A stretch of DNA of 64,000 nt, taken from positions 1-64,000 of the forward strand of contig NZ_PVYW01000020.1 of the NCBI RefSeq assembly GCF_003001675.1, in the 5' to 3' direction. The stretch comes from Cohnella sp. SGD-V74 (lineage in GTDB: Bacteria; Bacillota; Bacilli; Paenibacillales; Paenibacillaceae). Position numbers and translations under genes: made by a program. Under the pieces are notes generated by a model. That model was given only the letters and a program-made list of their open reading frames with translations, did not search any database and had not been told where the DNA came from. Shown piece by piece: positions 1 through 64,000 of this stretch; the first letter of the stretch is position 1; each line of letters opens with the position of its first letter.

Positions 1-79
1 GGATTTTTTATATAATCGCCATGAAAAACACTTATATTATTACATATATAGCTAATTGTAGTTATTTTCGCGTGAAGTT

Positions 80-1195
80 TTATGCAACGCTAGTGGCGTA
101 TTCCCCGCTATGCCCGATGGCGGACGAAATCGCGTCTGCCGCCTCTTCCAGGCGCCCGCTCTCCAGCGCAATGTCGAGCCGCTCGCGCTGCCGGGACAGC
201 AGCGTCGGCAACCTCTCTCCGGTTGGTCTCGGGCCGCTTCCCCCGCAGCTCAGCAGCTGCATGTTCTCCCCCTGGCCGATTCCGACGACCAGCTTGCGCC
301 TCATCCGATAATACGCGACCGCGAGTCCGTCCCAGGAGACGAACGCAAGGCTGCAAATGACGGAGACCGGAAGACGAAGAAGCCGCGTGCAAATGGATTG
401 CGCCGTCTCGAGCGTCCCGGTGACGTAGCCGGACATCGCCTCTTCGTCCCGAAACGGCCCGGACGGTTCCGAACCGTCCGGCCGCTGAAGCAGCAGCATC
501 GTGTAATGCTCGTCCACGAACACGGTTTGCAGCTTCGCCCCTTCGAGCAGTTCGGCCATAATGTTCTCGAAGGCGAACTGGAGCAGCGTCCGATCGCTGC
601 CGTTCATCTCCTCCGGCCATCGATCGACCCTCGCGAGTACGGGCAGCAGCTTCGAATCGGCATCCAGCGGGCATTCCAGCTCCGCAAGACGGGCCGCCGA
701 CAAGCCGGCATCCTCGGCGCCGTGCAGCAGCAGCCGGCGGAACCAGCCGTTGCGCAGCGAAGGCATCGCCTGACGGACTCTCGCCTGCGCATCCAGGACG
801 AATTGATCGCGCCGCCATTCTTCCTGCAGCGCTTCGATCGCGCTGCCGATCGCGCGCACGATCGGCTCGTCGCCCTCCGTCTTCAGAATGTAGTCGATGC
901 TGCCGTCCCGCAGCGCCTGGCGAACGCAGCTCATCTCGTTCATTCCCGTCAGGAAGATCACTTTGCAGCGCGGCCATCTGGACCGGATCTCCTTCAGCAG
1001 CCGCAGCCCGTCCATGCCCGGCATGCGGATGTCGCTCAGAACGATGTCGATCTTCACGCGGTTCAGCCATTCGATGGCCTCGATCGCGGAATACGCCCGG
1101 TACAGATCCATCTCGGGCAGATCGGCCTCCTGAAGCATCTCGTGAAGCCCGTCTACCGTATACGGTTCGTCATCTACGATTAACAGACGATGCAT
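80..1195 (-). pseudogene. Response regulator of the YesN type, truncated before its AraC DNA-binding domain
   Basis: Residues 1-120 form a receiver domain: acidic pair Asp8-Asp9, phospho-acceptor Asp55 in LSDIRMPG, conserved Lys105. A middle linker domain follows to residue 371. YesN-type regulators normally end with about 100 residues of AraC helix-turn-helix. Here the frame stops (TAA at 80-82) after EYATSVA with no such domain, just where the DNA becomes AT-rich. The start is the ATG at 1195, with AGGAGGTT 8 nt upstream, and it overlaps the kinase stop by 26 bases. The partner is the kinase at 1170-2939. Without the output domain it probably cannot bind DNA, although a separate regulatory role is not excluded. 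Receiver identification is firm; pseudogene status is an inference. Confidence 0.75.
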
Positions 1196-2939
1196 CGTCA
1201 ACAACCTCCTTCGCGATCGGCAGCCGAAGCTCCGCCAACAGTCCGCCGCTATGGCCCCGTGACAGGACAAGACCGCTCCCCTGCCCGAATTTGATCTGGA
1301 CGCGGCGGTGAACGTTGATCAGCCCGGTGCTCTCCGCCTGCTTGTCCGGGTCGAGCAGCCGCTGGCGAAGCTCCTGCAGCTTGCTCTCGTCCAGCTCTTC
1401 TCCGTTGTCTTCGACGGAGACGACAAGCGTGTCCGGCTCCAATCGGAAGCCGATACCGATCCAGCCGTCCTTCATCTTATTTTCCAACCCGTAATTGTAG
1501 GCGTTCTCGATCAGCGGCTGCAGGATCAGCCTGGGCACGAGACAGGTTGCCAAACCGGGCGGAAGCTCCCCGAATTCGCTGCGAATCCGGCTGCCGAAGC
1601 GAAACGACTGAATCTCCGTATACGTACGGGCGTACTTGACCTCCAGCTCCAGCGGAATTTCGTCCATCCCGTCCCGGGTAATGAACTGGAAGTAATCGCC
1701 CAAATACTTGGTAAACCTCACGATGTTGTCATGATCCTGCAAATTCGCCATCCGGTGCAAAATAAAGAAGCTGTTGTACAGAAAATGGGGGTTGATCTGC
1801 GATTGCAGATGTCTGAGCTCGGCGAGGCGGACGCGGTACTTGTGCTCGTACACTTCATGGACGAGCACGTTCAATTGCCTGACCATTGCGTTGAATCGAT
1901 TAAACAGAAAGCCAAACTCGTCCTTCAGCGGGTACTGGACGACGAGATTCAGGTTCCCTTGCTCCACTTTGTTAAAAGAGCGCATCAGCGTCCGAAGCGG
2001 CCGCTGAATGATCCGATAGAGACTGAGCGAGAAGGAGACGACGACCACGACCGACATCAGCGTAAGCAGCAGCATCCACCAACGATAGCGCTCCAGCGGG
2101 CCGAACGCCGCGCTCTCCGGCATCAGAATCGTCAGAGTCGTATCCAGCTTGTCCGACGACTTGTCGATGACGAGGTAGTTTTCGCCGCCCACGGCAAGCG
2201 TCTGGCTCTGCACGGAACCGCTGTGTCTTTGTAGAACCGCCTCCCCTGCTCCGGGCAAACCGGTGTCGGCCGCGATGCTCCACGGCAGCCGATTGCCCGT
2301 CAGAATGGCCGTCTCCCCGTTGTTCGTGAACTGGCGCAAAGCGTCTCTGAGCGCCGGCTTCGACACTTCCACCGTCAGCAGAAACACCGGCTCCTTCCTG
2401 CCGGGTGCGGGCGGTTCCGGATAGGGGACGCTGATGAACAAGCGGTCCTGCCATAACAAGTAAGGCGACTCGTAACGGTTCGTCGTCGCGGACAGCGCCT
2501 TGAAAGCTTGCTCGTCGAAGGCGCTGATCGCATCGTCGTTGGACGTGACACTGCGGTTCAGAAGCGGAATGAAGGCGGTTACATTATGAACGAAGCTGTT
2601 GGACGATTTGACCAGATCGAGCTTGCTCTTCAGCGCCAGGATAGCGTCCGTTCGCTCGATGTCGGACATAACGTCGACGGCCGTGCTCAGCTTCATCAGG
2701 TCGACGTCGTTGACGTAAGCTTCGATCAGCTTGATGACCCGCTGGAAATCCGACTCGATCAGACTGACGTACAGCTCCACCTTGGCGTTCATCGAGCCTA
2801 CGATCTCCTTGCGGACCGTCTCCTGCCCCGATTCGTTCATGTACAGGTTCAGCGCGTACAGCGGAATCAGCAGAGCGAGAAACGTCAGCACGATTTTCAG
2901 AAAGATGGAGCTTCGGGGCGCTCGCGTAATGACCTTCAT
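1170..2939 (-). CDS. Sensor histidine kinase of the YesM (HPK7) type
   Basis: This 589-residue membrane kinase has one transmembrane segment near residues 12-32, an extracytoplasmic sensor region, a second segment near 290-312, a HAMP linker, and a His_kinase domain with the phospho-acceptor in LQSQINPHFLYNS. The ATPase part carries QPLIENAYNYG (N box). The family senses extracellular sugars or envelope cues and phosphorylates a YesN-type regulator, here the truncated gene directly downstream. The ATG at 2939 is chosen because an AGGAGG lies about 10 nt upstream and the longer frame would run into the terminator of the next gene. Its regulator lacks an output domain, so the pathway may be dead or cross-wired. 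Confidence 0.9.
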   Translation of the reverse strand: MKVITRAPRSSIFLKIVLTFLALLIPLYALNLYMNESGQETVRKEIVGSMNAKVELYVSLIESDFQRVIKLIEAYVNDVDLMKLSTAVDVMSDIERTDAILALKSKLDLVKSSNSFVHNVTAFIPLLNRSVTSNDDAISAFDEQAFKALSATTNRYESPYLLWQDRLFISVPYPEPPAPGRKEPVFLLTVEVSKPALRDALRQFTNNGETAILTGNRLPWSIAADTGLPGAGEAVLQRHSGSVQSQTLAVGGENYLVIDKSSDKLDTTLTILMPESAAFGPLERYRWWMLLLTLMSVVVVVSFSLSLYRIIQRPLRTLMRSFNKVEQGNLNLVVQYPLKDEFGFLFNRFNAMVRQLNVLVHEVYEHKYRVRLAELRHLQSQINPHFLYNSFFILHRMANLQDHDNIVRFTKYLGDYFQFITRDGMDEIPLELEVKYARTYTEIQSFRFGSRIRSEFGELPPGLATCLVPRLILQPLIENAYNYGLENKMKDGWIGIGFRLEPDTLVVSVEDNGEELDESKLQELRQRLLDPDKQAESTGLINVHRRVQIKFGQGSGLVLSRGHSGGLLAELRLPIAKEVVDDASSVNRR

Positions 2940-3017
2940 GCCGTGCGGCCTCCTTTTAGGTGCGTAGAAGGTTGTATTCTTCCCTGCCTGTGCAACCTCC
3001 TGCCTTCGTCGACTGGC

Positions 3018-3055
3018 AAAAAAAACGAAAGACTGCCGGAAAACTTCCGGCAGTC
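3018..3055 (-). terminator. Rho-independent terminator of the galactonate dehydratase operon
   Basis: On the minus strand GACTGCCGGA pairs with TCCGGCAGTC around a short loop, and a run of eight T follows. It lies 7 bases past the dgoD stop. Confidence 0.85.
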
Positions 3056-3061
3056 CGTCCG

Positions 3062-4213
3062 TTACCACTCCGCTACGCTGCCGTCCTCGTGGCGCCAGAG
3101 CGGATTTTTCCAATTGTGTCCGATCGCCGCCATCTTGCGTACATGCTCCTCGTCGATCTCGATGCCCAGCCCCGGTCCGTTCGGAATGGCGACGAAGCCG
3201 TTCGTGTAGGCGAATACGGAAGGATCGACGATGTAGTCCAACAAATCGTTGCCCTGGTTATAATGAATGCCCAAGCTCTGCTCTTGAATGAAGGCGTTAT
3301 GGCAAGTCGCGTCCACCTGCAAGCAGGCGGCCAGCGCAATCGGTCCGAGCGGACAGTGCGGCGCGAGCGCCACGTCGTAAGCCTCTGCCATACTCGCGAT
3401 TTTCTTGCATTCCGTAATTCCGCCCGCGTGGGAGACGTCCGGCTGGATGATATCGACGTACCCGTCCGAGAGCAAGCCCTTGAAATCCCAGCGCGAAAAC
3501 ATTCTCTCTCCCGTCGCGATCGGGATTTGCGCGGCGCGGGCGATCTCCCGAAGCGCCTCGTTGTTTTCCGGCAGGACGGGCTCTTCGATGAACATCGGGC
3601 GGAAAGCTTCCAGCTCCTTCGCCAGCACTTTCGCCATCGGCTTGTGCACCCTGCCGTGAAAGTCGATGCCGATGCCGAAATGGGAACCGACAGCCGAACG
3701 AACCGCGGCTACCCGTTCGAGCACCTGATCGATTTTCTCGTGCGTATCGACGTATTGCAGTTCCTCGGTTCCGTTCATTTTGACGGCCGTGAAGCCTTGC
3801 GCCTTCGCCCGTGCTGCCGCCTCGCCGACATCGGACGGACGGTCGCCGCCGATCCAGGAATACACCTTGATCTTGCTGCGGCAAGCTCCGCCCATCAATT
3901 GATAGACGGGCGCTTGGTGGAACTTGCCCTTGATGTCCCACAGCGCCTGGTCGATTCCGGCGATCGCGCTCATCAGAATCGGTCCCCCGCGATAGAAGCC
4001 TCCCCGGTACATCGCTTGCCAGTGGTCTTCGATGTCCAGCGGGTTTTTCCCGATCAGATACCCGCTCAGTTCCTCAACCGCCGCTTTTACCGTATGCGCC
4101 TTGCCTTCGACGATCGGCTCTCCCCAACCCGTTATGCCTTCGTCGGTCTCGATTTTCAAAAACAGCCATCTCGGCGGTACGACGAACGTTTCCATTTTCG
4201 TGATTTTCATCAT
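3062..4213 (-). CDS. dgoD: D-galactonate dehydratase
   Basis: Enolase-superfamily enzyme of 383 residues, the usual DgoD length. It dehydrates D-galactonate to 2-keto-3-deoxy-galactonate in the De Ley-Doudoroff route. Family signatures visible in order: GWGEPIVEG near the N terminus, [20 protein letters not shown], metal-ligand segments DFHGRVH, FIEEPV and ATGERMFS, the catalytic-His segment [10 protein letters not shown], and the C-terminal [11 protein letters not shown]. Similarity to the E. coli enzyme extends end to end from memory. It overlaps the upstream GntR gene by 4 bases (ATGA), so the two are translationally coupled. Two tandem ATGs occur at the start and either could be used. It fits a locus that releases galactose from plant polymers. 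Confidence 0.93.
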
Positions 4214-4887
4214 TCGCTTCCTCTCGTTTGTATGGCGTTCAGCATGTCTTGAATGTGCGCTTTCATCAACGCGCGCGCTTGCTCCGGCTGCCGCTCCTCG
4301 ATCGCGATGGCGATCAGCCGGTGATACCCGGCCGCCTTCTCCCGCATGCGGGGGAGCTTATCCGTCTCTCTTCTGCCCTGCGCGGACAAATCCGCCACGA
4401 CGCTCAGCATCTGCGCCAGCAGCGGATTGCCCGCTCCGTCGGCGATCTCCTGATGGAAGCTCACGTCGGTCGCGAAATGATCCTCACCGGCATTCATCTG
4501 CGCCTCCATCCGATCGCACAGTTCGCGGATGGAACGGGCCTGCGCGACGGAACATCGAACCGCGCAATAAGCCGCCAGCTCCGGCTCGATCGTCAGGCGA
4601 GCCTCCAACAGCTGGATCAGCGATCGCGTCTCCATCCCCCTCAGCCGGTCCACCGGATCGGCCAACAGCTCCGGATCGTTCGTAATGAAAATTCCCCGTC
4701 CGTGCTCAATGCTGACGATTCTCCGGCTCTCCAGCACGCGCAGCGCCTCGCGGACCGCCGTCAGGCTGTAGCCGTAGCGCGACGCCAGCTGCTGCATCGT
4801 CGGCAGCCGCTCTCCCGGCTTCCACTCCCCGGTGCGAATTCTCTCTTCCATCTGCTTCAGAATTTCTTCGTGAGCCAGCTTCTTCAT
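4210..4887 (-). CDS. GntR-family regulator, FadR subfamily (FCD domain)
   Basis: A 225-residue cytoplasmic repressor-type protein. Residues 1-70 form the GntR winged helix ([34 protein letters not shown]). The rest is an all-helical FCD ligand domain, with metal-site-like residues in [14 protein letters not shown] and a late His in AHIQDML. FadR/FCD members commonly sense sugar acids. As the first gene of the dgoD operon, this one plausibly responds to galactonate or a related acid; the ligand is inferred. The ATG at 4887 is preceded only by a weak AGCGAGG. The AT-rich region upstream holds repeated AAGATAATA words that could be its own operator. Confidence 0.9.
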
Positions 4888-4908
4888 CTCGGCCTCGCTT
4901 TTTCTTTG

Positions 4909-4950
4909 CTTTAATAAGATAATAACTTTATGTTTAAAAGATAATATCTA
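4909..4950 (-). promoter_or_regulatory. Putative promoter/operator of the GntR-dgoD operon
   Basis: An AT-rich stretch upstream of the GntR gene contains the direct repeat AAGATAATA at 4916 and 4938, spaced 22 bp (about two helical turns). The second copy lies in the near-palindrome AGATAATATCT. This would suit a dimeric GntR repressor. The rest of 4951-5187 shows no gene. Confidence 0.35.
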
Positions 4951-5187
4951 TTTACCCTTTGTGTCAATCGGATTTATATATAAACTATGTCTGACCAATT
5001 GACTCCTATCCGCTTCAACGGAGGTGCCGACAACAAGCGGGCTTTTCGGGAGGGATTAACCGATTTTGTCGAGCATCTCCGGTCAGGCGGCGGCTTTTGG
5101 GAAGGGGAATAACCGGTTTCTTAGACTAACGCCTTCCTTCCAGGAGCGCTGACCGAGAGCAAAGTGTCCACAAGCGTGAATTAATCC

Positions 5188-5343
5188 CTAGGGCGTGTAT
5201 GCAACCTCCGAGGAAAGCAGATGTTGCCGAATTTTCGTTCCATGCAAGGAACTTTTGTGAAGGCGTACCAGGGGTACGTCAAGCAAAAGTGACGCAACAG
5301 GGGATGATAGATGCCTCTGAGCGGGTTTGCATACACGCCCTAG
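5188..5343. mobile_element. MITE-like palindromic element with 17-bp terminal inverted repeats
   Basis: The ends are perfect inverted repeats of 17 bp (CTAGGGCGTGTATGCAA at 5188-5204 and its complement at 5327-5343). The interior is itself an imperfect palindrome centred on GTACCAGGGGTAC near 5266-5278. Removing the outermost bases leaves a TA or CTAG on both sides, as expected for a target duplication of IS630/Tc1- or IS5-type elements. No transposase fits in 156 bp, so this would be a non-autonomous element. The open frames here are by-products of the symmetry. Confidence 0.6.
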
Positions 5344-5400
5344 TAGAGCATTCCAGAAGTAAAATGCGATTGCGCTCGAAGCCGATGCAATCTTACTCTC

Positions 5401-6183
5401 CAACCCGACTCCGCACGGTTGCAGCTACTCTGACGTCCCATTCGATGTTCCAACCCGACACAGCGCGGTTGCAGCTACTTTACCAGCTCATTCGATGCTC
5501 CAACCCGACTCCGCACGGTTGCAGCTACTCTACCAGCTCATTCGATGCTCCAACCCGACTCAGCGCGGTTGCAGCTACTCTGCCGCCCCATTCGATGCTC
5601 CAACCCGACTCAGCGCGGTTGCAGCTACTCTACCGGCCCTTTCGTCGCTCCAACCCGACTCCGCACGGTTGCAGCTACTCTACCGGCCCTTTCGCTGCTC
5701 CAACCCGACTCCGCACGGTTGCAGCTACTCTACCGGCCCTTTCGCCGCTCCAACCCGACTCCGCACGGTTGCAGCTACTCTGACGCCCCATTCGATGCTC
5801 CAACCCGACTCAGCGCGGTTGCAGCTACTCTACCAGCTCATTCGCTGCTCCAACCCGACTCCGCACGGTTGCAGCTACTCTGACATCCCATTCGATGTTC
5901 CAACCCGACTCAGCACGGTTGCAGCTACTCTTACATCCCATTCGATGCTCCAACCCGACTCAGCGCGGTTGCAGCTACTCTACCGGCCCTTTCGCCGCTC
6001 CAACCCGACTCCGCACGGTTGCAGCTACTCTACCAGTTCAATCGCTGCTCCAACCCGACTCCGCACGGTTGCAGCTACTCTACCGGCCCTTTCGCCGCTC
6101 CAACCCGACTCCGCACGGTTGCAGCTACTCTGACGCCCCATTCGATGCTCCAACCCGACTCAGCGCGGTTGCAGCTACTCTAC
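5401..6183. repeat. 50-bp tandem repeat array, 15 full units plus one partial
   Basis: Units start every 50 bases exactly, from 5401 to 6151. Bases 1-30 of each unit are nearly invariant (CAACCCGACT, then C/A-GC-A/G-CGGTT, then GCAGCTACTC). Bases 31-50 occur in a few recurring variants: one group ends in CATTCGATGCT or CATTCGATGTT, the other has CGGCCCTTTCGCCGCT. Because 50 is not a multiple of three, all three forward frames stay open through the array and give spurious proteins. No ribosome site precedes them. The array is not CRISPR: the variable parts recur and are only 20 bp. CAACC and GGTTG in the core could form a small stem. Confidence 0.93.
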
Positions 6184-6190
6184 TAGCAGG

Positions 6191-6216
6191 AAAAAACCGC
6201 CGTTGCTTGACGGCGG
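6191..6216 (-). terminator. Rho-independent terminator
   Basis: On the minus strand CCGCCGT and ACGGCGG form a 7-bp stem with a 6-base loop, followed by six T. It lies about 200 bases downstream of the DUF488 gene and abuts the repeat array. Confidence 0.7.
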
Positions 6217-6421
6217 TCCCTTGCATCAGCCTTGTTCACTTTTTGTAGTAGTATCAATCTTCTCATAAACATGGAAATAGTAAATGTACGGATTTCTATC
6301 ATTCGCAACAATCAATGAAATTTCCAAAATAAAACGTCCCAGCTCGCACACAGATCAATCCGTATATTCTGCTTCCCATGACGATTCGAATAGGCGAATA
6401 AGCGGAAGACACCTTCTTCCG

Positions 6422-6784
6422 CTACTCGACGTCCCCCTCCAAGTACCGCTTCAGCACGACCGCCTGATTGTGAAGCTCGTCCCTGGCGGCGTAGAGCAGC
6501 GTGACGTCCTGCTCCTTGGCCCACGACCGCAGGCGCTCTACGTGTGGTTGGACGGCTTCGCTCTTCAACTCCGCGATGTAGCTCGCCTGAAACTCCCCGA
6601 AACGCTCAGGTTTATGCCCGAACCAGCGGCAGAGCTCGGTACTGGGCGCGACATCCTTCAGCCAGACCACCGCGCCGACGCGCTCCTTGGTCATTCCTCG
6701 CGGCCATAGCCTGTCCACCAGCACCCGGAAGCCGTCGGCCTCGTTGGCCTCTTCATAGACCCGTTTTATTTTATATTGTCCCAT
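6422..6784 (-). CDS. DUF488 family protein (YeaO-like)
   Basis: A 120-residue cytoplasmic protein recognised by the family hallmarks: an N-terminal KIKRVYEEANEADGFRVLVDRLWPRG, a central W-FGHKPERF-EF--SY, and a C-terminal VTLLYAARDELHNQAVVL. The length is normal for the family. The biochemical function of DUF488 is not established. The ATG at 6784 has a good GGAGGT site 6 nt upstream. It is a single gene. A hairpin overlapping its stop (AGCGGAAG pairing with CTTCCGCT near 6403-6423) may stabilise the 3' end before the terminator at 6191-6216. Confidence 0.88.
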   Translation of the reverse strand: MGQYKIKRVYEEANEADGFRVLVDRLWPRGMTKERVGAVVWLKDVAPSTELCRWFGHKPERFGEFQASYIAELKSEAVQPHVERLRSWAKEQDVTLLYAARDELHNQAVVLKRYLEGDVE

Positions 6785-6888
6785 TTCCGCACCTCCAGCG
6801 TTCTGTCATGCCGACTTCCCTTTTCGTCCAGATGTTCTAATTATAGCTGACCAGCTTTCATTTCGCAGTCCGGATGCTTGCCCTTCGA

Positions 6889-6917
6889 TTGTGAACGCCG
6901 CAAAAAAACGGTATATT
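6889..6917 (+). promoter_or_regulatory. Sigma-A-like promoter for the ArsR-like regulator
   Basis: TTGTGA and TATATT are separated by 17 bp, about 60 bases upstream of the start codon at 6975. Confidence 0.55.
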
Positions 6918-6974
6918 ATTCATAAACATTTTTGTTAATCCCTATGCGAGCTAATCGATCCCGGAGGTCTCCTC

Positions 6975-7901
6975 ATGAAATTGGACATATCGGAGAACGC
7001 GCTGCCCGTCTACGAAGCGCTGGCCAGTGACGTGCGGCTGCGGATCATCCATCTGTTGGCCAAAGAACCGATGAACGTCAAAGAGCTGGCGGAAGCCGTC
7101 GGCCTGAGCAGCGCGATCATGACGATGCACACGAAAAAGCTGGAAAAGGCCAAGCTGATCCGCACCGAGATGGTCCGGGGCCGAGGCGGCGTCCAAAAGC
7201 TGTGCAGGCTGTGCGTGGATAAAATAGAAATCGATTTTCCCGCGAAAGAGGAAACGAACAGGGAGAGCCATCGTACAGAGCTTTCCGTCGGTCATTATAC
7301 CGATTTCGAGATTCATCCGACGTGCGGTCTGGCAACTCCGCGCAAGCTGATCGGCGAATTCGACGAACCGAGATATTTCTGGGATTCCGAGAGAGTCGAC
7401 GCCAAAATATTGTGGTTCGGCAAAGGCTTCATCGAATATAAGGTTCCGAACTTCCTGCTGCCGAGCCAGGTTCCCGACGAATTGGTCATTTCAATGGAGC
7501 TTGCTTCCGAAGCGCCGGCCACGAACAACAACTGGCCCTCGGACATCGCTTTCCGCCTCAACGACGAAGAGCTGGGGACATGGACGAGCCCGGGCGATTT
7601 CGGAGACAATCGCGGGAAGTATACGCCAGCCTGGTGGCCCGACGCGATCAACCAGTACGGATTGCTTAAGCACCTGAGAATTACGAAAGACGGAACCTAC
7701 ATGGACGGCAACAAAATGTCCAACGTGACGCTAAGCGATATTCAAGTCCGGAACAAGCAGTGGACGTTCCGAATCTCCTGCACGGACGAAGCCAAGCATA
7801 TCGGCGGAGTGACGCTGTTCGGAACGGGATTCGGCAACTATAATCAGGACATCGTGTTCCAGCTGTATTATACGAAAACCGAGCAGCCCGCATCGGGCTA
7901 G
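6975..7901 (+). CDS. ArsR-like winged-helix transcriptional regulator with a large C-terminal domain (COG4189 type)
   Basis: A 308-residue protein. Residues 8-75 form a winged helix: EALASDVRLRIIHLLAKEPM, then MNVKELAEAVGLSSAIMTMHTKKLEKA. The remaining ~230 residues form a domain rich in aromatic and acidic residues (GLATPRKLIGEFDEPRYFWD, TWTSPGDFGDNRGKYTPAWWP) typical of predicted regulators in Paenibacillaceae. A strong GGAGGTC precedes the ATG. It is monocistronic and convergent with the beta-galactosidase gene. The fold of the second half suggests a ligand-binding module, but the ligand is unknown. No metal-binding Cys motif of classical ArsR sensors is visible. Confidence 0.8.
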   Translation: MKLDISENALPVYEALASDVRLRIIHLLAKEPMNVKELAEAVGLSSAIMTMHTKKLEKAKLIRTEMVRGRGGVQKLCRLCVDKIEIDFPAKEETNRESHRTELSVGHYTDFEIHPTCGLATPRKLIGEFDEPRYFWDSERVDAKILWFGKGFIEYKVPNFLLPSQVPDELVISMELASEAPATNNNWPSDIAFRLNDEELGTWTSPGDFGDNRGKYTPAWWPDAINQYGLLKHLRITKDGTYMDGNKMSNVTLSDIQVRNKQWTFRISCTDEAKHIGGVTLFGTGFGNYNQDIVFQLYYTKTEQPASG

Positions 7902-7976
7902 ACTTCCCGTTAAGCAGGCGTCGCGGTTGCCCAATTGTTGTTCGTAAGAACGGCATGCCCCGGGCGCACTACGGCA

Positions 7977-8021
7977 AAAGGACCTCAACTTTCACCGCCC
8001 AAGCGGAAGTTGAGGTCCTTT
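7977..8021. terminator. Bidirectional terminator between convergent genes
   Basis: AAAGGACCTCAACTT pairs with AAGTTGAGGTCCTTT (15-bp perfect stem, 15-base loop) between the regulator and the beta-galactosidase gene. Confidence 0.85.
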
Positions 8022-8030
8022 GCTATCAGA

Positions 8031-11000
8031 TTATCCGCGGCCGACTCGGCTTAGCGTGAATTCGAAGGCAAGCTCTTCGTCCGCCCCAATTTGATACTCC
8101 TCGTGCACGGGCGCTCCCCAGCTATCGTCTCCGCCTACGCCCATCTGCCGCCCGGCTACGGTCACGACCGTATAATGCGGCTGCGGCAGCTCCCACGGAT
8201 GAGCCGCGTTCTCCAGCTCCAGCGCCGTATAATGGGATACGTTGCACTCCACTGGCGCAGACGGCGAAGCTTGCAGCTCCAGTCCGATTCCCGCGGCATC
8301 GGTAATCCGCACGCGGCGAACCCCTGTACGGTTGCCCGACTCCTGAGGGACGAGGTAACGGGACGCCAGCTCGTCCACCTTGCGCCGGAACGTGCACAGC
8401 CGCGCACCGTGCACGCGGTCGATATAGTTTTCCTTCGGCCCCATCGCGTACCAGTCAGTTTCTCCGTAATCGGCGGACAGCTTGAAGGACAAGCCGAACA
8501 TCGGCAAGTTCGGCAATCCCGCTGCGCCGCGATACTCAGAACGTACCCGAACGCTTCCGTCGGCGAACACCGTATAGGCGACGCCAACCCGCACATCCGA
8601 GCTGATGCTGAAGGCGTAATCGAACACGACGGTTGCGCTCCCCTTCTCCTCGATCAGACGCACGCTGTCGCACTTTCGAGCCGCAGTTGCAGCAAGCCAC
8701 GCCCCAGCTGTAAAAGCCTGAGATACGCCTTTGTCGTTGTCGGTCGTCGCTCTCCAGAACTGCGGATACGGAGGCGCAGCGATCATCTCCCGGCTTCCGT
8801 AGCGGAGAGAAACAAGCGTGCCCGCTTGCTTGGAGAACAGAACAGTAAACCCATCCCCGATCACTCCGATGTTCACATCGCCTTCGACGACGCGAATCGC
8901 CCCTTCCGGCGCGGACTTCTCCGCTCCGGCCAAGAGGAATATCGTCTGGCCGAAGGCGATCTCGAAGCCGGCATCCGCCCACGCGTTCGCTTCCGCAAGC
9001 ACGAGCGACGCGTCGATCCAATATTCTCCAGGCTTGTCCGAAGCGTCCGGCAGCTCGATCGGTACGAAAGCCGAAGTTTGCGCCGCGACCGATACATCTG
9101 CTTGGCCGGAGGCGATCTCCGTTCCTTCATAATAAAGGCGGTAGATTAAGCTTAAGCCGTCCGTTCCCGCGAACAGGCTTTCGTTGACGATGTTGACACC
9201 GGTCGCCGACGGCTCGAGCTTATAGTTCTGATACAGGAATTTGACTTCCTGCATTTTCGGCGTGACGGTCCGATCCGCGTATACGATGCCGTTGCCGCAG
9301 AAGCTGTAATCGGTCGGGCGATCTTCGAAATCTCCTCCGTATGCCAGAAACTCCTTGCCGAAGCGATCTTTCTTCGCCAGCGCCTGATCGATGTAATCCC
9401 AAATGAAGCCGCCCTGATACATCGGATATTTGGCTTCCAGCTCCGTATATTTGTGCAGCCCGCCGACCGAGTTGCCCATTGCGTGCATGTACTCGCAGCT
9501 GATATACGGCTTGGCCGGGTCGGCTTGCAAATACGCTTCGATATCGGCCGGCTTGGCGTACATCCGGCTCTCCATATCGCTCGTCTCGTCATACTCGCGG
9601 TTGTGGAACACGCCTTCGTAGTGCACGAGACGGCCAGGATCGGCTTCGCGGAAGTAGTTCGACACCTGCAAAATGACTTCCCCGGCGTACGATTCGTTGC
9701 CGCAGGACCAGATGAGGATCGACGGGTGGTTTTTATCCCGCTCCAGCATCGAACGCGCCCGATCCATGACGATATCCCTCCATTCCGGGCGGTTGCCGGG
9801 AACGTTCCAGGAAGGCTCGACCGCCCCCATCTTCTGCCACGACCCGTGGGTTTCCAAGTTCATCTCGTCGATGACGTAAACGCCGTACTCGTCGCACAGC
9901 TCGTACCAGAGCGTCTGGTTCGGGTAGTGGGAAGTCCGCACCGCGTTGATGTTATTCCGCTTCAGCGTCGCGATATCCCACAGCATATCCTCCCGCGTGA
10001 TCGACCGGCCGGTTCTGCAATTGAACTCGTGGCGGTTAACTCCCTTGAACACGATGCGTTCGCCGTTTAAGCACATGATCTTGTTCTTCATCTCGAAACG
10101 CCGGAAGCCGACCTTCTGGACGATGGCCTCCGCCAACGTTCCCCGCTCGTTATAGATCGAGATGCATGCCTTGTATAAGTAGGGGTTTTCCGCACTCCAT
10201 CGCTCCACGGTTCCGGCGTCCAGCGACAGCCTTAGCCTGCCGTCTGCGAATTCGCCCTCCCCTGTCGCCACGACGGCTCCCGCAGCGTCTTTCAATTCCA
10301 GCTTGGCCGAAGCGCGAGCGGCGTTGTCCAAGCGGAGATCCGCGCTCAGCAAGCCCAGCTCGTACGAATCGTCCAGATCGGCGCGCACGAACAGATCCCT
10401 CACATGAACGTCCGGAATCGTATAGAGATACACGTCGCGGAAAATGCCGGAGAATCGCCAGAAGTCCTGATCCTCCAGCCAGCTCCCCGTGCTGCGTTGA
10501 TACACTTCCACCGCCAGCTTGTTGTCGCCTTCCCGTACGTAAGGAGTCAGGTCGAATTCGGACGGAGTGAAGCTGTCCTCGCCGTAGCCGACGAACTCCC
10601 CGTTCAGCCACACGTAGAAAGCCGACTCCACTCCTTGAAAAGAAATAAACACGGGACGGTCCTTCATGTTCGCGGGAAGCCGGAACGTCGTCGCATAGCT
10701 TCCGACCGGATTGGAAGCTTGCGGAATCTCCGGAGGACGGACCCCGTCCAATCCGTCCCACGGATACATCGTATTGACGTATTGCGGGCGCCCCCAGCCT
10801 TGAAGCTGAATATGGCCCGGCACCACGATGTCGTCCCACCCGCTGCAGTCGAAGTCGGCCCGATAGAACGATTCGGCACGGCTCGCCGGATTCGCGGCGT
10901 AGCTGAATTTCCACGACCCATTCAGCGAATGGCGCATCGGCATCGCGCCGCCCGCTTCCGCTTCCTCCATCGTTGCGTAATAGCGATGATCGGAATGGGC

Positions 11001-11069
11001 GTCGAGCCGGTTGACGCGAAACACGCCGACATCGCTCAGCCACTCCGGACCAGGTTTATTTTCTCTCAC
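8031..11069 (-). CDS. lacZ: Beta-galactosidase, glycoside hydrolase family 2
   Basis: A 1012-residue LacZ-size enzyme with the five-domain GH2 layout: a jelly-roll start (GSWKFSYAANP, VPGHIQLQGWGRPQYVN), two Ig-like domains, a TIM barrel with RTSHYPNQ, the acid/base Glu in WSCGNES (about residue 455), the nucleophile Glu in SCEYMHAMGNS (about residue 525), and a C-terminal Bgal_small_N beta-sandwich. There is no signal peptide, so it acts on imported oligosaccharides. The start is a GTG at 11069 with TGAGGG upstream; an ATG overlapping that site is closed after five codons. It is the last gene of a GH43-GH88-GH2 operon, 38 bases after GH88. Confidence 0.95.
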   Translation of the reverse strand: MRENKPGPEWLSDVGVFRVNRLDAHSDHRYYATMEEAEAGGAMPMRHSLNGSWKFSYAANPASRAESFYRADFDCSGWDDIVVPGHIQLQGWGRPQYVNTMYPWDGLDGVRPPEIPQASNPVGSYATTFRLPANMKDRPVFISFQGVESAFYVWLNGEFVGYGEDSFTPSEFDLTPYVREGDNKLAVEVYQRSTGSWLEDQDFWRFSGIFRDVYLYTIPDVHVRDLFVRADLDDSYELGLLSADLRLDNAARASAKLELKDAAGAVVATGEGEFADGRLRLSLDAGTVERWSAENPYLYKACISIYNERGTLAEAIVQKVGFRRFEMKNKIMCLNGERIVFKGVNRHEFNCRTGRSITREDMLWDIATLKRNNINAVRTSHYPNQTLWYELCDEYGVYVIDEMNLETHGSWQKMGAVEPSWNVPGNRPEWRDIVMDRARSMLERDKNHPSILIWSCGNESYAGEVILQVSNYFREADPGRLVHYEGVFHNREYDETSDMESRMYAKPADIEAYLQADPAKPYISCEYMHAMGNSVGGLHKYTELEAKYPMYQGGFIWDYIDQALAKKDRFGKEFLAYGGDFEDRPTDYSFCGNGIVYADRTVTPKMQEVKFLYQNYKLEPSATGVNIVNESLFAGTDGLSLIYRLYYEGTEIASGQADVSVAAQTSAFVPIELPDASDKPGEYWIDASLVLAEANAWADAGFEIAFGQTIFLLAGAEKSAPEGAIRVVEGDVNIGVIGDGFTVLFSKQAGTLVSLRYGSREMIAAPPYPQFWRATTDNDKGVSQAFTAGAWLAATAARKCDSVRLIEEKGSATVVFDYAFSISSDVRVGVAYTVFADGSVRVRSEYRGAAGLPNLPMFGLSFKLSADYGETDWYAMGPKENYIDRVHGARLCTFRRKVDELASRYLVPQESGNRTGVRRVRITDAAGIGLELQASPSAPVECNVSHYTALELENAAHPWELPQPHYTVVTVAGRQMGVGGDDSWGAPVHEEYQIGADEELAFEFTLSRVGRG

Positions 11070-11107
11070 TCGTTATCCCTCATTTTTCTGCGAAATGTAC
11101 TTATCCC

Positions 11108-12238
11108 TTACCAAAAAAGCTCCTCGTAACCGTTCAGTTGGGCGACGCCCTCAGCGAAATAATAATCGCCGTAAATAAGCGGCACGTCGATGTTGCGGCC
11201 CTCCGGATAATGGCTGGTTCCGTGCAGAATCAGCCCTTCCTCGTCTTCACGGTCCCACGCTCCGTAATTGCGGTACAGCGACCATAGAATTCGTTCCCCG
11301 GCTCGCCGGTACAGAAGCCGCTCCTCCTCCCCGACAAGACGCGACAGCAATAACAGGCCCGAAGCGGCGCAAGCTCCAGCCGAAGAATCCCGATGCTTCG
11401 CAACGCGCTCCGGCAATCGGAAGTCCCAATAAGGAACATGATCGTCGGGAAGATTCGCCAGGAAGAAATGGGCTGCCCGCTTGGACGCTTCCAAATACCG
11501 CTTGTCTCCGACGTAACGATAAGCAAGCGCCATTCCGTAAAGCGCCCATGCGGTGCCGCGCGACCAGGCGGAGTCCGGGGCATAGCCTTGTCCGCCGAGC
11601 ACTTCGGCTTGCTCCCCGGTTTGCGGATCGAAGCGGACGATATGGTTCACCGAGCCGTCCGGCCGAATGAAATGCGCGAGAACCGTGTCCGTATGCTCGA
11701 CCGCTATATGCTTGTACCGGGGATCTCCGCTGACCTGAGAAGCCCAATGCAATAAGGGCAGGTTCATCATGCAATCGATAATCGCGAGTCCGGAATTGTC
11801 TTCACCGGGCTGCCACGGATTCCATGCGCGAATATACCTTCCTCTCGTATTATAACGCCCGCAAAGCAAATTTGCTGCAAGCAGCCCCCTTCGCTTCGCC
11901 GTTTCATCGCCTGTCAGCCTGTATCTTGCCACGCTCGTCAGCGTCCACATGAAGCCGATATCGTGATCGAGCTTGACGTAGTCCGTAATGACCCGGTCAA
12001 GCTGCTCCTCACAGGATTCCGCCCAATGACGCAGCTGTTCATCGTTCGTATCCCGATAAACGAGCCAGAGCAGCCCCGGCCAGAACCCGGCCGTCCACCA
12101 GGAAGCCGGCTCCAATTGGTAGCTTCCCCCCACGCTGGCATGGGGAAATGCATCGCGAATTCTCAATCCCGTTCGCCCGACTTTGTCCTTAATCTTCGAC
12201 CACGCTTCACTGCGCCAATCGCCGCCGAGTCCCCTCAT
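11108..12238 (-). CDS. Unsaturated glucuronyl/galacturonyl hydrolase, GH88
   Basis: A 376-residue (alpha/alpha)6-barrel enzyme, typical in length, that removes unsaturated uronic acids from lyase products. Signatures include PASWWTAGFWPGLLWL, KLDHDIGFMW with an active-site Asp, EDNSGLAIIDCMMNLPLL with the second Asp, and SAWSRGTAWALYGMALAYRY. There is no signal peptide, so it is cytoplasmic. The ATG at 12238 overlaps the GH43 stop (ATGA) and has GGAG 8 nt upstream; the alternative ATG at 12244 is too close to that site. It suggests the locus handles uronate-capped oligosaccharides as well as arabinose and galactose. Confidence 0.93.
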   Translation of the reverse strand: MRGLGGDWRSEAWSKIKDKVGRTGLRIRDAFPHASVGGSYQLEPASWWTAGFWPGLLWLVYRDTNDEQLRHWAESCEEQLDRVITDYVKLDHDIGFMWTLTSVARYRLTGDETAKRRGLLAANLLCGRYNTRGRYIRAWNPWQPGEDNSGLAIIDCMMNLPLLHWASQVSGDPRYKHIAVEHTDTVLAHFIRPDGSVNHIVRFDPQTGEQAEVLGGQGYAPDSAWSRGTAWALYGMALAYRYVGDKRYLEASKRAAHFFLANLPDDHVPYWDFRLPERVAKHRDSSAGACAASGLLLLSRLVGEEERLLYRRAGERILWSLYRNYGAWDREDEEGLILHGTSHYPEGRNIDVPLIYGDYYFAEGVAQLNGYEELFW

Positions 12239-13115
12239 AGCCATTTCTCCACGTCTACTGCCGGTACGCCGCCCGCATTGAACCGCACCTTGCTGATGCA
12301 CGTCTCCCGAAGCAGCGAACGAGCGGGATCGATGAGACGATGATAACAAAGCACCCATCCGTCCCCGTGCTTCGCCATGCTTGCATGACCCGTACCGAAA
12401 TAACGCTCGGACGGACGAGTAACGCGATTATCCTTAGGAGCGATATAAGGACCGTAAATAGAGTCACTGGCTGCATAGCAGATCTGATATCTCGGATCCC
12501 GAGTATCGTAATTGCTCCAGGTAAGCACGTATTTGCCGTTGATTTTCTGCAGATGCGGCCCTTCATTGTATATCCCTTTATCCTCGATGTCCGGACTCCG
12601 GCCTTGCTGGCGATAGAACTCGTCCGACAGAGAGATCGGCTCTGACTTAAAGGAGACCATATCATCCGCCAGAGGAGCGATCCAGCACTTCCCCTGCCCC
12701 CATAGCAGATAAGGCTGGTTGTCGCGTCAATGAACAAGTCCGCGTCGATGCTCTGGCAGCCGTATTGATTCGCCGCAATCAAAGGTTCTCCCAGAAGGTC
12801 CCGGAAAGGGCCGAGCGGAGATTCCGAGACGGCAGCGCCGATCTGGGCTTCCGCTGAAAAGTACATATAGTAAAGACCGTTGTGCTTGTTTACTCCCGGC
12901 GCCCACGCTCTTGTCTCGGCCCATGCGACGTCAGCCAGGTCCAGCGCCAGGTACGGACCGTCCCAGTTAACGAGGTCCTTGCTGCGGAATACATGGAACT
13001 TGTCGTACAGCCAGCCATCGCTGTCTCTCGTTGGGTACAGGTAGTAATCTTCGCCGTCCTGGAGCAGGAACGGATCAGCCCATTCCCCGCTTAATGTCGG
13101 TCCAACCTTCTGCAT
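12235..13115 (-). pseudogene. GH43 glycoside hydrolase with a single-base frameshift
   Basis: The N-terminal part (13115 down to about 12720) reads MQKVGPTLSGEWADPFLLQDGEDYYLYPT and continues to DADLFIDATT, with the DP motif of the GH43 catalytic base. The C-terminal half continues in the next frame (QPYLLWGQGKCWIAPLADD, then NEGPHLQKINGKY with the probable acid Glu) to 12235. The break is one missing base at about 12718-12722. Combined, the codons give roughly 293 residues, normal for a one-domain GH43. A GGAGG precedes the ATG at 13115. It is first in an operon with GH88 and GH2. The gene is dead, reads through by slippage, or reflects a base-call error. Confidence 0.85.
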
Positions 13116-13362
13116 GTCTCTCGCCTCCGTATCTGTATGCAACCGAAGTATAGAACATATGGAAGAGCGCATCCAGATTAACCTCTTGCTTTAAGTGAAC
13201 ATTACGGGTATATCGGCATGAACGATTATGCGATCCGTTACTGCCGCGCGTTCCGCCGGCTCTCCGGCGCCTGTCCCGAAGAAACGCAAATAAGATCACC
13301 AATCGCAAATTTGTTCATATCCAAAAGCGCTGATAATTCACATCTACCTTATCGTTCCACTG

Positions 13363-13390
13363 TTGTTCACATATCGGATCAAGCTATAAT
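13363..13390 (+). promoter_or_regulatory. Putative sigma-A promoter of the membrane AraC regulator
   Basis: TTGTTC and a perfect TATAAT are separated by 16 bp, 54 bases upstream of the start at 13445. Confidence 0.5.
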
Positions 13391-13444
13391 GAAGCGAAAT
13401 CGTACCGTTAAATCTCGATTATCATCGAATAAGGGTGAATCTTC

Positions 13445-15670
13445 ATGAATCTGAAAAAAATGAGCCGAAACCGAAAGTTATTCACGCGAATATTGATCGG
13501 GATCACACTCTGTATTTTCGTGGCGCTCATTATCTCCTCTTATGTGTACTATTACGCGTTCGCCCGAATATTGCAGAAGGAAACGTTCCAGTCCGATCTG
13601 AATCATTTACGACAAACGAGCCAGACGGTCGCCCGGACGAGCGACAACGCGCTGACGGTTTCCTCCCAGATTTACCGCAACGGTACGATTGCGAAGCTGC
13701 TCTATTATAAAGAACCGAATGCCTTCGATATTCAGGCGGCCATGCTCGACTTGGACGGTTATTTGGCCACCATGCCCTTCATCCAATCCATCTATGTTTA
13801 CAATCCAGGTACAGGCTACTATATCGTCTCGCGCGAAGGACCTCAGCGCGGCCTTACTCCCGAAAACATGGTCGACGAGTCGGGAATTAACGAAATTTTG
13901 GAGAACTTCAATGAATATAAGCCTTTTACGCCGATTCCGAGAACTTTCCATTACGGCAATGAAGAACAGACGCCGAGAGGCGCTTTCACCTATCTTCTAT
14001 ACGATGCTATAGGATTCGACCGGCAGATCAATTCGGCGATTATCGTCAACGTATCCGCGGAGTGGGTAAACTATGAATTGGGAATCAACAATTATGAAGG
14101 CGCGGGCAAAAATTACTTCGTGGACGACCAGGACAATATCTTGTCCGTCAGCGAATTAACGGAGGTTCGGTGGAGTTCGGCAGAACGGCTTCTTATAAAG
14201 GAAACGATCCAGCACCAACGGTCCGGCTATACGATCGCCGATTTCGAAGGCGTCAAATCGCTCATTACGTACACTTCGCCGGATAAATACGGATGGCAGT
14301 ACGTACGGATTACGCCTTATGAAGCGATAACCGCCGCCGTTAAGAACGTACGCTCCATGACGTTGCAGATCGCTACGGTCATTCTGGGAGTCGGTCTGCT
14401 GCTTTCCTGGCTGCTCTCCCGGTTCCTGTACGTTCCGATTCATAAAATCGAAAGCCGGGTCGAAGCCCTGGAATCGGAACGCCGCAACAGCAGTTACACC
14501 GTTCGCCAGAACATGCTGCGGAAGCTTATTCAGATGAAAGACTTCAATCCGGAGTATCAATTGGACAAGTTGAAGAGTTTGAACATCTCCTTCGACTTTA
14601 CCCAACCCTATATGCTGGCCCATATTCGTATTGACGGGTTTAATGGATTAAAGGAGCAGGGACACAACGATCTGCTTACTTATAAATTCGCCATTATGAA
14701 TATCGCTTCGGAGATCTGCTCCAAGTTCGTGCGGGTGGAAGCCGTCGACTTGGAAGAAGAAAGCCTTCTGCTCATGATAAACGTCTTGACCGATGAGCTG
14801 TCCGACTCCGAGCTGAAACTGATGTTTAGCGAGATGCAGCATGCCTGCAAGGAATACTTAAACCTAAGCATAACCGTTGCCTATTCGTCTTACGACAGCG
14901 ATCCTCTCCAGCTGTATTACATGTTCAAGCAGGTGCACTTGGCATCTCAGCAGCGTTTTTTTGCAGGCAGGAACACGCTCATTGCGGCTTCCCAGCTGAA
15001 TCTGTTCGACAGCACCGCATACGCGTTTCCGATCGGCAAGGAGAAGAAAATGATCGACGCGCTCATCGGCGGCAAGACCGACGAAGCCAAAGCGCTGATC
15101 GATGAAATCATGCGGGAGACCGCCCAGTATCCATCTGTAGTCGCGCATACGGCGGCCAAGCACCTAACGGTGTCCCTCACCAATATGATCGCGGAAATCG
15201 AGCGGAACGGATCTTTGCAGCTCGGCCTGGGGCCGGACGACTTGCCGGATATAGCGGAATACGAAACCTTGGATGAACTGACGGAACGGTATTATGCGCT
15301 ATTCGATGCGTTAAAGCTCAAGCTTGTCGAGAAGCGAAGCAACAAGCAGGAGGATCTCATCCGCCGAATTACCGAGCTGATCGAAACTCGTTACGGCGAC
15401 CCGAACTTAAGCCTGAATTTCATTGCGGAAGAGCTCAAGATGTCTCCTTATCACATCAGCAGAGTGTACCGCCAGCAGACGCTGAACAACATCGTCGATC
15501 GAATCAACCAGGTACGAATGGACAAAGCGAAAGAGCTTCTGATCCAGTCGGAGCATTCGGTTGCGGAGATCGCCGAATTGACAGGGTACACGAACAGCTC
15601 GTATTTCCACCGCATCTTCAAAAAGATAAACGGCGTAACGCCGTCCGAATTCCGCAAAGCGGCGCGGTAA
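13445..15670 (+). CDS. Membrane-anchored AraC-family regulator (YtdP/YesS-like)
   Basis: A 741-residue one-component sensor. A transmembrane helix lies near residues 16-38, an extracytoplasmic Cache-like domain at about 40-295, and a second helix near 300-322 (TLQIATVILGVGLLLSWLL). A cytoplasmic middle region follows, and the last 100 residues are an AraC double helix-turn-helix (SLNFIAEELKMSPYHISRVYRQQ, VAEIAELTGYTNSSYFHRIFKKINGVTPSEF). Proteins of this build sense an extracellular sugar or solute-binding protein and switch on a neighbouring importer. It lies convergent to the ABC importer at 15751-19250 and divergent from the GH43-GH88-GH2 operon, either of which could be its target. Confidence 0.9.
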   Translation: MNLKKMSRNRKLFTRILIGITLCIFVALIISSYVYYYAFARILQKETFQSDLNHLRQTSQTVARTSDNALTVSSQIYRNGTIAKLLYYKEPNAFDIQAAMLDLDGYLATMPFIQSIYVYNPGTGYYIVSREGPQRGLTPENMVDESGINEILENFNEYKPFTPIPRTFHYGNEEQTPRGAFTYLLYDAIGFDRQINSAIIVNVSAEWVNYELGINNYEGAGKNYFVDDQDNILSVSELTEVRWSSAERLLIKETIQHQRSGYTIADFEGVKSLITYTSPDKYGWQYVRITPYEAITAAVKNVRSMTLQIATVILGVGLLLSWLLSRFLYVPIHKIESRVEALESERRNSSYTVRQNMLRKLIQMKDFNPEYQLDKLKSLNISFDFTQPYMLAHIRIDGFNGLKEQGHNDLLTYKFAIMNIASEICSKFVRVEAVDLEEESLLLMINVLTDELSDSELKLMFSEMQHACKEYLNLSITVAYSSYDSDPLQLYYMFKQVHLASQQRFFAGRNTLIAASQLNLFDSTAYAFPIGKEKKMIDALIGGKTDEAKALIDEIMRETAQYPSVVAHTAAKHLTVSLTNMIAEIERNGSLQLGLGPDDLPDIAEYETLDELTERYYALFDALKLKLVEKRSNKQEDLIRRITELIETRYGDPNLSLNFIAEELKMSPYHISRVYRQQTLNNIVDRINQVRMDKAKELLIQSEHSVAEIAELTGYTNSSYFHRIFKKINGVTPSEFRKAAR

Positions 15671-15678
15671 TCGAAGCA

Positions 15679-15725
15679 AACAAGAGCAGGTTCCAGGGAA
15701 GCTGACCCCGGAACCTGCTCTTGTT
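15679..15725. terminator. Bidirectional terminator
   Basis: AACAAGAGCAGGTTCC pairs with GGAACCTGCTCTTGTT (16-bp stem) between the convergent regulator and solute-binding-protein genes. Confidence 0.87.
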
Positions 15726-15750
15726 CACTTAAATCCAACTCAGATTAATA

Positions 15751-17346
15751 TTACTGAATTCCCGATTCTTGAAGATACGCCAGCCATTGCTTCGTGTAGC
15801 CTTGCTGCACTTTCTCGAGCCCCGCTTGCTTCGCTTTGTCCATAAACGTGGCAAGCCCTTTCTCGACGTCCGCGACCTGACCCGCCAGCAGCGGGAACAG
15901 ATATTGCTTCTCTACTTGCTCCAGAGCCGCGCGTTCCGCTTGATACTCCGTGTAATCCTCGGCAAAACCGGTGTAGATATCCGGCTTCTGAATCTTGTCC
16001 AGCTCGTCGAAGATGGCTTTGACTCCGTCATAGCTCGGTTCGAACAGCATGAATTCCGGATTGCGCCATGCCCAGCCCTGCATATTCTCTCTCAGGAAGC
16101 CGTTCGTGTCGGCGTTGCCGATCAGCTTGTAATAGCCGTTGTCCACTTCGTAGTTGACACCTTCGAAGCCGTATTGCGTCAAATGGTTGTAACGTTTGTC
16201 GGTAACCATCTTCTCGTAGAAGGCAAGCGCGCGTTCCGCGTTGTCGCTGTGCGCCGGAATCGCGAATCCGTTATGAATCGGATGCACCGGCGTCGCATAG
16301 CCCTTGGTCAAGCCATACGGATGATAGCCGAGCTCCCAATCCGGATGAAGAGACTTCATATTGTTAAGCGTTTGATTGTACCGGGTCGGGTTGTCGCCAA
16401 GCAAAGCCGCCGCAGTTCCATTTACGATCTTGTCCTGGTTCGTATCCTTCACGTTCAGCTCGTTTTTCGAAATGTAGCCTTTTTCCGCCCAGCTTCTGTA
16501 CAGCTTCAGATCCTCGAGGTGCTCCGCGGACCCCCAATAGTTCGTCATTTGCGACGGATTGCTGTAAGGCGCGAATACTCCGTAAGGCATAGGGCCGACA
16601 ATGTCGCGCGCGATGTCCAGATGAGCGTCGGACAAGGCCGCGGCTACATCCGCGCCGATCGCCACCGGCTGAAGGTTCGGCTCGTTCTTCTTAATGCCTT
16701 CCAGGTAAGCTTCGAAGGTCGCCATATCGACCGGCTTAGGCAGGTCGTACTTCTGGCGCAGATCTTCGCGCCATACGAATCCGCCTGTTACATACTCCTT
16801 GTAAGTGGCAGGTACGGTGTAAATTTTACCGTCGATCTTGACCGCTTCCCACATATCCTGAGGCACGAATTGATTCAGGACCGGAGCGGCCTTCGGAAGA
16901 AGATCGTCCAGCGGCAGGAACGCCTTTTTCTTCGCATACTGCTGATATTGCGTCCATTCGGCGGTGAAGATCAGGTCAACCTTCTGGCCCGTGGACAGCA
17001 GCAGCTTGTACTTCTGATCCCAGTCCGTCCACGTCGTGAAGTTGAACTTGACCGTTGCGTTCAAATCTTCGAGAGCCATCTTGTTGATTTCCGCCTCGAC
17101 CTTCGCCAGATCCTTCGGCGCGTTGCCGAGCATGTAGAACTGAAGCTCAACCTTCTTCGAGGTGTCGATCCCTGCTGGCTCTGAGGATGGCGATTCTGAC
17201 GTCTCGGCCGACGGCGAATTGGACGCTTGCGGCGAAGACGCGCTCTCCGCGGGTTTATTGTTCTTGCTGCTGCAAGCGGTAATGAGCGACAACAACAGAA
17301 CAACGGATAATAACAGGCCTACTGACTTTTTCAACTTCCCTGGCAT
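15751..17346 (-). CDS. Sugar ABC transporter solute-binding lipoprotein (LplA/YtcQ type)
   Basis: A 531-residue family 1 binding protein. The lipoprotein signal peptide is LLLSLITACSS, with Cys near residue 26. A low-complexity Ser/Pro/Glu linker follows, and then the two-lobed domain (VKFNFTTWTDWDQKYKLLLSTGQKVDLIF). The large size, the NPTRYNQTLNN segment and the permease partners match the complex-oligosaccharide importers of Paenibacillus. GGGAGGA precedes the ATG at 17346. It is third in an operon after the two permeases at 18324-19250 and 17417-18310. No ATPase gene is present. Confidence 0.92.
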   Translation of the reverse strand: MPGKLKKSVGLLLSVVLLLSLITACSSKNNKPAESASSPQASNSPSAETSESPSSEPAGIDTSKKVELQFYMLGNAPKDLAKVEAEINKMALEDLNATVKFNFTTWTDWDQKYKLLLSTGQKVDLIFTAEWTQYQQYAKKKAFLPLDDLLPKAAPVLNQFVPQDMWEAVKIDGKIYTVPATYKEYVTGGFVWREDLRQKYDLPKPVDMATFEAYLEGIKKNEPNLQPVAIGADVAAALSDAHLDIARDIVGPMPYGVFAPYSNPSQMTNYWGSAEHLEDLKLYRSWAEKGYISKNELNVKDTNQDKIVNGTAAALLGDNPTRYNQTLNNMKSLHPDWELGYHPYGLTKGYATPVHPIHNGFAIPAHSDNAERALAFYEKMVTDKRYNHLTQYGFEGVNYEVDNGYYKLIGNADTNGFLRENMQGWAWRNPEFMLFEPSYDGVKAIFDELDKIQKPDIYTGFAEDYTEYQAERAALEQVEKQYLFPLLAGQVADVEKGLATFMDKAKQAGLEKVQQGYTKQWLAYLQESGIQ

Positions 17347-17416
17347 GTGAATCCTCCCTTTTGTGTTCCTTCTGAGTATATATGTTAGCCGACTCCAGGT
17401 CTCCCTGAGATCGGTT

Positions 17417-18310
17417 CTAACCTTTGACGGCTCCGATCGTCAGCCCCTTGACAAAATAGCGCTGAATGAACGGATAGAGCAGCAGGATCGGTCCGGTAAC
17501 GACGATCGCCATCGCCATCTTCATCGATTCGGTAGGCACGCCTTCCGTTAAGACGATCCCCGTTCCGGCTCCGATGTTCCTTAAGAAATCGGAGGTGTTA
17601 ATGATGTTGTACAGGTAGAACTGCAGCTGGTATTTCTCCGGACTGTTAATGTACATCGCCGACGAGAACCAGTCGTTCCAGTAGTGCAGCGCCAGAAACA
17701 ACCCTACCGTCGCAAGGCCGGGTATGGCGAGCGGAAGCACAATCCGATAGTAGATCAGGAAATCGTTGGCGCCGTCGATTTTGGCCGATTCCGTCACTTC
17801 GTCGGGAACTGCGGAGCTGATGAAGCTTCTCATCAGAATGATCAGGAACGGCGTCATCAGCGACGGCCAGATCAACGCATTCATGCTGTCCGTAAACTCT
17901 AGATACTCGGTAATCAGGATATAATAGGGTACAAGTCCTCCTCCGAACAGCGTCGTGAAATAGATCACGAAGGAGAAAAAGTTACGGTATTTGAAATCTT
18001 TGCGCTGCAGCACGTATCCGGCCATTGTCATCAAGAACAAGCCAAGCGCCGTACCGACCACAGTGACAAGCGTTGTCACGCCGTAAGCCCTCAAGACTTC
18101 ATCCGGAACCTGAAAAATAATCCGATAGCCTTCCAGCGAAAAATCGCGAGGTATAATATTGTAGCCTTCCCGGATGATCGACTCGTTGCTCGACAGAGAC
18201 GCCGAAACGATGAGTATGAACGGCAGGATACACAACACGCTCCCCCCGATCACGACGGTATAAGCGAGCAAGCGGAACCATATGGCGGCGCTGTCTTCTC
18301 TGATTTTCAT
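17417..18310 (-). CDS. Sugar ABC transporter permease (LplC/YtcP type, CUT1)
   Basis: A 297-residue integral membrane protein with about six transmembrane helices, starting at VVIGGSVLCILPFILIVSASL. It has the cytoplasmic EAA loop ESAKIDGANDFLIYYRIVLPLAIPGL, which docks the ATPase, and the family's typical C-terminal GLTIGAVKG. GGGGGAGG precedes the ATG. It is the second gene of the importer operon, 13 bases after the other permease. Confidence 0.94.
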   Translation of the reverse strand: MKIREDSAAIWFRLLAYTVVIGGSVLCILPFILIVSASLSSNESIIREGYNIIPRDFSLEGYRIIFQVPDEVLRAYGVTTLVTVVGTALGLFLMTMAGYVLQRKDFKYRNFFSFVIYFTTLFGGGLVPYYILITEYLEFTDSMNALIWPSLMTPFLIILMRSFISSAVPDEVTESAKIDGANDFLIYYRIVLPLAIPGLATVGLFLALHYWNDWFSSAMYINSPEKYQLQFYLYNIINTSDFLRNIGAGTGIVLTEGVPTESMKMAMAIVVTGPILLLYPFIQRYFVKGLTIGAVKG

Positions 18311-18323
18311 CGGTTGCCTCCCC

Positions 18324-19250
18324 CTAGAACAAAGCGTAATCTTTGTTGACCTTGCGAATGATGCCGTTGACGACCATGATCAGCGCAAAACCGAACAGCG
18401 ACTGGTACACGCCGGCAGCTGTCGCCATTCCCATATCGAACGTGACCTTGAGCGAACGGTAGACGTAGGTGTCGAGAATGTCGGTCGTGCTGTACAGGAG
18501 GCCGTTATTCCCTACCATCTGATAGAACAGGTCGAATTGGCCTTTCATAATCGTGCCGAGCGAGAACAGCAGCAGAATGACGAAGGTACTCTTCAGCATC
18601 GGAACGGTAATGTGCCATGCTCTTTGGAAGGTGTTCGCGCCGTCTATTCGCGCCGCTTCGTAGTATTCCTCGCTAATGCCGGTAATCGCTGCAAGGTAGA
18701 TCACCATGCTGTACCCGAAATTTTTCCACAGATAGAAGAAGATAATGAAGAAGATCCACAGCGCAGGCTTGTTATAGACGTCCAAGGGTTCGGCTCCGAG
18801 CCGCTCCAGCACCGTATTCAGCACCCCTTGCTCGTAGTTGAACAAGTTGAACACGATGACGCTCAGAATGACGAACGAGACGAAGTACGGCAGGAACAAG
18901 ACGGATTGCGTAATTTTCTTGAACCACTTGCCTTTAAGCTCGCTGAGCAGAACCGCGACGGAGATCGACAACACGTTCCCGAGAACGATGAACGCCAGAT
19001 TGTACCCGATCGTATTCACGGTCAGTTCGATCAGCTTCCCGGACTTCCATAGGAATTCGAAGTTTTTCAGTCCGACGAAGTTCATATTGAACATGCTTGT
19101 ATTGAACTCGAACTGTACGAACGCGTAGTAGATTCCGATCATCGGCGCATAGTTGTTGATCAGAAAGTAGACGAGCACGGGAAGCAGCATGAGAAATAAA
19201 ATTCGATTTGCGTACAGCTCATGCCAGAGCCCTTTTCTTTTCGTTTTCAT
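18324..19250 (-). CDS. Sugar ABC transporter permease (LplB type, CUT1)
   Basis: A 308-residue permease whose N terminus (ANRILFLMLLPVLVYFLINNYAPMIGIYYAF) is characteristic of LplB. It has six predicted helices and the EAA loop YEAARIDGANTFQRAWHITVPMLKST. As the first gene of the operon it pairs with the LplC-like subunit to form the membrane channel. The 210 bases upstream (19251-19461) separate it from the chemoreceptor and must hold the operon promoter, but no clear -35/-10 pair was identified. Confidence 0.94.
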   Translation of the reverse strand: MKTKRKGLWHELYANRILFLMLLPVLVYFLINNYAPMIGIYYAFVQFEFNTSMFNMNFVGLKNFEFLWKSGKLIELTVNTIGYNLAFIVLGNVLSISVAVLLSELKGKWFKKITQSVLFLPYFVSFVILSVIVFNLFNYEQGVLNTVLERLGAEPLDVYNKPALWIFFIIFFYLWKNFGYSMVIYLAAITGISEEYYEAARIDGANTFQRAWHITVPMLKSTFVILLLFSLGTIMKGQFDLFYQMVGNNGLLYSTTDILDTYVYRSLKVTFDMGMATAAGVYQSLFGFALIMVVNGIIRKVNKDYALF

Positions 19251-19461
19251 GTTTCCCCTCTTTCCTCCTGTTGACTGATTAGCTTCTCCTTGGTGTTCGG
19301 TTCAGCTGCGTTGTTTGTCCGCCGCCTGAATTCAATATAGAAGAACGACAAAATCCGGTATAGTGAAAATCCGCTTCATCGTTGACCTTTTCGGCGTTTG
19401 ACGGCATGAACAAATCTGACTTTCCTGTACTTGAGCAGCTTTGTTCACTATTCCGGAACGG

Positions 19462-21558
19462 TTATTCCACCGCTTCCGAATCGGATTTGTTCAACGTAAA
19501 ACGGTTGAGCGCCTCCTTCAAAGACAAAGACAATTCCGATAAATGATCTGAAATTTCGACAAGACCGGCCCCCGCATGCTGTTGCTGCGACGCCAACGAG
19601 GCCACCTCTTGGGAAGCGGCTGAAGCCTGCTCGGACACCGCGCCGACATTGCCCATCGCTTCCGTGAGCATTCGCTCGCAGAGATGCAGCTCATGCACCG
19701 AACGGATCGTTTCGTCCAGCTTGTCCGCAAATTCGTTCATGTGCTTCTTCACATCGCCGAAGGTCGCTTCCGTGTCATGGACGGAATTTAACTGCTCCCG
19801 GAACAGAGGGGCCGCTTTCGATAGCACTCCGACAGTCTCTTCAATCTCCGACTGGATCGAGTGAGTAATCTGGCCGACGACTTCAATATTTTGCTTGGAT
19901 TGGTCCGCCAGCTTCCTGATTTCGTCCGCTACGACCATGAATCCCTTGCCTGCCGCCCCGGCCCGCGCCGCTTCGATCGTAGCGTTAAGCGATAAAATGT
20001 TCGTTTGCTTCGTCATCGATTCCAATACGTCCAGAATGCTCCGAATCGATAAAGTGCTTGTTTTCAACTGCTCGATCTTCTCGACCATGGAACGGGTTAT
20101 TTCTTCCGTCGCCATCGTTCTGGCTATCAGTTCCTTCATGGACGCCGTTCCCGTATCGCTGGCCCGCTGCACTTCGTCGGCTATTTTTCCCATCTGCGCG
20201 TTCAGCTCGATCACTTCGCCCATCTGCTCGCCGATCGCGGCGGTTGCTCCGCTTCCTCTCTCTGCCTCGGCGGCAAGGGTTGCCGCCCCTCCCGCGATTT
20301 CCTCGGTAGCCGTCGATACTTCCTTGGCGGACAATGCTATCGACTTGGATGCATCCGATAACGAGGTCGAGGTGTCGAATACTTGCCGAGCGGTGTTATG
20401 CGTCTGCCGAACCAGTTGATCGAGCTGTTCCATCATCTGATTAAAGCTTTCCCCCAGCTGCCCGATCTCGTCCTGGCTGCCCGGGCGAATTCGCACCGCC
20501 AAATTGCCGGTCGCCCCTTCGTTCATCAGATTCCTAAGTTGAATAAGCGGGGATGCGATCATACGCACAATGACAAGAGACAGCGCAATCGCCACGAGCG
20601 CGGAGATCGCCAGAGCTCCTATCGTAAAGTCGCGAATCTGCTTCGTATTTTTAACCAAATCGTCGACCGGGAAGCTGCCCACAACGTACCATCCGGTATG
20701 CTCCGACCGGCTGAATACGACCAACTGGCTTTGTCCCTGCTCGTCGACGACCTCCTCGCTCCCCGACAGCAGAGGGGCGCCGCTGTCGTCCGCCGGAATA
20801 TGAACAAAGGATTTCGACCCGATAAGCTCGTAATCGGAATGATACTGCAGCTCCTCTTGGACGGAGAGGATCATGAATTGTCCGCTGCCGCCGACTTCCA
20901 GATCGTCCAGTTGGGATTGAATCGCCTTGATGTTCAATTCCAAGAGAACGACGGCTCTCTGTTCGACCAAGTATTTAATCACACCGAAGGTTGGAGTCGT
21001 TGACGGATCGTGAATCCCCGTGCGGCTCATATCGATCCAATAGACTTGCTCCTCTCTCTCCAGCGCTTCTTTGAACCAGACCTTGTCGCCTGCTTGCTCG
21101 ATGTTTTTAACCGTCCCCGCCTTGGAGATTTTGGATAAAGTTCCGCCATTCAGATCGAACAGCGTGATCCCGACGAGATTGTCGTCCGTGTATACCATGT
21201 GCTTGATTTGATCCTCATAGGCCGTTAAGGATTCCGGATCCACTTCTTGATCGGTAGAATTCAATACGATGCCGATAATCGCCAGCGACAGCTCCCTGTC
21301 CGCCATAAAACTCGTGGCCAGATCGTCGTATTGCTTGAACAGCATATCCAGCCTGGCTCTCGTCTGAACGATCGTGCCTTGACTGGCTTGCGACACCTCT
21401 TCCTTCACGATCTCTTTCGACTTGACGTAGGACGATACGCCAACAACCGCTACCATCAGAAGAACGAAAACGAAGAAAAACAAAAACAGCTTTATCCCTA
21501 CCTTGCGTGCCGGGTTTAGCTTGGACAGAGCAATGCCGTTCTTCAAAAAACGCTTCAT
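19462..21558 (-). CDS. Methyl-accepting chemotaxis protein
   Basis: A 698-residue chemoreceptor. A transmembrane helix lies near residues 22-45, a periplasmic dCache-like domain near 46-300, and a second helix near 305-325. A HAMP domain follows ([22 protein letters not shown]). The long signalling coiled coil has the conserved hairpin [24 protein letters not shown], where the usual Glu of ARAGEAG is Ala. The product signals to CheA/CheW. Its position beside a sugar importer suggests it steers cells to the same sugars, perhaps via the binding protein; this is inference. GCGGGGC precedes the ATG. Confidence 0.93.
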
Positions 21559-21727
21559 TCTAGATGCCCCGCTTTCTTCGTAGTATGTGATTCCGTTTAC
21601 CCGCTATTGTCGACACCCTTCGATTCCCGTAACAGTGAACGATTATGAGATTCGTGAACAAAGGACTAACTTCCCGATATACGGGAGTGCAGATTGTTGC
21701 TTCCGTTGAACTTTCTTTACCGAACGT

Positions 21728-21776
21728 AAAAAAAGCGACAGCCATGAACGCGAATCTTCGCGTCCTTGACTGTCGC
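21728..21776 (-). terminator. Rho-independent terminator after the GH43 gene
   Basis: On the minus strand GCGACAG pairs with CTGTCGC and an inner ACGCG/CGCGT stem extends the hairpin. Seven T follow. It lies 15 bases past the GH43 stop. Confidence 0.85.
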
Positions 21777-21791
21777 ATGTTCGGGCAGCGC

Positions 21792-22730
21792 TTAGCCGCC
21801 GAAAACGGTCTTGATCCTGTCGTATTCTTCCGCCGTAATCGGCAGCACGGTTCCGTGCTTAAATCCATACGGGAAGCTGAAGCTCTCGTCCGAGCGAACG
21901 AAGCGGCCGCTCTCCAGCGAATCGGAGACGAACGGCACATAACCCTGCCCCTCGCCCTCCACGCCGTAGAAATCGAGCATGAGACACCATTTTCCGTCTT
22001 TCAGCCGGAATGCGGTCGGCGCTTCATATACGCCCTGTCTCAGCTTGGCCATCTCCTCGTCGAACGCTTCGCTTCGAACGTAATCGCTCCCCGCAATCGA
22101 GCTTCCCTTCTCCAATATGATCGTCTCGGGATTGTTCTCGCTCTTGAGGAAACGATAGAAGCTGCCGTTCTCCTCGTAGACTGCGGAGTCGATGATCCCG
22201 CTGTCCTCCTTGCGGCATAGCAGCTCCGGAACGGTGAAGTTCTCGAAATCGCGGGTTCGCGAATAATAGATGGCTTTGGGACCGTAGTCGTTCGAAGCGT
22301 GCGACGAAGACCAGTGAAGAACGTAGTCATCTTGCCGGGGATCATAGATGACGTCCGGCGCCCACAAGCAGCCGAACCGCCCGTCTCCGAGCTGAACGAG
22401 CCGCTGCTCCGACCAGTTCGTCAAGTCGTCCGATTCCCATAGCGCCAAGCTCTTGCTGCCTTCGATCCCGATGTTCTTCCAGCTGCCCCGGTATTTGCCG
22501 TGAAAGCTGTTAGCCAGACTGAGATCGGTAGATATAATGTAAAACTTCCCGTTGTTCGCTCTGACGATCGTATGATCGCGCACGCCTTTCTCTCCAAGCC
22601 GGCTTTCCAGAACCGGGTTCCCCCCGTTCACCTGCTCCCAGCGGAAGCCGTCCGTGCTTAGCGCAAAATAGACCTGTTCCCCGTCCGGCGTTCTCTTCTC
22701 CTTAAAATGAACGAACAAATAAGCTTCCAT
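21792..22730 (-). CDS. GH43-like glycoside hydrolase
   Basis: A five-bladed beta-propeller enzyme of 312 residues. Visible elements: an N-terminal YLFVHFKEK, EKGVRDHTIVRANNGKFYIISTDL with the base Asp candidate, WAPDVIYDPRQDDYVLHWSSS, and YEAPTAFRLKDGKWCLMLDFYG with a Glu acid candidate. The C terminus ends KHGTVLPITAEEYDRI. No signal peptide. The ATG at 22730 is chosen because GAGGAGG lies 9 nt upstream; a longer frame starts at 22766 with no clear site. Probable substrates are arabinosyl or xylosyl side chains. It sits downstream of the GH51 and DUF6171 genes on the same strand. Confidence 0.85.
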   Translation of the reverse strand: MEAYLFVHFKEKRTPDGEQVYFALSTDGFRWEQVNGGNPVLESRLGEKGVRDHTIVRANNGKFYIISTDLSLANSFHGKYRGSWKNIGIEGSKSLALWESDDLTNWSEQRLVQLGDGRFGCLWAPDVIYDPRQDDYVLHWSSSHASNDYGPKAIYYSRTRDFENFTVPELLCRKEDSGIIDSAVYEENGSFYRFLKSENNPETIILEKGSSIAGSDYVRSEAFDEEMAKLRQGVYEAPTAFRLKDGKWCLMLDFYGVEGEGQGYVPFVSDSLESGRFVRSDESFSFPYGFKHGTVLPITAEEYDRIKTVFGG

Positions 22731-22766
22731 CGCTCCGGCCTCCTCGTCGATTTCTCTTTCCCCCAT

Positions 22767-22841
22767 TCAATCGCCCCATCGGCTCAGTATGGCCTCGTAT
22801 TCGCTTCTTGTAAGAGGCAGAATCGAGCCGTGACGCTTCTT
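22767..22841 (-). pseudogene. C-terminal relic of a second GH43 gene
   Basis: This stretch reads KKRHGSILPLTRSEYEAIL, then SRWGD and a stop. It mirrors the C-terminal tail of the adjacent GH43 (KHGTVLPITAEEYDRI). It has no start codon or body. It ends exactly where the longer frame of the live GH43 begins and starts at the stop of the DUF6171 gene. It looks like what remains after a tandem GH43 was deleted. Confidence 0.65.
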
Positions 22842-23149
22842 CAAGCATGATGACCTCCGTTGGAGTATCGTCGCCAGCCGATTCCTCCCGGCGCAGGACA
22901 GCTTTTATCCTTGAATTTTGCGGCGATTCTGACGAAGCATCCGCATAACGCGCACGTATGCCCTCCGACGAGCTTCGAGCAATCGCGACACAGGGTCAGC
23001 CTCTCATGATAGACGTCGTCCGGGACGCATATTCCGCTGTCGGAATGAAACATCGGCGCAGCCAGCATCCGGTCGATCCGATCCTCGGACACCTGATAAT
23101 CGTCCCGGCAGCCCTTGCACGGCAGAGCGCTTCCCGTCTCCGTTCTCAT
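22841..23149 (-). CDS. DUF6171-type cysteine-rich small protein
   Basis: A 102-residue protein with two pairs of Cys-x2-Cys-like motifs (LPCKGCRDD and CALCGC) plus LTLCRDC, consistent with zinc ribbons. The pattern CKGCRDDYQVSEDRIDRMLAA matches small proteins of unknown function in Paenibacillaceae (DUF6171). Its ATG shares one base with the stop of the GH51 gene (TAATG), indicating translational coupling. Why a zinc-ribbon protein is coupled to an arabinofuranosidase is unknown. The C-terminal HHA and stop lie at the edge of the GH43 relic, so the tail may have been altered. Confidence 0.78.
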   Translation of the reverse strand: MRTETGSALPCKGCRDDYQVSEDRIDRMLAAPMFHSDSGICVPDDVYHERLTLCRDCSKLVGGHTCALCGCFVRIAAKFKDKSCPAPGGIGWRRYSNGGHHA

Positions 23150-24639
23150 TACCGCGATTGGAGCTCGAGAACCGCGACGGACATCGGCGGCAGGCCAACC
23201 GTCAGCAGCTTGTCCGCGATGGTGAAATCGGTAAACGCCGCCGGCGCGACCCGGTCGGGGCCGTCGAACGTATTGTGGCCGTCCGTCCGATCGGAGGCGA
23301 GAATCGAACCTTTGACCTCCACGTCGCCTTCAGCCCATCCGCGAAGCTCGACTTGCACGCTGGCCCCGGAAAGGTGATCCAGATTGCACAGGCTCAAGTG
23401 AATGCGGCCTTCGGCGTCGCGGGAAGCGGATGCGGAAATTTGCGGCAAAGCTTCTTGGCCGCTTCCGATCTGCTCGACGCTCTCGTGCAGGTCCAGCAAT
23501 TCCGCGTCCTGATGGACTTTGAACAGATCGAACACATGGTAAGTCGGCGTCAGCAGCATGCGCTCGCCCTCCGTCAGAACGACGGACTGCAATACGTTGA
23601 CTAATTGCGCGATATTCGCCATGCGGACTCGGTCGCTGTGCCGGTGGAATATGTGCAGCGTGATCCCGGCGACGAGCGCGTCGCGAATCGTATTTTGCTG
23701 ATACAGGAAGCCCGGATTCGTGCCCGGCTCGACATCGTACCACGTTCCCCACTCGTCCACGATCAGCCCGATGCGCTTGTCTGGATCATACTGGTCCATG
23801 ATGGAAGAGTGCCTGGAGATCAACTCCTCCATATGCAGCGCCTTGCGCAGCGTGATGGCCCACTCGGATTCCGGGAATCCGGTGGCGGCGCCTTTGTTCG
23901 ACCAGGACCCCGGTATCGTATAGTAGTGCAGCGTGATGGAATCCATATAACGATGTGCCTGCTTCATCAGCGTTTCCATCCAATAATAGTCCGCCTCGTT
24001 CGGTCCGCATGCGATTTTGTGAATACGGTTGTCGCCATAGCTGCGGACATAGGTTTGGAATTGACGGTAGAGATCTGCGTAATATTCCGGGCGCATATTG
24101 CCGCCGCAGCCCCAGTTCTCGTTGCCGACGCCGAAATACTTTACCTTCCAGGGCTGCTCCCGCCCGTTGGTCTTGCGCCACTCGGCCATCGGCGACACGC
24201 CGTCGAACGTCAAATACTCGACCCATTCGGACATTTCCTGCACAGTGCCGCTGCCTACATTGCCGTTAATGTACGGCTCGCATTCGAGCAATTCGCATAG
24301 TCTCATAAACTCGTGCGTGCCGAAATGGTTATTTTCCACGACGCCGCCCCAGTGCGTGTTGACCATGCGCTTGCGGTTCTCCCTCGGACCGACTCCGTCC
24401 TTCCAATGATATTCATCCGCAAAGCAGCCTCCCGGCCATCTCAGCACGGGAATTTGGAGCTGCTTTAAAGCCTGCAGCACATCGTTGCGGATGCCGTTCG
24501 TATTCGGAATCGGAGAGTCCTCCCCAACCCATAGCCCTTCATAAATACAGCGCCCGAGGTGTTCCGAGAAATGTCCGTAAATGTTGCGGTTGATCGTGCC
24601 TTTCGCCCGATCCGCGTGAATGACAATCCGATTGGCCAT
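23149..24639 (-). CDS. abfA: Alpha-L-arabinofuranosidase, GH51
   Basis: A 496-residue intracellular exo-enzyme releasing terminal L-arabinofuranose from arabinan, arabinoxylan or arabinogalactan oligosaccharides. Family signatures: [43 protein letters not shown], the acid/base Glu in [12 protein letters not shown], and the nucleophile Glu in [26 protein letters not shown]. The length matches the family and there is no signal peptide. AAGGAGAG lies 9 nt upstream of the ATG at 24639. It heads a minus-strand group with DUF6171 and GH43. Confidence 0.96.
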
Positions 24640-24784
24640 GTTCGCACTCTCTCCTTAAATTAATATTTTTATTAATTACATACTAAATTCATTAACTACA
24701 ATTCCTATAATAAAAGCGGATTCATAAAATCGCAAACCTTTTTTATTTAGTAAACAGACTCCTGCTCTATCGTGACGACAATTC

Positions 24785-26794
24785 TCAATATCCGATCATC
24801 GGGATAGATTTAGGCAGCCTGTCATAGGGCTTCATCTCTCCGTTCTTGACCTTATAGAGCACCTGTGAAGTTTCGTAAGCCGCCTCCATCAGTTCTTCGT
24901 AAGGCTGCATACAAATGTCCACCATGCCGATCTGATAATTTTCTCCGTCATATCTGCCCAGACAGAACTGGTCGTTGTATTGGAACCAGTGCGCGCCCAC
25001 GCCATAGGGATGGGCTGCGACTTTCTCTACGAAATGCCTCCACATTACCCCTCGTTCCTCTTGATTGGGAACGCCCTTCAGGCCTGTGGCTGGCAGCCCT
25101 CTGTCCAACGCGCCGCAGTGGTACTCTCCAAGCAATATAGGCAGGTTCACGCCTGCATTCTTAACGAAGTCCATATCGCGAGCAGGATCGAAATCATAGC
25201 AATTGATCGAGAATACGTCGAAGTATTCCCATCCCGCCATCATGTCAAGATTGTAGGCTTTCGACCACCTTAGTCCGAGATTCAAATGGTTGGGATCAAT
25301 CGTTCTGCAGGCCAGGGACGGTATCTTAATATATTCGCGAATGAGATGTACAGAGAAGTTTCGAATATCGGGTTTGGATTTAGGATAAATCGCGGAGCAA
25401 TCCTTTATGGGTCGTTCAAAATCCGAGAAGCTTTCGAATTGAGAATCCCAAGCTTTATTGAGCTGATCGATCGTCTCGTAACGGTTTATCAAGTATTGAA
25501 TAAAGCCCAGCCGACAATGCGTTTGAGCGGGATTGCGCAATACTTCGTCGGCAATGGCCAAGCCCTCCACGAAGTTAAACTCCGGTTCATTTCTGAGAAA
25601 ATATCCGATCAGCCATACGTCATCCTTCCATGCCGCTAACTGTTGCGCATATTGCTCCGACTTTTCTTGATACTCCGGAGATAACACATCCGGGAAATCC
25701 CTGAAAATAAGCGTGTCGGTTGTCGGAAAGTTGGGCAATTCCCGAACGTAGGGCAGCTTCGCCCTGCCATTGTTGACGCCTAACCCGGGGAAATTTCCTT
25801 GCGAATTGATTCCGTTTTTCATCAAAATACGGTGAGAGATTTCTTCCCATTTTTCCAGCCACTCTTCACCATAAACTTTTTTCATATTCAGGGCAGTGAA
25901 ACTAACGATTTTATATTGATCCGGGGGCATATAAGCAGCGCGCCTCATTGTCCCCATTCTGTAAAACTCCTTATACTCCGGATCTTCCGGATCCGGCAGC
26001 CAGTCGCACAGCTCTTCCAGACTGTCGACGCGGCAGCGGTCGCCCGGATTCGTGCCGCAAGGACCTAACGAGAAATAGTCGCAGCCGTCCGGGTCTACCA
26101 AATGCCATCGTCCATCCTCTGACTTGAAGGTCGAGAAAAAACCTGTGCCCGTTTTAAGCTTCCGGGTCTGATCTCCTCCCCATATGTTCCATTCGGGAAA
26201 CGGATATTCCGCTCGGCCCTCGTTGGCTTTCAGTTTCTCCTTTAACTCCGCCAAGGAATGTATTTTGTTCGGCCAGTCTTTTTCCTTCCATTGACCGAAT
26301 TCGTCAACCATTTTTTTCCGAGGAATCGGAAAATGAGTCGGCTGTTCGTCTGTTAAGCAGAAATTTTCGAACCGTACTTTGACGTCATGAAAAGTCTTTT
26401 CTATCCCCAGTTCAAACCGATCGACGGCGTCCAATTCGGTACGCTGCCCGTGCACGACCAATTTTAGCGTTCCTGGCGTACGGTTCGTGAAGATCGTGCT
26501 ATTGTCCAAAAGATAAAGATCCAGGCAAATCCTTGTTTTAAGCTTCGGCAGCAATCCGAAACGCATGAATATCCTTTCATCGTCTTCTCCGGGGACAAAA
26601 CATCGAAACATCATCGCTGCGGAGTGTTCCTCCAGCACTTCTATGTCGCCGACTATATATCGTTTTCCTGAATGTTTGACTTGATCCAGCGTAATTCCCC
26701 CGCCGTCCGCACCAAGCGCAACCACGCAACTGTCTGTATCGAGCGTAACGAATGTCGCATCCCTGGCTACCGAATTCGTAAAGTTAATCTTCAT
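24785..26794 (-). CDS. GH50/agarase-like TIM-barrel glycoside hydrolase
   Basis: A 669-residue protein with an N-terminal beta-sandwich (about 1-170) and a TIM barrel. Active-site-like motifs: GYFLRNEPEFNF (acid/base Glu), PILLGEYHCGALDRGLPATG (nucleophile Glu), VGAHWFQYNDQ, and GRYDGENYQIGMVDI. These resemble GH50 beta-agarases and related beta-galactanases, but the rest is divergent and there is no signal peptide. A beta-galactoside substrate is likelier than agar in this arabinose/galactose locus; that is inference. The ATG at 26794 follows GGGAGGT by 7 nt; the TTG at 26809 lies within that site and is rejected. Confidence 0.75.
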   Translation of the reverse strand: MKINFTNSVARDATFVTLDTDSCVVALGADGGGITLDQVKHSGKRYIVGDIEVLEEHSAAMMFRCFVPGEDDERIFMRFGLLPKLKTRICLDLYLLDNSTIFTNRTPGTLKLVVHGQRTELDAVDRFELGIEKTFHDVKVRFENFCLTDEQPTHFPIPRKKMVDEFGQWKEKDWPNKIHSLAELKEKLKANEGRAEYPFPEWNIWGGDQTRKLKTGTGFFSTFKSEDGRWHLVDPDGCDYFSLGPCGTNPGDRCRVDSLEELCDWLPDPEDPEYKEFYRMGTMRRAAYMPPDQYKIVSFTALNMKKVYGEEWLEKWEEISHRILMKNGINSQGNFPGLGVNNGRAKLPYVRELPNFPTTDTLIFRDFPDVLSPEYQEKSEQYAQQLAAWKDDVWLIGYFLRNEPEFNFVEGLAIADEVLRNPAQTHCRLGFIQYLINRYETIDQLNKAWDSQFESFSDFERPIKDCSAIYPKSKPDIRNFSVHLIREYIKIPSLACRTIDPNHLNLGLRWSKAYNLDMMAGWEYFDVFSINCYDFDPARDMDFVKNAGVNLPILLGEYHCGALDRGLPATGLKGVPNQEERGVMWRHFVEKVAAHPYGVGAHWFQYNDQFCLGRYDGENYQIGMVDICMQPYEELMEAAYETSQVLYKVKNGEMKPYDRLPKSIPMIGY

Positions 26795-26935
26795 CCTATA
26801 ACCTCCCAAGTATAAAAGTTAGAACTATCTTGATTCTTAAATCAAAGAGAGGATATAGCAATGCAAGATCCCATTATCTTTGTAAAATAGCGACTTTTTT
26901 TCGATATCGCGCAGAACATATCGCCCCGAAATCGG

Positions 26936-26941
26936 TATAAT
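26936..26941 (+). promoter_or_regulatory. Putative -10 element for the AraC regulator
   Basis: A perfect TATAAT lies 38 bases upstream of the start at 26980, in the divergent region between two oppositely oriented genes. No good -35 was seen. Confidence 0.35.
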
Positions 26942-26979
26942 TAAAATCCCCTATTATGCGATGCTTGGAGTCGATCACT

Positions 26980-27894
26980 ATGAACGCTATATTGCACTAT
27001 CGGGTGAACGGCAGCCGATTGCCCAAAATCATTTTTATGGAGAAAGTGACGGTAACCCCTCCTCATATTCATATCCGAAGAAAAACGGAGGAGTTCATTT
27101 TGTACTTCGTGCTTGCAGGAGAAATGTATTTGAATGAAGGAGATCGCCGCTATGCGTTAAAAGCCAACGACTTGCTGATTCTTGATCCTCATCAGGAACA
27201 TTACGGAACGAAAGCCGCAGCGTGCACTTACTTTTACATTCACTTTGCGCACGATCAAATGGAGGAACTGGCTAAGCATGAGGAAATTGTGAAAAATGAA
27301 TTAATCATTGAGAGGCTAACCGCGTTAAAAACACATGAATGCAAGTCCGGAGAGAACGCATCTTCACACCTTGCGGTCCCAAAACTCTTTCACTCCAAGC
27401 CGAACAGTACCGTTGTAAGCCTTCTCCATAAGCTCAGAGAAGCGCACCATAACCGTCTGGAGCACTTTCAATTGATGACCGGAACCCTTCTTCTAGAATT
27501 GCTGATTACGTTGTCCAGGGAGTTTACCGCCAGCTTCCTGTTCAGTGAGCATTCCGTTTCGAAGACCCGCTCCACTCGCATGATCCATGATCTATTGTCC
27601 TATTTTCAAAACGACTATGCCTCGGACATTCGCGGAGCGACCATTGAAGACAGATACAACTGTAATTTTGATTACTTAAATCGCATGTTTAAGAAGGCAA
27701 CGGATACAACCATTTTTGCTTATTTGAATGAACTTCGAATTTCAAAAGCGAAGCAAATGCTGTACGACGGGTCGGGAACTCTATCCGAAATATCGGAAAA
27801 ATGCGGCTTTAAGGACGTCTACTACTTCTCTAAAGTATTTAAGAAATATACGGGGCTTACTCCTGGGGTATATTCTAAAAACAGGCGTTGGTAA
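26980..27894 (+). CDS. AraC-family transcriptional regulator (cupin sensor)
   Basis: A 304-residue protein. Residues 15-90 form an AraC-binding cupin (TPPHIHIRRKTEEFILYFVLAGEMYLNEGDRRYALKANDLLILDP). The C-terminal 100 residues form two helix-turn-helices (FDYLNRMFKKATDTTIFAYLNELRISKAKQML, LSEISEKCGFKDVYYFSKVFKKYTGLTPGVY). It is divergent from the GH50-like gene, which it probably regulates in response to a sugar. The ATG at 26980 is preferred over 26956 because GGAG lies 9 nt upstream. Codon use is more AT-rich than its neighbours, so it may have been acquired with the GH50-like gene. Confidence 0.9.
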   Translation: MNAILHYRVNGSRLPKIIFMEKVTVTPPHIHIRRKTEEFILYFVLAGEMYLNEGDRRYALKANDLLILDPHQEHYGTKAAACTYFYIHFAHDQMEELAKHEEIVKNELIIERLTALKTHECKSGENASSHLAVPKLFHSKPNSTVVSLLHKLREAHHNRLEHFQLMTGTLLLELLITLSREFTASFLFSEHSVSKTRSTRMIHDLLSYFQNDYASDIRGATIEDRYNCNFDYLNRMFKKATDTTIFAYLNELRISKAKQMLYDGSGTLSEISEKCGFKDVYYFSKVFKKYTGLTPGVYSKNRRW

Positions 27895-27954
27895 AGGGGA
27901 AGAATCGTCAACGATTCGTAATGGACGAAGCTCGGCGACAAGCTCGAAGCCGCA

Positions 27955-28791
27955 TTAAACATTGTTCAACCGGGTTCTCGTGAACGCCTCCCGATAAGCC
28001 GTCGGAGTGACGCCGGAGTGACGCTTGAACCACTTGGCGAACTGCTTCTCGTCCGAGAACCCGACCCGATCGGCCACCTCTTTGACGTACAGCTTGCTGC
28101 CCGCCAGCTGCTGCTTGGCGGCTTCAAGCTTGACGGAATGGACGTAATCCAGCAGACCGCAGCCGAAATTGCGCTTGAACAGCCGGGTCAAATACTGCTT
28201 GTTATAGCCGCTGTACGCAGCGATTCGTTCAACCGTGCATTGCTTTTCAAGGGCATGGAGTCGAATCCATTCTCGCAGCTCGGCAAGCTTAGGGTCCGGG
28301 CTGGAATTTCTCCCCTGCTCCGCCAATTCGATCAGCAGGCAAGAAAGAAAGTAATCTCCCGCGTGCGGCAGACTGTAACCGCCGCTTGCCGCATGCAGCA
28401 GCTGCCGCGCCAGAATGTGAAGCCGGTTCGGATTCGCGCACTTCGCATATAACGGCAGCCAGCTGTCGGGCTCGCGATCGTCCGCTTCAGGCTGCATGAA
28501 ATGGAACCAATAGAACGATACGCCGGGCAGCGAAGGCTTGAACCCCCGATGAAACTGCCCCGGCTTAAGGATCATCGCGTCCCCCGGTTTGATTTCGAAC
28601 GGCTCTCCATCAACCTCCAAGTAGACGACTTCGGACACTCCGAGCAGCAGCTCGTAATCCGCTATTTTTCTTGCCATATGGGACCAAGGTTCCTTGGCCA
28701 GAAAGTGGCCTCCCATGTGCAAGCGATAAGGCCGATGCGTATAAAACGGAAGCAATCGTCGCAGCCCCCCGTCCGGAAGATAATAAGTCAC
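27955..28791 (-). CDS. AraC-family transcriptional regulator
   Basis: A 278-residue cupin-AraC regulator. The N-terminal sensor contains YRLHMGGHFLAKEPWSHMARKIADYELLLGVSE and KPGDAMILKPGQFHRG. The C-terminal DNA-binding domain has CTVERIAAYSGYNKQYLTRLFKRNFGCGLLDYV and VKEVADRVGFSDEKQFAKWFKRHSGVTPTAYREAF. It starts with GTG at 28791 (AGGTG 7 nt upstream). It is divergent from the GH127 gene, its likely target, and an inverted repeat in the shared intergenic region could be its operator. Confidence 0.92.
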   Translation of the reverse strand: MTYYLPDGGLRRLLPFYTHRPYRLHMGGHFLAKEPWSHMARKIADYELLLGVSEVVYLEVDGEPFEIKPGDAMILKPGQFHRGFKPSLPGVSFYWFHFMQPEADDREPDSWLPLYAKCANPNRLHILARQLLHAASGGYSLPHAGDYFLSCLLIELAEQGRNSSPDPKLAELREWIRLHALEKQCTVERIAAYSGYNKQYLTRLFKRNFGCGLLDYVHSVKLEAAKQQLAGSKLYVKEVADRVGFSDEKQFAKWFKRHSGVTPTAYREAFTRTRLNNV

Positions 28792-28807
28792 TTTTTGACA
28801 CCTATTC

Positions 28808-28846
28808 TATCGAAACGCCTACCGACAAAGCCCGATCGCTTCGATA
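28808..28846. promoter_or_regulatory. Candidate operator between the AraC and GH127 genes
   Basis: TATCGAA at 28808-28814 and TTCGATA at 28840-28846 form an inverted repeat centred about 60 bases upstream of the GH127 start. A TTGACA at 28795-28800 lies beside it but has no good -10 at 17 bp. Confidence 0.35.
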
Positions 28847-28887
28847 AGATGAAATTGCGCCCATTCCATCTTAACGGAGAGTGACTC

Positions 28888-30864
28888 ATGAATACAACGA
28901 ACAACCGGTCGGCTGCCAGCCGCCCTGTCGATCTCAAGAACATCAAAATTTCCGACCGCTACTGGCAATCGTACGTAGATCTTGTCAACAATACGATCCT
29001 TCCTTACCAGTGGGAAGCGTTGAACGATAGAGTGCCCGATGCGGAGCCCAGCTACTGCATCCGCAACTTCCGAATCGCCGCCAGGCTGGAGACTGGTGAC
29101 TTCTCCGGATTCGTCTTCCAGGATACCGACCTCTACAAATGGCTGGAAGCGGTGGGCTACTCACTGGCGAACAAACCGAACGGCGATCTGGAGAAGCTGG
29201 CGGATGAAGCGGTCGAACTGCTGGCGTCCGCTCAGCTGGAAGACGGGTATTTGAATACGTACTTTACGATTCGCAATCCGCAACAACGCTGGACGAACCT
29301 GACGGATTGCCACGAAATGTATTCGGCCGGCCATCTGATCGAAGCGGCCGTTGCCTACTATCACGGAACCGGCAAGACGAAGCTGCTCGACGTCGCCCGG
29401 CGCGTCGCCGATCATATCGATCTGCGGTTCGGTCCAGGCACAGACCAGATTCAAGGCTATGACGGCCATCAAGAGATCGAGCTGGCTCTGGTGAAGCTGT
29501 ACGAGGCAACGGGCGAACCTCGGTACTTGAATCTCGCCTGCTTCCTGATCGACGAGCGCGGCAAGGAACCGTATTTCTTCCATCAGGAATGGGAAGCACG
29601 GGGCCGGACTTCTTACTGGAATCCCGGCGTCGTTCAGTCCAAGCCCCCTGCGCCGGAATACCACCAAGCCCATAAGCCGGTTCGCGAGCAAGCGGAGGCC
29701 GTCGGACATGCCGTTCGTGCGGTTTACATGTATACGGCCATGGCGGACCTGGCGCTTCATAACAACGATACCGAGCTTCTGGAAGCTTGCAGAAGGTTAT
29801 GGAGCAATATGGTCGACAAGCAGATGTACGTAACTGGCAGCATAGGTTCCACCCATCACGGCGAAGCGTTCACATTCGATTACGACTTACCAAACGATAC
29901 GAACTACTCCGAAACGTGCGCGTCGATCGGCATGATCTTTTTCGCCCGGCGTATGCTGCAGATCGAACCCAAAGGAGAGTACGCCGACGTCATGGAACGC
30001 TCTCTCTACAACACCGTAACAGCGGGGATCGGACTGGACGGCAAACACTATTTCTACGTCAACCCGATGGAAGTATGGCCCGCGGCGAGCAGCGGCAATC
30101 CAGGCAAACATCATATTAAGGCGACAAGGCAAAAATGGTACGGCTGCGCCTGCTGCCCGCCCAACGCCGCAAGGCTGCTCGTATCCGCGGGGCAATACGT
30201 GTATACGACAAACTCGGATACCCTCTACACCCATCTCTACATCGGCAACGAGACCGATCTCGAGCTTTCCGGCCGCAACGTGCGCATCCGCCTGGAGAGC
30301 GGTTTGCCGTGGAACGGGAATGCGTCGCTGGAGATCGCAAACGCCGATGGGTCCGGCAGCTTTACGCTCGCCTTACGTGTTCCTTCGTGGTCGCCTGCGA
30401 CGGTATTTCGCGTTAACGGCGCCCAGCGCGAACCGATTATTCGTGACGGATACGCCTACTTTACGGGCGATTGGCGCAGCGGCGACCGCATTGACGTTCA
30501 GTTCGATATGACCCCGCGACGAATCTATGCCCACCCGCAAGTCCGAGCCAATGCCGGACGGGTTGCCCTGCAGCGCGGGCCGTTCGTCTATTGCTTCGAA
30601 GAGACCGACAACGGCTCTCCCCTCGCTTCGCTGGCGCTGCCCGAGAACGCGGAGTTGACGAGCGCCTGGGAAGAAACCTTGGGCGGCATCTTCGTCATCG
30701 AAGCGGAGGGAGTTCGGACCGAGGCTCCCGGGGAAGAGAGCGCCGCGCCTCTGTACCGAACCTCCCCGCCCGTTCGGACGCCAACGCGCCTGCGAGCCGT
30801 CCCTTACACGATGTGGGGCAATCGGGAGCATGGAGAGATGCAGGTTTGGATCAGGGAAGATTAA
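28888..30864 (+). CDS. Beta-L-arabinofuranosidase, GH127 (DUF1680)
   Basis: A 658-residue (alpha/alpha)6-barrel enzyme with C-terminal beta-sandwiches, like bifidobacterial HypBA1. It removes beta-L-arabinofuranose from hydroxyproline-linked arabinans or pectic side chains. Landmarks: LKNIKISDRYWQSYVDLVNNTILPYQWEALND at the start, SAGHLIEAAVAYY, SIGSTHHGEAFTFDYDLPND, and the zinc/nucleophile cluster CACCPPN (Cys about 419-420) together with the earlier ETCASIG Glu-x-Cys. No signal peptide. GGAGAG lies 9 nt before the ATG. Divergent from an AraC regulator and closed by a strong terminator. Confidence 0.95.
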   Translation: MNTTNNRSAASRPVDLKNIKISDRYWQSYVDLVNNTILPYQWEALNDRVPDAEPSYCIRNFRIAARLETGDFSGFVFQDTDLYKWLEAVGYSLANKPNGDLEKLADEAVELLASAQLEDGYLNTYFTIRNPQQRWTNLTDCHEMYSAGHLIEAAVAYYHGTGKTKLLDVARRVADHIDLRFGPGTDQIQGYDGHQEIELALVKLYEATGEPRYLNLACFLIDERGKEPYFFHQEWEARGRTSYWNPGVVQSKPPAPEYHQAHKPVREQAEAVGHAVRAVYMYTAMADLALHNNDTELLEACRRLWSNMVDKQMYVTGSIGSTHHGEAFTFDYDLPNDTNYSETCASIGMIFFARRMLQIEPKGEYADVMERSLYNTVTAGIGLDGKHYFYVNPMEVWPAASSGNPGKHHIKATRQKWYGCACCPPNAARLLVSAGQYVYTTNSDTLYTHLYIGNETDLELSGRNVRIRLESGLPWNGNASLEIANADGSGSFTLALRVPSWSPATVFRVNGAQREPIIRDGYAYFTGDWRSGDRIDVQFDMTPRRIYAHPQVRANAGRVALQRGPFVYCFEETDNGSPLASLALPENAELTSAWEETLGGIFVIEAEGVRTEAPGEESAAPLYRTSPPVRTPTRLRAVPYTMWGNREHGEMQVWIRED

Positions 30865-30880
30865 CTTCTGACAAGCGCGC

Positions 30881-30914
30881 AACAGACGGACGCCGTTCAT
30901 GGCGTCCGTCTGTT
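30881..30914 (+). terminator. Terminator after GH127
   Basis: AACAGACGGACGCC pairs with GGCGTCCGTCTGTT (14-bp stem, 6-base loop), 16 bases past the stop. Only a weak T tract follows on the plus strand, and it may also serve the convergent gene. Confidence 0.75.
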
Positions 30915-30956
30915 CTGCTTCTCCGCTTAGGTTCCCGCGGGATCATCCCCCGCTGT

Positions 30957-32783
30957 TCATTGCAGGCTAAAGGTCGCGTCGTTCCTCTCCAGCGCGGTGC
31001 CGATCGGATCGATCCGCAGATTAAAGCCGGAATGACGGATGTACCTGGTCGGATAGTTGTAGGACTGGAATGAAGATTTGCCGCCGTCCGCCAAGCCCGG
31101 CACCTGGTAGAAGGTCGCGTCCGCCGCGAATACGCCGCCCGAATTAGTCTGCGCGTACAGCACGTAGTTGGCATGTCTCAAGTACACGTTCGGATTGCTC
31201 TTCAGCCGGAAAGATACGCCCGCCGAATCGGCCAGCCCCGGGACCATGATCCATTCCGAATTGGCCGCGGTCGGATTTTCCACAATCTTCGCCGTGCCGT
31301 TGTCGTTCGCGATATACCTGGCCGGATAGTTGTGAGACTGCCATCTGACGGCGTCGGTCGCCTGTCCGAACACCTTGACCTCCCACAATCTTGGCGTATA
31401 CCAGTTGCCCGGATTGTTGTGAAGCTTGGCATTGACCATGTTGATTCTTACATATCTTCCGGTAGCCGAGAACGTATCGGAGGTAAAACCGTAAGTCGTA
31501 TTGCCCGTTCGGTCGAGCGCCACCGTCCAGTTGACGTTATCGTTGCTCGTTTCGATTTTGTACTGGTAGTACCCTTCGGAACCGTTCATCATCCACCACG
31601 AGATTTGCACGTTACTGATTTGTCTGACCGCGCCGAGGTCGACCTTCCACCAATGCGGCCACGATACGCTAGTGCCGACCCATTCCGTCTGATAGTTGCC
31701 GTCGTTGGCGTACCCTGCGGGATTTGCGCCCAGCGCAGACTGGGCCGTTGCCGGCTTGCCCTGGGACAGCAGCGTGCCGTTCGACACGCCGTTGACGACG
31801 CCCGTTGCGGCGTCGACGGAGATCGTATCGTAATAGTCCAGCGACGCGGATGTGCCGTTCAGCGTGAGAGGAAGCCAGACATATCTGGAATCGCTTAATT
31901 GGCTCGGATTCCATCGGTCGCCAACATAGATATGGGAGGTTGCCGTACTGCCCTGAACGGTCAGAATGAACGCCGGCTGCGAGTAAAAGGTGGATTTGTT
32001 GCCGAGCGGCTGCAGAGCCGACCATGGACCGTTAATGTTGGTTGCCGTCGAATACATCGCTTGATTGGGATACCAGCCCGAGGCGCCGGATGTAATCAGA
32101 TAGTACAGATTGCCTTGCTTCACGATAGCCGGCGCTTCCCGATGGGAGCCGTCGTAGATCATGTTGAGCTCGGTATCGATCCCCAAGTAATCGGATGTCA
32201 ATCTGTACAGCCTTAAATTGTAGTTGTTATCCGAAGACGAGATGAGATACGCTTTGCCGTCGGTGTCCTTGAACACGGTCATATCCCTCGACTGATTGTT
32301 GTTCGGTCTGAAACTTCCATGATAGGTGAATGGGCCGGTCGGCGTGTCGGACGTGGCGACCGCGACTCTCGCAAGCGTGTAGCCCGCTCCGTCCTCGTAA
32401 TGTCCCCACAGCACGTATTTGCCCGTCGATTCGTTGTACAGAACTTTCGGACGCTCGATCTTGGCGGATTGCAGCTCCGAATGCGAAGCCTGCGTCAGAG
32501 CGTAGCTTCTCCATGTCCACGTCTTCAAATCTGTGGAGGAATATACGGTAACAGCCTTGAAGTTGGCGCTGTTGTGAATCTTATCCTCCCCGTACCAATA
32601 GTAAGTAGAATCGACCTTAATAATATGACCGCCATGAGCCTGCAGCGAGGCATTGTTGACATCCTTCCACGGCGTCCCGTTGGCGATCGTTTGAGGCGCG
32701 GCCTCGGCGGCAGGAGTTTCTCCCAACACGAGAACCGATACCGCGAGAGCGACAGACAGCAACATTTTCAACATCTTTTTCAT
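30957..32783 (-). CDS. Secreted GH43 (subfamily 24-like, exo-beta-1,3-galactanase type) with F5/8C and AbfB modules
   Basis: A 608-residue exported enzyme. The signal peptide occupies residues 1-28 and ends AAEAA. The GH43 propeller runs to about residue 330 (AHGGHIIKVDSTYYWYGED, KIERPKVLYNESTGKYVLWGHYE, GSHREAPAIVKQGNLYYLITSGASGWYPNQ, YVGDRWNP), a pattern typical of GH43_24 galactanases acting on the beta-1,3 backbone of type II arabinogalactan. Next comes a discoidin/CBM32 module (QGKPATAQS, GRYVRINMVNA). Last come two AbfB-like repeats (CBM42: WQSHNYPARYI, SFQSYNYPTRYIRHSGFNLRI) that bind arabinofuranose. The ATG at 32783 has AGGAG 9 nt upstream. It is the only clearly secreted hydrolase in the locus. 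Confidence 0.9.
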   Translation of the reverse strand: MKKMLKMLLSVALAVSVLVLGETPAAEAAPQTIANGTPWKDVNNASLQAHGGHIIKVDSTYYWYGEDKIHNSANFKAVTVYSSTDLKTWTWRSYALTQASHSELQSAKIERPKVLYNESTGKYVLWGHYEDGAGYTLARVAVATSDTPTGPFTYHGSFRPNNNQSRDMTVFKDTDGKAYLISSSDNNYNLRLYRLTSDYLGIDTELNMIYDGSHREAPAIVKQGNLYYLITSGASGWYPNQAMYSTATNINGPWSALQPLGNKSTFYSQPAFILTVQGSTATSHIYVGDRWNPSQLSDSRYVWLPLTLNGTSASLDYYDTISVDAATGVVNGVSNGTLLSQGKPATAQSALGANPAGYANDGNYQTEWVGTSVSWPHWWKVDLGAVRQISNVQISWWMMNGSEGYYQYKIETSNDNVNWTVALDRTGNTTYGFTSDTFSATGRYVRINMVNAKLHNNPGNWYTPRLWEVKVFGQATDAVRWQSHNYPARYIANDNGTAKIVENPTAANSEWIMVPGLADSAGVSFRLKSNPNVYLRHANYVLYAQTNSGGVFAADATFYQVPGLADGGKSSFQSYNYPTRYIRHSGFNLRIDPIGTALERNDATFSLQ

Positions 32784-32896
32784 CACAAAATCTCCTCTCT
32801 TTCGATGATTACTGCATTCTCCGTTCCGAATTGCGTTCCCCGTCCCGACGCGCATGCCACTAAGTCGCGTACCTCCTCCTTCCAGAAAACACTATA

Positions 32897-32911
32897 TTGA
32901 AAGCGCTTTAT
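32897..32911. promoter_or_regulatory. Candidate catabolite response element (CcpA cre)
   Basis: TTGAAAGCGCTTTAT has a perfect GAAAGCGCTTT palindrome and fits the cre pattern TG-AA-CG--T. It lies about 115 bases upstream of the secreted GH43 gene, a position suited to carbon repression. A LacI-family operator is an alternative reading. Confidence 0.6.
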
Positions 32912-32941
32912 TACACTCCTATTACTAACACGAACGAACCG

Positions 32942-32989
32942 TTCGCGCATAGTGCACAATTCGGTACATGATTGCACTATTCGCGCATA
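32942..32989. promoter_or_regulatory. Paired direct repeats with an internal dyad, candidate activator site
   Basis: TTCGCGCATA occurs at 32942-32951 and again at 32980-32989 (38-bp offset). Between them TAGTGCA (32950-32956) and TGCACTA (32973-32979) are inverted. Direct decamers of this kind are typical of AraC-domain regulators. The region between the GH43 and the binding-protein terminator holds no gene. Confidence 0.45.
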
Positions 32990-33049
32990 AGGAATTGGAT
33001 AAATAAAACATGATTGTAGAAAAACCAAGATTCAGATACGAAGGGAAAC

Positions 33050-33086
33050 AAAAACCCAAAAGAAAAGAGCCGCCACCAGGCAGCTC
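33050..33086 (-). terminator. Rho-independent terminator after the solute-binding protein
   Basis: On the minus strand GAGCTGCC pairs with GGCGGCTC (one G-T wobble, 4-base loop), followed by a T-rich tract. It lies 14 bases past the stop. Confidence 0.75.
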
Positions 33087-33099
33087 CCTTCTCTCTCTA

Positions 33100-34452
33100 T
33101 TATTTTTTCGCCGCCGCGGCCGCAGCCGCGTATTCGCCGGCTTTCTTCAACAGCTCTTCGTAAGCTTGCTCCGGCGTGGAGGAGCCGAACTGGATCTTCT
33201 CGACAATCAGCTTGTAATCGTTCTTGAAGTTGCCGTAACCGACCGGATCGTTCACGAACTTCTGCGCGTCGGGAGCGACCTGGTTCATGAATTCGACGCC
33301 TTTCTTGTCGCCTTCGCTGTATTCCGGGCTCAGAGCGGCGACAATCTCGCCCGATACGGGCGTACCGCGAGTCAGCCCGAGCGTCTTGCCCGCTTCCAGA
33401 TCGTTGATGAACCAGTCGATGAACGCCTTCGCTTCTTCCTGATGCTTCGATTGCGCGTTGACGCTCCAGAACATGCTCGGCTTGAGCCAACCGCCGGCTT
33501 CGGAGCCTTTCGGCAACGAGGCGTACTCGTACGTCCCCGGCTTCAATGCGTCGATGGCGCCAACCTGATTGGAGAACAGGTGACGGACGATCGCGTTGCC
33601 GTTGACGACGTTGTCGAGCTGCGGATCAAGCTCCTTGTCCGTCGTCGTCAAATCCGGAGGCGTCAGAATGCCGGCGTCCCGCAGCTCCTTCTGCTTCGTC
33701 TGATACTCGATCCACGTTGCCTTATCGATGGCCAGATTGCCTTCGGCATCGTAGATATAGCCTTTGCCCATGCTGTATTGGTAAGCGGTGTAGTCGACGA
33801 GGTCGGCGCTTTGGTCGGCATAGACGTACTTGTCGTTGCCGAGCTTGGCTTTCGCTTCTTGGCCGAACGCGTAGTAATCGTCCCACGTCCAATTGAAATC
33901 GGGCGCCTTCAGGCCGAGCTTGTCGACGACGGTTTTATCGTACACCATTCCGATCGCCGCGACGCCGAGCGGCTGGGCGTACAAGACGCCGTTCACCTTG
34001 CCGGATTCCATCAGGCTCGGATCGACGTCTGCGGTATTGATGCTTCCGATATCGGCAAGCAGTCCTCTGGAGACGTAATCGTTGACATAGGCCGCGTCCA
34101 TCTGAATGATGTCCGGCGCGCTGCCCGCCGAGTACTGGACCGCGAGCTTGTCGAAGTAGCCGTCCCATCCCGAAAACGTGCTCTCGAACGTCACGTTCGG
34201 ATGCAGCGCCGTATACTGTTCGAGCGCTTTCTGCGTCGCGTCGTGCCGGGCCTGCGAGCCCCACCAGGCGATCGTCAGCTTGACCGGCTCACCCGCTCCT
34301 CCGGAGGCCGAAGGGCTTGCGGAGGTCGAGGCCGACGGCGAAGCGCCAGGGCTCGCCGAGCTCGCGTCTTTCGAATTATTGCTGTTGCCGCATGCCGTAA
34401 CCGTTGCCAAAACCAGTAATGAAGCGACTGCGATCGACCATTTTCTTGCCAT
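33100..34452 (-). CDS. Sugar ABC transporter solute-binding lipoprotein (family 1)
   Basis: A 450-residue lipoprotein with signal peptide and lipobox LATVTACGNS, Cys at about residue 21. A Ser/Ala/Pro linker comes next, then a MalE-like bilobed domain (LTIAWWGSQARHDATQKALEQYTALHPNVTFE, APDIIQMDAAYVNDYVSRGLL). The C terminus is an unusual run of alanines. It binds a sugar for the permeases at 37640-39390. The gene follows the two-component genes rather than preceding the permeases, so the operon order is permease, permease, kinase, regulator, binding protein. A GGGGGACC precedes the ATG. Confidence 0.93.
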   Translation of the reverse strand: MARKWSIAVASLLVLATVTACGNSNNSKDASSASPGASPSASTSASPSASGGAGEPVKLTIAWWGSQARHDATQKALEQYTALHPNVTFESTFSGWDGYFDKLAVQYSAGSAPDIIQMDAAYVNDYVSRGLLADIGSINTADVDPSLMESGKVNGVLYAQPLGVAAIGMVYDKTVVDKLGLKAPDFNWTWDDYYAFGQEAKAKLGNDKYVYADQSADLVDYTAYQYSMGKGYIYDAEGNLAIDKATWIEYQTKQKELRDAGILTPPDLTTTDKELDPQLDNVVNGNAIVRHLFSNQVGAIDALKPGTYEYASLPKGSEAGGWLKPSMFWSVNAQSKHQEEAKAFIDWFINDLEAGKTLGLTRGTPVSGEIVAALSPEYSEGDKKGVEFMNQVAPDAQKFVNDPVGYGNFKNDYKLIVEKIQFGSSTPEQAYEELLKKAGEYAAAAAAAKK

Positions 34453-34563
34453 GTATGAGGTCCCCCTTCAAATTGTCGACTTGCAACTTCATACTAGCAC
34501 CGGTCTCCGCGAGCGTGTAGAAGAGCATCGAACACAAATCTTTCACAATCCACCGAAAGGCCG

Positions 34564-35832
34564 TCATTTCGCTTTGTTTTTGAACAGATCGCTCGGGCTG
34601 ACGCCGCAGTATTTCTTGAACAGCGTGCTGAAGTAAGGAACGTTCTGGTAGCCGACCATTTCGGACACTTCGTAGATCAAGTATTTCCCTTCCGAGAGCA
34701 GCGCTTTCGCCTTCTCGATCCGAACGCGGATGACATAGTTGGTGAACGTCTCGCCGGTCGTCTTTTTGAACAGCTGGTTCAAATAGTTTTTGGAGATGAA
34801 CAGCTGGCTCGCCAAATCTTCGAGCGTAATGTCTTCCGCGTAATTCTCGTGCACGTATTCGATCATGAACTCGATCGCCTTGCGATGCTTCTGGTGCAAG
34901 ACCGGCACCGGAGCCTCTTCCTGCCCCGCCCCGTTCGATTCGTCCTCCGTCAGCAGCCGTTTCAGCGCTTCGTCCGCGGATTCCCGTATGCCGCGCCATG
35001 AGCTCTTGGCCTCGCCCAGGGAGTAGCGGAGCTTCAAGTCCAAATATCGACCGATCTCCTCGACGAGGGCATGGCCGATCCTGCGGCATTCCTCCAGCCG
35101 CTCCGATTCGGCCATCCCGTGATCGGGATCGAGAACGACCGCCGCATGATTGCCGTACAGCCAGGCGAAGCCATGGTTCGGAACGTCCCGCTCCAAAATC
35201 TCGCAGGCGATATTGGTAATGGCAAATTTGAACAGGTTCCAGTCGGCGACGGAGATGCCTTTGACGCGTTCGGTCTTCGTCAGCTCCAGGACGAGAACGA
35301 TCGGCCGGCTGTCCCGCCAGTCTTCGGGCGCCGGCTGCAGGCTGTCCATGGAGCCGGCGCCGACGATGACCGACTTCAGCCAATCTTCCTCGCTCGCAGG
35401 CTCTCCGGCGTTATCCCGGCGGCTCAGCTTCGTCTGCTCGATGCTGTTCAAGTACGAGTCCTCCAGCTTCTCAATCGTCGCAGCCAGCACCTGATGAACC
35501 TGCTCGACCGTCACCGGCTTCGTCAAATAATCTTCGACGCCCATCCGGATCGCCGAACGGGCGAATTCAAAGTCGTTGTATCCGCTAAGAATAATGAAAC
35601 GTCCAGGAAACTTGCGGGCGCGCAGCCGTTCAATCATCTCGATCCCGTTCATCATCGGCATGTAAATATCCGTAATGACGATGTCCGGATTAACCTCCTC
35701 AATCAATTTCAGTCCTTCTTCACCGTCGATGGCGTCGCCGGCAAACTCCGCGTCCAGCTCCTCCCACGGAATGATGCTGCGCAAACCGTCCAGCACTTGA
35801 AAGTCGTCGTCGACGAGCGCGATTTTCCACAT
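34564..35832 (-). CDS. YesN-type response regulator with AraC DNA-binding domain
   Basis: A 422-residue regulator. The receiver (1-120) has ALVDDDFQVLDGL, phospho-acceptor Asp in VITDIYMPMMNG, and Lys in EDYLTKPVT. A middle domain follows, and residues 320-420 are an AraC double helix-turn-helix (ITLEDLASQLFISKNYLNQLFKKTTGETFTNYV, IYEVSEMVGYQNVPYFSTLFKKYCGVSPSDLF). It is partnered by the kinase immediately upstream (TAATG overlap) and embedded in an ABC importer operon, which it probably activates. It serves as an intact comparison for the truncated regulator at 80-1195. Confidence 0.94.
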   Translation of the reverse strand: MWKIALVDDDFQVLDGLRSIIPWEELDAEFAGDAIDGEEGLKLIEEVNPDIVITDIYMPMMNGIEMIERLRARKFPGRFIILSGYNDFEFARSAIRMGVEDYLTKPVTVEQVHQVLAATIEKLEDSYLNSIEQTKLSRRDNAGEPASEEDWLKSVIVGAGSMDSLQPAPEDWRDSRPIVLVLELTKTERVKGISVADWNLFKFAITNIACEILERDVPNHGFAWLYGNHAAVVLDPDHGMAESERLEECRRIGHALVEEIGRYLDLKLRYSLGEAKSSWRGIRESADEALKRLLTEDESNGAGQEEAPVPVLHQKHRKAIEFMIEYVHENYAEDITLEDLASQLFISKNYLNQLFKKTTGETFTNYVIRVRIEKAKALLSEGKYLIYEVSEMVGYQNVPYFSTLFKKYCGVSPSDLFKNKAK

Positions 35833-37556
35833 TAGGCGTCCTCCTCCTGCGTCTGCTCTTCGATGATCGGCAATCGAACGATCGCCCGCGTACCGCCCGT
35901 CTCCCCCGGAACCAGCTCGAAGCCGTAGGACGGACCGAACAGCGCCTCGATTCGTTCCTTCACGTTGCGCAGTCCGTATCCTCCCTTGGCGCTCCGGCTC
36001 TCGGATGCCGCGGCGCGCAAGCCGCGGCCGTCATCGGCGATCGCGATCTCAAGATGCCCGTCCGCCGGTCGAATCGCGACCGTAAGCTTGGCGCTGCGTC
36101 TGCCATGAAAACCGTGCACGAAGGCGTTCTCGATGAACGGCTGCAAAATAATTTTCGGAACGCGCAGGCGCAGCGCCTCTTCGTCGGCTTCGATCCGGTA
36201 CTCCAGCCGATCCTCCCACCTGACCTTCTGGAATTGCAGATAACACTCAATATGCGCCAGTTCCTCGGAGAGGGGCACAAGCCTTCCCGTGTTCGACAGC
36301 GCCAGCCGGAACAGCTGCCCGAGCTGCGACAGCATCGCGCTGATCTTCGACTGCCCCGCCGTGATCGCCACCCAATTGACCTGATCGAGCGAGTTGTACA
36401 GGAAATGCGGGTTAATCATCACCTGCAGGCTTTTGATTTCCGCTTCTCTACGCTTCTCGTATTGAACCTCCAGATTTCCGTACAGCTCTTCGATTCGCTG
36501 CATCAGCTTCTGATACCCCTGGAACAGCCTGCCGAATTCGTTCTTGTAATCATCGGGCAGCGCATCCTGCTTCTGCGGCGAGTAGTTGCTCATCGCCTTG
36601 AGCAGCAGCCCGATCGGCTTCATGAATTGCCTGGCTACGAGCACCCCCAGCAGCAGGATCAGGAAAATTGCGGCAATGCCGAGCAGCAGAAACAGGCGGG
36701 TAATTTGCAGGCTGCTCGCGGTCATGTCCTTCCACGACGTACGCTCGATCAGCGTCCATTTGGAATCGATCGACTTCGACCACACGAGGAATTCGTCGCC
36801 CGTCCGCTTGGAGCCGGCGGCGTTCCGCTCGATCTCTGCGGCGATCCCGTCAAGCTGCTCCTGACTGAACGCTTCGTTCACCGTCTGCGTGATCAACTGG
36901 CCCGTCTCATCCAGCAGAGCGACGCTGGAGCGGCCGCCCTCGGTCTCGATCAAAGCTTGAAACACAGGCACTTTAATATTCAAAACCATTAAGGCGTAGT
37001 ACTGGTTCAGGTTGTTGTACACTTTCCTCGCGAAGCTGATTACCGGGATGTCCCCGCTGTTCGTCCGGATCGTATGCTCGCTGATCCATGCGTCGTCCGT
37101 CTTGTCGATGAGCGGATACCACGTTTCTTCCTTCATCTGTTCGAACGGCAGAAACTGAACGTACTCCTGAAGGCTGTAGTTCAGCGGAAGCACGGAATAG
37201 ACGTGAATCGAATGCAGAATCGGCGTGTTGAAAACGTAATTGTTGAGCTGAGAGCGGATCTCCGCCTGAGCGCGCACTTTATCGTACTTCGTCCCTGCCT
37301 GGAACCGGTTGTACGTCACGTCGAAGTTTTTGGACGCGGTGTTCGAGCTTTGTTCGATGCCAACGAGGCTCGTCGTCAGCTTCTTGTTCAGCTCGCCCAG
37401 CAGCTTCTGCTGATAATGCGACGTGTTGGACGCAATTTCCTTGGAACTGCTCGAATAGCTGATCCATACGACGACGCCGACGAGCAGCGTGACGATAAAA
37501 GCGAATCCGAAGAAAAAGACGAAATCGATTCGCAGCGTTTTGAACGGATTCCTCAT
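35832..37556 (-). CDS. YesM-type sensor histidine kinase
   Basis: A 574-residue membrane kinase. TM1 is near residues 12-32 (FVFFFGFAFIVTLLVGVVVWI), then an extracytoplasmic sensor, TM2 near 280-302, HAMP, and His_kinase with the acceptor His in LQVMINPHFLYNSLDQVNW. The ATPase has QPFIENAFVHG and DDGRGL. The frame is open for 300 more codons upstream, but that stretch is a shadow of the permease gene. The real start is the ATG at 37556, with GGGAGA 9 nt before it. It phosphorylates the regulator that overlaps its stop. Confidence 0.93.
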   Translation of the reverse strand: MRNPFKTLRIDFVFFFGFAFIVTLLVGVVVWISYSSSSKEIASNTSHYQQKLLGELNKKLTTSLVGIEQSSNTASKNFDVTYNRFQAGTKYDKVRAQAEIRSQLNNYVFNTPILHSIHVYSVLPLNYSLQEYVQFLPFEQMKEETWYPLIDKTDDAWISEHTIRTNSGDIPVISFARKVYNNLNQYYALMVLNIKVPVFQALIETEGGRSSVALLDETGQLITQTVNEAFSQEQLDGIAAEIERNAAGSKRTGDEFLVWSKSIDSKWTLIERTSWKDMTASSLQITRLFLLLGIAAIFLILLLGVLVARQFMKPIGLLLKAMSNYSPQKQDALPDDYKNEFGRLFQGYQKLMQRIEELYGNLEVQYEKRREAEIKSLQVMINPHFLYNSLDQVNWVAITAGQSKISAMLSQLGQLFRLALSNTGRLVPLSEELAHIECYLQFQKVRWEDRLEYRIEADEEALRLRVPKIILQPFIENAFVHGFHGRRSAKLTVAIRPADGHLEIAIADDGRGLRAAASESRSAKGGYGLRNVKERIEALFGPSYGFELVPGETGGTRAIVRLPIIEEQTQEEDA

Positions 37557-37639
37557 GCCGACATCTCTCCCTGCCGCAAAAATGCAAAGAAAGCCGCGAG
37601 CCTCGCAGCTTTTTTGACTATTCCAAAACTGTCTGTATT

Positions 37640-38482
37640 CTATCCTTTCACCGCGCCCGAGGCAATTCCTTCGACAAAGTGCTTCTGCGCGAAGAAAAAC
37701 ACGAGGACGGACGGAACGACGGAGAGCAGCGACATCGCCAGCAGTTGCCCCCAAGGAACGGAGCCTTGGGAATCGATGAACAGCTTGAGCGCGAGGTTCA
37801 TCGTATATTTGTCGACCGTGTTCAGATAGAGCATCTGCCCGAAGAAATCGTCCCAGTTCCAGAGAAAGCAGTAGATTCCCACCGTCACCAGCGCCGGCTT
37901 GATCAGAGGCAGCATAATTCTCCAATAGATGCCGAACCAGGAGCAACCATCGATCTTGGCCGATTCGTCCAGCTCCTTCGGAATCGAGCGGATGAACTGC
38001 ACGAGCAAATAGATGAAGAACGGTCCGCCGACGCCCCCGGCGAGAATGTGAGGAACGTAGAACGGCAAGTAAGTGTTCAGCCAATTCAGTTCGTTGAACA
38101 TAACATACTGCGGCACGATCGTCACTTGGGTCGGCAGCATCAGCGTCACGAGCATAATCGCGAACCATACGTTGCGCAGCGGGAAGTCGAGCCGACCGAA
38201 GGCGAAGGCGACCAGGCTGCAGGAGACGATGCTCGTGAACAGCACGCCCAGCACGAGCTCGAACGTGTTCATGTAGAAATGCGTGAAGGCGTAGTTCGGC
38301 ACAGCGTTCCAGCCTTCCGAGAAGTTGGACCAATTCAGTTTTTTCGGGAACAAGGAGGCCGAGCTCATCTCCGCGTTCGTCTTGAGCGAGGCGCCCAGCC
38401 ACCAGAACACAGGATACATCATGATCAGGCTGACGGCCAGCATGGAGCCGTGCAGGCCAAGTCGTTTCATCGTTGCGGTCAT
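37640..38482 (-). CDS. Sugar ABC transporter permease (MalG type)
   Basis: A 280-residue CUT1 permease with six helices (SMLAVSLIMMYPVFWWLGASLKT at the start), the EAA loop ELDESAKIDGCSWFGIYWRIMLPLIKPAL, and the C-terminal HFVEGIASGAVKG. It overlaps the upstream permease by 4 bases. The partner subunits are the MalF-like permease and the binding protein at 33100-34452. Confidence 0.94.
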   Translation of the reverse strand: MTATMKRLGLHGSMLAVSLIMMYPVFWWLGASLKTNAEMSSASLFPKKLNWSNFSEGWNAVPNYAFTHFYMNTFELVLGVLFTSIVSCSLVAFAFGRLDFPLRNVWFAIMLVTLMLPTQVTIVPQYVMFNELNWLNTYLPFYVPHILAGGVGGPFFIYLLVQFIRSIPKELDESAKIDGCSWFGIYWRIMLPLIKPALVTVGIYCFLWNWDDFFGQMLYLNTVDKYTMNLALKLFIDSQGSVPWGQLLAMSLLSVVPSVLVFFFAQKHFVEGIASGAVKG

Positions 38483-39390
38483 CCCCGTTTGCCTCCTTGC
38501 GTTTCATAGAATACCCAGTATCGCGACGTGGCGAACAGAACCGCGGTAAAGGCGCCGATCAGGAAGAGCAGAATCCAAGCCAGCGCGGAAGCGTAACCCA
38601 TCTGGAACTTTGTGAACGCCGTCTGGTACAAGTACATGACGTACACGTACGTGGAATGGACGGGGCCTCCGTTCGTGACGACGAACGCCTGCGTGAACAT
38701 CTGAAACGAGTTGATCAAAGACTGCACGGCGTTGAACAGAATGATCGGAGACAGCATCGGCAGCGTGATCCTCACAAATTGCCGCCACTTGCTCGCGCCG
38801 TCCACGGAGGCGGCCTCGTACAAATCGCGCGGAATCTGCTTCAAGCCCGCGAGGAAGATGATCATCGAGGAGCCGAATTGCCATACCATCATCAGAATCA
38901 GCGTGCCGAGCGCGTATTTCGGGTCGGCAATCCACGATTTGCCCGAGATGCCGAAGAAGCCGAGCACATCGTTCACGAAGCCGTTGCGGCCGAAAATGTT
39001 CTTCCACAAAATCGACACCGCGATGCTCGTCCCGATCAGGGACGGGAAGTAGACCATCGTGCGGTAGTAGGCAATCCCTCTGATCGGCCTGTTCAGCATC
39101 ATCGCGATCAGCAGAGCGAACGCCAAGCGAAGCGGCACGGTAAGAAGAACGAACAAAATCGTAATTTTGAGCGTATGCGGGAACGTATCGTCGGTGGTGA
39201 AAATTTTGCGGTAGTTGTCCAGCCCGACCCAGTTCGGCGCGGACAGCAGCGAATAGTCGGTGAACGAGTAATACAGGGACATGCAGATCGGCCCGAGCGT
39301 CAGCAAAATAAAACCGAGGAGCCACGGCGATAAAAACAAGTAGCCCGCGAGGGGCGATTCCCAGCGCTTCTGTCTAACCTTCGTTTGCAT
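38479..39390 (-). CDS. Sugar ABC transporter permease (MalF/UgpA type)
   Basis: A 303-residue CUT1 permease. It begins with AGYLFLSPWLLGFILLTLGPICMSLYYSFTDY, the signature of UgpA/LacF-type subunits. It has six helices and the EAA loop YEAASVDGASKWRQFVRITLPMLSP. First gene of the five-gene importer and two-component operon. No ATPase is encoded, as is usual in Firmicutes that use MsmX. Confidence 0.94.
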   Translation of the reverse strand: MQTKVRQKRWESPLAGYLFLSPWLLGFILLTLGPICMSLYYSFTDYSLLSAPNWVGLDNYRKIFTTDDTFPHTLKITILFVLLTVPLRLAFALLIAMMLNRPIRGIAYYRTMVYFPSLIGTSIAVSILWKNIFGRNGFVNDVLGFFGISGKSWIADPKYALGTLILMMVWQFGSSMIIFLAGLKQIPRDLYEAASVDGASKWRQFVRITLPMLSPIILFNAVQSLINSFQMFTQAFVVTNGGPVHSTYVYVMYLYQTAFTKFQMGYASALAWILLFLIGAFTAVLFATSRYWVFYETQGGKRG

Positions 39391-39443
39391 TGATTTCCAC
39401 TCCTGTCGTCTATCCGGTAGCCTGGCTTTCTTTGCGTACCCTC

Positions 39444-39449
39444 ATTATA
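39444..39449 (-). promoter_or_regulatory. Putative -10 of the importer operon
   Basis: On the minus strand a perfect TATAAT lies about 55 bases upstream of the MalF-type start. A convincing -35 was not found, as expected for an activator-dependent promoter. Confidence 0.4.
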
Positions 39450-39506
39450 TAGGCGCTTTCCGGCGGCGATAAGGAGAGGATCGAATGCGATTCTTTCACT
39501 ATTCAA

Positions 39507-39534
39507 CAAAAACCGGACGCCTCTCGGGCGTCCG
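39507..39534 (-). terminator. Rho-independent terminator after GH115
   Basis: On the minus strand CGGACGCC pairs with GGCGTCCG, followed by five T. It lies 11 bases past the GH115 stop. Confidence 0.82.
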
Positions 39535-39544
39535 AATTATCCGG

Positions 39545-41632
39545 TTACTTGGCCGGGGAAGTTGTTCCTTGGGACGTAAACAGCGCATCCAGCCGCGCGG
39601 CAAGCTCCTCATCCGGGAGCACCCGGCGGTGCGTATTCTCCAAGTAAATATACTTCTCCGTCTCGGGCATCAAATACTGCTTATACCATTGGAAGAAGTC
39701 CGGACTGTCGCCGTGCAGACGTATCCACCGCACGACCGTCTCGACGTTCTGGACCGTGCTGGCCACGTTCGTTAAGTAGTCCGCCGAATAGAAGCACTCC
39801 CATTTGCCATGCTCCGCCCGCCGCAGCTCGGCAATCCCTTCGCGATAGGCGTCAAGCGATCGCGCCGCGTACACGAACGCCGCCGGAGCGTCTCCTTCCC
39901 GGAACGCGCGATACGCCCGGCATAAGAAATAGAAGCCGCGGCAGCCGGAAGCGTGCAGGCGAATATGGAAGAGTAAGTGATCCTCGAATCTCGTCTTCTC
40001 GGCTTCCTCCATGCGGCCCAGCGTCTCGGCCGCCCGCGCCGCAAGCGACGCCCAAGCCGGAATCGCCTGCTCGCACAGCCGCTCGAAATGCTCGATTTGC
40101 CGGTCGAAGCCGGCTTCCCCGGTCGCCCACAGCAAGCCCTCGTCCGGTTTCGCCGCCTCCCCGCGGAGCCAATGGCCGACGATCCGGCGCGCCGGATGGT
40201 GATAGAACTCGTCACCGGCCTTATCTTCTTCGTGCGGGCCGTAGCGAATCGTCGTCTCCGCGTAATCGGCGAGCAGGCGCTCGATTGCCGCCCGCTGCGC
40301 CTCCGATTGCGGAAACAGCCTCGCGACGAACCGCTTCCTGTGCTCCTCGACGCCGGGGACGCCGGAGCCCCACAGCTCCGCAATCAGATCGAGCGTATAG
40401 AGATGCTGCCGGATATTGCCGCTGTTGATCAGCCAGTAATTGTGAGCACCTGCGCCAAGAGCCGCTTCAAGCTCGCCGCGGATCAGCTTGGCGGGCGACG
40501 GAAACAAGGTCAGATGATTGGAAGCCTGAAGATCGTGGAACGTCACATGGTAATAGATGCCGTGCGACTCCCCTTCCTTCGGAGCCGGCAGCGCCGGCAC
40601 CCGGAGATTGACGTTGCCGTGGCGGCGGGACACCATCTTGCCGTAGCCGTTGTCCGCCCAGACGAGAATGACGCCCTCGGGCACTTGAATGTGGCCCTGC
40701 TTGTACAATTCGGCGATTTCGCCGTACATCGCCATACAGCATACCGGGTCGGCGACTTGCTCCCGGATCATCTCGTATTGCTTGCGGACAGCAAGCCCGA
40801 TCAGATTGCCCCGCTTGTGCGGCGTGTCGAACGACGGATCGTTCTCCCAGAAAGGCGTGTCTCCTTGGCCGCGAAACGACAGCACCCAGACGACATTCCG
40901 ATCCTTCTGCTTCTCGATCGCTTCCTCCCACAGCTTCTCGAATAGCCGGGGGTGCTCATGATAGCTCGCCGTAAAGCCTTCATAGGCGCGCAGGAACATT
41001 TCCGCTCCGAGCGGCTCCGCATGGTGATGCGTAATCCACAGTCCCATTTCAGAGGCAAGTTCGGCATGGATGCCCGACTTCGGAAGATCGGTGCCCGGAA
41101 TGACCATATTGCCCCCGCAGCGCAGCAGCGCCTCGAACACCGGCTGCCATACCTCCGCCGTTGGCGGATAGGTCGGCTTCCAGCCGATCAGACACACCTC
41201 GTCGTTCACGAACCAGCCTCTGAAGCGCGTCCTCGGCCGCTTGGAGACGTAATCTCCGGCAGGCATCTCGATAACGTCCCTGGCTTGCGGCGGCAGATCC
41301 GCCCAGAACCAGAATGGGTCGACCCCCAGCACATGACGGCTGAAGTGCAGAATGCCGTAAACCAAGCCAAGATCGTCGCGGCCGACAATCTCCACGCTGC
41401 AGTCATTCACCGCGCTTATCGTGTACGCTTCCGGCCATTCCGGACATGCATCGCCGCCTGCCGCACAGCGAATACGGACGAGCGTTCCGCCTTCGGGCGC
41501 GGCTCGTCCCGTCAATGCGGGAGCTTGAAATACAGTCTCATGATCGCGATACAGCATCGCAAGCGCATGCCGCACAGCGCTCTTCGGGCGATCAGGCTCG
41601 CTGTATGTCGTCATTGCGTCAATTATAGGCAT
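39545..41632 (-). CDS. GH115 alpha-glucuronidase-like glycoside hydrolase
   Basis: A 695-residue protein recognised as GH115 by an N-terminal domain with GLVYGILHFSRHVLGVDPFWFWADL, the barrel entry RTRFRGWFVNDEVCLIGW, GNMVIPGTD, VILVWADNGYGKM, and the helical region LINSGNIRQHLYTLDLIAELW. GH115 enzymes remove (4-O-methyl)glucuronic acid from internal xylose or from type II arabinogalactan. The latter fits the neighbouring genes. It is shorter than many GH115 (800-1000) and lacks a signal peptide, so it acts on imported material. The ATG at 41632 has GGGGAGA 9 nt upstream; the one at 41614 has none. Confidence 0.85.
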   Translation of the reverse strand: MPIIDAMTTYSEPDRPKSAVRHALAMLYRDHETVFQAPALTGRAAPEGGTLVRIRCAAGGDACPEWPEAYTISAVNDCSVEIVGRDDLGLVYGILHFSRHVLGVDPFWFWADLPPQARDVIEMPAGDYVSKRPRTRFRGWFVNDEVCLIGWKPTYPPTAEVWQPVFEALLRCGGNMVIPGTDLPKSGIHAELASEMGLWITHHHAEPLGAEMFLRAYEGFTASYHEHPRLFEKLWEEAIEKQKDRNVVWVLSFRGQGDTPFWENDPSFDTPHKRGNLIGLAVRKQYEMIREQVADPVCCMAMYGEIAELYKQGHIQVPEGVILVWADNGYGKMVSRRHGNVNLRVPALPAPKEGESHGIYYHVTFHDLQASNHLTLFPSPAKLIRGELEAALGAGAHNYWLINSGNIRQHLYTLDLIAELWGSGVPGVEEHRKRFVARLFPQSEAQRAAIERLLADYAETTIRYGPHEEDKAGDEFYHHPARRIVGHWLRGEAAKPDEGLLWATGEAGFDRQIEHFERLCEQAIPAWASLAARAAETLGRMEEAEKTRFEDHLLFHIRLHASGCRGFYFLCRAYRAFREGDAPAAFVYAARSLDAYREGIAELRRAEHGKWECFYSADYLTNVASTVQNVETVVRWIRLHGDSPDFFQWYKQYLMPETEKYIYLENTHRRVLPDEELAARLDALFTSQGTTSPAK

Positions 41633-41779
41633 AAACTTTTTCTCCCCTGTCCGTCGTTAAGCGATCTTACCCTCTTCATTATAGAAAATAGGATAGACGC
41701 GCTTATGGGGGGAATGAACGCAGATCTTTCAGTATGTAACGAGCTTGGCTGAATGTCCGGCTCTCAGACTTAGACGGGC

Positions 41780-42865
41780 TTATCCCCGATGAGTTCTCTT
41801 CCTGATCCAAGTAACCGCCAGCAATATTAATGGGAAAATAAGCCCGTACAGCAATTCATATTCGAATAAATAGCGCCGATCCCACTCGATGTTCTCGACG
41901 ACGTTCTCGTTCGACAAAGCCAAGCCGGCGACGATGACGGCGAGCGGAACGGCCACCCACGTTCTATCCCTCAATCCGAACAACTGGCATATGCCGCTGA
42001 CCGCGCCGTGAAACGTAATCGTAATTTTCAGGAAGATGGCGGCCAATAAGATGACCGTAACCGACGCTTCCAAATTTTCGATGAGCGGGCCGATCCGGAT
42101 GTCCTGCACCAGAATAAATAAAGGATAGGTTTCATGCGATGCCCGCGTCACACCAAGACAAGCGACCAAGAAAACCGTAATACAGCTCAGCAGCAGCGTC
42201 GAACTGATAATCCCCCAAACAAAGCCCCTTTTCTGCCTATTGCGGACATAGGGAACCACCATCAAGAGCACAACGCTCTCCATATAGGGAAATCCGATGA
42301 TGTTCCTCGTTTCTTTCACGGTTGTCCAGAGATCGAGACGGAACGCCGGCTGCAAGCGCTCCGAGTCCCAGATCGGCAGCATAAAAACGAACATGAGGAC
42401 AAACGTCAGCTTGATGATCGGAATCAGAATCTCGTTGGAGCGGGCGATCGTCTCCACTCCCTTGATGGAGGCATAGCACACGATGATCAAAATCATAATG
42501 TGAAAAACGGATATCGGCGTTCGATGCATAAACGTCGACTTCATGAAGTCGCCGAGATTGCGAACGACCCAAGCCGCCAATTGCACGAAAAAAACGACAT
42601 AGCAAAAAGCGATCGCTCCGCCGACCCATCTGCCTCCCGCCTTCATGCAAATCTGGACCAAGCTTAACCCGGGATATTGCTCGGCCAGCTTCAGCCACAG
42701 GAGAGCGAGGACGATGCCGGCGGCCCCGGTCCAGAGCCAGATCATCCATGCATCCTGTTTGGCTACCGCGATCATCCCTTGAGGCCGCAGAAAAAAGGTG
42801 GTGCCCAGCAGTTGGATAAACGTCAACAAATAAAATTGCCACCCGCTGATCTGCGCTTTCTCCAT
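41780..42865 (-). CDS. Germinant receptor B subunit (GerAB/GerKB family permease)
   Basis: A 361-residue integral membrane protein of the spore germination amino-acid-permease superfamily, with about ten helices. It starts EKAQISGWQFYLLTFIQLLGTTFFLRPQGM; IKGVETIARSNEILIPI and ESVVLLMVVPYV are typical. The B subunit binds the germinant within the spore inner membrane. It is the last gene of the A-C-D-B operon. The ATG at 42865 is used here (GGGAGG just upstream, tight spacing); a GTG at 42898 is the alternative. Confidence 0.9.
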   Translation of the reverse strand: MEKAQISGWQFYLLTFIQLLGTTFFLRPQGMIAVAKQDAWMIWLWTGAAGIVLALLWLKLAEQYPGLSLVQICMKAGGRWVGGAIAFCYVVFFVQLAAWVVRNLGDFMKSTFMHRTPISVFHIMILIIVCYASIKGVETIARSNEILIPIIKLTFVLMFVFMLPIWDSERLQPAFRLDLWTTVKETRNIIGFPYMESVVLLMVVPYVRNRQKRGFVWGIISSTLLLSCITVFLVACLGVTRASHETYPLFILVQDIRIGPLIENLEASVTVILLAAIFLKITITFHGAVSGICQLFGLRDRTWVAVPLAVIVAGLALSNENVVENIEWDRRYLFEYELLYGLIFPLILLAVTWIRKRTHRG

Positions 42866-42899
42866 GCCCTCCCGCCTTTCCTTTTCGCCGCGCGGCACC

Positions 42900-43103
42900 C
42901 TATAGTCCGGTCCTGTCGATGACCCAACCGATCCACAAGCTGATCTTAAACGGCCGTTCGAGGAGCGCCAGAATCCAGACGACGAATCCCAACAGCGCCA
43001 GTGTGACGAATACGGCGATTTCGTTCGGACGTTTTTTCAATCTCAGCATTAAGCCGACTGCGATCGCGAAAGAGACGAAGAAGATGACGTTAAACAAGAT
43101 CAT
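42900..43103 (-). CDS. Small two-helix membrane protein, germinant receptor D-type subunit
   Basis: A 67-residue protein with two transmembrane segments (about 3-20 and 29-46) separated by the basic turn LRLKKRPNE. A strong GGAGG lies 8 nt upstream of the ATG. It sits between the C and B subunit genes. Small two-helix D subunits are known in some Bacillus receptor operons and modulate germination; assignment here rests on size, topology and position. Confidence 0.75.
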   Translation of the reverse strand: MILFNVIFFVSFAIAVGLMLRLKKRPNEIAVFVTLALLGFVVWILALLERPFKISLWIGWVIDRTGL

Positions 43104-43121
43104 CGAATGCCCCTCCCCCTT

Positions 43122-44318
43122 CTATGGGTTGCCGCCCTTATACGGATCGATGATCGCGCCCATGTCCGTTACTTTGCAGCGAACCTCCGGCTCAAGCTTT
43201 GCCCGTTTCCACGCCTCCTGTTCGTTCAACGCCTCCCTCCACATCTCGCCTCTCTTTTTCCCCATCTGGTCCTCTATGCTCAGCAAGTCCCACCCCTTAG
43301 ATCGGGACCATTCGAAAAAGCCGATTGCTTTATCCGCCACCTGGACGTTAAACGCCTGCTTGATTTGGTCCAAGCTGTCCATGGACAAGGCTTCGTTCTG
43401 TTCGGTATTGAGCAGCTTCAGCTCGGCATAGACGTTCAAGTGCAGGACGGGCCTGCCGCCCTCCATAGAAAGTTTCCTTCGCACTTTGAGCTTGCTCGCG
43501 CCGACATCCACGTTCTTCCCGTTGACCCTGATTCTGTCGTAGTACACTTTGGCTTCGTTTTTCATGAGATTGTACAGAGGGATTTGATCCAGCGACAGCT
43601 TCCCGATCATCCGATCCTTCTTGATGACGGCTCCGCCGCTTAACACCAGGCTTCCCTTATTGGCGTCGATATGCTCGTAGCGTCCCGTAGTAGAGGCTTG
43701 ACCCGCGCCGCGCAGGGAAATGACGGGGAGAACGGTTAGGACGGAGGATTCCATATGCTCGACGACGTCTTTGATTCGTGATTTCGGATTGACTCTTCCG
43801 GATACTTTGTATTGCAGTTCGAACAAAGCGCGCAAGGAGCGCCCCGGTATCCTCTCAAACAGCGTATACGTATTCATGACATCCGCTATCGACGAATCCG
43901 TGATGACCAGGTCCAGATCGGTCCGACGATTCGTCTGCCGCTCGAGAAAGTTAAGATAAGAGTGCAGCCCGCGCCTCGCCATGCGTTCCGTCATCAAATA
44001 CACTTGAAAATGATCCGGGAACAGATCCCGGGGCAGCACGTCCGTAGCCCCCAGCGCCAGCTCGGCAAGCGTCGGAGCCTCGACGCGGTAGGTGTATACC
44101 GGCGACTTGATGCCGGCGCCTTTTTGAGCGGCGAGCGCCGAAGGATTGACGATCTGATAATAGACGATCTGGTTGCCCGTCTCCGGATCGATATCCCCGC
44201 CGGCCAAGTTGCCGATCGCCAATTGGTTGATTTCCGTCATATCCCAACAGCCGGTTACCCCAAGCAAGCTGATCAACGACAGGATCAAGGCCGCTGCCTT
44301 CCCGCGCACGTCGTTCAC
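43122..44318 (-). CDS. Germinant receptor C subunit (GerAC/GerKC family lipoprotein)
   Basis: A 398-residue Ger(x)C lipoprotein. The signal peptide ends in the lipobox VTGCWD, the standard start of the family. GCWDMTEINQLAIGNLAGGD, HFQVYLMTERMARRGLHSYLNFLERQ and the C-terminal FFEWSRSKGWDLLSIEDQMGKKRGEMW are recognisable. The gene starts with GTG at 44318, overlapping the A-subunit stop (GTGA) behind AAGGAG. The frame remains open far upstream, but that part is a shadow of the A subunit. Confidence 0.92.
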   Translation of the reverse strand: MNDVRGKAAALILSLISLLGVTGCWDMTEINQLAIGNLAGGDIDPETGNQIVYYQIVNPSALAAQKGAGIKSPVYTYRVEAPTLAELALGATDVLPRDLFPDHFQVYLMTERMARRGLHSYLNFLERQTNRRTDLDLVITDSSIADVMNTYTLFERIPGRSLRALFELQYKVSGRVNPKSRIKDVVEHMESSVLTVLPVISLRGAGQASTTGRYEHIDANKGSLVLSGGAVIKKDRMIGKLSLDQIPLYNLMKNEAKVYYDRIRVNGKNVDVGASKLKVRRKLSMEGGRPVLHLNVYAELKLLNTEQNEALSMDSLDQIKQAFNVQVADKAIGFFEWSRSKGWDLLSIEDQMGKKRGEMWREALNEQEAWKRAKLEPEVRCKVTDMGAIIDPYKGGNP

Positions 44319-45775
44319 CTTCTCCTTCTTCCCACCCGGTTCATTCGCGGGTAAGTTTTCATCCACGGCTGGGGCACACGCACCAAGATATCCTTCCAGT
44401 CCGAAAAAAAGGTCGGCGCGAGCGGAGCCAAATACGGGACGCCGAACGATTTCATTGAGGCCAAATGCACGATCGTAAACAGCACGCCGCACATAACGCC
44501 GTACAGCCCCATGAAGCCCGCCAGCGCCATATAGGAAAATTGCAGCAGACGTTGGGCGATCCCGAAGCTGTAGGAGGGCGACACGAAATTGGAGATGGCC
44601 GTCACAGCCACGACGATAACCATCGCCGCCGTGACCAAGCCGGCCTGAACGGCGGCTTCTCCGAGCACGAGCGCTCCCACGATCGAGATCGCTTGACCGG
44701 CTATGCGCGGCATGCGCAGACCGGCCTCCCGCAGCACCTCGAACGTGGTCAGCATCATGATGGCCTCCAGGAAGACCGGGAAAGGGACGCCCTCCCGCTG
44801 GGCGGCGATGTTGATCAGCAAGGGATTGGGAAGCAGTTCGTGATGATAGAGCACGATCGCGATGAACAGCGACGGCACGAAAATAGCCAACAAGAACGAT
44901 AGAACGCGCAGCCAGCGCAGCAGCGTGGCGATATCCGCCCGTTGATAGTAGTCTTCCGGAGCGATAAAAAACTGAAAAAAGGTAATGGGAGCAATGAGCG
45001 CGAACGGGCTCCCATCCACCAGCACGGCGACTCTGCCTTCCAGAAGGTGCGATGTCACGACGTCGGGACGCTCGGTTCCGAGCAGCGTCGGAAAGGGGGT
45101 CAGAACTTTGTCTTGTATCCATTCCTCCACGTAGGAGCTGTCGATAATGCCGTCGGTCCGGATCGCTTGCAGTCGGTCGTTTAACGTCGACACGACCTTC
45201 TCGGGAGCAAGGTCCTGCAAGTACGCAACGATGACCTTCGTGCGCGTATTCGTCCCGATCTCGTATTGCTCGATGCGGAAGCCGGGATTTTTAAGTCTTT
45301 TGCGCAGCAGGGCTATATTCTGCCTGACGTCTTCCGTAAAGCCCTCGTGAGGACCTCGGACGGTCGTTTCCGTCTTCGGTTCGGACACTTCCCGGCGAAC
45401 GAAATGGACGGCGTCCAAGAGCAGCGCCTTGTCCTCACGCGGAATCAACAATACGCAATAGCCTTCCAGAAGCGCCTTCACGCAATCGTCGAAATTCGAG
45501 GCCGATTTCGTGGGAATGGCCGACATGCTGCCGATCAAGGCTTGGGCCCGCTCCTTCGCATCGATCGAGCCGGGAAGGCTCTTGCCCTCGATTGCGAGGA
45601 AGGCCAGCCCCTTCTCGATTTTCTCTTTGTCGGCGATCGTTTCGAGGAACAGGTAATGGCCGAATAATTCGGAGGATATCGCAAAAGATTGACTCACCAG
45701 GTCAGGCGGACGATGAAGCCGCTCGGCCAGCTTGTCCGCCAACGCCTGCGGTTGAATATCCGATAACGCCTCCAT
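44315..45775 (-). CDS. Germinant receptor A subunit (GerAA family)
   Basis: A 486-residue membrane protein of the GerA superfamily, with a soluble N-terminal domain (about 1-260) and five or six C-terminal helices (FLLAIFVPSLFIAIVLYHHELLP, QAISIVGALVLGEAAVQAGLV, VSPSYSFGIAQRLLQF). The motifs EGRVAVLVDGSPFALIAP and QREGVPFPVFLEAIMM are hallmarks. It is first in the A-C-D-B operon. The ATG at 45775 follows a GGGGGTG; a GTG at 45784 is possible. It should be expressed late in the forespore, but no sigma-G promoter was clearly identified. Confidence 0.94.
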   Translation of the reverse strand: MEALSDIQPQALADKLAERLHRPPDLVSQSFAISSELFGHYLFLETIADKEKIEKGLAFLAIEGKSLPGSIDAKERAQALIGSMSAIPTKSASNFDDCVKALLEGYCVLLIPREDKALLLDAVHFVRREVSEPKTETTVRGPHEGFTEDVRQNIALLRKRLKNPGFRIEQYEIGTNTRTKVIVAYLQDLAPEKVVSTLNDRLQAIRTDGIIDSSYVEEWIQDKVLTPFPTLLGTERPDVVTSHLLEGRVAVLVDGSPFALIAPITFFQFFIAPEDYYQRADIATLLRWLRVLSFLLAIFVPSLFIAIVLYHHELLPNPLLINIAAQREGVPFPVFLEAIMMLTTFEVLREAGLRMPRIAGQAISIVGALVLGEAAVQAGLVTAAMVIVVAVTAISNFVSPSYSFGIAQRLLQFSYMALAGFMGLYGVMCGVLFTIVHLASMKSFGVPYLAPLAPTFFSDWKDILVRVPQPWMKTYPRMNRVGRRRR

Positions 45776-45817
45776 GACGCGCACCCCCGATTATCCCGAA
45801 TTCGTATTGGTTATCAT

Positions 45818-45834
45818 CCCCAATTGCATTGGGG
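45818..45834. promoter_or_regulatory. Small perfect hairpin upstream of the germinant receptor operon
   Basis: CCCCAAT, TGC, ATTGGGG forms a 7-bp stem about 43 bases upstream of the A-subunit start. It may be an operator or a 5' stabilising hairpin. Confidence 0.35.
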
Positions 45835-45913
45835 CTATGCGAATTGGCCTTCTGCAGAGTCTCTCCGGGCAGGATAATATGATCGGCTCACGAATACTTC
45901 ATAAACACTATAT

Positions 45914-46318
45914 TTGCATTGCGGCAGCAGTGAATCCAATATGGATTCATCCGCCAGTGTAAAAAATCAAATTACAGAAACCGAAAATGAAGAAAAAGCT
46001 CTAGTCGATAAATTCATGGGAAGATGGTTCAGTATTGATGATCCGCAAACATTCATAGAGCTAAAAGATAATATAGAGATCGTGGGAATAGAAGAATCAA
46101 TCAAATACTCCCAAGGTGAATTTACTATTGAAGAAGTTAATATCCCAAATCAGTACATTGTTATACACATTTTCACAGAAGATTTTTCAGAAGAAAATAA
46201 AGATCATCATAAAGAAGAATATAGAAATAAACTTGAACTTCTAGATAATGACAAAAAGCTTAGATACAATTTTGACTACCTAAATAAGAATACTCAAACT
46301 GAATGGATAAGAATGTAA
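45914..46318 (+). CDS. AT-rich gene of unknown function, probably a lipoprotein that lost its signal peptide
   Basis: The frame begins immediately after a stop with TLYL-HCGSSESN. This resembles the mature start of a lipoprotein (lipobox-like L-H-C-G-S-S), yet no signal peptide precedes it. Translation could start at TTG 45914 or ATG 45941; neither has a clear ribosome site. The remaining ~120 acidic residues (QTFIELKDNIEIVGIEESIKYSQGEF) match no family I recognise. The sequence is much more AT-rich than its surroundings, consistent with transfer. It lies 13 bases upstream of pgsA on the same strand. Confidence 0.5.
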   Translation: MHCGSSESNMDSSASVKNQITETENEEKALVDKFMGRWFSIDDPQTFIELKDNIEIVGIEESIKYSQGEFTIEEVNIPNQYIVIHIFTEDFSEENKDHHKEEYRNKLELLDNDKKLRYNFDYLNKNTQTEWIRM

Positions 46319-46331
46319 GGGAGGCCATCCA

Positions 46332-46919
46332 ATGAACCTTGCTAATAAAATCACAATAGCTCGGATTTTATTAATTCCATTTCTACTCGTGTTTCTACAG
46401 CCGTATCCTGAATGGTTGGTAGACAACTCTCTTATTTTTGCTCACTTAAATCATTATGGGATTTATTATGCGGCAGTTTTGTTTGTACTAACGGCAGCCA
46501 CGGATAAGTTAGATGGGCACATTGCAAGGAAGTACAACATGGTCACGAATCTTGGGAAGCTCCTCGATCCGCTTGCCGATAAGTTACTAATCTCAGCAGC
46601 TCTTATTATGCTTGTGTTTCTACATATGGTACCCGGATGGGTAGCCATAATTATCATAGGAAGAGAGTTGGTCATTACCGCAATCAGGTCAGTTGCATCT
46701 TCACAGGGAATTGCTTTGGCGGCTGATAACTACGGGAAGATCAAAATGGTATTTCAAGTGATCGCAATAACGGCAATTCTACTCAATAATTATCCTTTTG
46801 CATTTCTAACCGATGTTCCAGTTGATAACATATTGATGCTTATAGCTGTGGTACTAACTATTTACTCAGGGCTGAACTACATCATCAAGAACTTCAAAAA
46901 GCTTCAATTGATTTCTTAA
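46332..46919 (+). CDS. pgsA: CDP-diacylglycerol-glycerol-3-phosphate 3-phosphatidyltransferase
   Basis: A 195-residue membrane enzyme making phosphatidylglycerol phosphate. The CDP-alcohol transferase motif is intact: Asp-Gly-x2-Ala-Arg-x8-Gly-x3-Asp-x3-Asp in LDGHIARKYNMVTNLGKLLDPLADK. N-terminal NLANKITIARILLIPFLLVFL and several helices follow. GGGAGG lies 8 nt before the ATG. Composition is AT-rich and the neighbours are accessory genes. It is therefore probably an extra, acquired copy rather than the housekeeping gene, which usually sits beside cinA/recA. A degraded fragment of a related pgsA occurs at 49496-49550. Confidence 0.9.
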   Translation: MNLANKITIARILLIPFLLVFLQPYPEWLVDNSLIFAHLNHYGIYYAAVLFVLTAATDKLDGHIARKYNMVTNLGKLLDPLADKLLISAALIMLVFLHMVPGWVAIIIIGRELVITAIRSVASSQGIALAADNYGKIKMVFQVIAITAILLNNYPFAFLTDVPVDNILMLIAVVLTIYSGLNYIIKNFKKLQLIS

Positions 46920-47091
46920 AAGCATCACAGAATTGTAGTAATACCTCCTCCTGCCTATCCTAATTTGATATAATTAATTTAATATACGTCCCTCGTGCCT
47001 CCGGGACCAGGTTCGCAGGTCGGCATTGATACGTTGCTCGGAAAGGAATCGTTGATTCGGTATCCCAATCCTGGAGGAGGAGAAGTATTCA

Positions 47092-47496
47092 ATGAGCCAA
47101 GCAACGCTGGAATTGATTCTTGATGAGCTGCGGAATTTCAGGTCGGAAGTCAATCAAGAGTTTGAGGCAGTCAGGTCGGAGATTGAGTCAGTTAGATCGG
47201 AGTTCCGTCAAGAGATTGAGACAGTTAGGTCGGATTTTAAAGCGGAGATTCAGAGTGTCAAGAAGGACCAGCAAACCATATTAACCCGGCTGAACAGCCA
47301 CGAGAAAATGTATGCCCAATTGATCGGCATGGTCAAATCTGTCAAAGAAACGGTAGTGGACATCGCGAACCGGCAAGATACCTTGGAACGGAAGTTCACG
47401 TTTCAGTTCAACACGCACGCTGCAAGCATCGAAGTTCTCAATCGCGAACAGTTAATGATAAAGACAGAAGTCGAAATGTTAAAAAACCAATATTAA
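47092..47496 (+). CDS. Coiled-coil protein of unknown function
   Basis: A 134-residue hydrophilic protein with no membrane segment. Residues 10-60 are a repetitive coiled coil built from related units (FEAVRSEIESVRSEF, RQEIETVRSDFKAEIQSVKKD). A second helical stretch follows (VKSVKETVVDIANRQDTLERKF). Similar small proteins occur in many Bacillales beside accessory genes, without a known function. A strong GGAGGAGG lies about 11 nt before the ATG, and a perfect terminator closes the gene. Confidence 0.75.
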   Translation: MSQATLELILDELRNFRSEVNQEFEAVRSEIESVRSEFRQEIETVRSDFKAEIQSVKKDQQTILTRLNSHEKMYAQLIGMVKSVKETVVDIANRQDTLERKFTFQFNTHAASIEVLNREQLMIKTEVEMLKNQY

Positions 47497-47499
47497 ACG

Positions 47500-47542
47500 C
47501 AACCGGCAAAATCCGCTCAGGGATTTTGCCGGTTGTTTGTTT
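47500..47542 (+). terminator. Rho-independent terminator after the coiled-coil gene
   Basis: CAACCGGCAAAATCC pairs with GGATTTTGCCGGTTG (15 bp, 6-base loop) and TTTGTTT follows. The hairpin is symmetric and may also serve the convergent Uma2 gene. Confidence 0.88.
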
Positions 47543-47550
47543 ACCAGCTT

Positions 47551-48129
47551 CTACTGACGCAGATTCTCCGGAAAAATAGCGGAGAGGTCGATGCCCAGGC
47601 AGGGGACAGTCGGGGAGGTCAGCGTATCCCCTTCCGACAACGTCGCCGCCAGTTCGTAACGTCCTTCCCGCAGAACGAATTGGTCGACAGTCCGATAGAT
47701 CGGATCGGCAAGCCAATACTCCTTGACGCCGAACTGCTCATACAGCGCTTTTTTCACCTTTTTGTCATGGCGGCCCGTGCTCTCGGACAGAATCTCTACC
47801 AGCAAATCCGGCACACCGAAGATGAATCCATCATGGATCATATCCAACCGCTCGCTCGCAATGTAGATGACGTCGGGCTGCACGATATTGTTTTCATCAA
47901 AATGCACGTCCATCGGCGCCAGCAGAATCTCTCCCTCTTGGCTGCACGAACTGTGGAAGGCAAGATAGAAATTCGTCAGCATTTTCTGATGCGCGTACTT
48001 GGGTGAGGACAGAAAATCATAACGTACCCCTCCGATGATTTCATAGCGCTCTTCAATCAGAGAGTAGGATTCCTGCTGTTCTTTTACCTTATCATTCCGA
48101 GAGCGTGCCGGGGGCTTGGATCGATTCAT
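47551..48129 (-). CDS. Uma2 family (DUF820) PD-(D/E)XK nuclease-like protein, copy A
   Basis: A 192-residue protein with the restriction-endonuclease-like fold of Uma2 proteins. Landmarks: EERYEIIGGVRYDFLSSPKYAHQKM, PDVIYIASERLDMIHDGFIFGVPDLLVEILSES with the Asp/Glu metal ligands, and KKALYEQFGVKEYWLADP. Family members are abundant in Paenibacillaceae and cyanobacteria, and their role is unclear. The ATG at 48129 is chosen (GGAG 10 nt upstream); an upstream GTG at 48189 has no site. It is nearly identical to copy B at 48863-49441, and the duplicated DNA spans about 640 bp. Confidence 0.85.
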   Translation of the reverse strand: MNRSKPPARSRNDKVKEQQESYSLIEERYEIIGGVRYDFLSSPKYAHQKMLTNFYLAFHSSCSQEGEILLAPMDVHFDENNIVQPDVIYIASERLDMIHDGFIFGVPDLLVEILSESTGRHDKKVKKALYEQFGVKEYWLADPIYRTVDQFVLREGRYELAATLSEGDTLTSPTVPCLGIDLSAIFPENLRQ

Positions 48130-48192
48130 CGCCGCATCACTCCATCTTAGTTTCAGGAATCTGTCAAGCAGGCTCTTTTTACTGGTCACTTT

Positions 48193-48498
48193 CTAAAGTA
48201 AAAAGCCATATTTTCTCTTTCCGTGCAGAACTCTACGAATTTCAATAAATTCAAGATAAACAACGTAAAAGACTAAATAATTGTCAACTACTAGCATTCG
48301 GTAATTCAACAGCTGTAATCTTTTATCATTTGGAATCGGCCCACTGTGAGGAAAGTATGCAAGGGTTGATATTTTTTCATCAAACAGATTAAGGAGGTTT
48401 AGGGCAGCTGGAGGGTTATCAACGGAGATATACTCGATGATATCGGTAATATCTTGTGAAGCCGAAGGCAGGTATTTAATCGGCAACTTTTTCTCCAT
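48193..48498 (-). CDS. RelE/ParE-family toxin
   Basis: A 101-residue protein of the RelE/ParE superfamily. Family pattern: YLPSASQDITDIIEYISVDNPPAALNLLNLFDEKI, LAYFPHSGPIPND, YRMLVVDNYLVFYVVYLEFIEIRRVLHGKRKY. It would act as an mRNA interferase or gyrase poison that the neighbouring antitoxin neutralises. It overlaps the antitoxin gene by 23 bases, and AAGGAG precedes its ATG. AT-rich composition suggests it came with the accessory region. Confidence 0.88.
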   Translation of the reverse strand: MEKKLPIKYLPSASQDITDIIEYISVDNPPAALNLLNLFDEKISTLAYFPHSGPIPNDKRLQLLNYRMLVVDNYLVFYVVYLEFIEIRRVLHGKRKYGFLL

Positions 48499-48769
48499 TA
48501 ATACGACTCCTTAAAGTTTTCATAAGATCATCATGATCAATTTTCTCAACTGATGAATCTGCACTTTCTGTCTCGGCGACAGCCAGCTTTTGATACAGTT
48601 CAATAATTGCTTGCTGCTTCTCATACAATGCATGGCTCATTACTACCAGATCCTCATGTCCATTTTTTGTAATGAATACAGGCTCACCTTCAGAATGGCA
48701 AACTTCAGAAATGTAATTGAAATTATTTCTCAGATCAGAGATGGGCTTGATAATCGGCAATGAAATCAC
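48476..48769 (-). CDS. Phd/YefM-family antitoxin
   Basis: A 97-residue antitoxin. The N-terminal Phd/YefM DNA-binding fold reads IIKPISDLRNNFNYISEVCHSEGEPVFITKNGHEDLVVMSHALYE. The C-terminal acidic helix would wrap the toxin. It starts at GTG 48769 with a weak site. It normally represses its own operon together with the toxin. The first ~10 residues are repeated as a relic at 50031-50060. Confidence 0.88.
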   Translation of the reverse strand: MISLPIIKPISDLRNNFNYISEVCHSEGEPVFITKNGHEDLVVMSHALYEKQQAIIELYQKLAVAETESADSSVEKIDHDDLMKTLRSRINGEKVAD

Positions 48770-48862
48770 TCCCAGATGGTTTGTGTGCTGAATTTATTTT
48801 ATCATAATTATGATAACCAATAAATATCGGGACAATCGCCTCTAATCGTATCGCTGCTGCTC

Positions 48863-49441
48863 CTACTGACGCAGATTCTCCGGGAAAATAGCGGAGAGGT
48901 CGATGCCCAGGCAGGGGACAGTCGGGGAGGTTAGCGTATCCCCTTCCGACAACGTCGCCGCCAGTTCGTAACGTCCTTCCCGCAGAACGAATTGGTCGAC
49001 GGTCCGATAGATCGGGTCGGCAAGCCAATACTCCTTGACGCCGAACTGCTCGTACAGCGCTTTTTTCACCTTTTTGTCATGGCGGCCCGTGCTCTCGGAC
49101 AGAATCTCTACCAGCAAATCCGGCACTCCGAAGACAAATCCGTCATGGATCATATCCAGCCGTTCGCTCGCAATGTAGATGACGTCGGGCTGCACGATAT
49201 TGTTTTCATCAAAATGCACGTCCATCGGCGCCAGCAGAATCTCTCCCTCTTGGCTGCATGCACTGTGGAACGCCAGATGGAAATTCGTCAGCATTTTCTG
49301 ATGCGCGTACTTGGGCGAGGACAGAAAATCATAGCGTACCCCTCCGATGATTTCATAGCGCTCTTCAATCAGAGAGTAGGTTTCCTGCTGCTCTTTCACC
49401 TTATCATTCCGAGGACGTGCCGGGGGCTTGGATCGATTCAT
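48863..49441 (-). CDS. Uma2 family (DUF820) protein, copy B
   Basis: A 192-residue duplicate of copy A, differing at only a handful of positions (for example SACSQEG for SSCSQEG, FVFGVPD for FIFGVPD). The metal-ligand motif VPDLLVEILSES and KEYWLADP are intact. The same start and ribosome site are conserved. The duplication ends at CTTTACCGGTCAC near 49500; beyond that point the sequence turns into a pgsA fragment, whereas copy A continues into the toxin gene. Confidence 0.85.
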   Translation of the reverse strand: MNRSKPPARPRNDKVKEQQETYSLIEERYEIIGGVRYDFLSSPKYAHQKMLTNFHLAFHSACSQEGEILLAPMDVHFDENNIVQPDVIYIASERLDMIHDGFVFGVPDLLVEILSESTGRHDKKVKKALYEQFGVKEYWLADPIYRTVDQFVLREGRYELAATLSEGDTLTSPTVPCLGIDLSAIFPENLRQ

Positions 49442-49495
49442 CGCCGCATCACTCCATCTTAGTTTCAGGAATCTGTCAAGCAGGCTCTCTTTACC

Positions 49496-49550
49496 GGTCA
49501 CATTGCAAGAGGATACACCATGGTAACGAATCTCTGGAAGCTTCTCAATG
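49496..49550 (+). pseudogene. Short relic of a pgsA gene
   Basis: In the plus frame this reads GHIARGYTMVTNLWKLLN, matching GHIARKYNMVTNLGKLLD of the pgsA at 46332-46919 at 14 of 18 residues. The bases are clearly homologous but diverged. Nothing of the gene lies on either side. Confidence 0.75.
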
Positions 49551-50021
49551 TAACTTTTTAATCATTTTAAAGTTAACTAACTTAGTACCCTTTCGTTCCA
49601 CACACTGCGACTTAACTAATTTATATCCGTGATGTTCAAAAAATGATTTTGCTGTGATACTTGCGTCAGTATCCAGTTCAGTAAGACCCAATCTGCTTGC
49701 CTCGGATTCAAGTGCGTTTATTAATGATGAAGCAATTCCTTGCCTTTGAAAATCTTTGTGGACATACAGTCTATCCAAGTGTCCTTTTTGGGTCATATCA
49801 GAAAAGCCGACGATTTTGCCGTCGATTAGGGCAACAAATGTGACATTGTTACTCATAGAATCTTTCCAAGATTCCATTCTAAGCTCCTCATCATATTTGG
49901 ATGCCCATGCATCAAGTTGCTCTTGCGTATAATCTTTCTTGTTTACAGAATGAACTGTTTCATAGAACAACATGACAATCTGACTAATATCCGATACATG
50001 GAACTTTCTGATTTCCACCAT
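49545..50021 (-). CDS. GNAT family N-acetyltransferase
   Basis: A 158-residue cytoplasmic acetyltransferase. Motif A with the acetyl-CoA loop is HLDRLYVHKDFQRQGIASSLINALE. Further family features are VTFVALIDGKIVGFSDM, LDTDASITAKSFFEHHGYKLVKSQ and N-terminal VEIRKFHVSDISQIVMLFYETVHSVNKKDY. The substrate is unknown. The ATG at 50021 has GGAGG just upstream, although the frame runs on to 50159. AT-rich. It is bracketed by relics of pgsA and of an antitoxin gene, suggesting it arrived by recombination. Confidence 0.9.
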   Translation of the reverse strand: MVEIRKFHVSDISQIVMLFYETVHSVNKKDYTQEQLDAWASKYDEELRMESWKDSMSNNVTFVALIDGKIVGFSDMTQKGHLDRLYVHKDFQRQGIASSLINALESEASRLGLTELDTDASITAKSFFEHHGYKLVKSQCVERKGTKLVNFKMIKKLH

Positions 50022-50030
50022 ATATCCTCC

Positions 50031-50060
50031 ATTGAAGTTATTTCTCAGATTAGAAATGGG
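50031..50060 (-). pseudogene. 30-bp relic of a Phd antitoxin gene
   Basis: The 30 bases match 48716-48745 of the antitoxin gene at 27 positions and encode the same PISNLRNNFN segment. Similarity stops sharply on both sides. Confidence 0.65.
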
Positions 50061-50074
50061 GACGTTCACAAATC

Positions 50075-53000
50075 TTAAGAACACTTGCTGTAACCGCAGT
50101 TGCCGCAAGTTTTGCAACCCTCGACGTTCAGCAGAGAGGCCGAGCCGCAGGATGGGCACAGATCCTTCGAGGTGTAGGCGGCTATCGGCTTCTCCGATAC
50201 GTAACCCGCCGAAGCGGTCGACGTCTCGGCCGCGGCTGCTTGCTCGTGATCCGAAGCAATCCCAGCATGCGCCTCCAGCGCTTGAGCGACGGCATCGGCG
50301 ATCGACTCGACGCGGTTCGGACCGAAGCCGACAGCGCCGGAGCCTCCGATACCTTTCAAGTGCTTGACCAGCAATTGAACCTTGTCGCCATGATCCCCGT
50401 AGCGCAGGAACAACGAGCAGACACGTCCCAGCGCTTCCGCCATCGCGAACACGTCGGAGCCGGCTTTGCCCACGTTTAGGAAGATCTCTCCCGGCGTACC
50501 GTCCATGTCGTTAACCGTAATATAGGCCATGCCGAACGGCGTGTTGTATTTGTAGGTCGCCCCGCGAAGAATTTTCGGACGACTCTTGTACTGCTTGTCG
50601 AACACCTGTCTCTGCTGCGGAGTGACGCTCGAGTTCAGCGCAGTATCCAACGTCGCGGCCGGACCAGCTTCGGTTTGGGCGTCCGCTGCTGGCGCCTCTT
50701 CCGCCTTCTCCTCTTCCTTCTTCTCATCCTTCGCTGTGCTCAGCACTTGCACGTCCCGGCTGCCGTCGCGGTAGATCGTAACGCCTTTACAGCCAAGCTC
50801 GAACGCAAGCTCATATAATTCGGCCGTCTCTTCCACCGTAAAGTCCGAAGGACAATTCGCCGTCTTCGAGATCGAGCTGTCCACCCAGCGCTGAATGGCC
50901 GCCTGTACGCGAATATGATCCTTCGCAGACAAATCCATCGCCGTAACAAACCACTCGGGAAGTTCTTCTCCCGGGTGCGCATCCTTCCATTTCTGAGCGA
51001 TTGGGACAAGCTGCTTGTCGAAGCCAAGTCGACTCTGACGGTAAAACTCAAAAGCAAAGTACGGCTCAATCCCTGTAGAAGTGCCGACCATCGTGCCGGT
51101 AGAACCGGTCGGAGCCTGCGTAAGAACGGTGACGTTGCGAATGCCGCGCTTGGCAACCGCCTCGCCCACTTCCGGGTAAGTTGCGACCATATTTTTCATA
51201 AACCCGCTTTGCAGGAATGGATCGGCCTCGAACGCCGGGAACGAACCTTTCTCCGCAGCGATCTCCGTTGAAGCGAGATACGCCTCGCGTGCCATAAAGC
51301 CATACAACTTGTCAAGAAACTCCAAGCTTTCCGGACTGCCGTAGCGGATTTCCAACTGGATCATCAATTCCGCGAGCCCCATTGTGCCGAGACCGACGCG
51401 GCGCTCGTTCTGTTGGTTTTTCTGATTTTCCGGGAAGTGATAAGGCGTCTTGTCGATCACGTTGTCCAGGAAACGAGTCGAGTAACGAACGACCTTGGAC
51501 AGTTCGTCCCAGGCAACATCGTGCGCCGCAGCATCGTAAAACTTGGACAGATTAACGGCGGACAAGTTGCATACTCCCCATGCGGGCAAGCCTTGTTCCA
51601 TTTTAAGTGTTATCCTACCGGCTTTTTATCCGATAGTTCTAACGGTTCGTGTTCCCGTTAGGTCGGCATATCTTTTCGCATCGCCAGCGCGATGCGTCGC
51701 GGCCTCGTGGACGGATTATATTCTGCATATCGCAGGTTCACCGTCTATGCTCTGCCCCTGACCGGACTTTTGGATTTCCGGCCTTCGGTTCGGATTAGCT
51801 TCTCAGCCTTCCCGCTTCATTCCGCGATTTTTAACGTGAGGCAAACTAGGCAACCTTACCACACGGATTCGTACAAATAATCGGGTTAAAGTACCAACTG
51901 TTGGACATCTGGTTGTAGTATTCCATGAACACGACGCCAGGCTCGGCGGACTTCCATGCGCTTTCGATGATTGTGTTCCAGACGTCGCGCGCACGAACCG
52001 TGCGATAATGTACGACTTTTTTGCCGCGCTGCTTCCATTTATCCAGATCGCCATCCCAGAGAATGTCGTACTCGGGGTCCTGCGAATCCGGGAACACCAG
52101 CTCCCAATCCGAGTCTTCCTTGACTGCCTTCATGAACGCGTTGCTTACGCAGACGGACAGGTTGGCGTTGGTCACCTGCCCCATCGTCTGCTTCACGGTA
52201 ATGAAGTCTTCGACGTCCGGGTGCCAATCGTTGATCATTAGCATTAAGGCGCCGCGCCGACTATTTGATGTATAGAACCCGTTGCCGCAAAGCATGTGGA
52301 CTTCATCAACCTCGAAGTCGTATACTTCGCTCATCCCTATTGGTTCGATCGACACAATGCGGTCGGGCATCGTAGTCAACATTTGTTCTACACGTTCCGC
52401 CAATGCAACCTGGCCATCCTCGTGAAGGCGATCTTTCACCCGAGTTAGCGCTCGAAATGAAATACGCGATTTCGTCGAATCCCATATCCCTTGATAATAA
52501 CGCCCAGGAATGCGAAGCTGTCCCCAAACTTCACGAGGGTAACTATTGCCGTGATTGCGTAAGCCTGCATTTTTCTTGTCTTTATGGGACAACTCGATAA
52601 ATTGGCTCATTCTCTCTTTGAACTCGGCCCCTGTTACGCAAAGGCGATGAATGGTTTTCCATTCTTGAGGGCTTCGATCGGTCGAATTAATATGCGACAT
52701 GATGCCATTGGCAGCCAGCAATTGCTGGACGTCACGAAGCATTTCAAGACTGATACTATCGAATCCGTATCCTCCCTTGGAGCCGCGATCGCATCCATCC
52801 GCATCGAAGTATCCTGCTACGAAAGCTCCCATCACGCTCGACCGGGAGCGAAAGATCAGTTCGGGCACTCTAATGTCTTGGCTGCGGGCCTTCAACATTC
52901 GATTTTGCTCGAGCCAGTCCACCACGATTCGGGAATATACAGCTATATTTTTACAGGCTCCATCTCCTGCCTCTACAACCGGCTCAATTCCAAACAGTTC

Positions 53001-54206
53001 CCGTACCAATTCCACGAGGAAATCGCGAATGCCGGGACGATCGTCGGCAGTTGCGAGTTTGATCGCTTTCGGCGCCTCCCAATTGACTTTGCGCCCCCAA
53101 TGTACGTATCCGTCCCCATAAAAGTAACCCATCAAGTAAGCCAAGCGTTCGTCAAGCAGCTTGGGCAATCTCACCGATTCGTTCAACATCGTGCTCATCT
53201 CGGAACGCGGGTACGATTCGGCCTGCAGCTGTACATAGGGAACTTCCTGCAAACCGTCTGCCAGCAAAGTCAAGGTTTCCGAGTCTACGGCCAAATCCCG
53301 CAATGGAATCGTCGTAACGGAACCGTTGCGGATAACTCCCATTTTGTGATCCTTTGTCACATCGACGGTAAAGCCGCGTTCCGTGGTCACCCGGAACAAA
53401 GGTTTGACGCCATTGCGAAAAGAGCAGGTAATCCGGCGCGGACCCAGATGGGTCAATGCATAAAAGCTCTCTCCATGATCCATGCGATCCGCAAGCTCTT
53501 TGGCAGGAATCAGACCGCGGTTCGTTGCGATACGCTCATTCGGTCCGAAGCACCCACCCTGCTCAATCAATCCCGTCGTATAGCTGAACAGTCCGCCCCA
53601 GGATACCGCGCCGCTGGAGGCGCCGTTCACGCCCTTGACGATTGAGCGGCGAGGACGAAGCGAGCTCAGGTTGATGCCTACGCCGCCTCCGCGGGCCATA
53701 ATCTCCGTCATCTCCGCCAGCGTCTGCATAATACCGCCGCGGCTGTCATGAGGGGAAGGGATAACGTAGCAGTTAAACAGCGTCAGCTCCTCGCTGGCTC
53801 CTGCCCCCGCCGCGATCCGGCCCCCGGGAACGAGCTTCCAATCGTCGAGCAGCCAGCGGAACTTCTCCGCCCATACCTTTTGCTTCTCCGGCGTTTCTTC
53901 GACGGACGCCATCGCGTTCGCAAGCCGCGCCCACATCTCCTCCGGCGTCTTCTCGATCGTCAGCGTCAGCTTCTCGATCGTCGATTCGACCAATTCGCCG
54001 CTGCGAAGCTTGACGGTAACGTTCTTGCCCTCGCGCTTGACGACTTCCCCGACATCCTTGGAAGGAAACTTCGGGTCGTCCTTCGTCAGTACGAGCACGA
54101 CGTCGCCCGCCTTCGTCTCCCCCGTGTCCGCGTTTTTCCAGGCGTAGCGATCAAGAAATATTTTCTCGCTCAGCCCCTCGAGACGTCTTTCCTGCATCGT
54201 TGACAC
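50075..54206 (-). CDS. nrdJ: Adenosylcobalamin-dependent (class II) ribonucleotide reductase, split by an intein and a group I intron
   Basis: The host enzyme reduces ribonucleotides for DNA synthesis. After removing intron (51599-51857) and intein (52263-53552) it is 860 residues, normal for NrdJ. Exon 1 (54206-51858) has VPGGRIAAGAGA, TLFNCYVIPSPHDSRGGI, ARGGGVGINLSSLRPR, and ends ICTNPCG. Exon 2 (51598-50075) resumes EQGLPAWGVCNLSAVNL, completing the catalytic Asn-x-Cys-x-Glu motif. It continues with GTMGLAELMIQL, VTVLTQAPTGSTGTMVGTSTGIEPYFA and a C-terminal zinc ribbon (CPSCGS, CKTCGNCG). The start is GTG at 54206, 9 nt after GGAGGAG. The apparent ATG at exon 2 is the last three intron bases. 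Expression requires both RNA and protein splicing. NrdR-like boxes lie upstream. Confidence 0.93.
51599..51857 (-). ncRNA. Group I intron (IA-like, no ORF) in nrdJ
   Basis: The intron interrupts the codons GGT|GAA of the NPCGE motif. P1: exon CGUGUGGU pairs with guide GCCUCACG (51842-51835), with the required U-G at the 5' splice site. P3: UCGCGG (51827-51822) with CCGCGA (51702-51697). P7: GCAUA (51750-51746, in CAGAGCAUAGACGG) with UAUGC (51670-51666, in AAAAGAUAUGC), the R and S elements. P7.1: GACGG with CCGUC. P7.2: CUGC with GCAG. P8: CGCAUCGC with GCGAUGCG (51696-51677). P9: UAACGG with CCGUUA. P9.1: CUAUCGG with CCGGUAG. The last base is G. P7.1/P7.2 indicate subgroup IA. An in-frame stop follows the 5' splice site by three codons. 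Confidence 0.92.
52263..53552 (-). other. Intein with LAGLIDADG homing endonuclease in NrdJ
   Basis: A 430-residue in-frame insertion between QGG and SRRGALM. It begins with Cys (CFGPNERIATNRGLIPAKEL, block A). Block B has VDVTKDHKM (T-x-x-H). The endonuclease has two LAGLIDADG blocks, LAYLMGYFYGDGYV and MGAFVAGYFDADGCD. It ends VHMLCGNGFYTSN (blocks F and G), with Ser as the first C-extein residue. The usual penultimate His is Ser here. Splicing would restore GGSRRGA. Reading-frame integrity and all blocks suggest it is functional or recently so. Confidence 0.93.
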
Positions 54207-54295
54207 TGCGACCAACTCCTCCAAAACGTAGTAGGCAGGGCACAATCCATGTGCAATCAGAAGGAAATGAAAATCCAGCGCTATATGTAAATTGT

Positions 54296-54340
54296 ACAAT
54301 ATATTGTGCTCTCACGCCATTATACTCTCCTATATGTTGT
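54296..54340 (-). promoter_or_regulatory. nrdJ promoter with NrdR-like boxes
   Basis: ACAATATATTGT at 54296-54307 is a perfect palindrome of the NrdR-box type. A weaker match (9 of 12) lies at 54329-54340, 33 bp away centre to centre. A minus-strand TATAAT at 54319-54324 lies between them, so NrdR binding would cover the core promoter. The rest of 54207-54518 holds no gene. Confidence 0.6.
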
Positions 54341-54401
54341 ATTTCCACTGACTTTACGACTACAAAATTTCTACCCCGGCGATCATTGCCAGACCAGCAA
54401 A

Positions 54402-54442
54402 GAGCCATCCGCGGAGCAGAAGACTGCCTGCCGGGATGGCTC
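54402..54442 (-). terminator. Probable terminator of the secreted-protein gene
   Basis: On the minus strand GAGCCATCC pairs with GGATGGCTC around a 23-base loop that can fold further; TTTG follows. It lies 77 bases past the stop at 54519. Confidence 0.5.
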
Positions 54443-54518
54443 CGAAAGCGTATTTGTTCTTACGGCGCAACGACTCTATTCCAACCTTTTTTACATCCGC
54501 GCCTCTCTGGAAATTCTC

Positions 54519-55256
54519 TTACTTCGACGACTGCAGCTCCTCCACATGAGCCTCGTAGGCCTCAAAAAGCTTGGCCAGTGCGCCCCGGATCGCTTCGGCA
54601 TCCTTCGACTCGGCGACTTTGGCCAATTCGATCCGTCCCTGCAGCACGTCCCCCGAAGCGAACGTCGCCGCCGCAAGCGTTACGCTTCCCGTCTTGCCGG
54701 CGATCGCATGCTCGGCGTCGACAAGCTTGATCAGCGCCGGAGCGCCGGATTCGGCGGAGACCGCCTCGGTCGATACCGTGAACGCCGGCACGGAGACGCC
54801 CTGGATCGGAAGCGCTTGCGCCGTGCCGATATCCTTAATGTCGAACAGGACATCTCCTTCGACAGCTTCAAGCGTGATCGTTCCGGCTTCCGTTGCCTTG
54901 ATGTTACCGGACAGGCGCCCTTCTGCGACCGCCCCCGCTTTCTCCAGCTTAATACTGACGACCGCCGGTTTCAGCGTTGCCTGCAGCGAATCGTACTTCG
55001 CCAGCAAGCTCTCCCACGCCTCGACCGTATCCGGCGCGTACTGCTTGGCAAGCTCCAGCGGATCCGGCAGCTTTACCGCCGCCAATGTTTCCGTCACGGC
55101 CGCTGCCTTAACCGAGCTCGCAGCGGTAACAACCGGCGCGGCATTCGAAGCGGGGTTAGAAGCGGCATTCGCCGCAACGGGACCGGCGGCGATCGCCGAC
55201 AACATCAGTGCGGACAGGGCGACTCTTGGGACAATGCGTTTTTTTCTGCTGTTCAT
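54519..55256 (-). CDS. Secreted protein of unknown function
   Basis: A 245-residue protein with a signal peptide: RKKRIVPRVALSALMLSAIAAGPVAANAAS, cleavage after ANA. An Ala/Val-rich spacer, a helical stretch (ELAKQYAPDTVEAWESLLAKYDSLQA) and a beta-rich middle follow, then a helical tail (IRGALAKLFEAYEAHVEELQSSK). I do not recognise a family. The ATG at 55256 is used; a GTG at 55268 is too close to AAGGAG. It is divergent from the two-component system at 55411 and might be its target; this is only positional. Confidence 0.7.
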   Translation of the reverse strand: MNSRKKRIVPRVALSALMLSAIAAGPVAANAASNPASNAAPVVTAASSVKAAAVTETLAAVKLPDPLELAKQYAPDTVEAWESLLAKYDSLQATLKPAVVSIKLEKAGAVAEGRLSGNIKATEAGTITLEAVEGDVLFDIKDIGTAQALPIQGVSVPAFTVSTEAVSAESGAPALIKLVDAEHAIAGKTGSVTLAAATFASGDVLQGRIELAKVAESKDAEAIRGALAKLFEAYEAHVEELQSSK

Positions 55257-55410
55257 AGTGTAGAACACGCTCCTTGACGTTGAATTTGTTTTACAAGTAC
55301 GAGTCTACCTGCCAACTGTGGCAGGACGTTGGTGAAATTGTGGAAAAACGATGGCACGAACCGCAAGCGAAAAACCGGTTGCTATAATGAAGTAACGAAA
55401 GGGGATCAGG

Positions 55411-56130
55411 ATGATGGAAGATTATTTTATCGCCGTCGTGGACGACGACCTGCATATTCGCAATCTCGTAGAGGCTTACCTGGCCAAGGAAAACTTCCGC
55501 ACGCTCGGACTGTCCTCCGCTGAGGAAGCCTGGATGCTCTGGCGCAACAATCCGCCCGATTTGTGGGTGCTCGATATTATGCTGCCCGGAATGGACGGCT
55601 ACGAGCTGTGCCGCCGCATTCGGGAGGAAGGCGACGTGCCTATCGTCATCATCTCCGCCAAAGACGGCGAAGTCGATAAAATCATGGGACTGGAGCTGGG
55701 CAGCGACGATTACCTGGTCAAGCCGTTCAGCCCCAGGGAGCTGGTCGCGCGGGTGAAAAGGCTCCTGCACCGCTGGTACAAGCCGCGCCGGTCGGAAAGA
55801 TCCGAAGAAGCCGTCTCCGCCCAGCCGGTCGTGGGGATCGGCCCGCTGCAGCTCCTGCCGGAAGAACGCCGCGCTTTCTGGGACAAGCAGGAGATCGATC
55901 TGACCTTCAAGGAATTTGCGCTGCTGCAGGTGTTCGCGGAGCATCCTAACCGCGCCTTCGCGCGCGAAGAGCTGCTCGTGCTCGTCTGGGGCGACGACTA
56001 CTTCGGCAGCGACCGCGCGGTCGACCATCTGATCAAGCGCCTGCGCAAAAAAATCGAGCAATTGCCCGTAGAAGCGGTATGGGGACACGGTTATCGCCTG
56101 CGGACGGAAGGAGGAGGAGAAGCGTCATGA
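55411..56130 (+). CDS. OmpR/PhoB-family response regulator
   Basis: A 239-residue regulator. The receiver (1-120) has AVVDDDLHIRNLV, phospho-acceptor Asp in LWVLDIMLPGMDGYEL, Thr/Ser position in IIISAKDGEVDKI and Lys in DDYLVKPFSPREL. The C-terminal winged helix (about 145-235) includes LTFKEFALLQVFAEHPNRAFAREELLVLVWG and DRAVDHLIKRLRKKI. AAGGGGATCAGG precedes two tandem ATGs. It overlaps the kinase by 4 bases. Confidence 0.95.
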   Translation: MMEDYFIAVVDDDLHIRNLVEAYLAKENFRTLGLSSAEEAWMLWRNNPPDLWVLDIMLPGMDGYELCRRIREEGDVPIVIISAKDGEVDKIMGLELGSDDYLVKPFSPRELVARVKRLLHRWYKPRRSERSEEAVSAQPVVGIGPLQLLPEERRAFWDKQEIDLTFKEFALLQVFAEHPNRAFAREELLVLVWGDDYFGSDRAVDHLIKRLRKKIEQLPVEAVWGHGYRLRTEGGGEAS

Positions 56131-57539
56131 AACTGGTCCATCAGATCAACCTGGCATTCGGCCTGCTGCTCGTCGTTATTCTCGGCGCAACCGCGGTCAT
56201 GATCCATTATGTGCTGCTCGATCATCTGATCGTCGCCCAGAAGAACGAGATGAAGACGCTCGGCGCCAGCGTGGCGACCACCCTGCGAACGCAAGCCGCG
56301 CCTTTGGGCGCAGCCGGCGCAATCGACGGCGTCGACGTCTTCGAGGCGACGGCCGTGCAGCTTACGGCGGGAGTGCAAGCCATCGTCGCGGACGAGCACG
56401 GCAACGTCTTGTCGCGGACGCTTCCGTTTCAGCCCGTGCTGACGGAGGCAGACGCGTCATTCTCCGCTTCGGAAGTCAAGGAAGGACTTCCAGCGATCAG
56501 CACCGAGAGCCTGCAGGCGCTGCAGTCCGGCCAGGATGACCGCTATATCGTCGAAGTCAGTGCGGTCCCGCAAGGCACGCTGACGCTCGTGACGCCGATG
56601 AGCAAAGTAAACGCGCTCGAACAGGCGCTGTTCGGGCGGCTGCTCGTCGTATTGGGCGCAGGCGGCATTCTGGTGCTGCTGCTAAGTCTCGTCATTACGA
56701 GAAAGCTGATCCGCCCTCTCATGAAGCTTCGGGAAGAGCTGAAGAAAGTGAAGGAACGCCGGTTCGCGGACGTTCGCAAAGTCCGGGCCGGCGGCGAGAT
56801 CGGAGCGGTGGCGCAAACCGTATACGAGCTGGCCGGCGAACTGGACCGGTACGTCCGCGTGCAGAAGCTGTTTTTCCAGAACGCCTCGCATGAGCTGAAA
56901 ACCCCGCTTATGTCGATCGCCGGCTACGCGGAAGGCATTCGCGACGGCGTATTCGAGGGCGACAGCGTGCACAAAGGGCTCGACGTCATCTTGAGCGAGA
57001 GCGGCCGGCTGAAGAAAATCGTCTCCGAGATGACGCTCCTCGCCAAGCTGGACAGCGAGGAGGACGTGTTCCATCCCGCATCCGTCCCCCTCAAGGAGCT
57101 GCTGGACGACACGATCGAGCGGGTAAATCCGATGTTGGCCTCCAGAGAACTGAGTCTGAAAGTACTGTACGAGGAGGAGGAGACGCCCGAACTCCTTACC
57201 GTACAGGCCGATCGGGACAAACTGCTGCAAGCGCTGCTGAACGTCGTCGCGAACGCCGCCAGACATGCCCGACGCTCGATCGAAGTGCGCGTCGGAACGA
57301 ACAAAGACCAAGTTGTCATCGCGATCGCCGACGACGGAGGAGGCATACCGGAAGAGCTGCTCCCCCATCTGTTCCACCGGTTCGTCAAAGGAAAGGACGG
57401 CGAGAACGGCCTCGGGCTGGCCATCTCGAGAGCGATCGTCGAGCGCTGCGGCGGACGCATCGAAGCCGGCAACCGGGATGAAGGCGGCGCGATATTCTCT
57501 CTCCGTTTCCCCTCGCCGACAATGACCGCTGCCGGATAA
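56127..57539 (+). CDS. OmpR-partner sensor histidine kinase
   Basis: A 470-residue classical HisKA kinase. TM1 near 8-30 (LAFGLLLVVILGATAVMIHYV), an extracytoplasmic sensor, and TM2 near 165-187 (LLVVLGAGGILVLLLSLVI). HAMP follows, then the H box with His in FFQNASHELKTPLMSIAGYAEGI, the N box NVVANAARHA, DDGGGIPEELLPHLFHRF, and G box KGENGLGLAIS-type. The ATG at 56127 overlaps the regulator stop and has GGAGGAGG upstream. The signal is unknown. Confidence 0.95.
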   Translation: MKLVHQINLAFGLLLVVILGATAVMIHYVLLDHLIVAQKNEMKTLGASVATTLRTQAAPLGAAGAIDGVDVFEATAVQLTAGVQAIVADEHGNVLSRTLPFQPVLTEADASFSASEVKEGLPAISTESLQALQSGQDDRYIVEVSAVPQGTLTLVTPMSKVNALEQALFGRLLVVLGAGGILVLLLSLVITRKLIRPLMKLREELKKVKERRFADVRKVRAGGEIGAVAQTVYELAGELDRYVRVQKLFFQNASHELKTPLMSIAGYAEGIRDGVFEGDSVHKGLDVILSESGRLKKIVSEMTLLAKLDSEEDVFHPASVPLKELLDDTIERVNPMLASRELSLKVLYEEEETPELLTVQADRDKLLQALLNVVANAARHARRSIEVRVGTNKDQVVIAIADDGGGIPEELLPHLFHRFVKGKDGENGLGLAISRAIVERCGGRIEAGNRDEGGAIFSLRFPSPTMTAAG

Positions 57540-57553
57540 TCTCTTCCTCAAAG

Positions 57554-57584
57554 GTTCGGGGAGCCGCCCCGCGGCTCCCCGAAC
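57554..57584 (+). terminator. Hairpin after the two-component operon
   Basis: GTTCGGGGAGCCGC pairs with GCGGCTCCCCGAAC (14 bp, 3-base loop), 15 bases past the kinase stop. There is no T tract. Confidence 0.65.
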
Positions 57585-57719
57585 GGCTTCGGCCATCCCC
57601 GGCATCCTGTCTTCCCGAACGAATGGCAAGCCATTCCCCTCTCTCCCCGTTTCGAATCCCTCCCGGTTGCTCATACTAGAAAGTGGATACCAGCCGAGAT
57701 CGCCGAGGAGGACTGCCGA

Positions 57720-59447
57720 TTGAATACCTCTATTCCATCCGATACCGCCCCCCGCAAGCTTCACCCGCTCGTGGACATGCACGTAGACCGGAGCGCTTTC
57801 GAAGATTTGGAGCGGCGGGCGGAACGCAACGGCCCATGGGATGACTGGCCTTTGTACCAGCTTGCGTTGGAGGCGGAGGAAGCCAACCTCGTCACCGATT
57901 TCCACGCTTTGCGCTGCCTGTCGCTGCTCCCTCATTTCGAGCCGATGCCCCACCAGATCGACACTGCCCGCCGCGTGCTGCACGAGATGAGAGGCCGGGC
58001 GATCCTCGCCGACGAGGTCGGCCTGGGCAAGACGATCGAAGCCGGATTGATTCTTAAGGAATACATGATCCGCGGCCTCGTGAGGAAAGCGCTCGTGCTC
58101 GTCCCCGCCTCCCTCGTGCTGCAATGGGTGCGCGAGCTGAACGGCAAGTTCGACATTCCCGCCGTCGCCCAGCGCAAAGCCTATTCATGGGACAACGACA
58201 TCGTCGTCGCCTCGATGGATACGGCCAAGCGCGACCCGCACCGGCAGACGCTGCTCGACGGCGAATACGATCTGATCATCGTGGACGAGGCGCACAAGCT
58301 GAAGAACAAGCGCACGGGCAACTATCAATTCATCAACGAGCTTCGCAAAAAGTACTGCCTCCTGCTCACCGCCACGCCGGTGCAGAACGATCTGTCCGAG
58401 CTGTACAACCTGATTACGCTGCTGAAGCCCGGCCAGCTCGGGGGCGAGGGCGACTTCGCCGCGAACTTCGTCGCGGATCGCCGCGTGCCGAAGAACGAAT
58501 CCAAGCTTCATGAAGCGCTCGGCCAGGTCATGATCCGCAATCGCCGCAGCGACGGAGGCGTCGAATTCACGAAGCGGGTCGTCACCAACGTGCCGCTCCG
58601 CCTGTCCGCGGAAGAGATGGCGCTCTATGAAGGCGTAACCGACTACGTTCGCAAGCATGCCGCCTCGGAGAGCGGAGACATGGCCAGCATGCTGTCCCTT
58701 GTCACCTTGCAGAGAGAAGTCTGCTCCAGCCGCGACGCCGTATTTTTGACGCTGATCAACCTGTTCAAGAAGACGGCCGAGGACTCCCCGCTGCGCGCCC
58801 GAATCTGGGAGCTCGTCGAGCTGATCAAGCAGATCAAGTCGAACACGAAAGCCGAGAAGGCGATGGAGCTTGTCCGCAGCCTGAACGACAAGGCGATCAT
58901 CTTCACCGAATACCGGGCGACTCAAGAATATTTGCTGAAGTTTTTCAGAGAGCACGATCTCGCCGCCGTCCCTTACCGGGGCGGGATGAACCGGGGCAAG
59001 AAAGACTGGATGATGGAGCTGTTCCGCAGGCGCGCGCAGGTGATGATCGCTACCGAAGCCGGCGGTGAAGGCATCAACTTGCAATTTTGCCACCACGTCA
59101 TCAACTTCGACCTGCCTTGGAACCCGATGCGGGTCGAGCAGCGGATCGGCCGGGTGCACCGGCTCGGGCAGACGGAGGACGTCCAGATTTTCAACCTGTG
59201 CACGCTCGGCACGATTGAAGAGCACATCGTCCATCTGCTGCACGAGAAAATCAACATGTTCGAGTTGGTCATCGGAGAACTCGACGAGATCATTCAGCAG
59301 TTCGAGAAGGAAGACAATCTTGAGCGCCGTCTCGCCCAGCTCGTGCTGGAAACCGCAGACGGCGAGGAGTTGCGCAGAAAAATCGACGGACTCGGGGATA
59401 CGCTGCTCGAGACGAAAAAACGGATGCAACTGGAGAACGCGACATGA
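57720..59447 (+). CDS. yqhH: SNF2-family helicase YqhH
   Basis: A 575-residue Swi2/Snf2 ATPase. Walker A LADEVGLGKTIEAGLIL, Walker B IIVDEAHKLKN, motif III LTATPVQN, and the C-terminal helicase lobe with KAIIFTEYRATQEYL, IATEAGGEGINLQFCHHVINFDLPWNP and RIGRVHRLGQ. It translocates on DNA, and the cellular role of YqhH is not established. It starts with TTG at 57720, supported by GGAGG 8 nt upstream. It overlaps yqhG by 4 bases; this pair is conserved in Bacillales. Confidence 0.93.
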   Translation: MNTSIPSDTAPRKLHPLVDMHVDRSAFEDLERRAERNGPWDDWPLYQLALEAEEANLVTDFHALRCLSLLPHFEPMPHQIDTARRVLHEMRGRAILADEVGLGKTIEAGLILKEYMIRGLVRKALVLVPASLVLQWVRELNGKFDIPAVAQRKAYSWDNDIVVASMDTAKRDPHRQTLLDGEYDLIIVDEAHKLKNKRTGNYQFINELRKKYCLLLTATPVQNDLSELYNLITLLKPGQLGGEGDFAANFVADRRVPKNESKLHEALGQVMIRNRRSDGGVEFTKRVVTNVPLRLSAEEMALYEGVTDYVRKHAASESGDMASMLSLVTLQREVCSSRDAVFLTLINLFKKTAEDSPLRARIWELVELIKQIKSNTKAEKAMELVRSLNDKAIIFTEYRATQEYLLKFFREHDLAAVPYRGGMNRGKKDWMMELFRRRAQVMIATEAGGEGINLQFCHHVINFDLPWNPMRVEQRIGRVHRLGQTEDVQIFNLCTLGTIEEHIVHLLHEKINMFELVIGELDEIIQQFEKEDNLERRLAQLVLETADGEELRRKIDGLGDTLLETKKRMQLENAT

Positions 59448-60328
59448 ATTCGAAACAGATCCATCGCTTCGTCGTTTCCTATCTGGAATCGAAAGAATGC
59501 CACTTTATCGAGAAGAGCCCCGGCGGGGTCACCGTTAAGCTGTCCCCCGACGCGGACCGTGCGCTGTCGAACCGGCCGTATTATTGGAGCTTCGTCGACC
59601 GGACCGGCACGCCCCCGGAGACGATGACCTATCGCTGGTCGTTCGAGAATCCGGCGATGTCCGACCGCATGAACGCTTCGCCGGTGTCCTACGTCATGAC
59701 GGAATCCGGACGGATCATCCAGGAGGACGTCTACTTCGGCTCCAGGCGGCTGCACCAGCTGTTCGGCGTCGTCCAACAATCCGGGCGCTGCGTGACCTTG
59801 TTCGAGGAGCCTCCCCGCGGCCGGCTCGACCCGCTCGCTTCCCAAGCTTACACCGCTTGGCTCGGCGTCAATTTCAAAGTCGGCTACGAGTGCGACATGA
59901 AGCGGGAAGAGCTGTACCAGTGGGGCATCTCGCTGGCCACCGGCGTCATCGACGAGAGGTTCATGGATAAGCTGCGGGAGCGCAGGCTGACGCCGCGGCT
60001 TCCGGCCAACGTCCATCTGCTGAAGAACGGTCTGTCTCTGAGAAAAGGGATGGCCCAGCTCGAAGCGGCGCTCGAACGCAGGCTGCGCGCCGCCGATTTC
60101 TCCTGGGCCATGGAAGCCGAAGCGCGGAGGCAAGACGAACTGGAGAGAATTCGGCAATATTATGTTCCCATGCTGGAGCATATGAATCATCCCGACCAGA
60201 GCGAGCAGAAGGAAGCCGTCACCGCCAGATTCAATCAGCGGGAAGCCGAAATCGACTGGCAATACCGACCGCGCGTGAGCGTCTCGGTTCTGAACTGCGG
60301 CATCTTCCACCTGCCCGGCATCGATTAA
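59444..60328 (+). CDS. yqhG: YqhG family protein
   Basis: A 294-residue cytoplasmic protein recognised by N-terminal IHRFVVSYLESKECHFIEKSPGGVTVKLSPDADRALSNRPYYW and the context directly after yqhH. The C-terminal half is helical and charged (RRLRAADFSWAMEAEARRQDELERI). It has no enzymatic motif and its function is unknown. Co-translation with the helicase suggests a shared process. Confidence 0.9.
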   Translation: MNSKQIHRFVVSYLESKECHFIEKSPGGVTVKLSPDADRALSNRPYYWSFVDRTGTPPETMTYRWSFENPAMSDRMNASPVSYVMTESGRIIQEDVYFGSRRLHQLFGVVQQSGRCVTLFEEPPRGRLDPLASQAYTAWLGVNFKVGYECDMKREELYQWGISLATGVIDERFMDKLRERRLTPRLPANVHLLKNGLSLRKGMAQLEAALERRLRAADFSWAMEAEARRQDELERIRQYYVPMLEHMNHPDQSEQKEAVTARFNQREAEIDWQYRPRVSVSVLNCGIFHLPGID

Positions 60329-60483
60329 GCGACGATACGCCGCAAATCGGCAAAATTAGAACCGCCGAGCACGGCGCATGCTGACACGTTCCAACACCTT
60401 CGGCGCCGCCCGTCGGCTACAATGGACAAGCGGCGCCAAGATCCAACCGGACGAACGTACACTATGAAACAGCGGGTGATAAC

Positions 60484-61389
60484 ATGATTTTCCTGAAAAG
60501 CCGTAACGGAAGTCGACTCAGATCAAGCCTTCGGTTCGCGGCGACGGTGGCCTTGTCGGCCCTCCTCTGGTCGAGCGCGATCGCGCTGCCCGCCTCCGCG
60601 GAAGTCGCGGCCGCCGAGCCGCAATCCAAGCTGGAGCGTCAAGTCGAGAGCTGGGTGGCGACGCTGTCCAAGCAGAAGCCGTTCCAGGATTGGCAGGCCG
60701 CGGATCCCCAGATTGCGGCGCTCGGCCCCGGCACCCATAGCTGGCTCGTCCTGTTCACGAAGGAAGGGCGCGACATCGGCTATATGGTCGTGCATGCGGT
60801 CACGGACGGCTCTTTCCAGCTCGGCGAGTACGGAATCGGTCCCTATTCCTTGTATTCCCTTCAGCAGCTCAAGCGCTCGCTGGTCTACAGCGGACTCCTA
60901 TCCGAAGACGAGGTTGGCCTGATCGCCGCCGCCAAACAGTACGTGCACCCCTTCGCCGCCGCATGGGAAGTCCGCGTGGGAGAGCATGTCTATTGGCTCG
61001 ACGCCAAAACGGCGGAGCAGCTTCCGGTGGACAAGCCCCAATGGACTTCCTTGTTCAGCGACGCTTCGCCCTTCCTTGGACAAGCCGCGTCGCCCGCCGT
61101 CGATGAGTTGAAGCTGAACGAACTGTTCGACGCATATGAGAGATTGCCTTGGCTCACAAAAGAGGCGCCATTCCCTGCGGAAGACGCCAAAAAGCTGCAG
61201 AAGCGCCTCGACAGCGGGAAGCCTCTGCGTTATGTAACGGAACCGTTCGGGGACGCGATGTTGTACGCGGCGCCGGTTATCGGCTACCAACGCTGGTCGA
61301 ACGGCCGTATCGATATTGCGCTGGACATGGAAGGAACGCGCTTCATCCCTCTTGACGCTTTGCTCGAGGGCGGTCTCTTTTATCGTTAA
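60484..61389 (+). CDS. Secreted protein of unknown function
   Basis: A 301-residue exported protein. The signal peptide spans about 1-39 (SSLRFAATVALSALLWSSAIALPASAE). The mature part has repeated aromatic beta-strands (THSWLVLFTKEGRDIGYMVVHAVTDG, GEYGIGPYSLYSLQQL, WEVRVGEHVYWLDAKTAEQL) and ends GTRFIPLDALLEGGLFYR. Similar proteins occur downstream of yqhG in Paenibacillus, but I know no function. The ribosome site is weak (GGGTGA). Its stop overlaps the convergent yqzE stop by 4 bases. Confidence 0.72.
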   Translation: MIFLKSRNGSRLRSSLRFAATVALSALLWSSAIALPASAEVAAAEPQSKLERQVESWVATLSKQKPFQDWQAADPQIAALGPGTHSWLVLFTKEGRDIGYMVVHAVTDGSFQLGEYGIGPYSLYSLQQLKRSLVYSGLLSEDEVGLIAAAKQYVHPFAAAWEVRVGEHVYWLDAKTAEQLPVDKPQWTSLFSDASPFLGQAASPAVDELKLNELFDAYERLPWLTKEAPFPAEDAKKLQKRLDSGKPLRYVTEPFGDAMLYAAPVIGYQRWSNGRIDIALDMEGTRFIPLDALLEGGLFYR

Positions 61390-61619
61390 TTCGCGGACGA
61401 ATTCGTTGAACGCGCCTCATGGCGCGTTTTGTTTTTCTTCTCCGCGCGATTTCCCCACCAGATCATCAGCCCCATCGGCGCCATGCCGAACCATTTGGTC
61501 AGCCACGGTTCTTTGATCCGCGGGGCGCTGATCTTCTTCTCGGCCTCTTCATCCTTGGGACGTTCCATGTAACTGACGACCCGCTCCGTTACGTATCGCA
61601 AATATTCCGATCCGTCCAT
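61386..61619 (-). CDS. yqzE: YqzE family small protein
   Basis: A 77-residue protein with the YqzE pattern: SEYLRYVTERVVSYMERPKDE, then EPWLTKWFGMAPMGLMIWW with one hydrophobic helix, and a basic tail. In Bacillus, yqzE lies between comG and yqhH/yqhG, the same neighbourhood without comG. Function unknown. GGAGGAGG precedes the ATG. Its last 12 codons contain the terminator hairpin of the convergent gene. Confidence 0.88.
   Translation of the reverse strand: MDGSEYLRYVTERVVSYMERPKDEEAEKKISAPRIKEPWLTKWFGMAPMGLMIWWGNRAEKKNKTRHEARSTNSSAN
61409..61440 (+). terminator. Terminator for the convergent upstream gene, inside the yqzE coding region
   Basis: AACGCGCC pairs with GGCGCGTT (4-base loop), followed by TTGTTTTTCTT on the plus strand. 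It lies 20 bases past the stop at 61389. Confidence 0.78.
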
Positions 61620-61746
61620 TCATCTCGCCTCCTCCTCTCTAGCATGCCCGTTTCGGGATGCACTCAACCGTTCTGCATGGGGAACGGCAATTTGTGTCAC
61701 GCTATAGAGCGGAGAAGCTTCGCATCGAGAACGGAGGAGACGGAAT

Positions 61747-62445
61747 TTGTTATTTGCCATGCGTATCGTTATCATTGCCTGCAGCCTGCTGTTAATCGCG
61801 GGGGGGGCCGGACCCGGAACCGCGGAAGCCCATGATCCGCCCAACGTCAAACGCGCGCTTCCTACCGCCGACGTGCTGATCGATGCGGGACACGGCGGAA
61901 TCGACGGAGGCACCCACTGGAACGGCATTCTTGAGAAAGACATCAATCTGGCCATCTCCAGGAAGCTCTACCTGCTTCTTCGCGCGCGCGGGCTTAAGGT
62001 CATCCTTAACCGAACGGGCGACTACGCGCTCAGCGACGACAACCGCTGGCACTTGAGCCGTTCGCGCCATCGGCGCGACCTGTCCCAGCGCCGCGGCTTG
62101 TCCGACGAGATCGGAGCGGCCCTGTTCGTCAGCGTTCACGTCAACTGGTCGCCCAAAGGAAGCAAGAGAGGTCCTCTGGTCATCCATCAGGCGGAAGGAG
62201 GCAGCGCACTGCTGGCCAAATTCATTCAGGACAGCTTGAACAGGCAGCAGAATAAATTCCGGCTGCCCCAAGTGGCCAATCAATATTACTTGCTGAATCG
62301 GGTTCAAGTGCCGAGCGTCATCGTCGAGACGGCTTTCCTCAGCGATCCGGCAGACCGGGCGATGCTGACTTCGATTCCCGGTCAGAACCGCATCGCCGCA
62401 GCGATCGCCAGCGGCATTATCGCCTACCGGCTGTGCAGTCCGTGA
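61747..62445 (+). CDS. N-acetylmuramoyl-L-alanine amidase (Amidase_3, CwlD-like)
   Basis: A 232-residue zinc amidase cleaving the lactyl-Ala bond of peptidoglycan. An N-terminal signal anchor (IVIIACSLLLIAGGAG) precedes the catalytic domain. Zinc ligands and catalytic Glu are visible: DAGHGGIDGG, ILEKDINLAISRKL, LFVSVHVNWSP and VPSVIVETAFLSDPADR. CwlD acts in spore cortex muramic-lactam formation, and the size and order fit that role. The start is TTG at 61747 (GGAGGAG 7 nt upstream). The 3' end overlaps the convergent deacetylase by 22 bases. Confidence 0.9.
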   Translation: MLFAMRIVIIACSLLLIAGGAGPGTAEAHDPPNVKRALPTADVLIDAGHGGIDGGTHWNGILEKDINLAISRKLYLLLRARGLKVILNRTGDYALSDDNRWHLSRSRHRRDLSQRRGLSDEIGAALFVSVHVNWSPKGSKRGPLVIHQAEGGSALLAKFIQDSLNRQQNKFRLPQVANQYYLLNRVQVPSVIVETAFLSDPADRAMLTSIPGQNRIAAAIASGIIAYRLCSP

Positions 62446-63257
62446 GCGGCGAAGGGCTCCGGAATCTTAAGCAATGCGGTCAGCGGCACGAAAGCCGCCT
62501 TGCCCTTCAGTTCGGGAATGGCGGAGCGCAAGGCGTCGGAGGTAGACATCCCTGAAGGTCCGACATGGCCGATGGCGATGCAGCGTTCGTTCTTGGCGAG
62601 CAGCTTCTTCACTTCCGCAAGCTGCTTCAGCACGTGATGCCGCGTATAGACGTCATCGAGGAACACGTCGTTGTGGAGCGTTTCCACGCCGACCTCCTTC
62701 GCCACCGTCGGCACGACCGTGCGATAAGACGTTCGACTGTCGAGAAAGATCAAGCCCTTCTCCTTGCACGTCTGGAGCACGATTCGCATCACCCGTTTGT
62801 CGGCGGTCGCCTTCGAGCCCATGTGGTTGTTCATGCCGATCGCATGAGGCACTTCGGCGATCGCCGCCTCCACCCTCCTGCGAATTTCCGCATCCGGCAA
62901 ATCCGTCGTAATCGCTCCCGGACCGAGCCAGTTCCGCTGCCCTCTCATCGGCTCCATCGGCATGTGCACGATCACGTCGTGCCCAAGACGATGGGCTTCT
63001 TCCGCGTCCTTCTTCGTCGTCGGCAAGAACGGCATGACGGCCACCGTCAGCTTGATCGGCAAATTCAGCATTTGCTCCGTCCCCTTCATGCCGTTGCCGA
63101 AATCGTCGATTACGACGGCGATTTGACGCAGGCTCTCCCCCGATGCTCCGGGTTCGGGCGGCGCTGCGGACAGCGAATCGGACGCCGCCCCGTTCCATCC
63201 TCCCAGCAAGGCGATTCCAAGCGTAAGCTTACCGAGAAACATCTTTCTCATCCTCAT
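62424..63257 (-). CDS. Divergent polysaccharide deacetylase family protein (YibQ type)
   Basis: A 277-residue exported protein with a signal peptide (about 1-31). The NodB-like barrel of the YibQ family shows IAVVIDDFGNGMKGTEQMLNLPIKLTVAVMPFL, GHDVIVHMPMEP, AIGMNNHMGSKATADKRVM, LIFLDSRTS and AIGHVGPS. Aspartates and histidines at metal positions are kept. The substrate is not established. AGGAG lies 8 nt before the ATG. Confidence 0.92.
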   Translation of the reverse strand: MRMRKMFLGKLTLGIALLGGWNGAASDSLSAAPPEPGASGESLRQIAVVIDDFGNGMKGTEQMLNLPIKLTVAVMPFLPTTKKDAEEAHRLGHDVIVHMPMEPMRGQRNWLGPGAITTDLPDAEIRRRVEAAIAEVPHAIGMNNHMGSKATADKRVMRIVLQTCKEKGLIFLDSRTSYRTVVPTVAKEVGVETLHNDVFLDDVYTRHHVLKQLAEVKKLLAKNERCIAIGHVGPSGMSTSDALRSAIPELKGKAAFVPLTALLKIPEPFAAHGLHSR

Positions 63258-63337
63258 GCGGCATTCTCCTTTGGCAGCTGCTGCTTCATTAGATCACTAC
63301 CGCTTTAGTATGGGATGTTCTGGAAACGAATATTACA

Positions 63338-63376
63338 TCAAAATCCCCGCCGGGCTCGGGATAGCCGGGCGGGGAT
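63338..63376 (-). terminator. Rho-independent terminator
   Basis: On the minus strand ATCCCCGCC pairs with GGCGGGGAT around an inner GGCT/AGCC stem, followed by TTTT. It lies 17 bases past the stop at 63393. Confidence 0.75.
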
Positions 63377-63392
63377 CATCGTGATTCGTCGT

Positions 63393-63842
63393 TTACCGGG
63401 CGTCTTCGCGGCTGCGGCTGCGCATCCCCGCCAGACCGAACAGGCCGAGCAGACCGAGCCAGCCCCAGCTGAAGCCGGTTCTTGTCGTCGTCTCCATTCT
63501 TCTGACCGTGTTGTTCGCGCGAGTCGTCATGTTCGTCGTGTTGTTGTAAGGACGATACGCGTTCATTCGGGTCGAATCGTACGTGCCGTTATAGTTGCCG
63601 TTGAGGCCGAAGTTGCCGTTCGTATTATAAGTGCCGTAATTGCCGTTGTTCGCGCGATCGAATACGCCGTCCGTTCTTCCCGCGTTCGGGAAGTAAGTTC
63701 TCGTCGGCACGGGCGCGCCGTTCAGCGTCCTGCTGTCGCCGGAAGTCCCCGTCGTCCCCGTCGTATTCTCCGCGAATGCGGGAACGACGCACGCCAACGC
63801 AATACACATGCTCAATGCCAAACTAGCCGCCATTTTTTTCAA
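63393..63842 (-). CDS. WGxxGxxG family surface protein
   Basis: A 149-residue secreted protein. Signal peptide 1-24 ends PAFAE. The middle is low complexity, rich in Asn, Thr, Gly and Tyr (NNGNYGTYNTNGNFGLNGNYNG). The C terminus is the glycine-zipper-like WGWLGLLGLFGLAGM followed by a basic RSRSREDAR, the hallmark of WGxxGxxG proteins, perhaps a membrane or wall sorting signal. The start is TTG at 63842, 9 nt after AAGGAGG; the ATG at 63833 is too far from the site. Function unknown. Confidence 0.87.
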   Translation of the reverse strand: MKKMAASLALSMCIALACVVPAFAENTTGTTGTSGDSRTLNGAPVPTRTYFPNAGRTDGVFDRANNGNYGTYNTNGNFGLNGNYNGTYDSTRMNAYRPYNNTTNMTTRANNTVRRMETTTRTGFSWGWLGLLGLFGLAGMRSRSREDAR

Positions 63843-64000
63843 ACCTGAACCCCTCCTTAAGCGATTTGATTGCCCTAATAAGGTGTCCCCGGCCTTTCAA
63901 AATATGCGATGAGGATCGTCGGCTGTCCAGCCATAAGCAGGAAACTCCGCGCGGCGCAAGCGATTGGAGCCCACTCGGGACGATCCGGCATGTGCTTTCG

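Follow-up and report, generated by a model that had tools for sequence, protein, structure and literature searches.

A predicted group I intron in the NPCGE motif of a class II ribonucleotide reductase gene of Cohnella, and its relatives in Bacilli and phages

The interrupted nrdJ gene and its surroundings

A gene for a class II (B12-dependent) reductase, nrdJ, lies on the minus strand of the window, by which we mean the whole stretch of 64,000 nucleotides of Cohnella sp. SGD-V74 DNA that was analysed (Table 1). Its coding sequence is broken within the NPCGE motif. Exon 1 ends in AAT CCG TGT GGT (NPCG), with its final base at 51858 on the minus strand; an insert that reads AAGGTT...AAAATG and has G as its final base occupies 51857-51599 (259 nucleotides); and exon 2 resumes at 51598 on the same strand with GAA CAA GGC (EQG). 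The exon frames are open on both sides and in phase across the 259-nucleotide gap. The initial annotation had placed the break between Gly and Glu of the motif with an in-phase restart 259 nucleotides on, and this proved exact to the base. It had also predicted that automatic annotation would yield two broken genes and a false ATG made of intron bases. Mechanical ORF calling gives just this result, namely two pieces at 51846-54299 (817 amino acids) and 50075-51601 (508 amino acids), with the start ATG of the 508-residue piece consisting of the last three bases of the intron.

The best NCBIfam matches of both pieces are vitamin B12-dependent reductases (PRK08115 for exon 1 and PRK08665 for exon 2), and both are matched by TIGR02504 (NrdJ_Z) as well. 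Taken singly, the pieces score below the NCBIfam whole-protein cut-offs, because each is only part of the protein. Pfam recognizes the reductase barrel in both pieces and a TSCPD domain in exon 2. Exon 1 is itself interrupted by an in-frame LAGLIDADG intein, delimited by domain matches and by comparison with genome G024, in which the intron is present and the IEQGG intein absent. Genome G001 has neither element.

The genome also contains two class Ib NrdE genes, whose NrdE products are without inserts; after each comes an ORF that looks NrdF-like by eye. The initial annotation had argued that an essential gene interrupted here must be spliced efficiently unless another reductase exists. Since two intron-free class Ib reductases are present, the essentiality of nrdJ does not follow, and that argument falls under its own proviso: nrdJ is not the sole reductase of the genome and need not be essential.

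Elsewhere in the window, two nearly identical ORFs of 212 amino acids are on the minus strand, at 47551-48189 and 48863-49501. Small overlapping ORFs (48193-48498 and 48476-48769) sit between them and have, by eye, the look of a toxin-antitoxin pair.

Table 1. Features of the nrdJ locus and of the predicted intron, with positions in the window
Feature	Position	Strand	Basis or remark
nrdJ, class II (B12-dependent) reductase gene	about 54197-50075	-	ORFs and domain matches
nrdJ exon 1, interrupted by intein	51858..54197	-	putative start ATG at 54197
In-frame LAGLIDADG intein at IEQGG^SRRGA, in exon 1	about 52266..53552	-	domain matches and intein-free G024
Predicted ORF-less group I intron, after the Gly codon and before the Glu codon of NPCGE	51599..51857	-	259 nt
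P1: exon CGUGUGGU (51858-51865) with IGS GCCUCACG (51835-51842)	51835..51865	-	
P10: 5' strand CCUAGUUU with 3' exon GAACAAGG (51591-51598)	51843..51850	-	
In-frame TAG, fourth codon of insert, in P1 loop	51846-51848	-	
P3: 5' strand UCGCGG, 3' strand CCGCGA	51822..51827 and 51697-51702	-	
P4	51811-51814 / 51791-51794	-	
P5	51806-51808 / 51797-51799	-	J4/5 A-rich
P6	51760..51783	-	
P7: 5' strand GAGCAUA (one bulged base), 3' strand UAUGCC	51746..51752 and 51665-51670	-	
P7.1/P7.2, two-tier hairpin	51710..51745	-	5 bp, internal loop, 4 bp
P8	51677..51696	-	place of endonuclease ORF in long relatives
P9	51655-51661 / 51639-51645	-	
P9.1	51630-51636 / 51615-51621	-	
Terminal guanosine of intron	51599	-	G in 40/40 rows with readable exon 2
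nrdJ exon 2, first codons GAA CAA	50075..51598	-	ORFs and domain matches

Occurrence at the NPCG^E site

A protein query spanning the junction found a match in all 37 genomes of the genus that were searched. The site is uninterrupted in 33 of them and carries the intron in two, the window's genome and G024, the latter with an intron identical to that of Cohnella silvisoli. The remaining two genomes, G002 (locus L086) and G027 (L085), have no intron, and contain, two codons ahead of the intron site, an in-frame insertion at NP^CGE. Judged by its sequence, this insertion is a predicted intein, and two kinds of splicing element, intein and putative intron, target one motif of nrdJ.

Relatives of the intron were collected with an exact pattern taken from the intron only, comprising the guide sequence and the P3/P4 region and including no exon base, which was searched in genome_contigs (257 billion bases). 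All 37 stretches that it retrieved immediately follow NPCG in an nrdJ frame. In 35 of these, exon 2 is readable, and two loci end too early. Adding the window, G024 and three plasmid loci to the stretches gives 42 rows, 40 of them with readable exon 2; two of the 37 stretches duplicate introns already in the set, leaving 40 distinct introns among the 42. Inserts in the 40 readable rows range from 238 to 1238 nucleotides, and every one ends in G. The same pattern had no match in viral contigs.

We also built a model of the intron, R1, from 16 introns; it contains exon bases. The window's intron scores 297 bits, and none of 19 uninterrupted loci was matched. At E<=0.001, R1 matches were found in 6 of 295 sampled genomes of the family (two at nrdJ and four in frames other than nrdJ) and in 30 of 398 sampled genomes of the class, 14 of which, the window's included, have the match at NPCG^E of nrdJ; owing to strict search filters, these genome counts are lower bounds. 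In the family to which G463 belongs, this type of NrdJ is encoded by 36 of 80 genomes, with 29 uninterrupted sites and 7 that carry the intron.

Large plasmids (0.6-1.1 Mb) of Pontibacillus, Priestia and Rossellomorea (L008-L010) have a reductase gene of their own that carries this intron at the identical position, in a form with an extended P9 region. A locus labelled Chryseobacterium sp. ISL-80 (L044) groups, in both nrdJ and intron, with Mesobacillus and related Bacillus, and the record is probably mislabelled or contaminated.

Secondary structure and covariation

The structure in Table 1 was evaluated in an alignment of 21 distinct short introns, for which 17 long rows, two with unread exon 2 and two duplicates were left out of the 42. 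The tested structure consists of P1, P10 and P3-P9.1, 69 pairs in all, and was drawn from the same sequences, which favours it over slid versions of itself. Standard pairs are formed in 96.6% of cells, and in 37 of the 69 pairs both sides change among the 21 introns. None of five covariation measures was reached by any of 500 shuffles. Six slid registers are 34-38% paired, and none attains the observed covariation.

Pairs with double changes are distributed over most of the core and periphery (P3, 2; P5, 2; P6, 6 of 7; P7, 1; P7.1, 5 of 5; P7.2, 2 of 4; P8, 6; P9, 5; P9.1, 7). P1 and P4 are invariant in the 21 introns and are therefore silent as to covariation, and P3 and P7 are 100% paired. 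The G-C pair of P7 beside the bulged base, which we take to be the guanosine site, is conserved in all 21 introns. Ahead of the bulge, four introns, the window's included, have a G-C pair and the other 17 an A-U pair. P7.2 is absent in one homologue (L040). We found no P2 in the structure drawn from the 21 introns.

P1 has seven pairs in 21/21 introns, with a U.G at the splice site (also 21/21) and a U.U mismatch inside. The inner four pairs of P10 are present in every one of the 21, and each of the outer two in only 4/21, again including the window's intron, in which all helices are intact. The fold proposed in the initial annotation, that is, P1 with its U.G, P3 adjoining P8, P7 as GCAUA/UAUGC, P9, P9.1 and a terminal G, is as described there. 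P7.1 and P7.2 are likewise present, but instead of two side-by-side hairpins we see a single hairpin in two tiers.

Folded alone, the window's sequence is of modest stability (z = -2.58; equalled by 1 of 200 shuffles). The minimum-energy structure differs from the group I fold: the IGS pairs with GGGGC of J6/7, and P1 is not formed. We did not take single-sequence folding as proof of group I structure.

Exon signature and in-frame stop

The codons CCG TGT GGT precede the intron in all 42 rows found by intron sequence. They also do so in 13 loci found with R1 and in six found by protein alone; three of the 13 repeat earlier rows, and this set is slightly biased by the exon bases in R1. None of the uninterrupted sites read has these three codons, neither the 31 in the genus (out of 33) nor the 29 in the family of G463. 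Codon use in the window's nrdJ frame (intein included) is 0.48 for CCG, 0.26 for TGT and 0.16 for GGT, a product of about 2%.

P1 depends on two of the third-position bases, G in CCG and T in GGT. The T of TGT, opposite a U, has no Watson-Crick pair in P1, yet it is fixed in carriers, while 29 of the 31 genus sites have TGC. TGT is nevertheless present at 18 of the 29 uninterrupted sites in the family of G463, which weighs against reading much into this T. This T may have been fixed by co-conversion along with a short piece of exon, or by the constraint of a nuclease site. As to the intron itself, 45 of 56 distinct carriers have their first in-frame stop entirely upstream of the IGS.

Endonuclease-like ORFs and transfer between NrdJ types

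Long inserts of 662-1238 nucleotides are found in 17 of the 40 readable rows. In 16 of the 17, a related ORF, whole or broken, lies between P3 and P7 and thus in P8; the other (L039) has an HNH gene (Pfam) near P5 instead. Open stretches of at least 310 codons, counted from stop to stop, occur in nine of the 17. The P8 protein of L031, a locus of Neobacillus niacini PL-B1, has no Pfam match above cut-off and, in the PDB, none below E 0.3. Its residues 7-72 match PHROG 21138 (function unknown) with E 1.5e-9, and two HNH endonuclease PHROGs match weakly. Inspected by eye, the protein presumably resembles a PD-(D/E)XK nuclease with a zinc-binding part, and by this look the P8 ORF is a putative endonuclease gene. 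The window's intron is the bare form, with no endonuclease gene, and would belong to a mobile element that homes to one site, as its endonuclease-free form.

Comparison of two NrdJ types hints at horizontal movement. Between Paenibacillaceae-type and Bacillaceae-type loci, the NrdJ flanks have 46% protein identity and the intron cores 81% DNA identity. With 85.7% identity, an intron from Neobacillus is nearer to the window's than the one of Aneurinibacillus aneurinilyticus is, with 79.0%. By an AU test, the six Paenibacillaceae-type introns could still form a single clade (p 0.319). Transfer of the intron between the two NrdJ types is, on these comparisons, likely, not proven. The window and G024 share 92.1% identity in the intron and 79-81% in the exons, which could reflect constraint or recent transfer and was counted neither way.

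The trees used 32 of the 42 rows. Removed were the duplicates L037 and L041, loci in which exon 2 is not reached (L026 and L028) or its flank is short or missing (L042 and L049), and four with a core that was not cut out automatically (L019, L031, L039 and L047). The AU test was run without L008-L010 as well, which form long branches.

A lineage invisible to the Rfam group I model

A search with the Rfam group I model (RF00028), which the initial annotation had named both as a check and as a refuting test, came out negative: there is no match at E<=10 in the window region or the whole genome. At the gathering cut-off, RF00028 was run on 18 of the 37 loci and on 12 nrdJ carrier loci, a set that overlaps the 18 by at least one locus, and had no match at the NPCG site in any of them. 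In ten whole phage records searched at E<=1, the model found none of the four R1 introns of LIS04, CB457P1, ZPAH34 and phiR1-37. On the same ten records it reported T4 td with 40.3 bits and T4 nrdB with 35.7 bits, both under the cut-off of 50. A broader scan (E limit 0.5, 4227 families) again gave 35.7 bits for nrdB and did not list td. The idea that RF00028 misses classical introns altogether was dropped, since td and nrdB are reported below the cut-off. Because four phage introns of the same lineage also go unseen while td and nrdB are reported, the missing match suggests a blind spot of the model and is uninformative on group I identity.

R1 extends the relationship to phages. Full-length matches of 87-176 bits are present in loci of seven: Listeria LIS04, Enterocloster CB457P1, Aeromonas ZPAH34 and AhC3_1, Yersinia phiR1-37, Exiguobacterium vB_EauM-23 and C. 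difficile phiCDIF1296T. Neighbouring genes are terminase, RNA polymerase, gyrase A or tail genes, or are hypothetical. A second pattern retrieved 32 stretches from viral contigs, 31 of which have an R1 match above 100 bits. No R1 match was found in T4, Twort, SPbeta, SPO1, K or LL-H, and in these comparisons no intron already proven to splice appears linked by sequence to the R1 lineage. In two Bacilli genomes (L150 and L151), weaker R1 matches overlap with matches of RF00028, which blurs the border of the lineage.

A plasmid record of Limosilactobacillus reuteri (L011) has R1-type introns at 2966-3249 and 4204-4451, about 1 kb apart, just before a terminase gene. Group I introns visible to RF00028 are found about 0.4-1.0 kb from the NPCG-site intron in L016, L018, L022, L023, L025 and L027, and likewise in L135, L136, L137, L138, L142 and L146. 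These neighbours are probably in the same nrdJ, and several nrdJ genes thus seem to carry at least two group I introns.

Whether the window's intron belongs to a lineage of IA-like group I introns that is separate and undescribed is, in our estimate, an evenly balanced question. Such a lineage would have an altered P7 helix, would live on chromosomes and large plasmids of Bacilli and in phages of Gram-positive and Gram-negative hosts, would be invisible to Rfam with no member known to splice, and would be marked in its nrdJ copies by a fixed synonymous exon signature. Surveys that start from the Rfam model would probably miss it too.

Identity and proposed function of the insert

We are confident, from anatomy and comparison, that the 259-nucleotide insert is a group I intron and a relative of mobile elements, very likely self-splicing, whose removal would join NPCG to EQG. 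The initial annotation had proposed an IA-type group I intron in a chromosomal class II reductase gene. This is borne out by uninterrupted relatives, occupation of the same site across Bacilli, pairing with both exons in P1 and P10, covariation in P3 and from P5 to P9.1, a final G, and the endonuclease genes that relatives carry in peripheral loops. Subgroup IA fits the presence of P7.1/P7.2, an assignment that does not distinguish IA1, IA2 and IA3.

Splicing, guanosine use, homing and intein removal are steps that we infer rather than observe, and a plausible sequence is as follows. In the transcript, the guide GCCUCACG would pair with the end of exon 1 to form P1. The P3-P9 core would take up a guanosine in P7, and this guanosine would attack after the U of GGU. 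Exon 1 would next attack after the terminal G, with exon 2 held by P10, so that NPCG is joined to EQG in an open nrdJ mRNA. Early in-frame stops may protect group I splicing from ribosomes, and the stop in the P1 loop probably bars them from the core. The upstream intein would then be removed from the protein. Relatives with an endonuclease-like ORF in P8, or in one case an HNH gene in P5, would form the patchily distributed mobile counterpart of this intron over the Bacilli.

Other explanations of the locus are less probable. The presence of two class Ib NrdE genes with NrdF-like neighbours could mean that the intron is inactive and that nrdJ is a pseudogene tolerated thanks to these reductases. 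A decayed gene is hard to reconcile with a locus in which every intron helix is intact and both exons and the intein are open from end to end. Moreover, the intron of G024 has kept the same structure although, among codons for the same residue, the nrdJ genes agree at just 52-55% of third positions, and we consider a pseudogene very improbable. Even less can be said for the notion that ribosomes skip the 259 nucleotides (translational bypassing), or that these are a relic of another mobile element. The phased exons agree with it and nothing else does, whereas the group I core with its covariation, the terminal G in 40/40 rows, the endonuclease-like genes in peripheral loops and the in-frame stop shortly after the break all oppose it, and we give it next to no credence.

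A third proposal accepts the intron and assigns splicing a regulatory role. Unspliced RNA might at times be dominant, for example under low guanosine or stalled translation, and so regulate the use of class II versus class Ib reductase. The P1-loop stop in 45/56 carriers, the ability of the IGS to pair with J6/7 in the minimum-energy fold and the alternative reductases of the genome are consistent with such a control step. The intron is patchy, however (2 of 37 genomes of the genus), unlike a regulator that is kept, and the early stops may just shield splicing from ribosomes. We therefore regard control by splicing as unlikely, if less so than a pseudogene, and favour an active group I intron.

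If this group I intron is spliced, a B12-dependent reductase needs both RNA splicing and protein splicing in this organism. Automatic annotation cuts such genes in two. The site also offers a natural series within one gene, with uninterrupted copies, introns with an open ORF, introns with a broken ORF, bare introns, and an intein at nearly the same spot, a series useful for testing the homing cycle. Finally, these introns expose a gap in an RNA family model on which surveys of group I introns draw.

Comparison with known systems

Group I introns in reductase genes are already known as a kind, in phages and in bacterial nrdE, as is an intein in the same gene in phages. The available excerpts of two papers (PMC3653736, PMC3984707) describe phage examples in nrdE and nrdF of SPbeta and nrdE of Twort, an intron and an intein within one gene in SPbeta, and group I introns in nrdE and recA of Bacillus species. 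By 2009, over 100 group I introns in ribonucleotide reductase genes had been curated in RNRdb, according to an excerpt of its description (PMC2795772). Among the matches listed, the excerpts of the literature describe no intron at the NPCGE site of nrdJ, which is no claim of its absence from print. Among the same matches, they contain no link to a fixed exon signature and no extent of a lineage undetected by Rfam. One recent database started its search from the Rfam group I model, as stated in an excerpt of that paper (PMC11835236), and other authors, in the part of their text available, call this model incomplete for other subgroups (PMC11878797).

In the excerpts mentioned above, the reductase introns of SPbeta, Twort and Bacillus resemble the window's intron in interrupting a reductase gene; that of Twort is near highly conserved residues, and SPbeta has a gene with both intron and intein. 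They differ in that their host genes are class I whereas nrdJ is class II, and R1 has no match to SPbeta, Twort, SPO1, K, LL-H or T4. Additional P7.1/P7.2 pairings and P9.1 are features of subgroup IA2 according to an excerpt of a further source (PMC4227781), and the T4 td and nrdB introns (IA2), as far as that excerpt goes, share with the window's intron an IA-like plan with P7.1/P7.2 and P9.1. The window's intron differs from td and nrdB in its P7 of GCAUA/UAUGC, in having one two-tier P7.1/P7.2 hairpin and in having no P2 that we could find; RF00028 reports the two T4 introns but neither the window's intron nor its four phage relatives. The R1 phage introns are like the window's intron in matching the model over its full length, although the genes that surround them differ from nrdJ.
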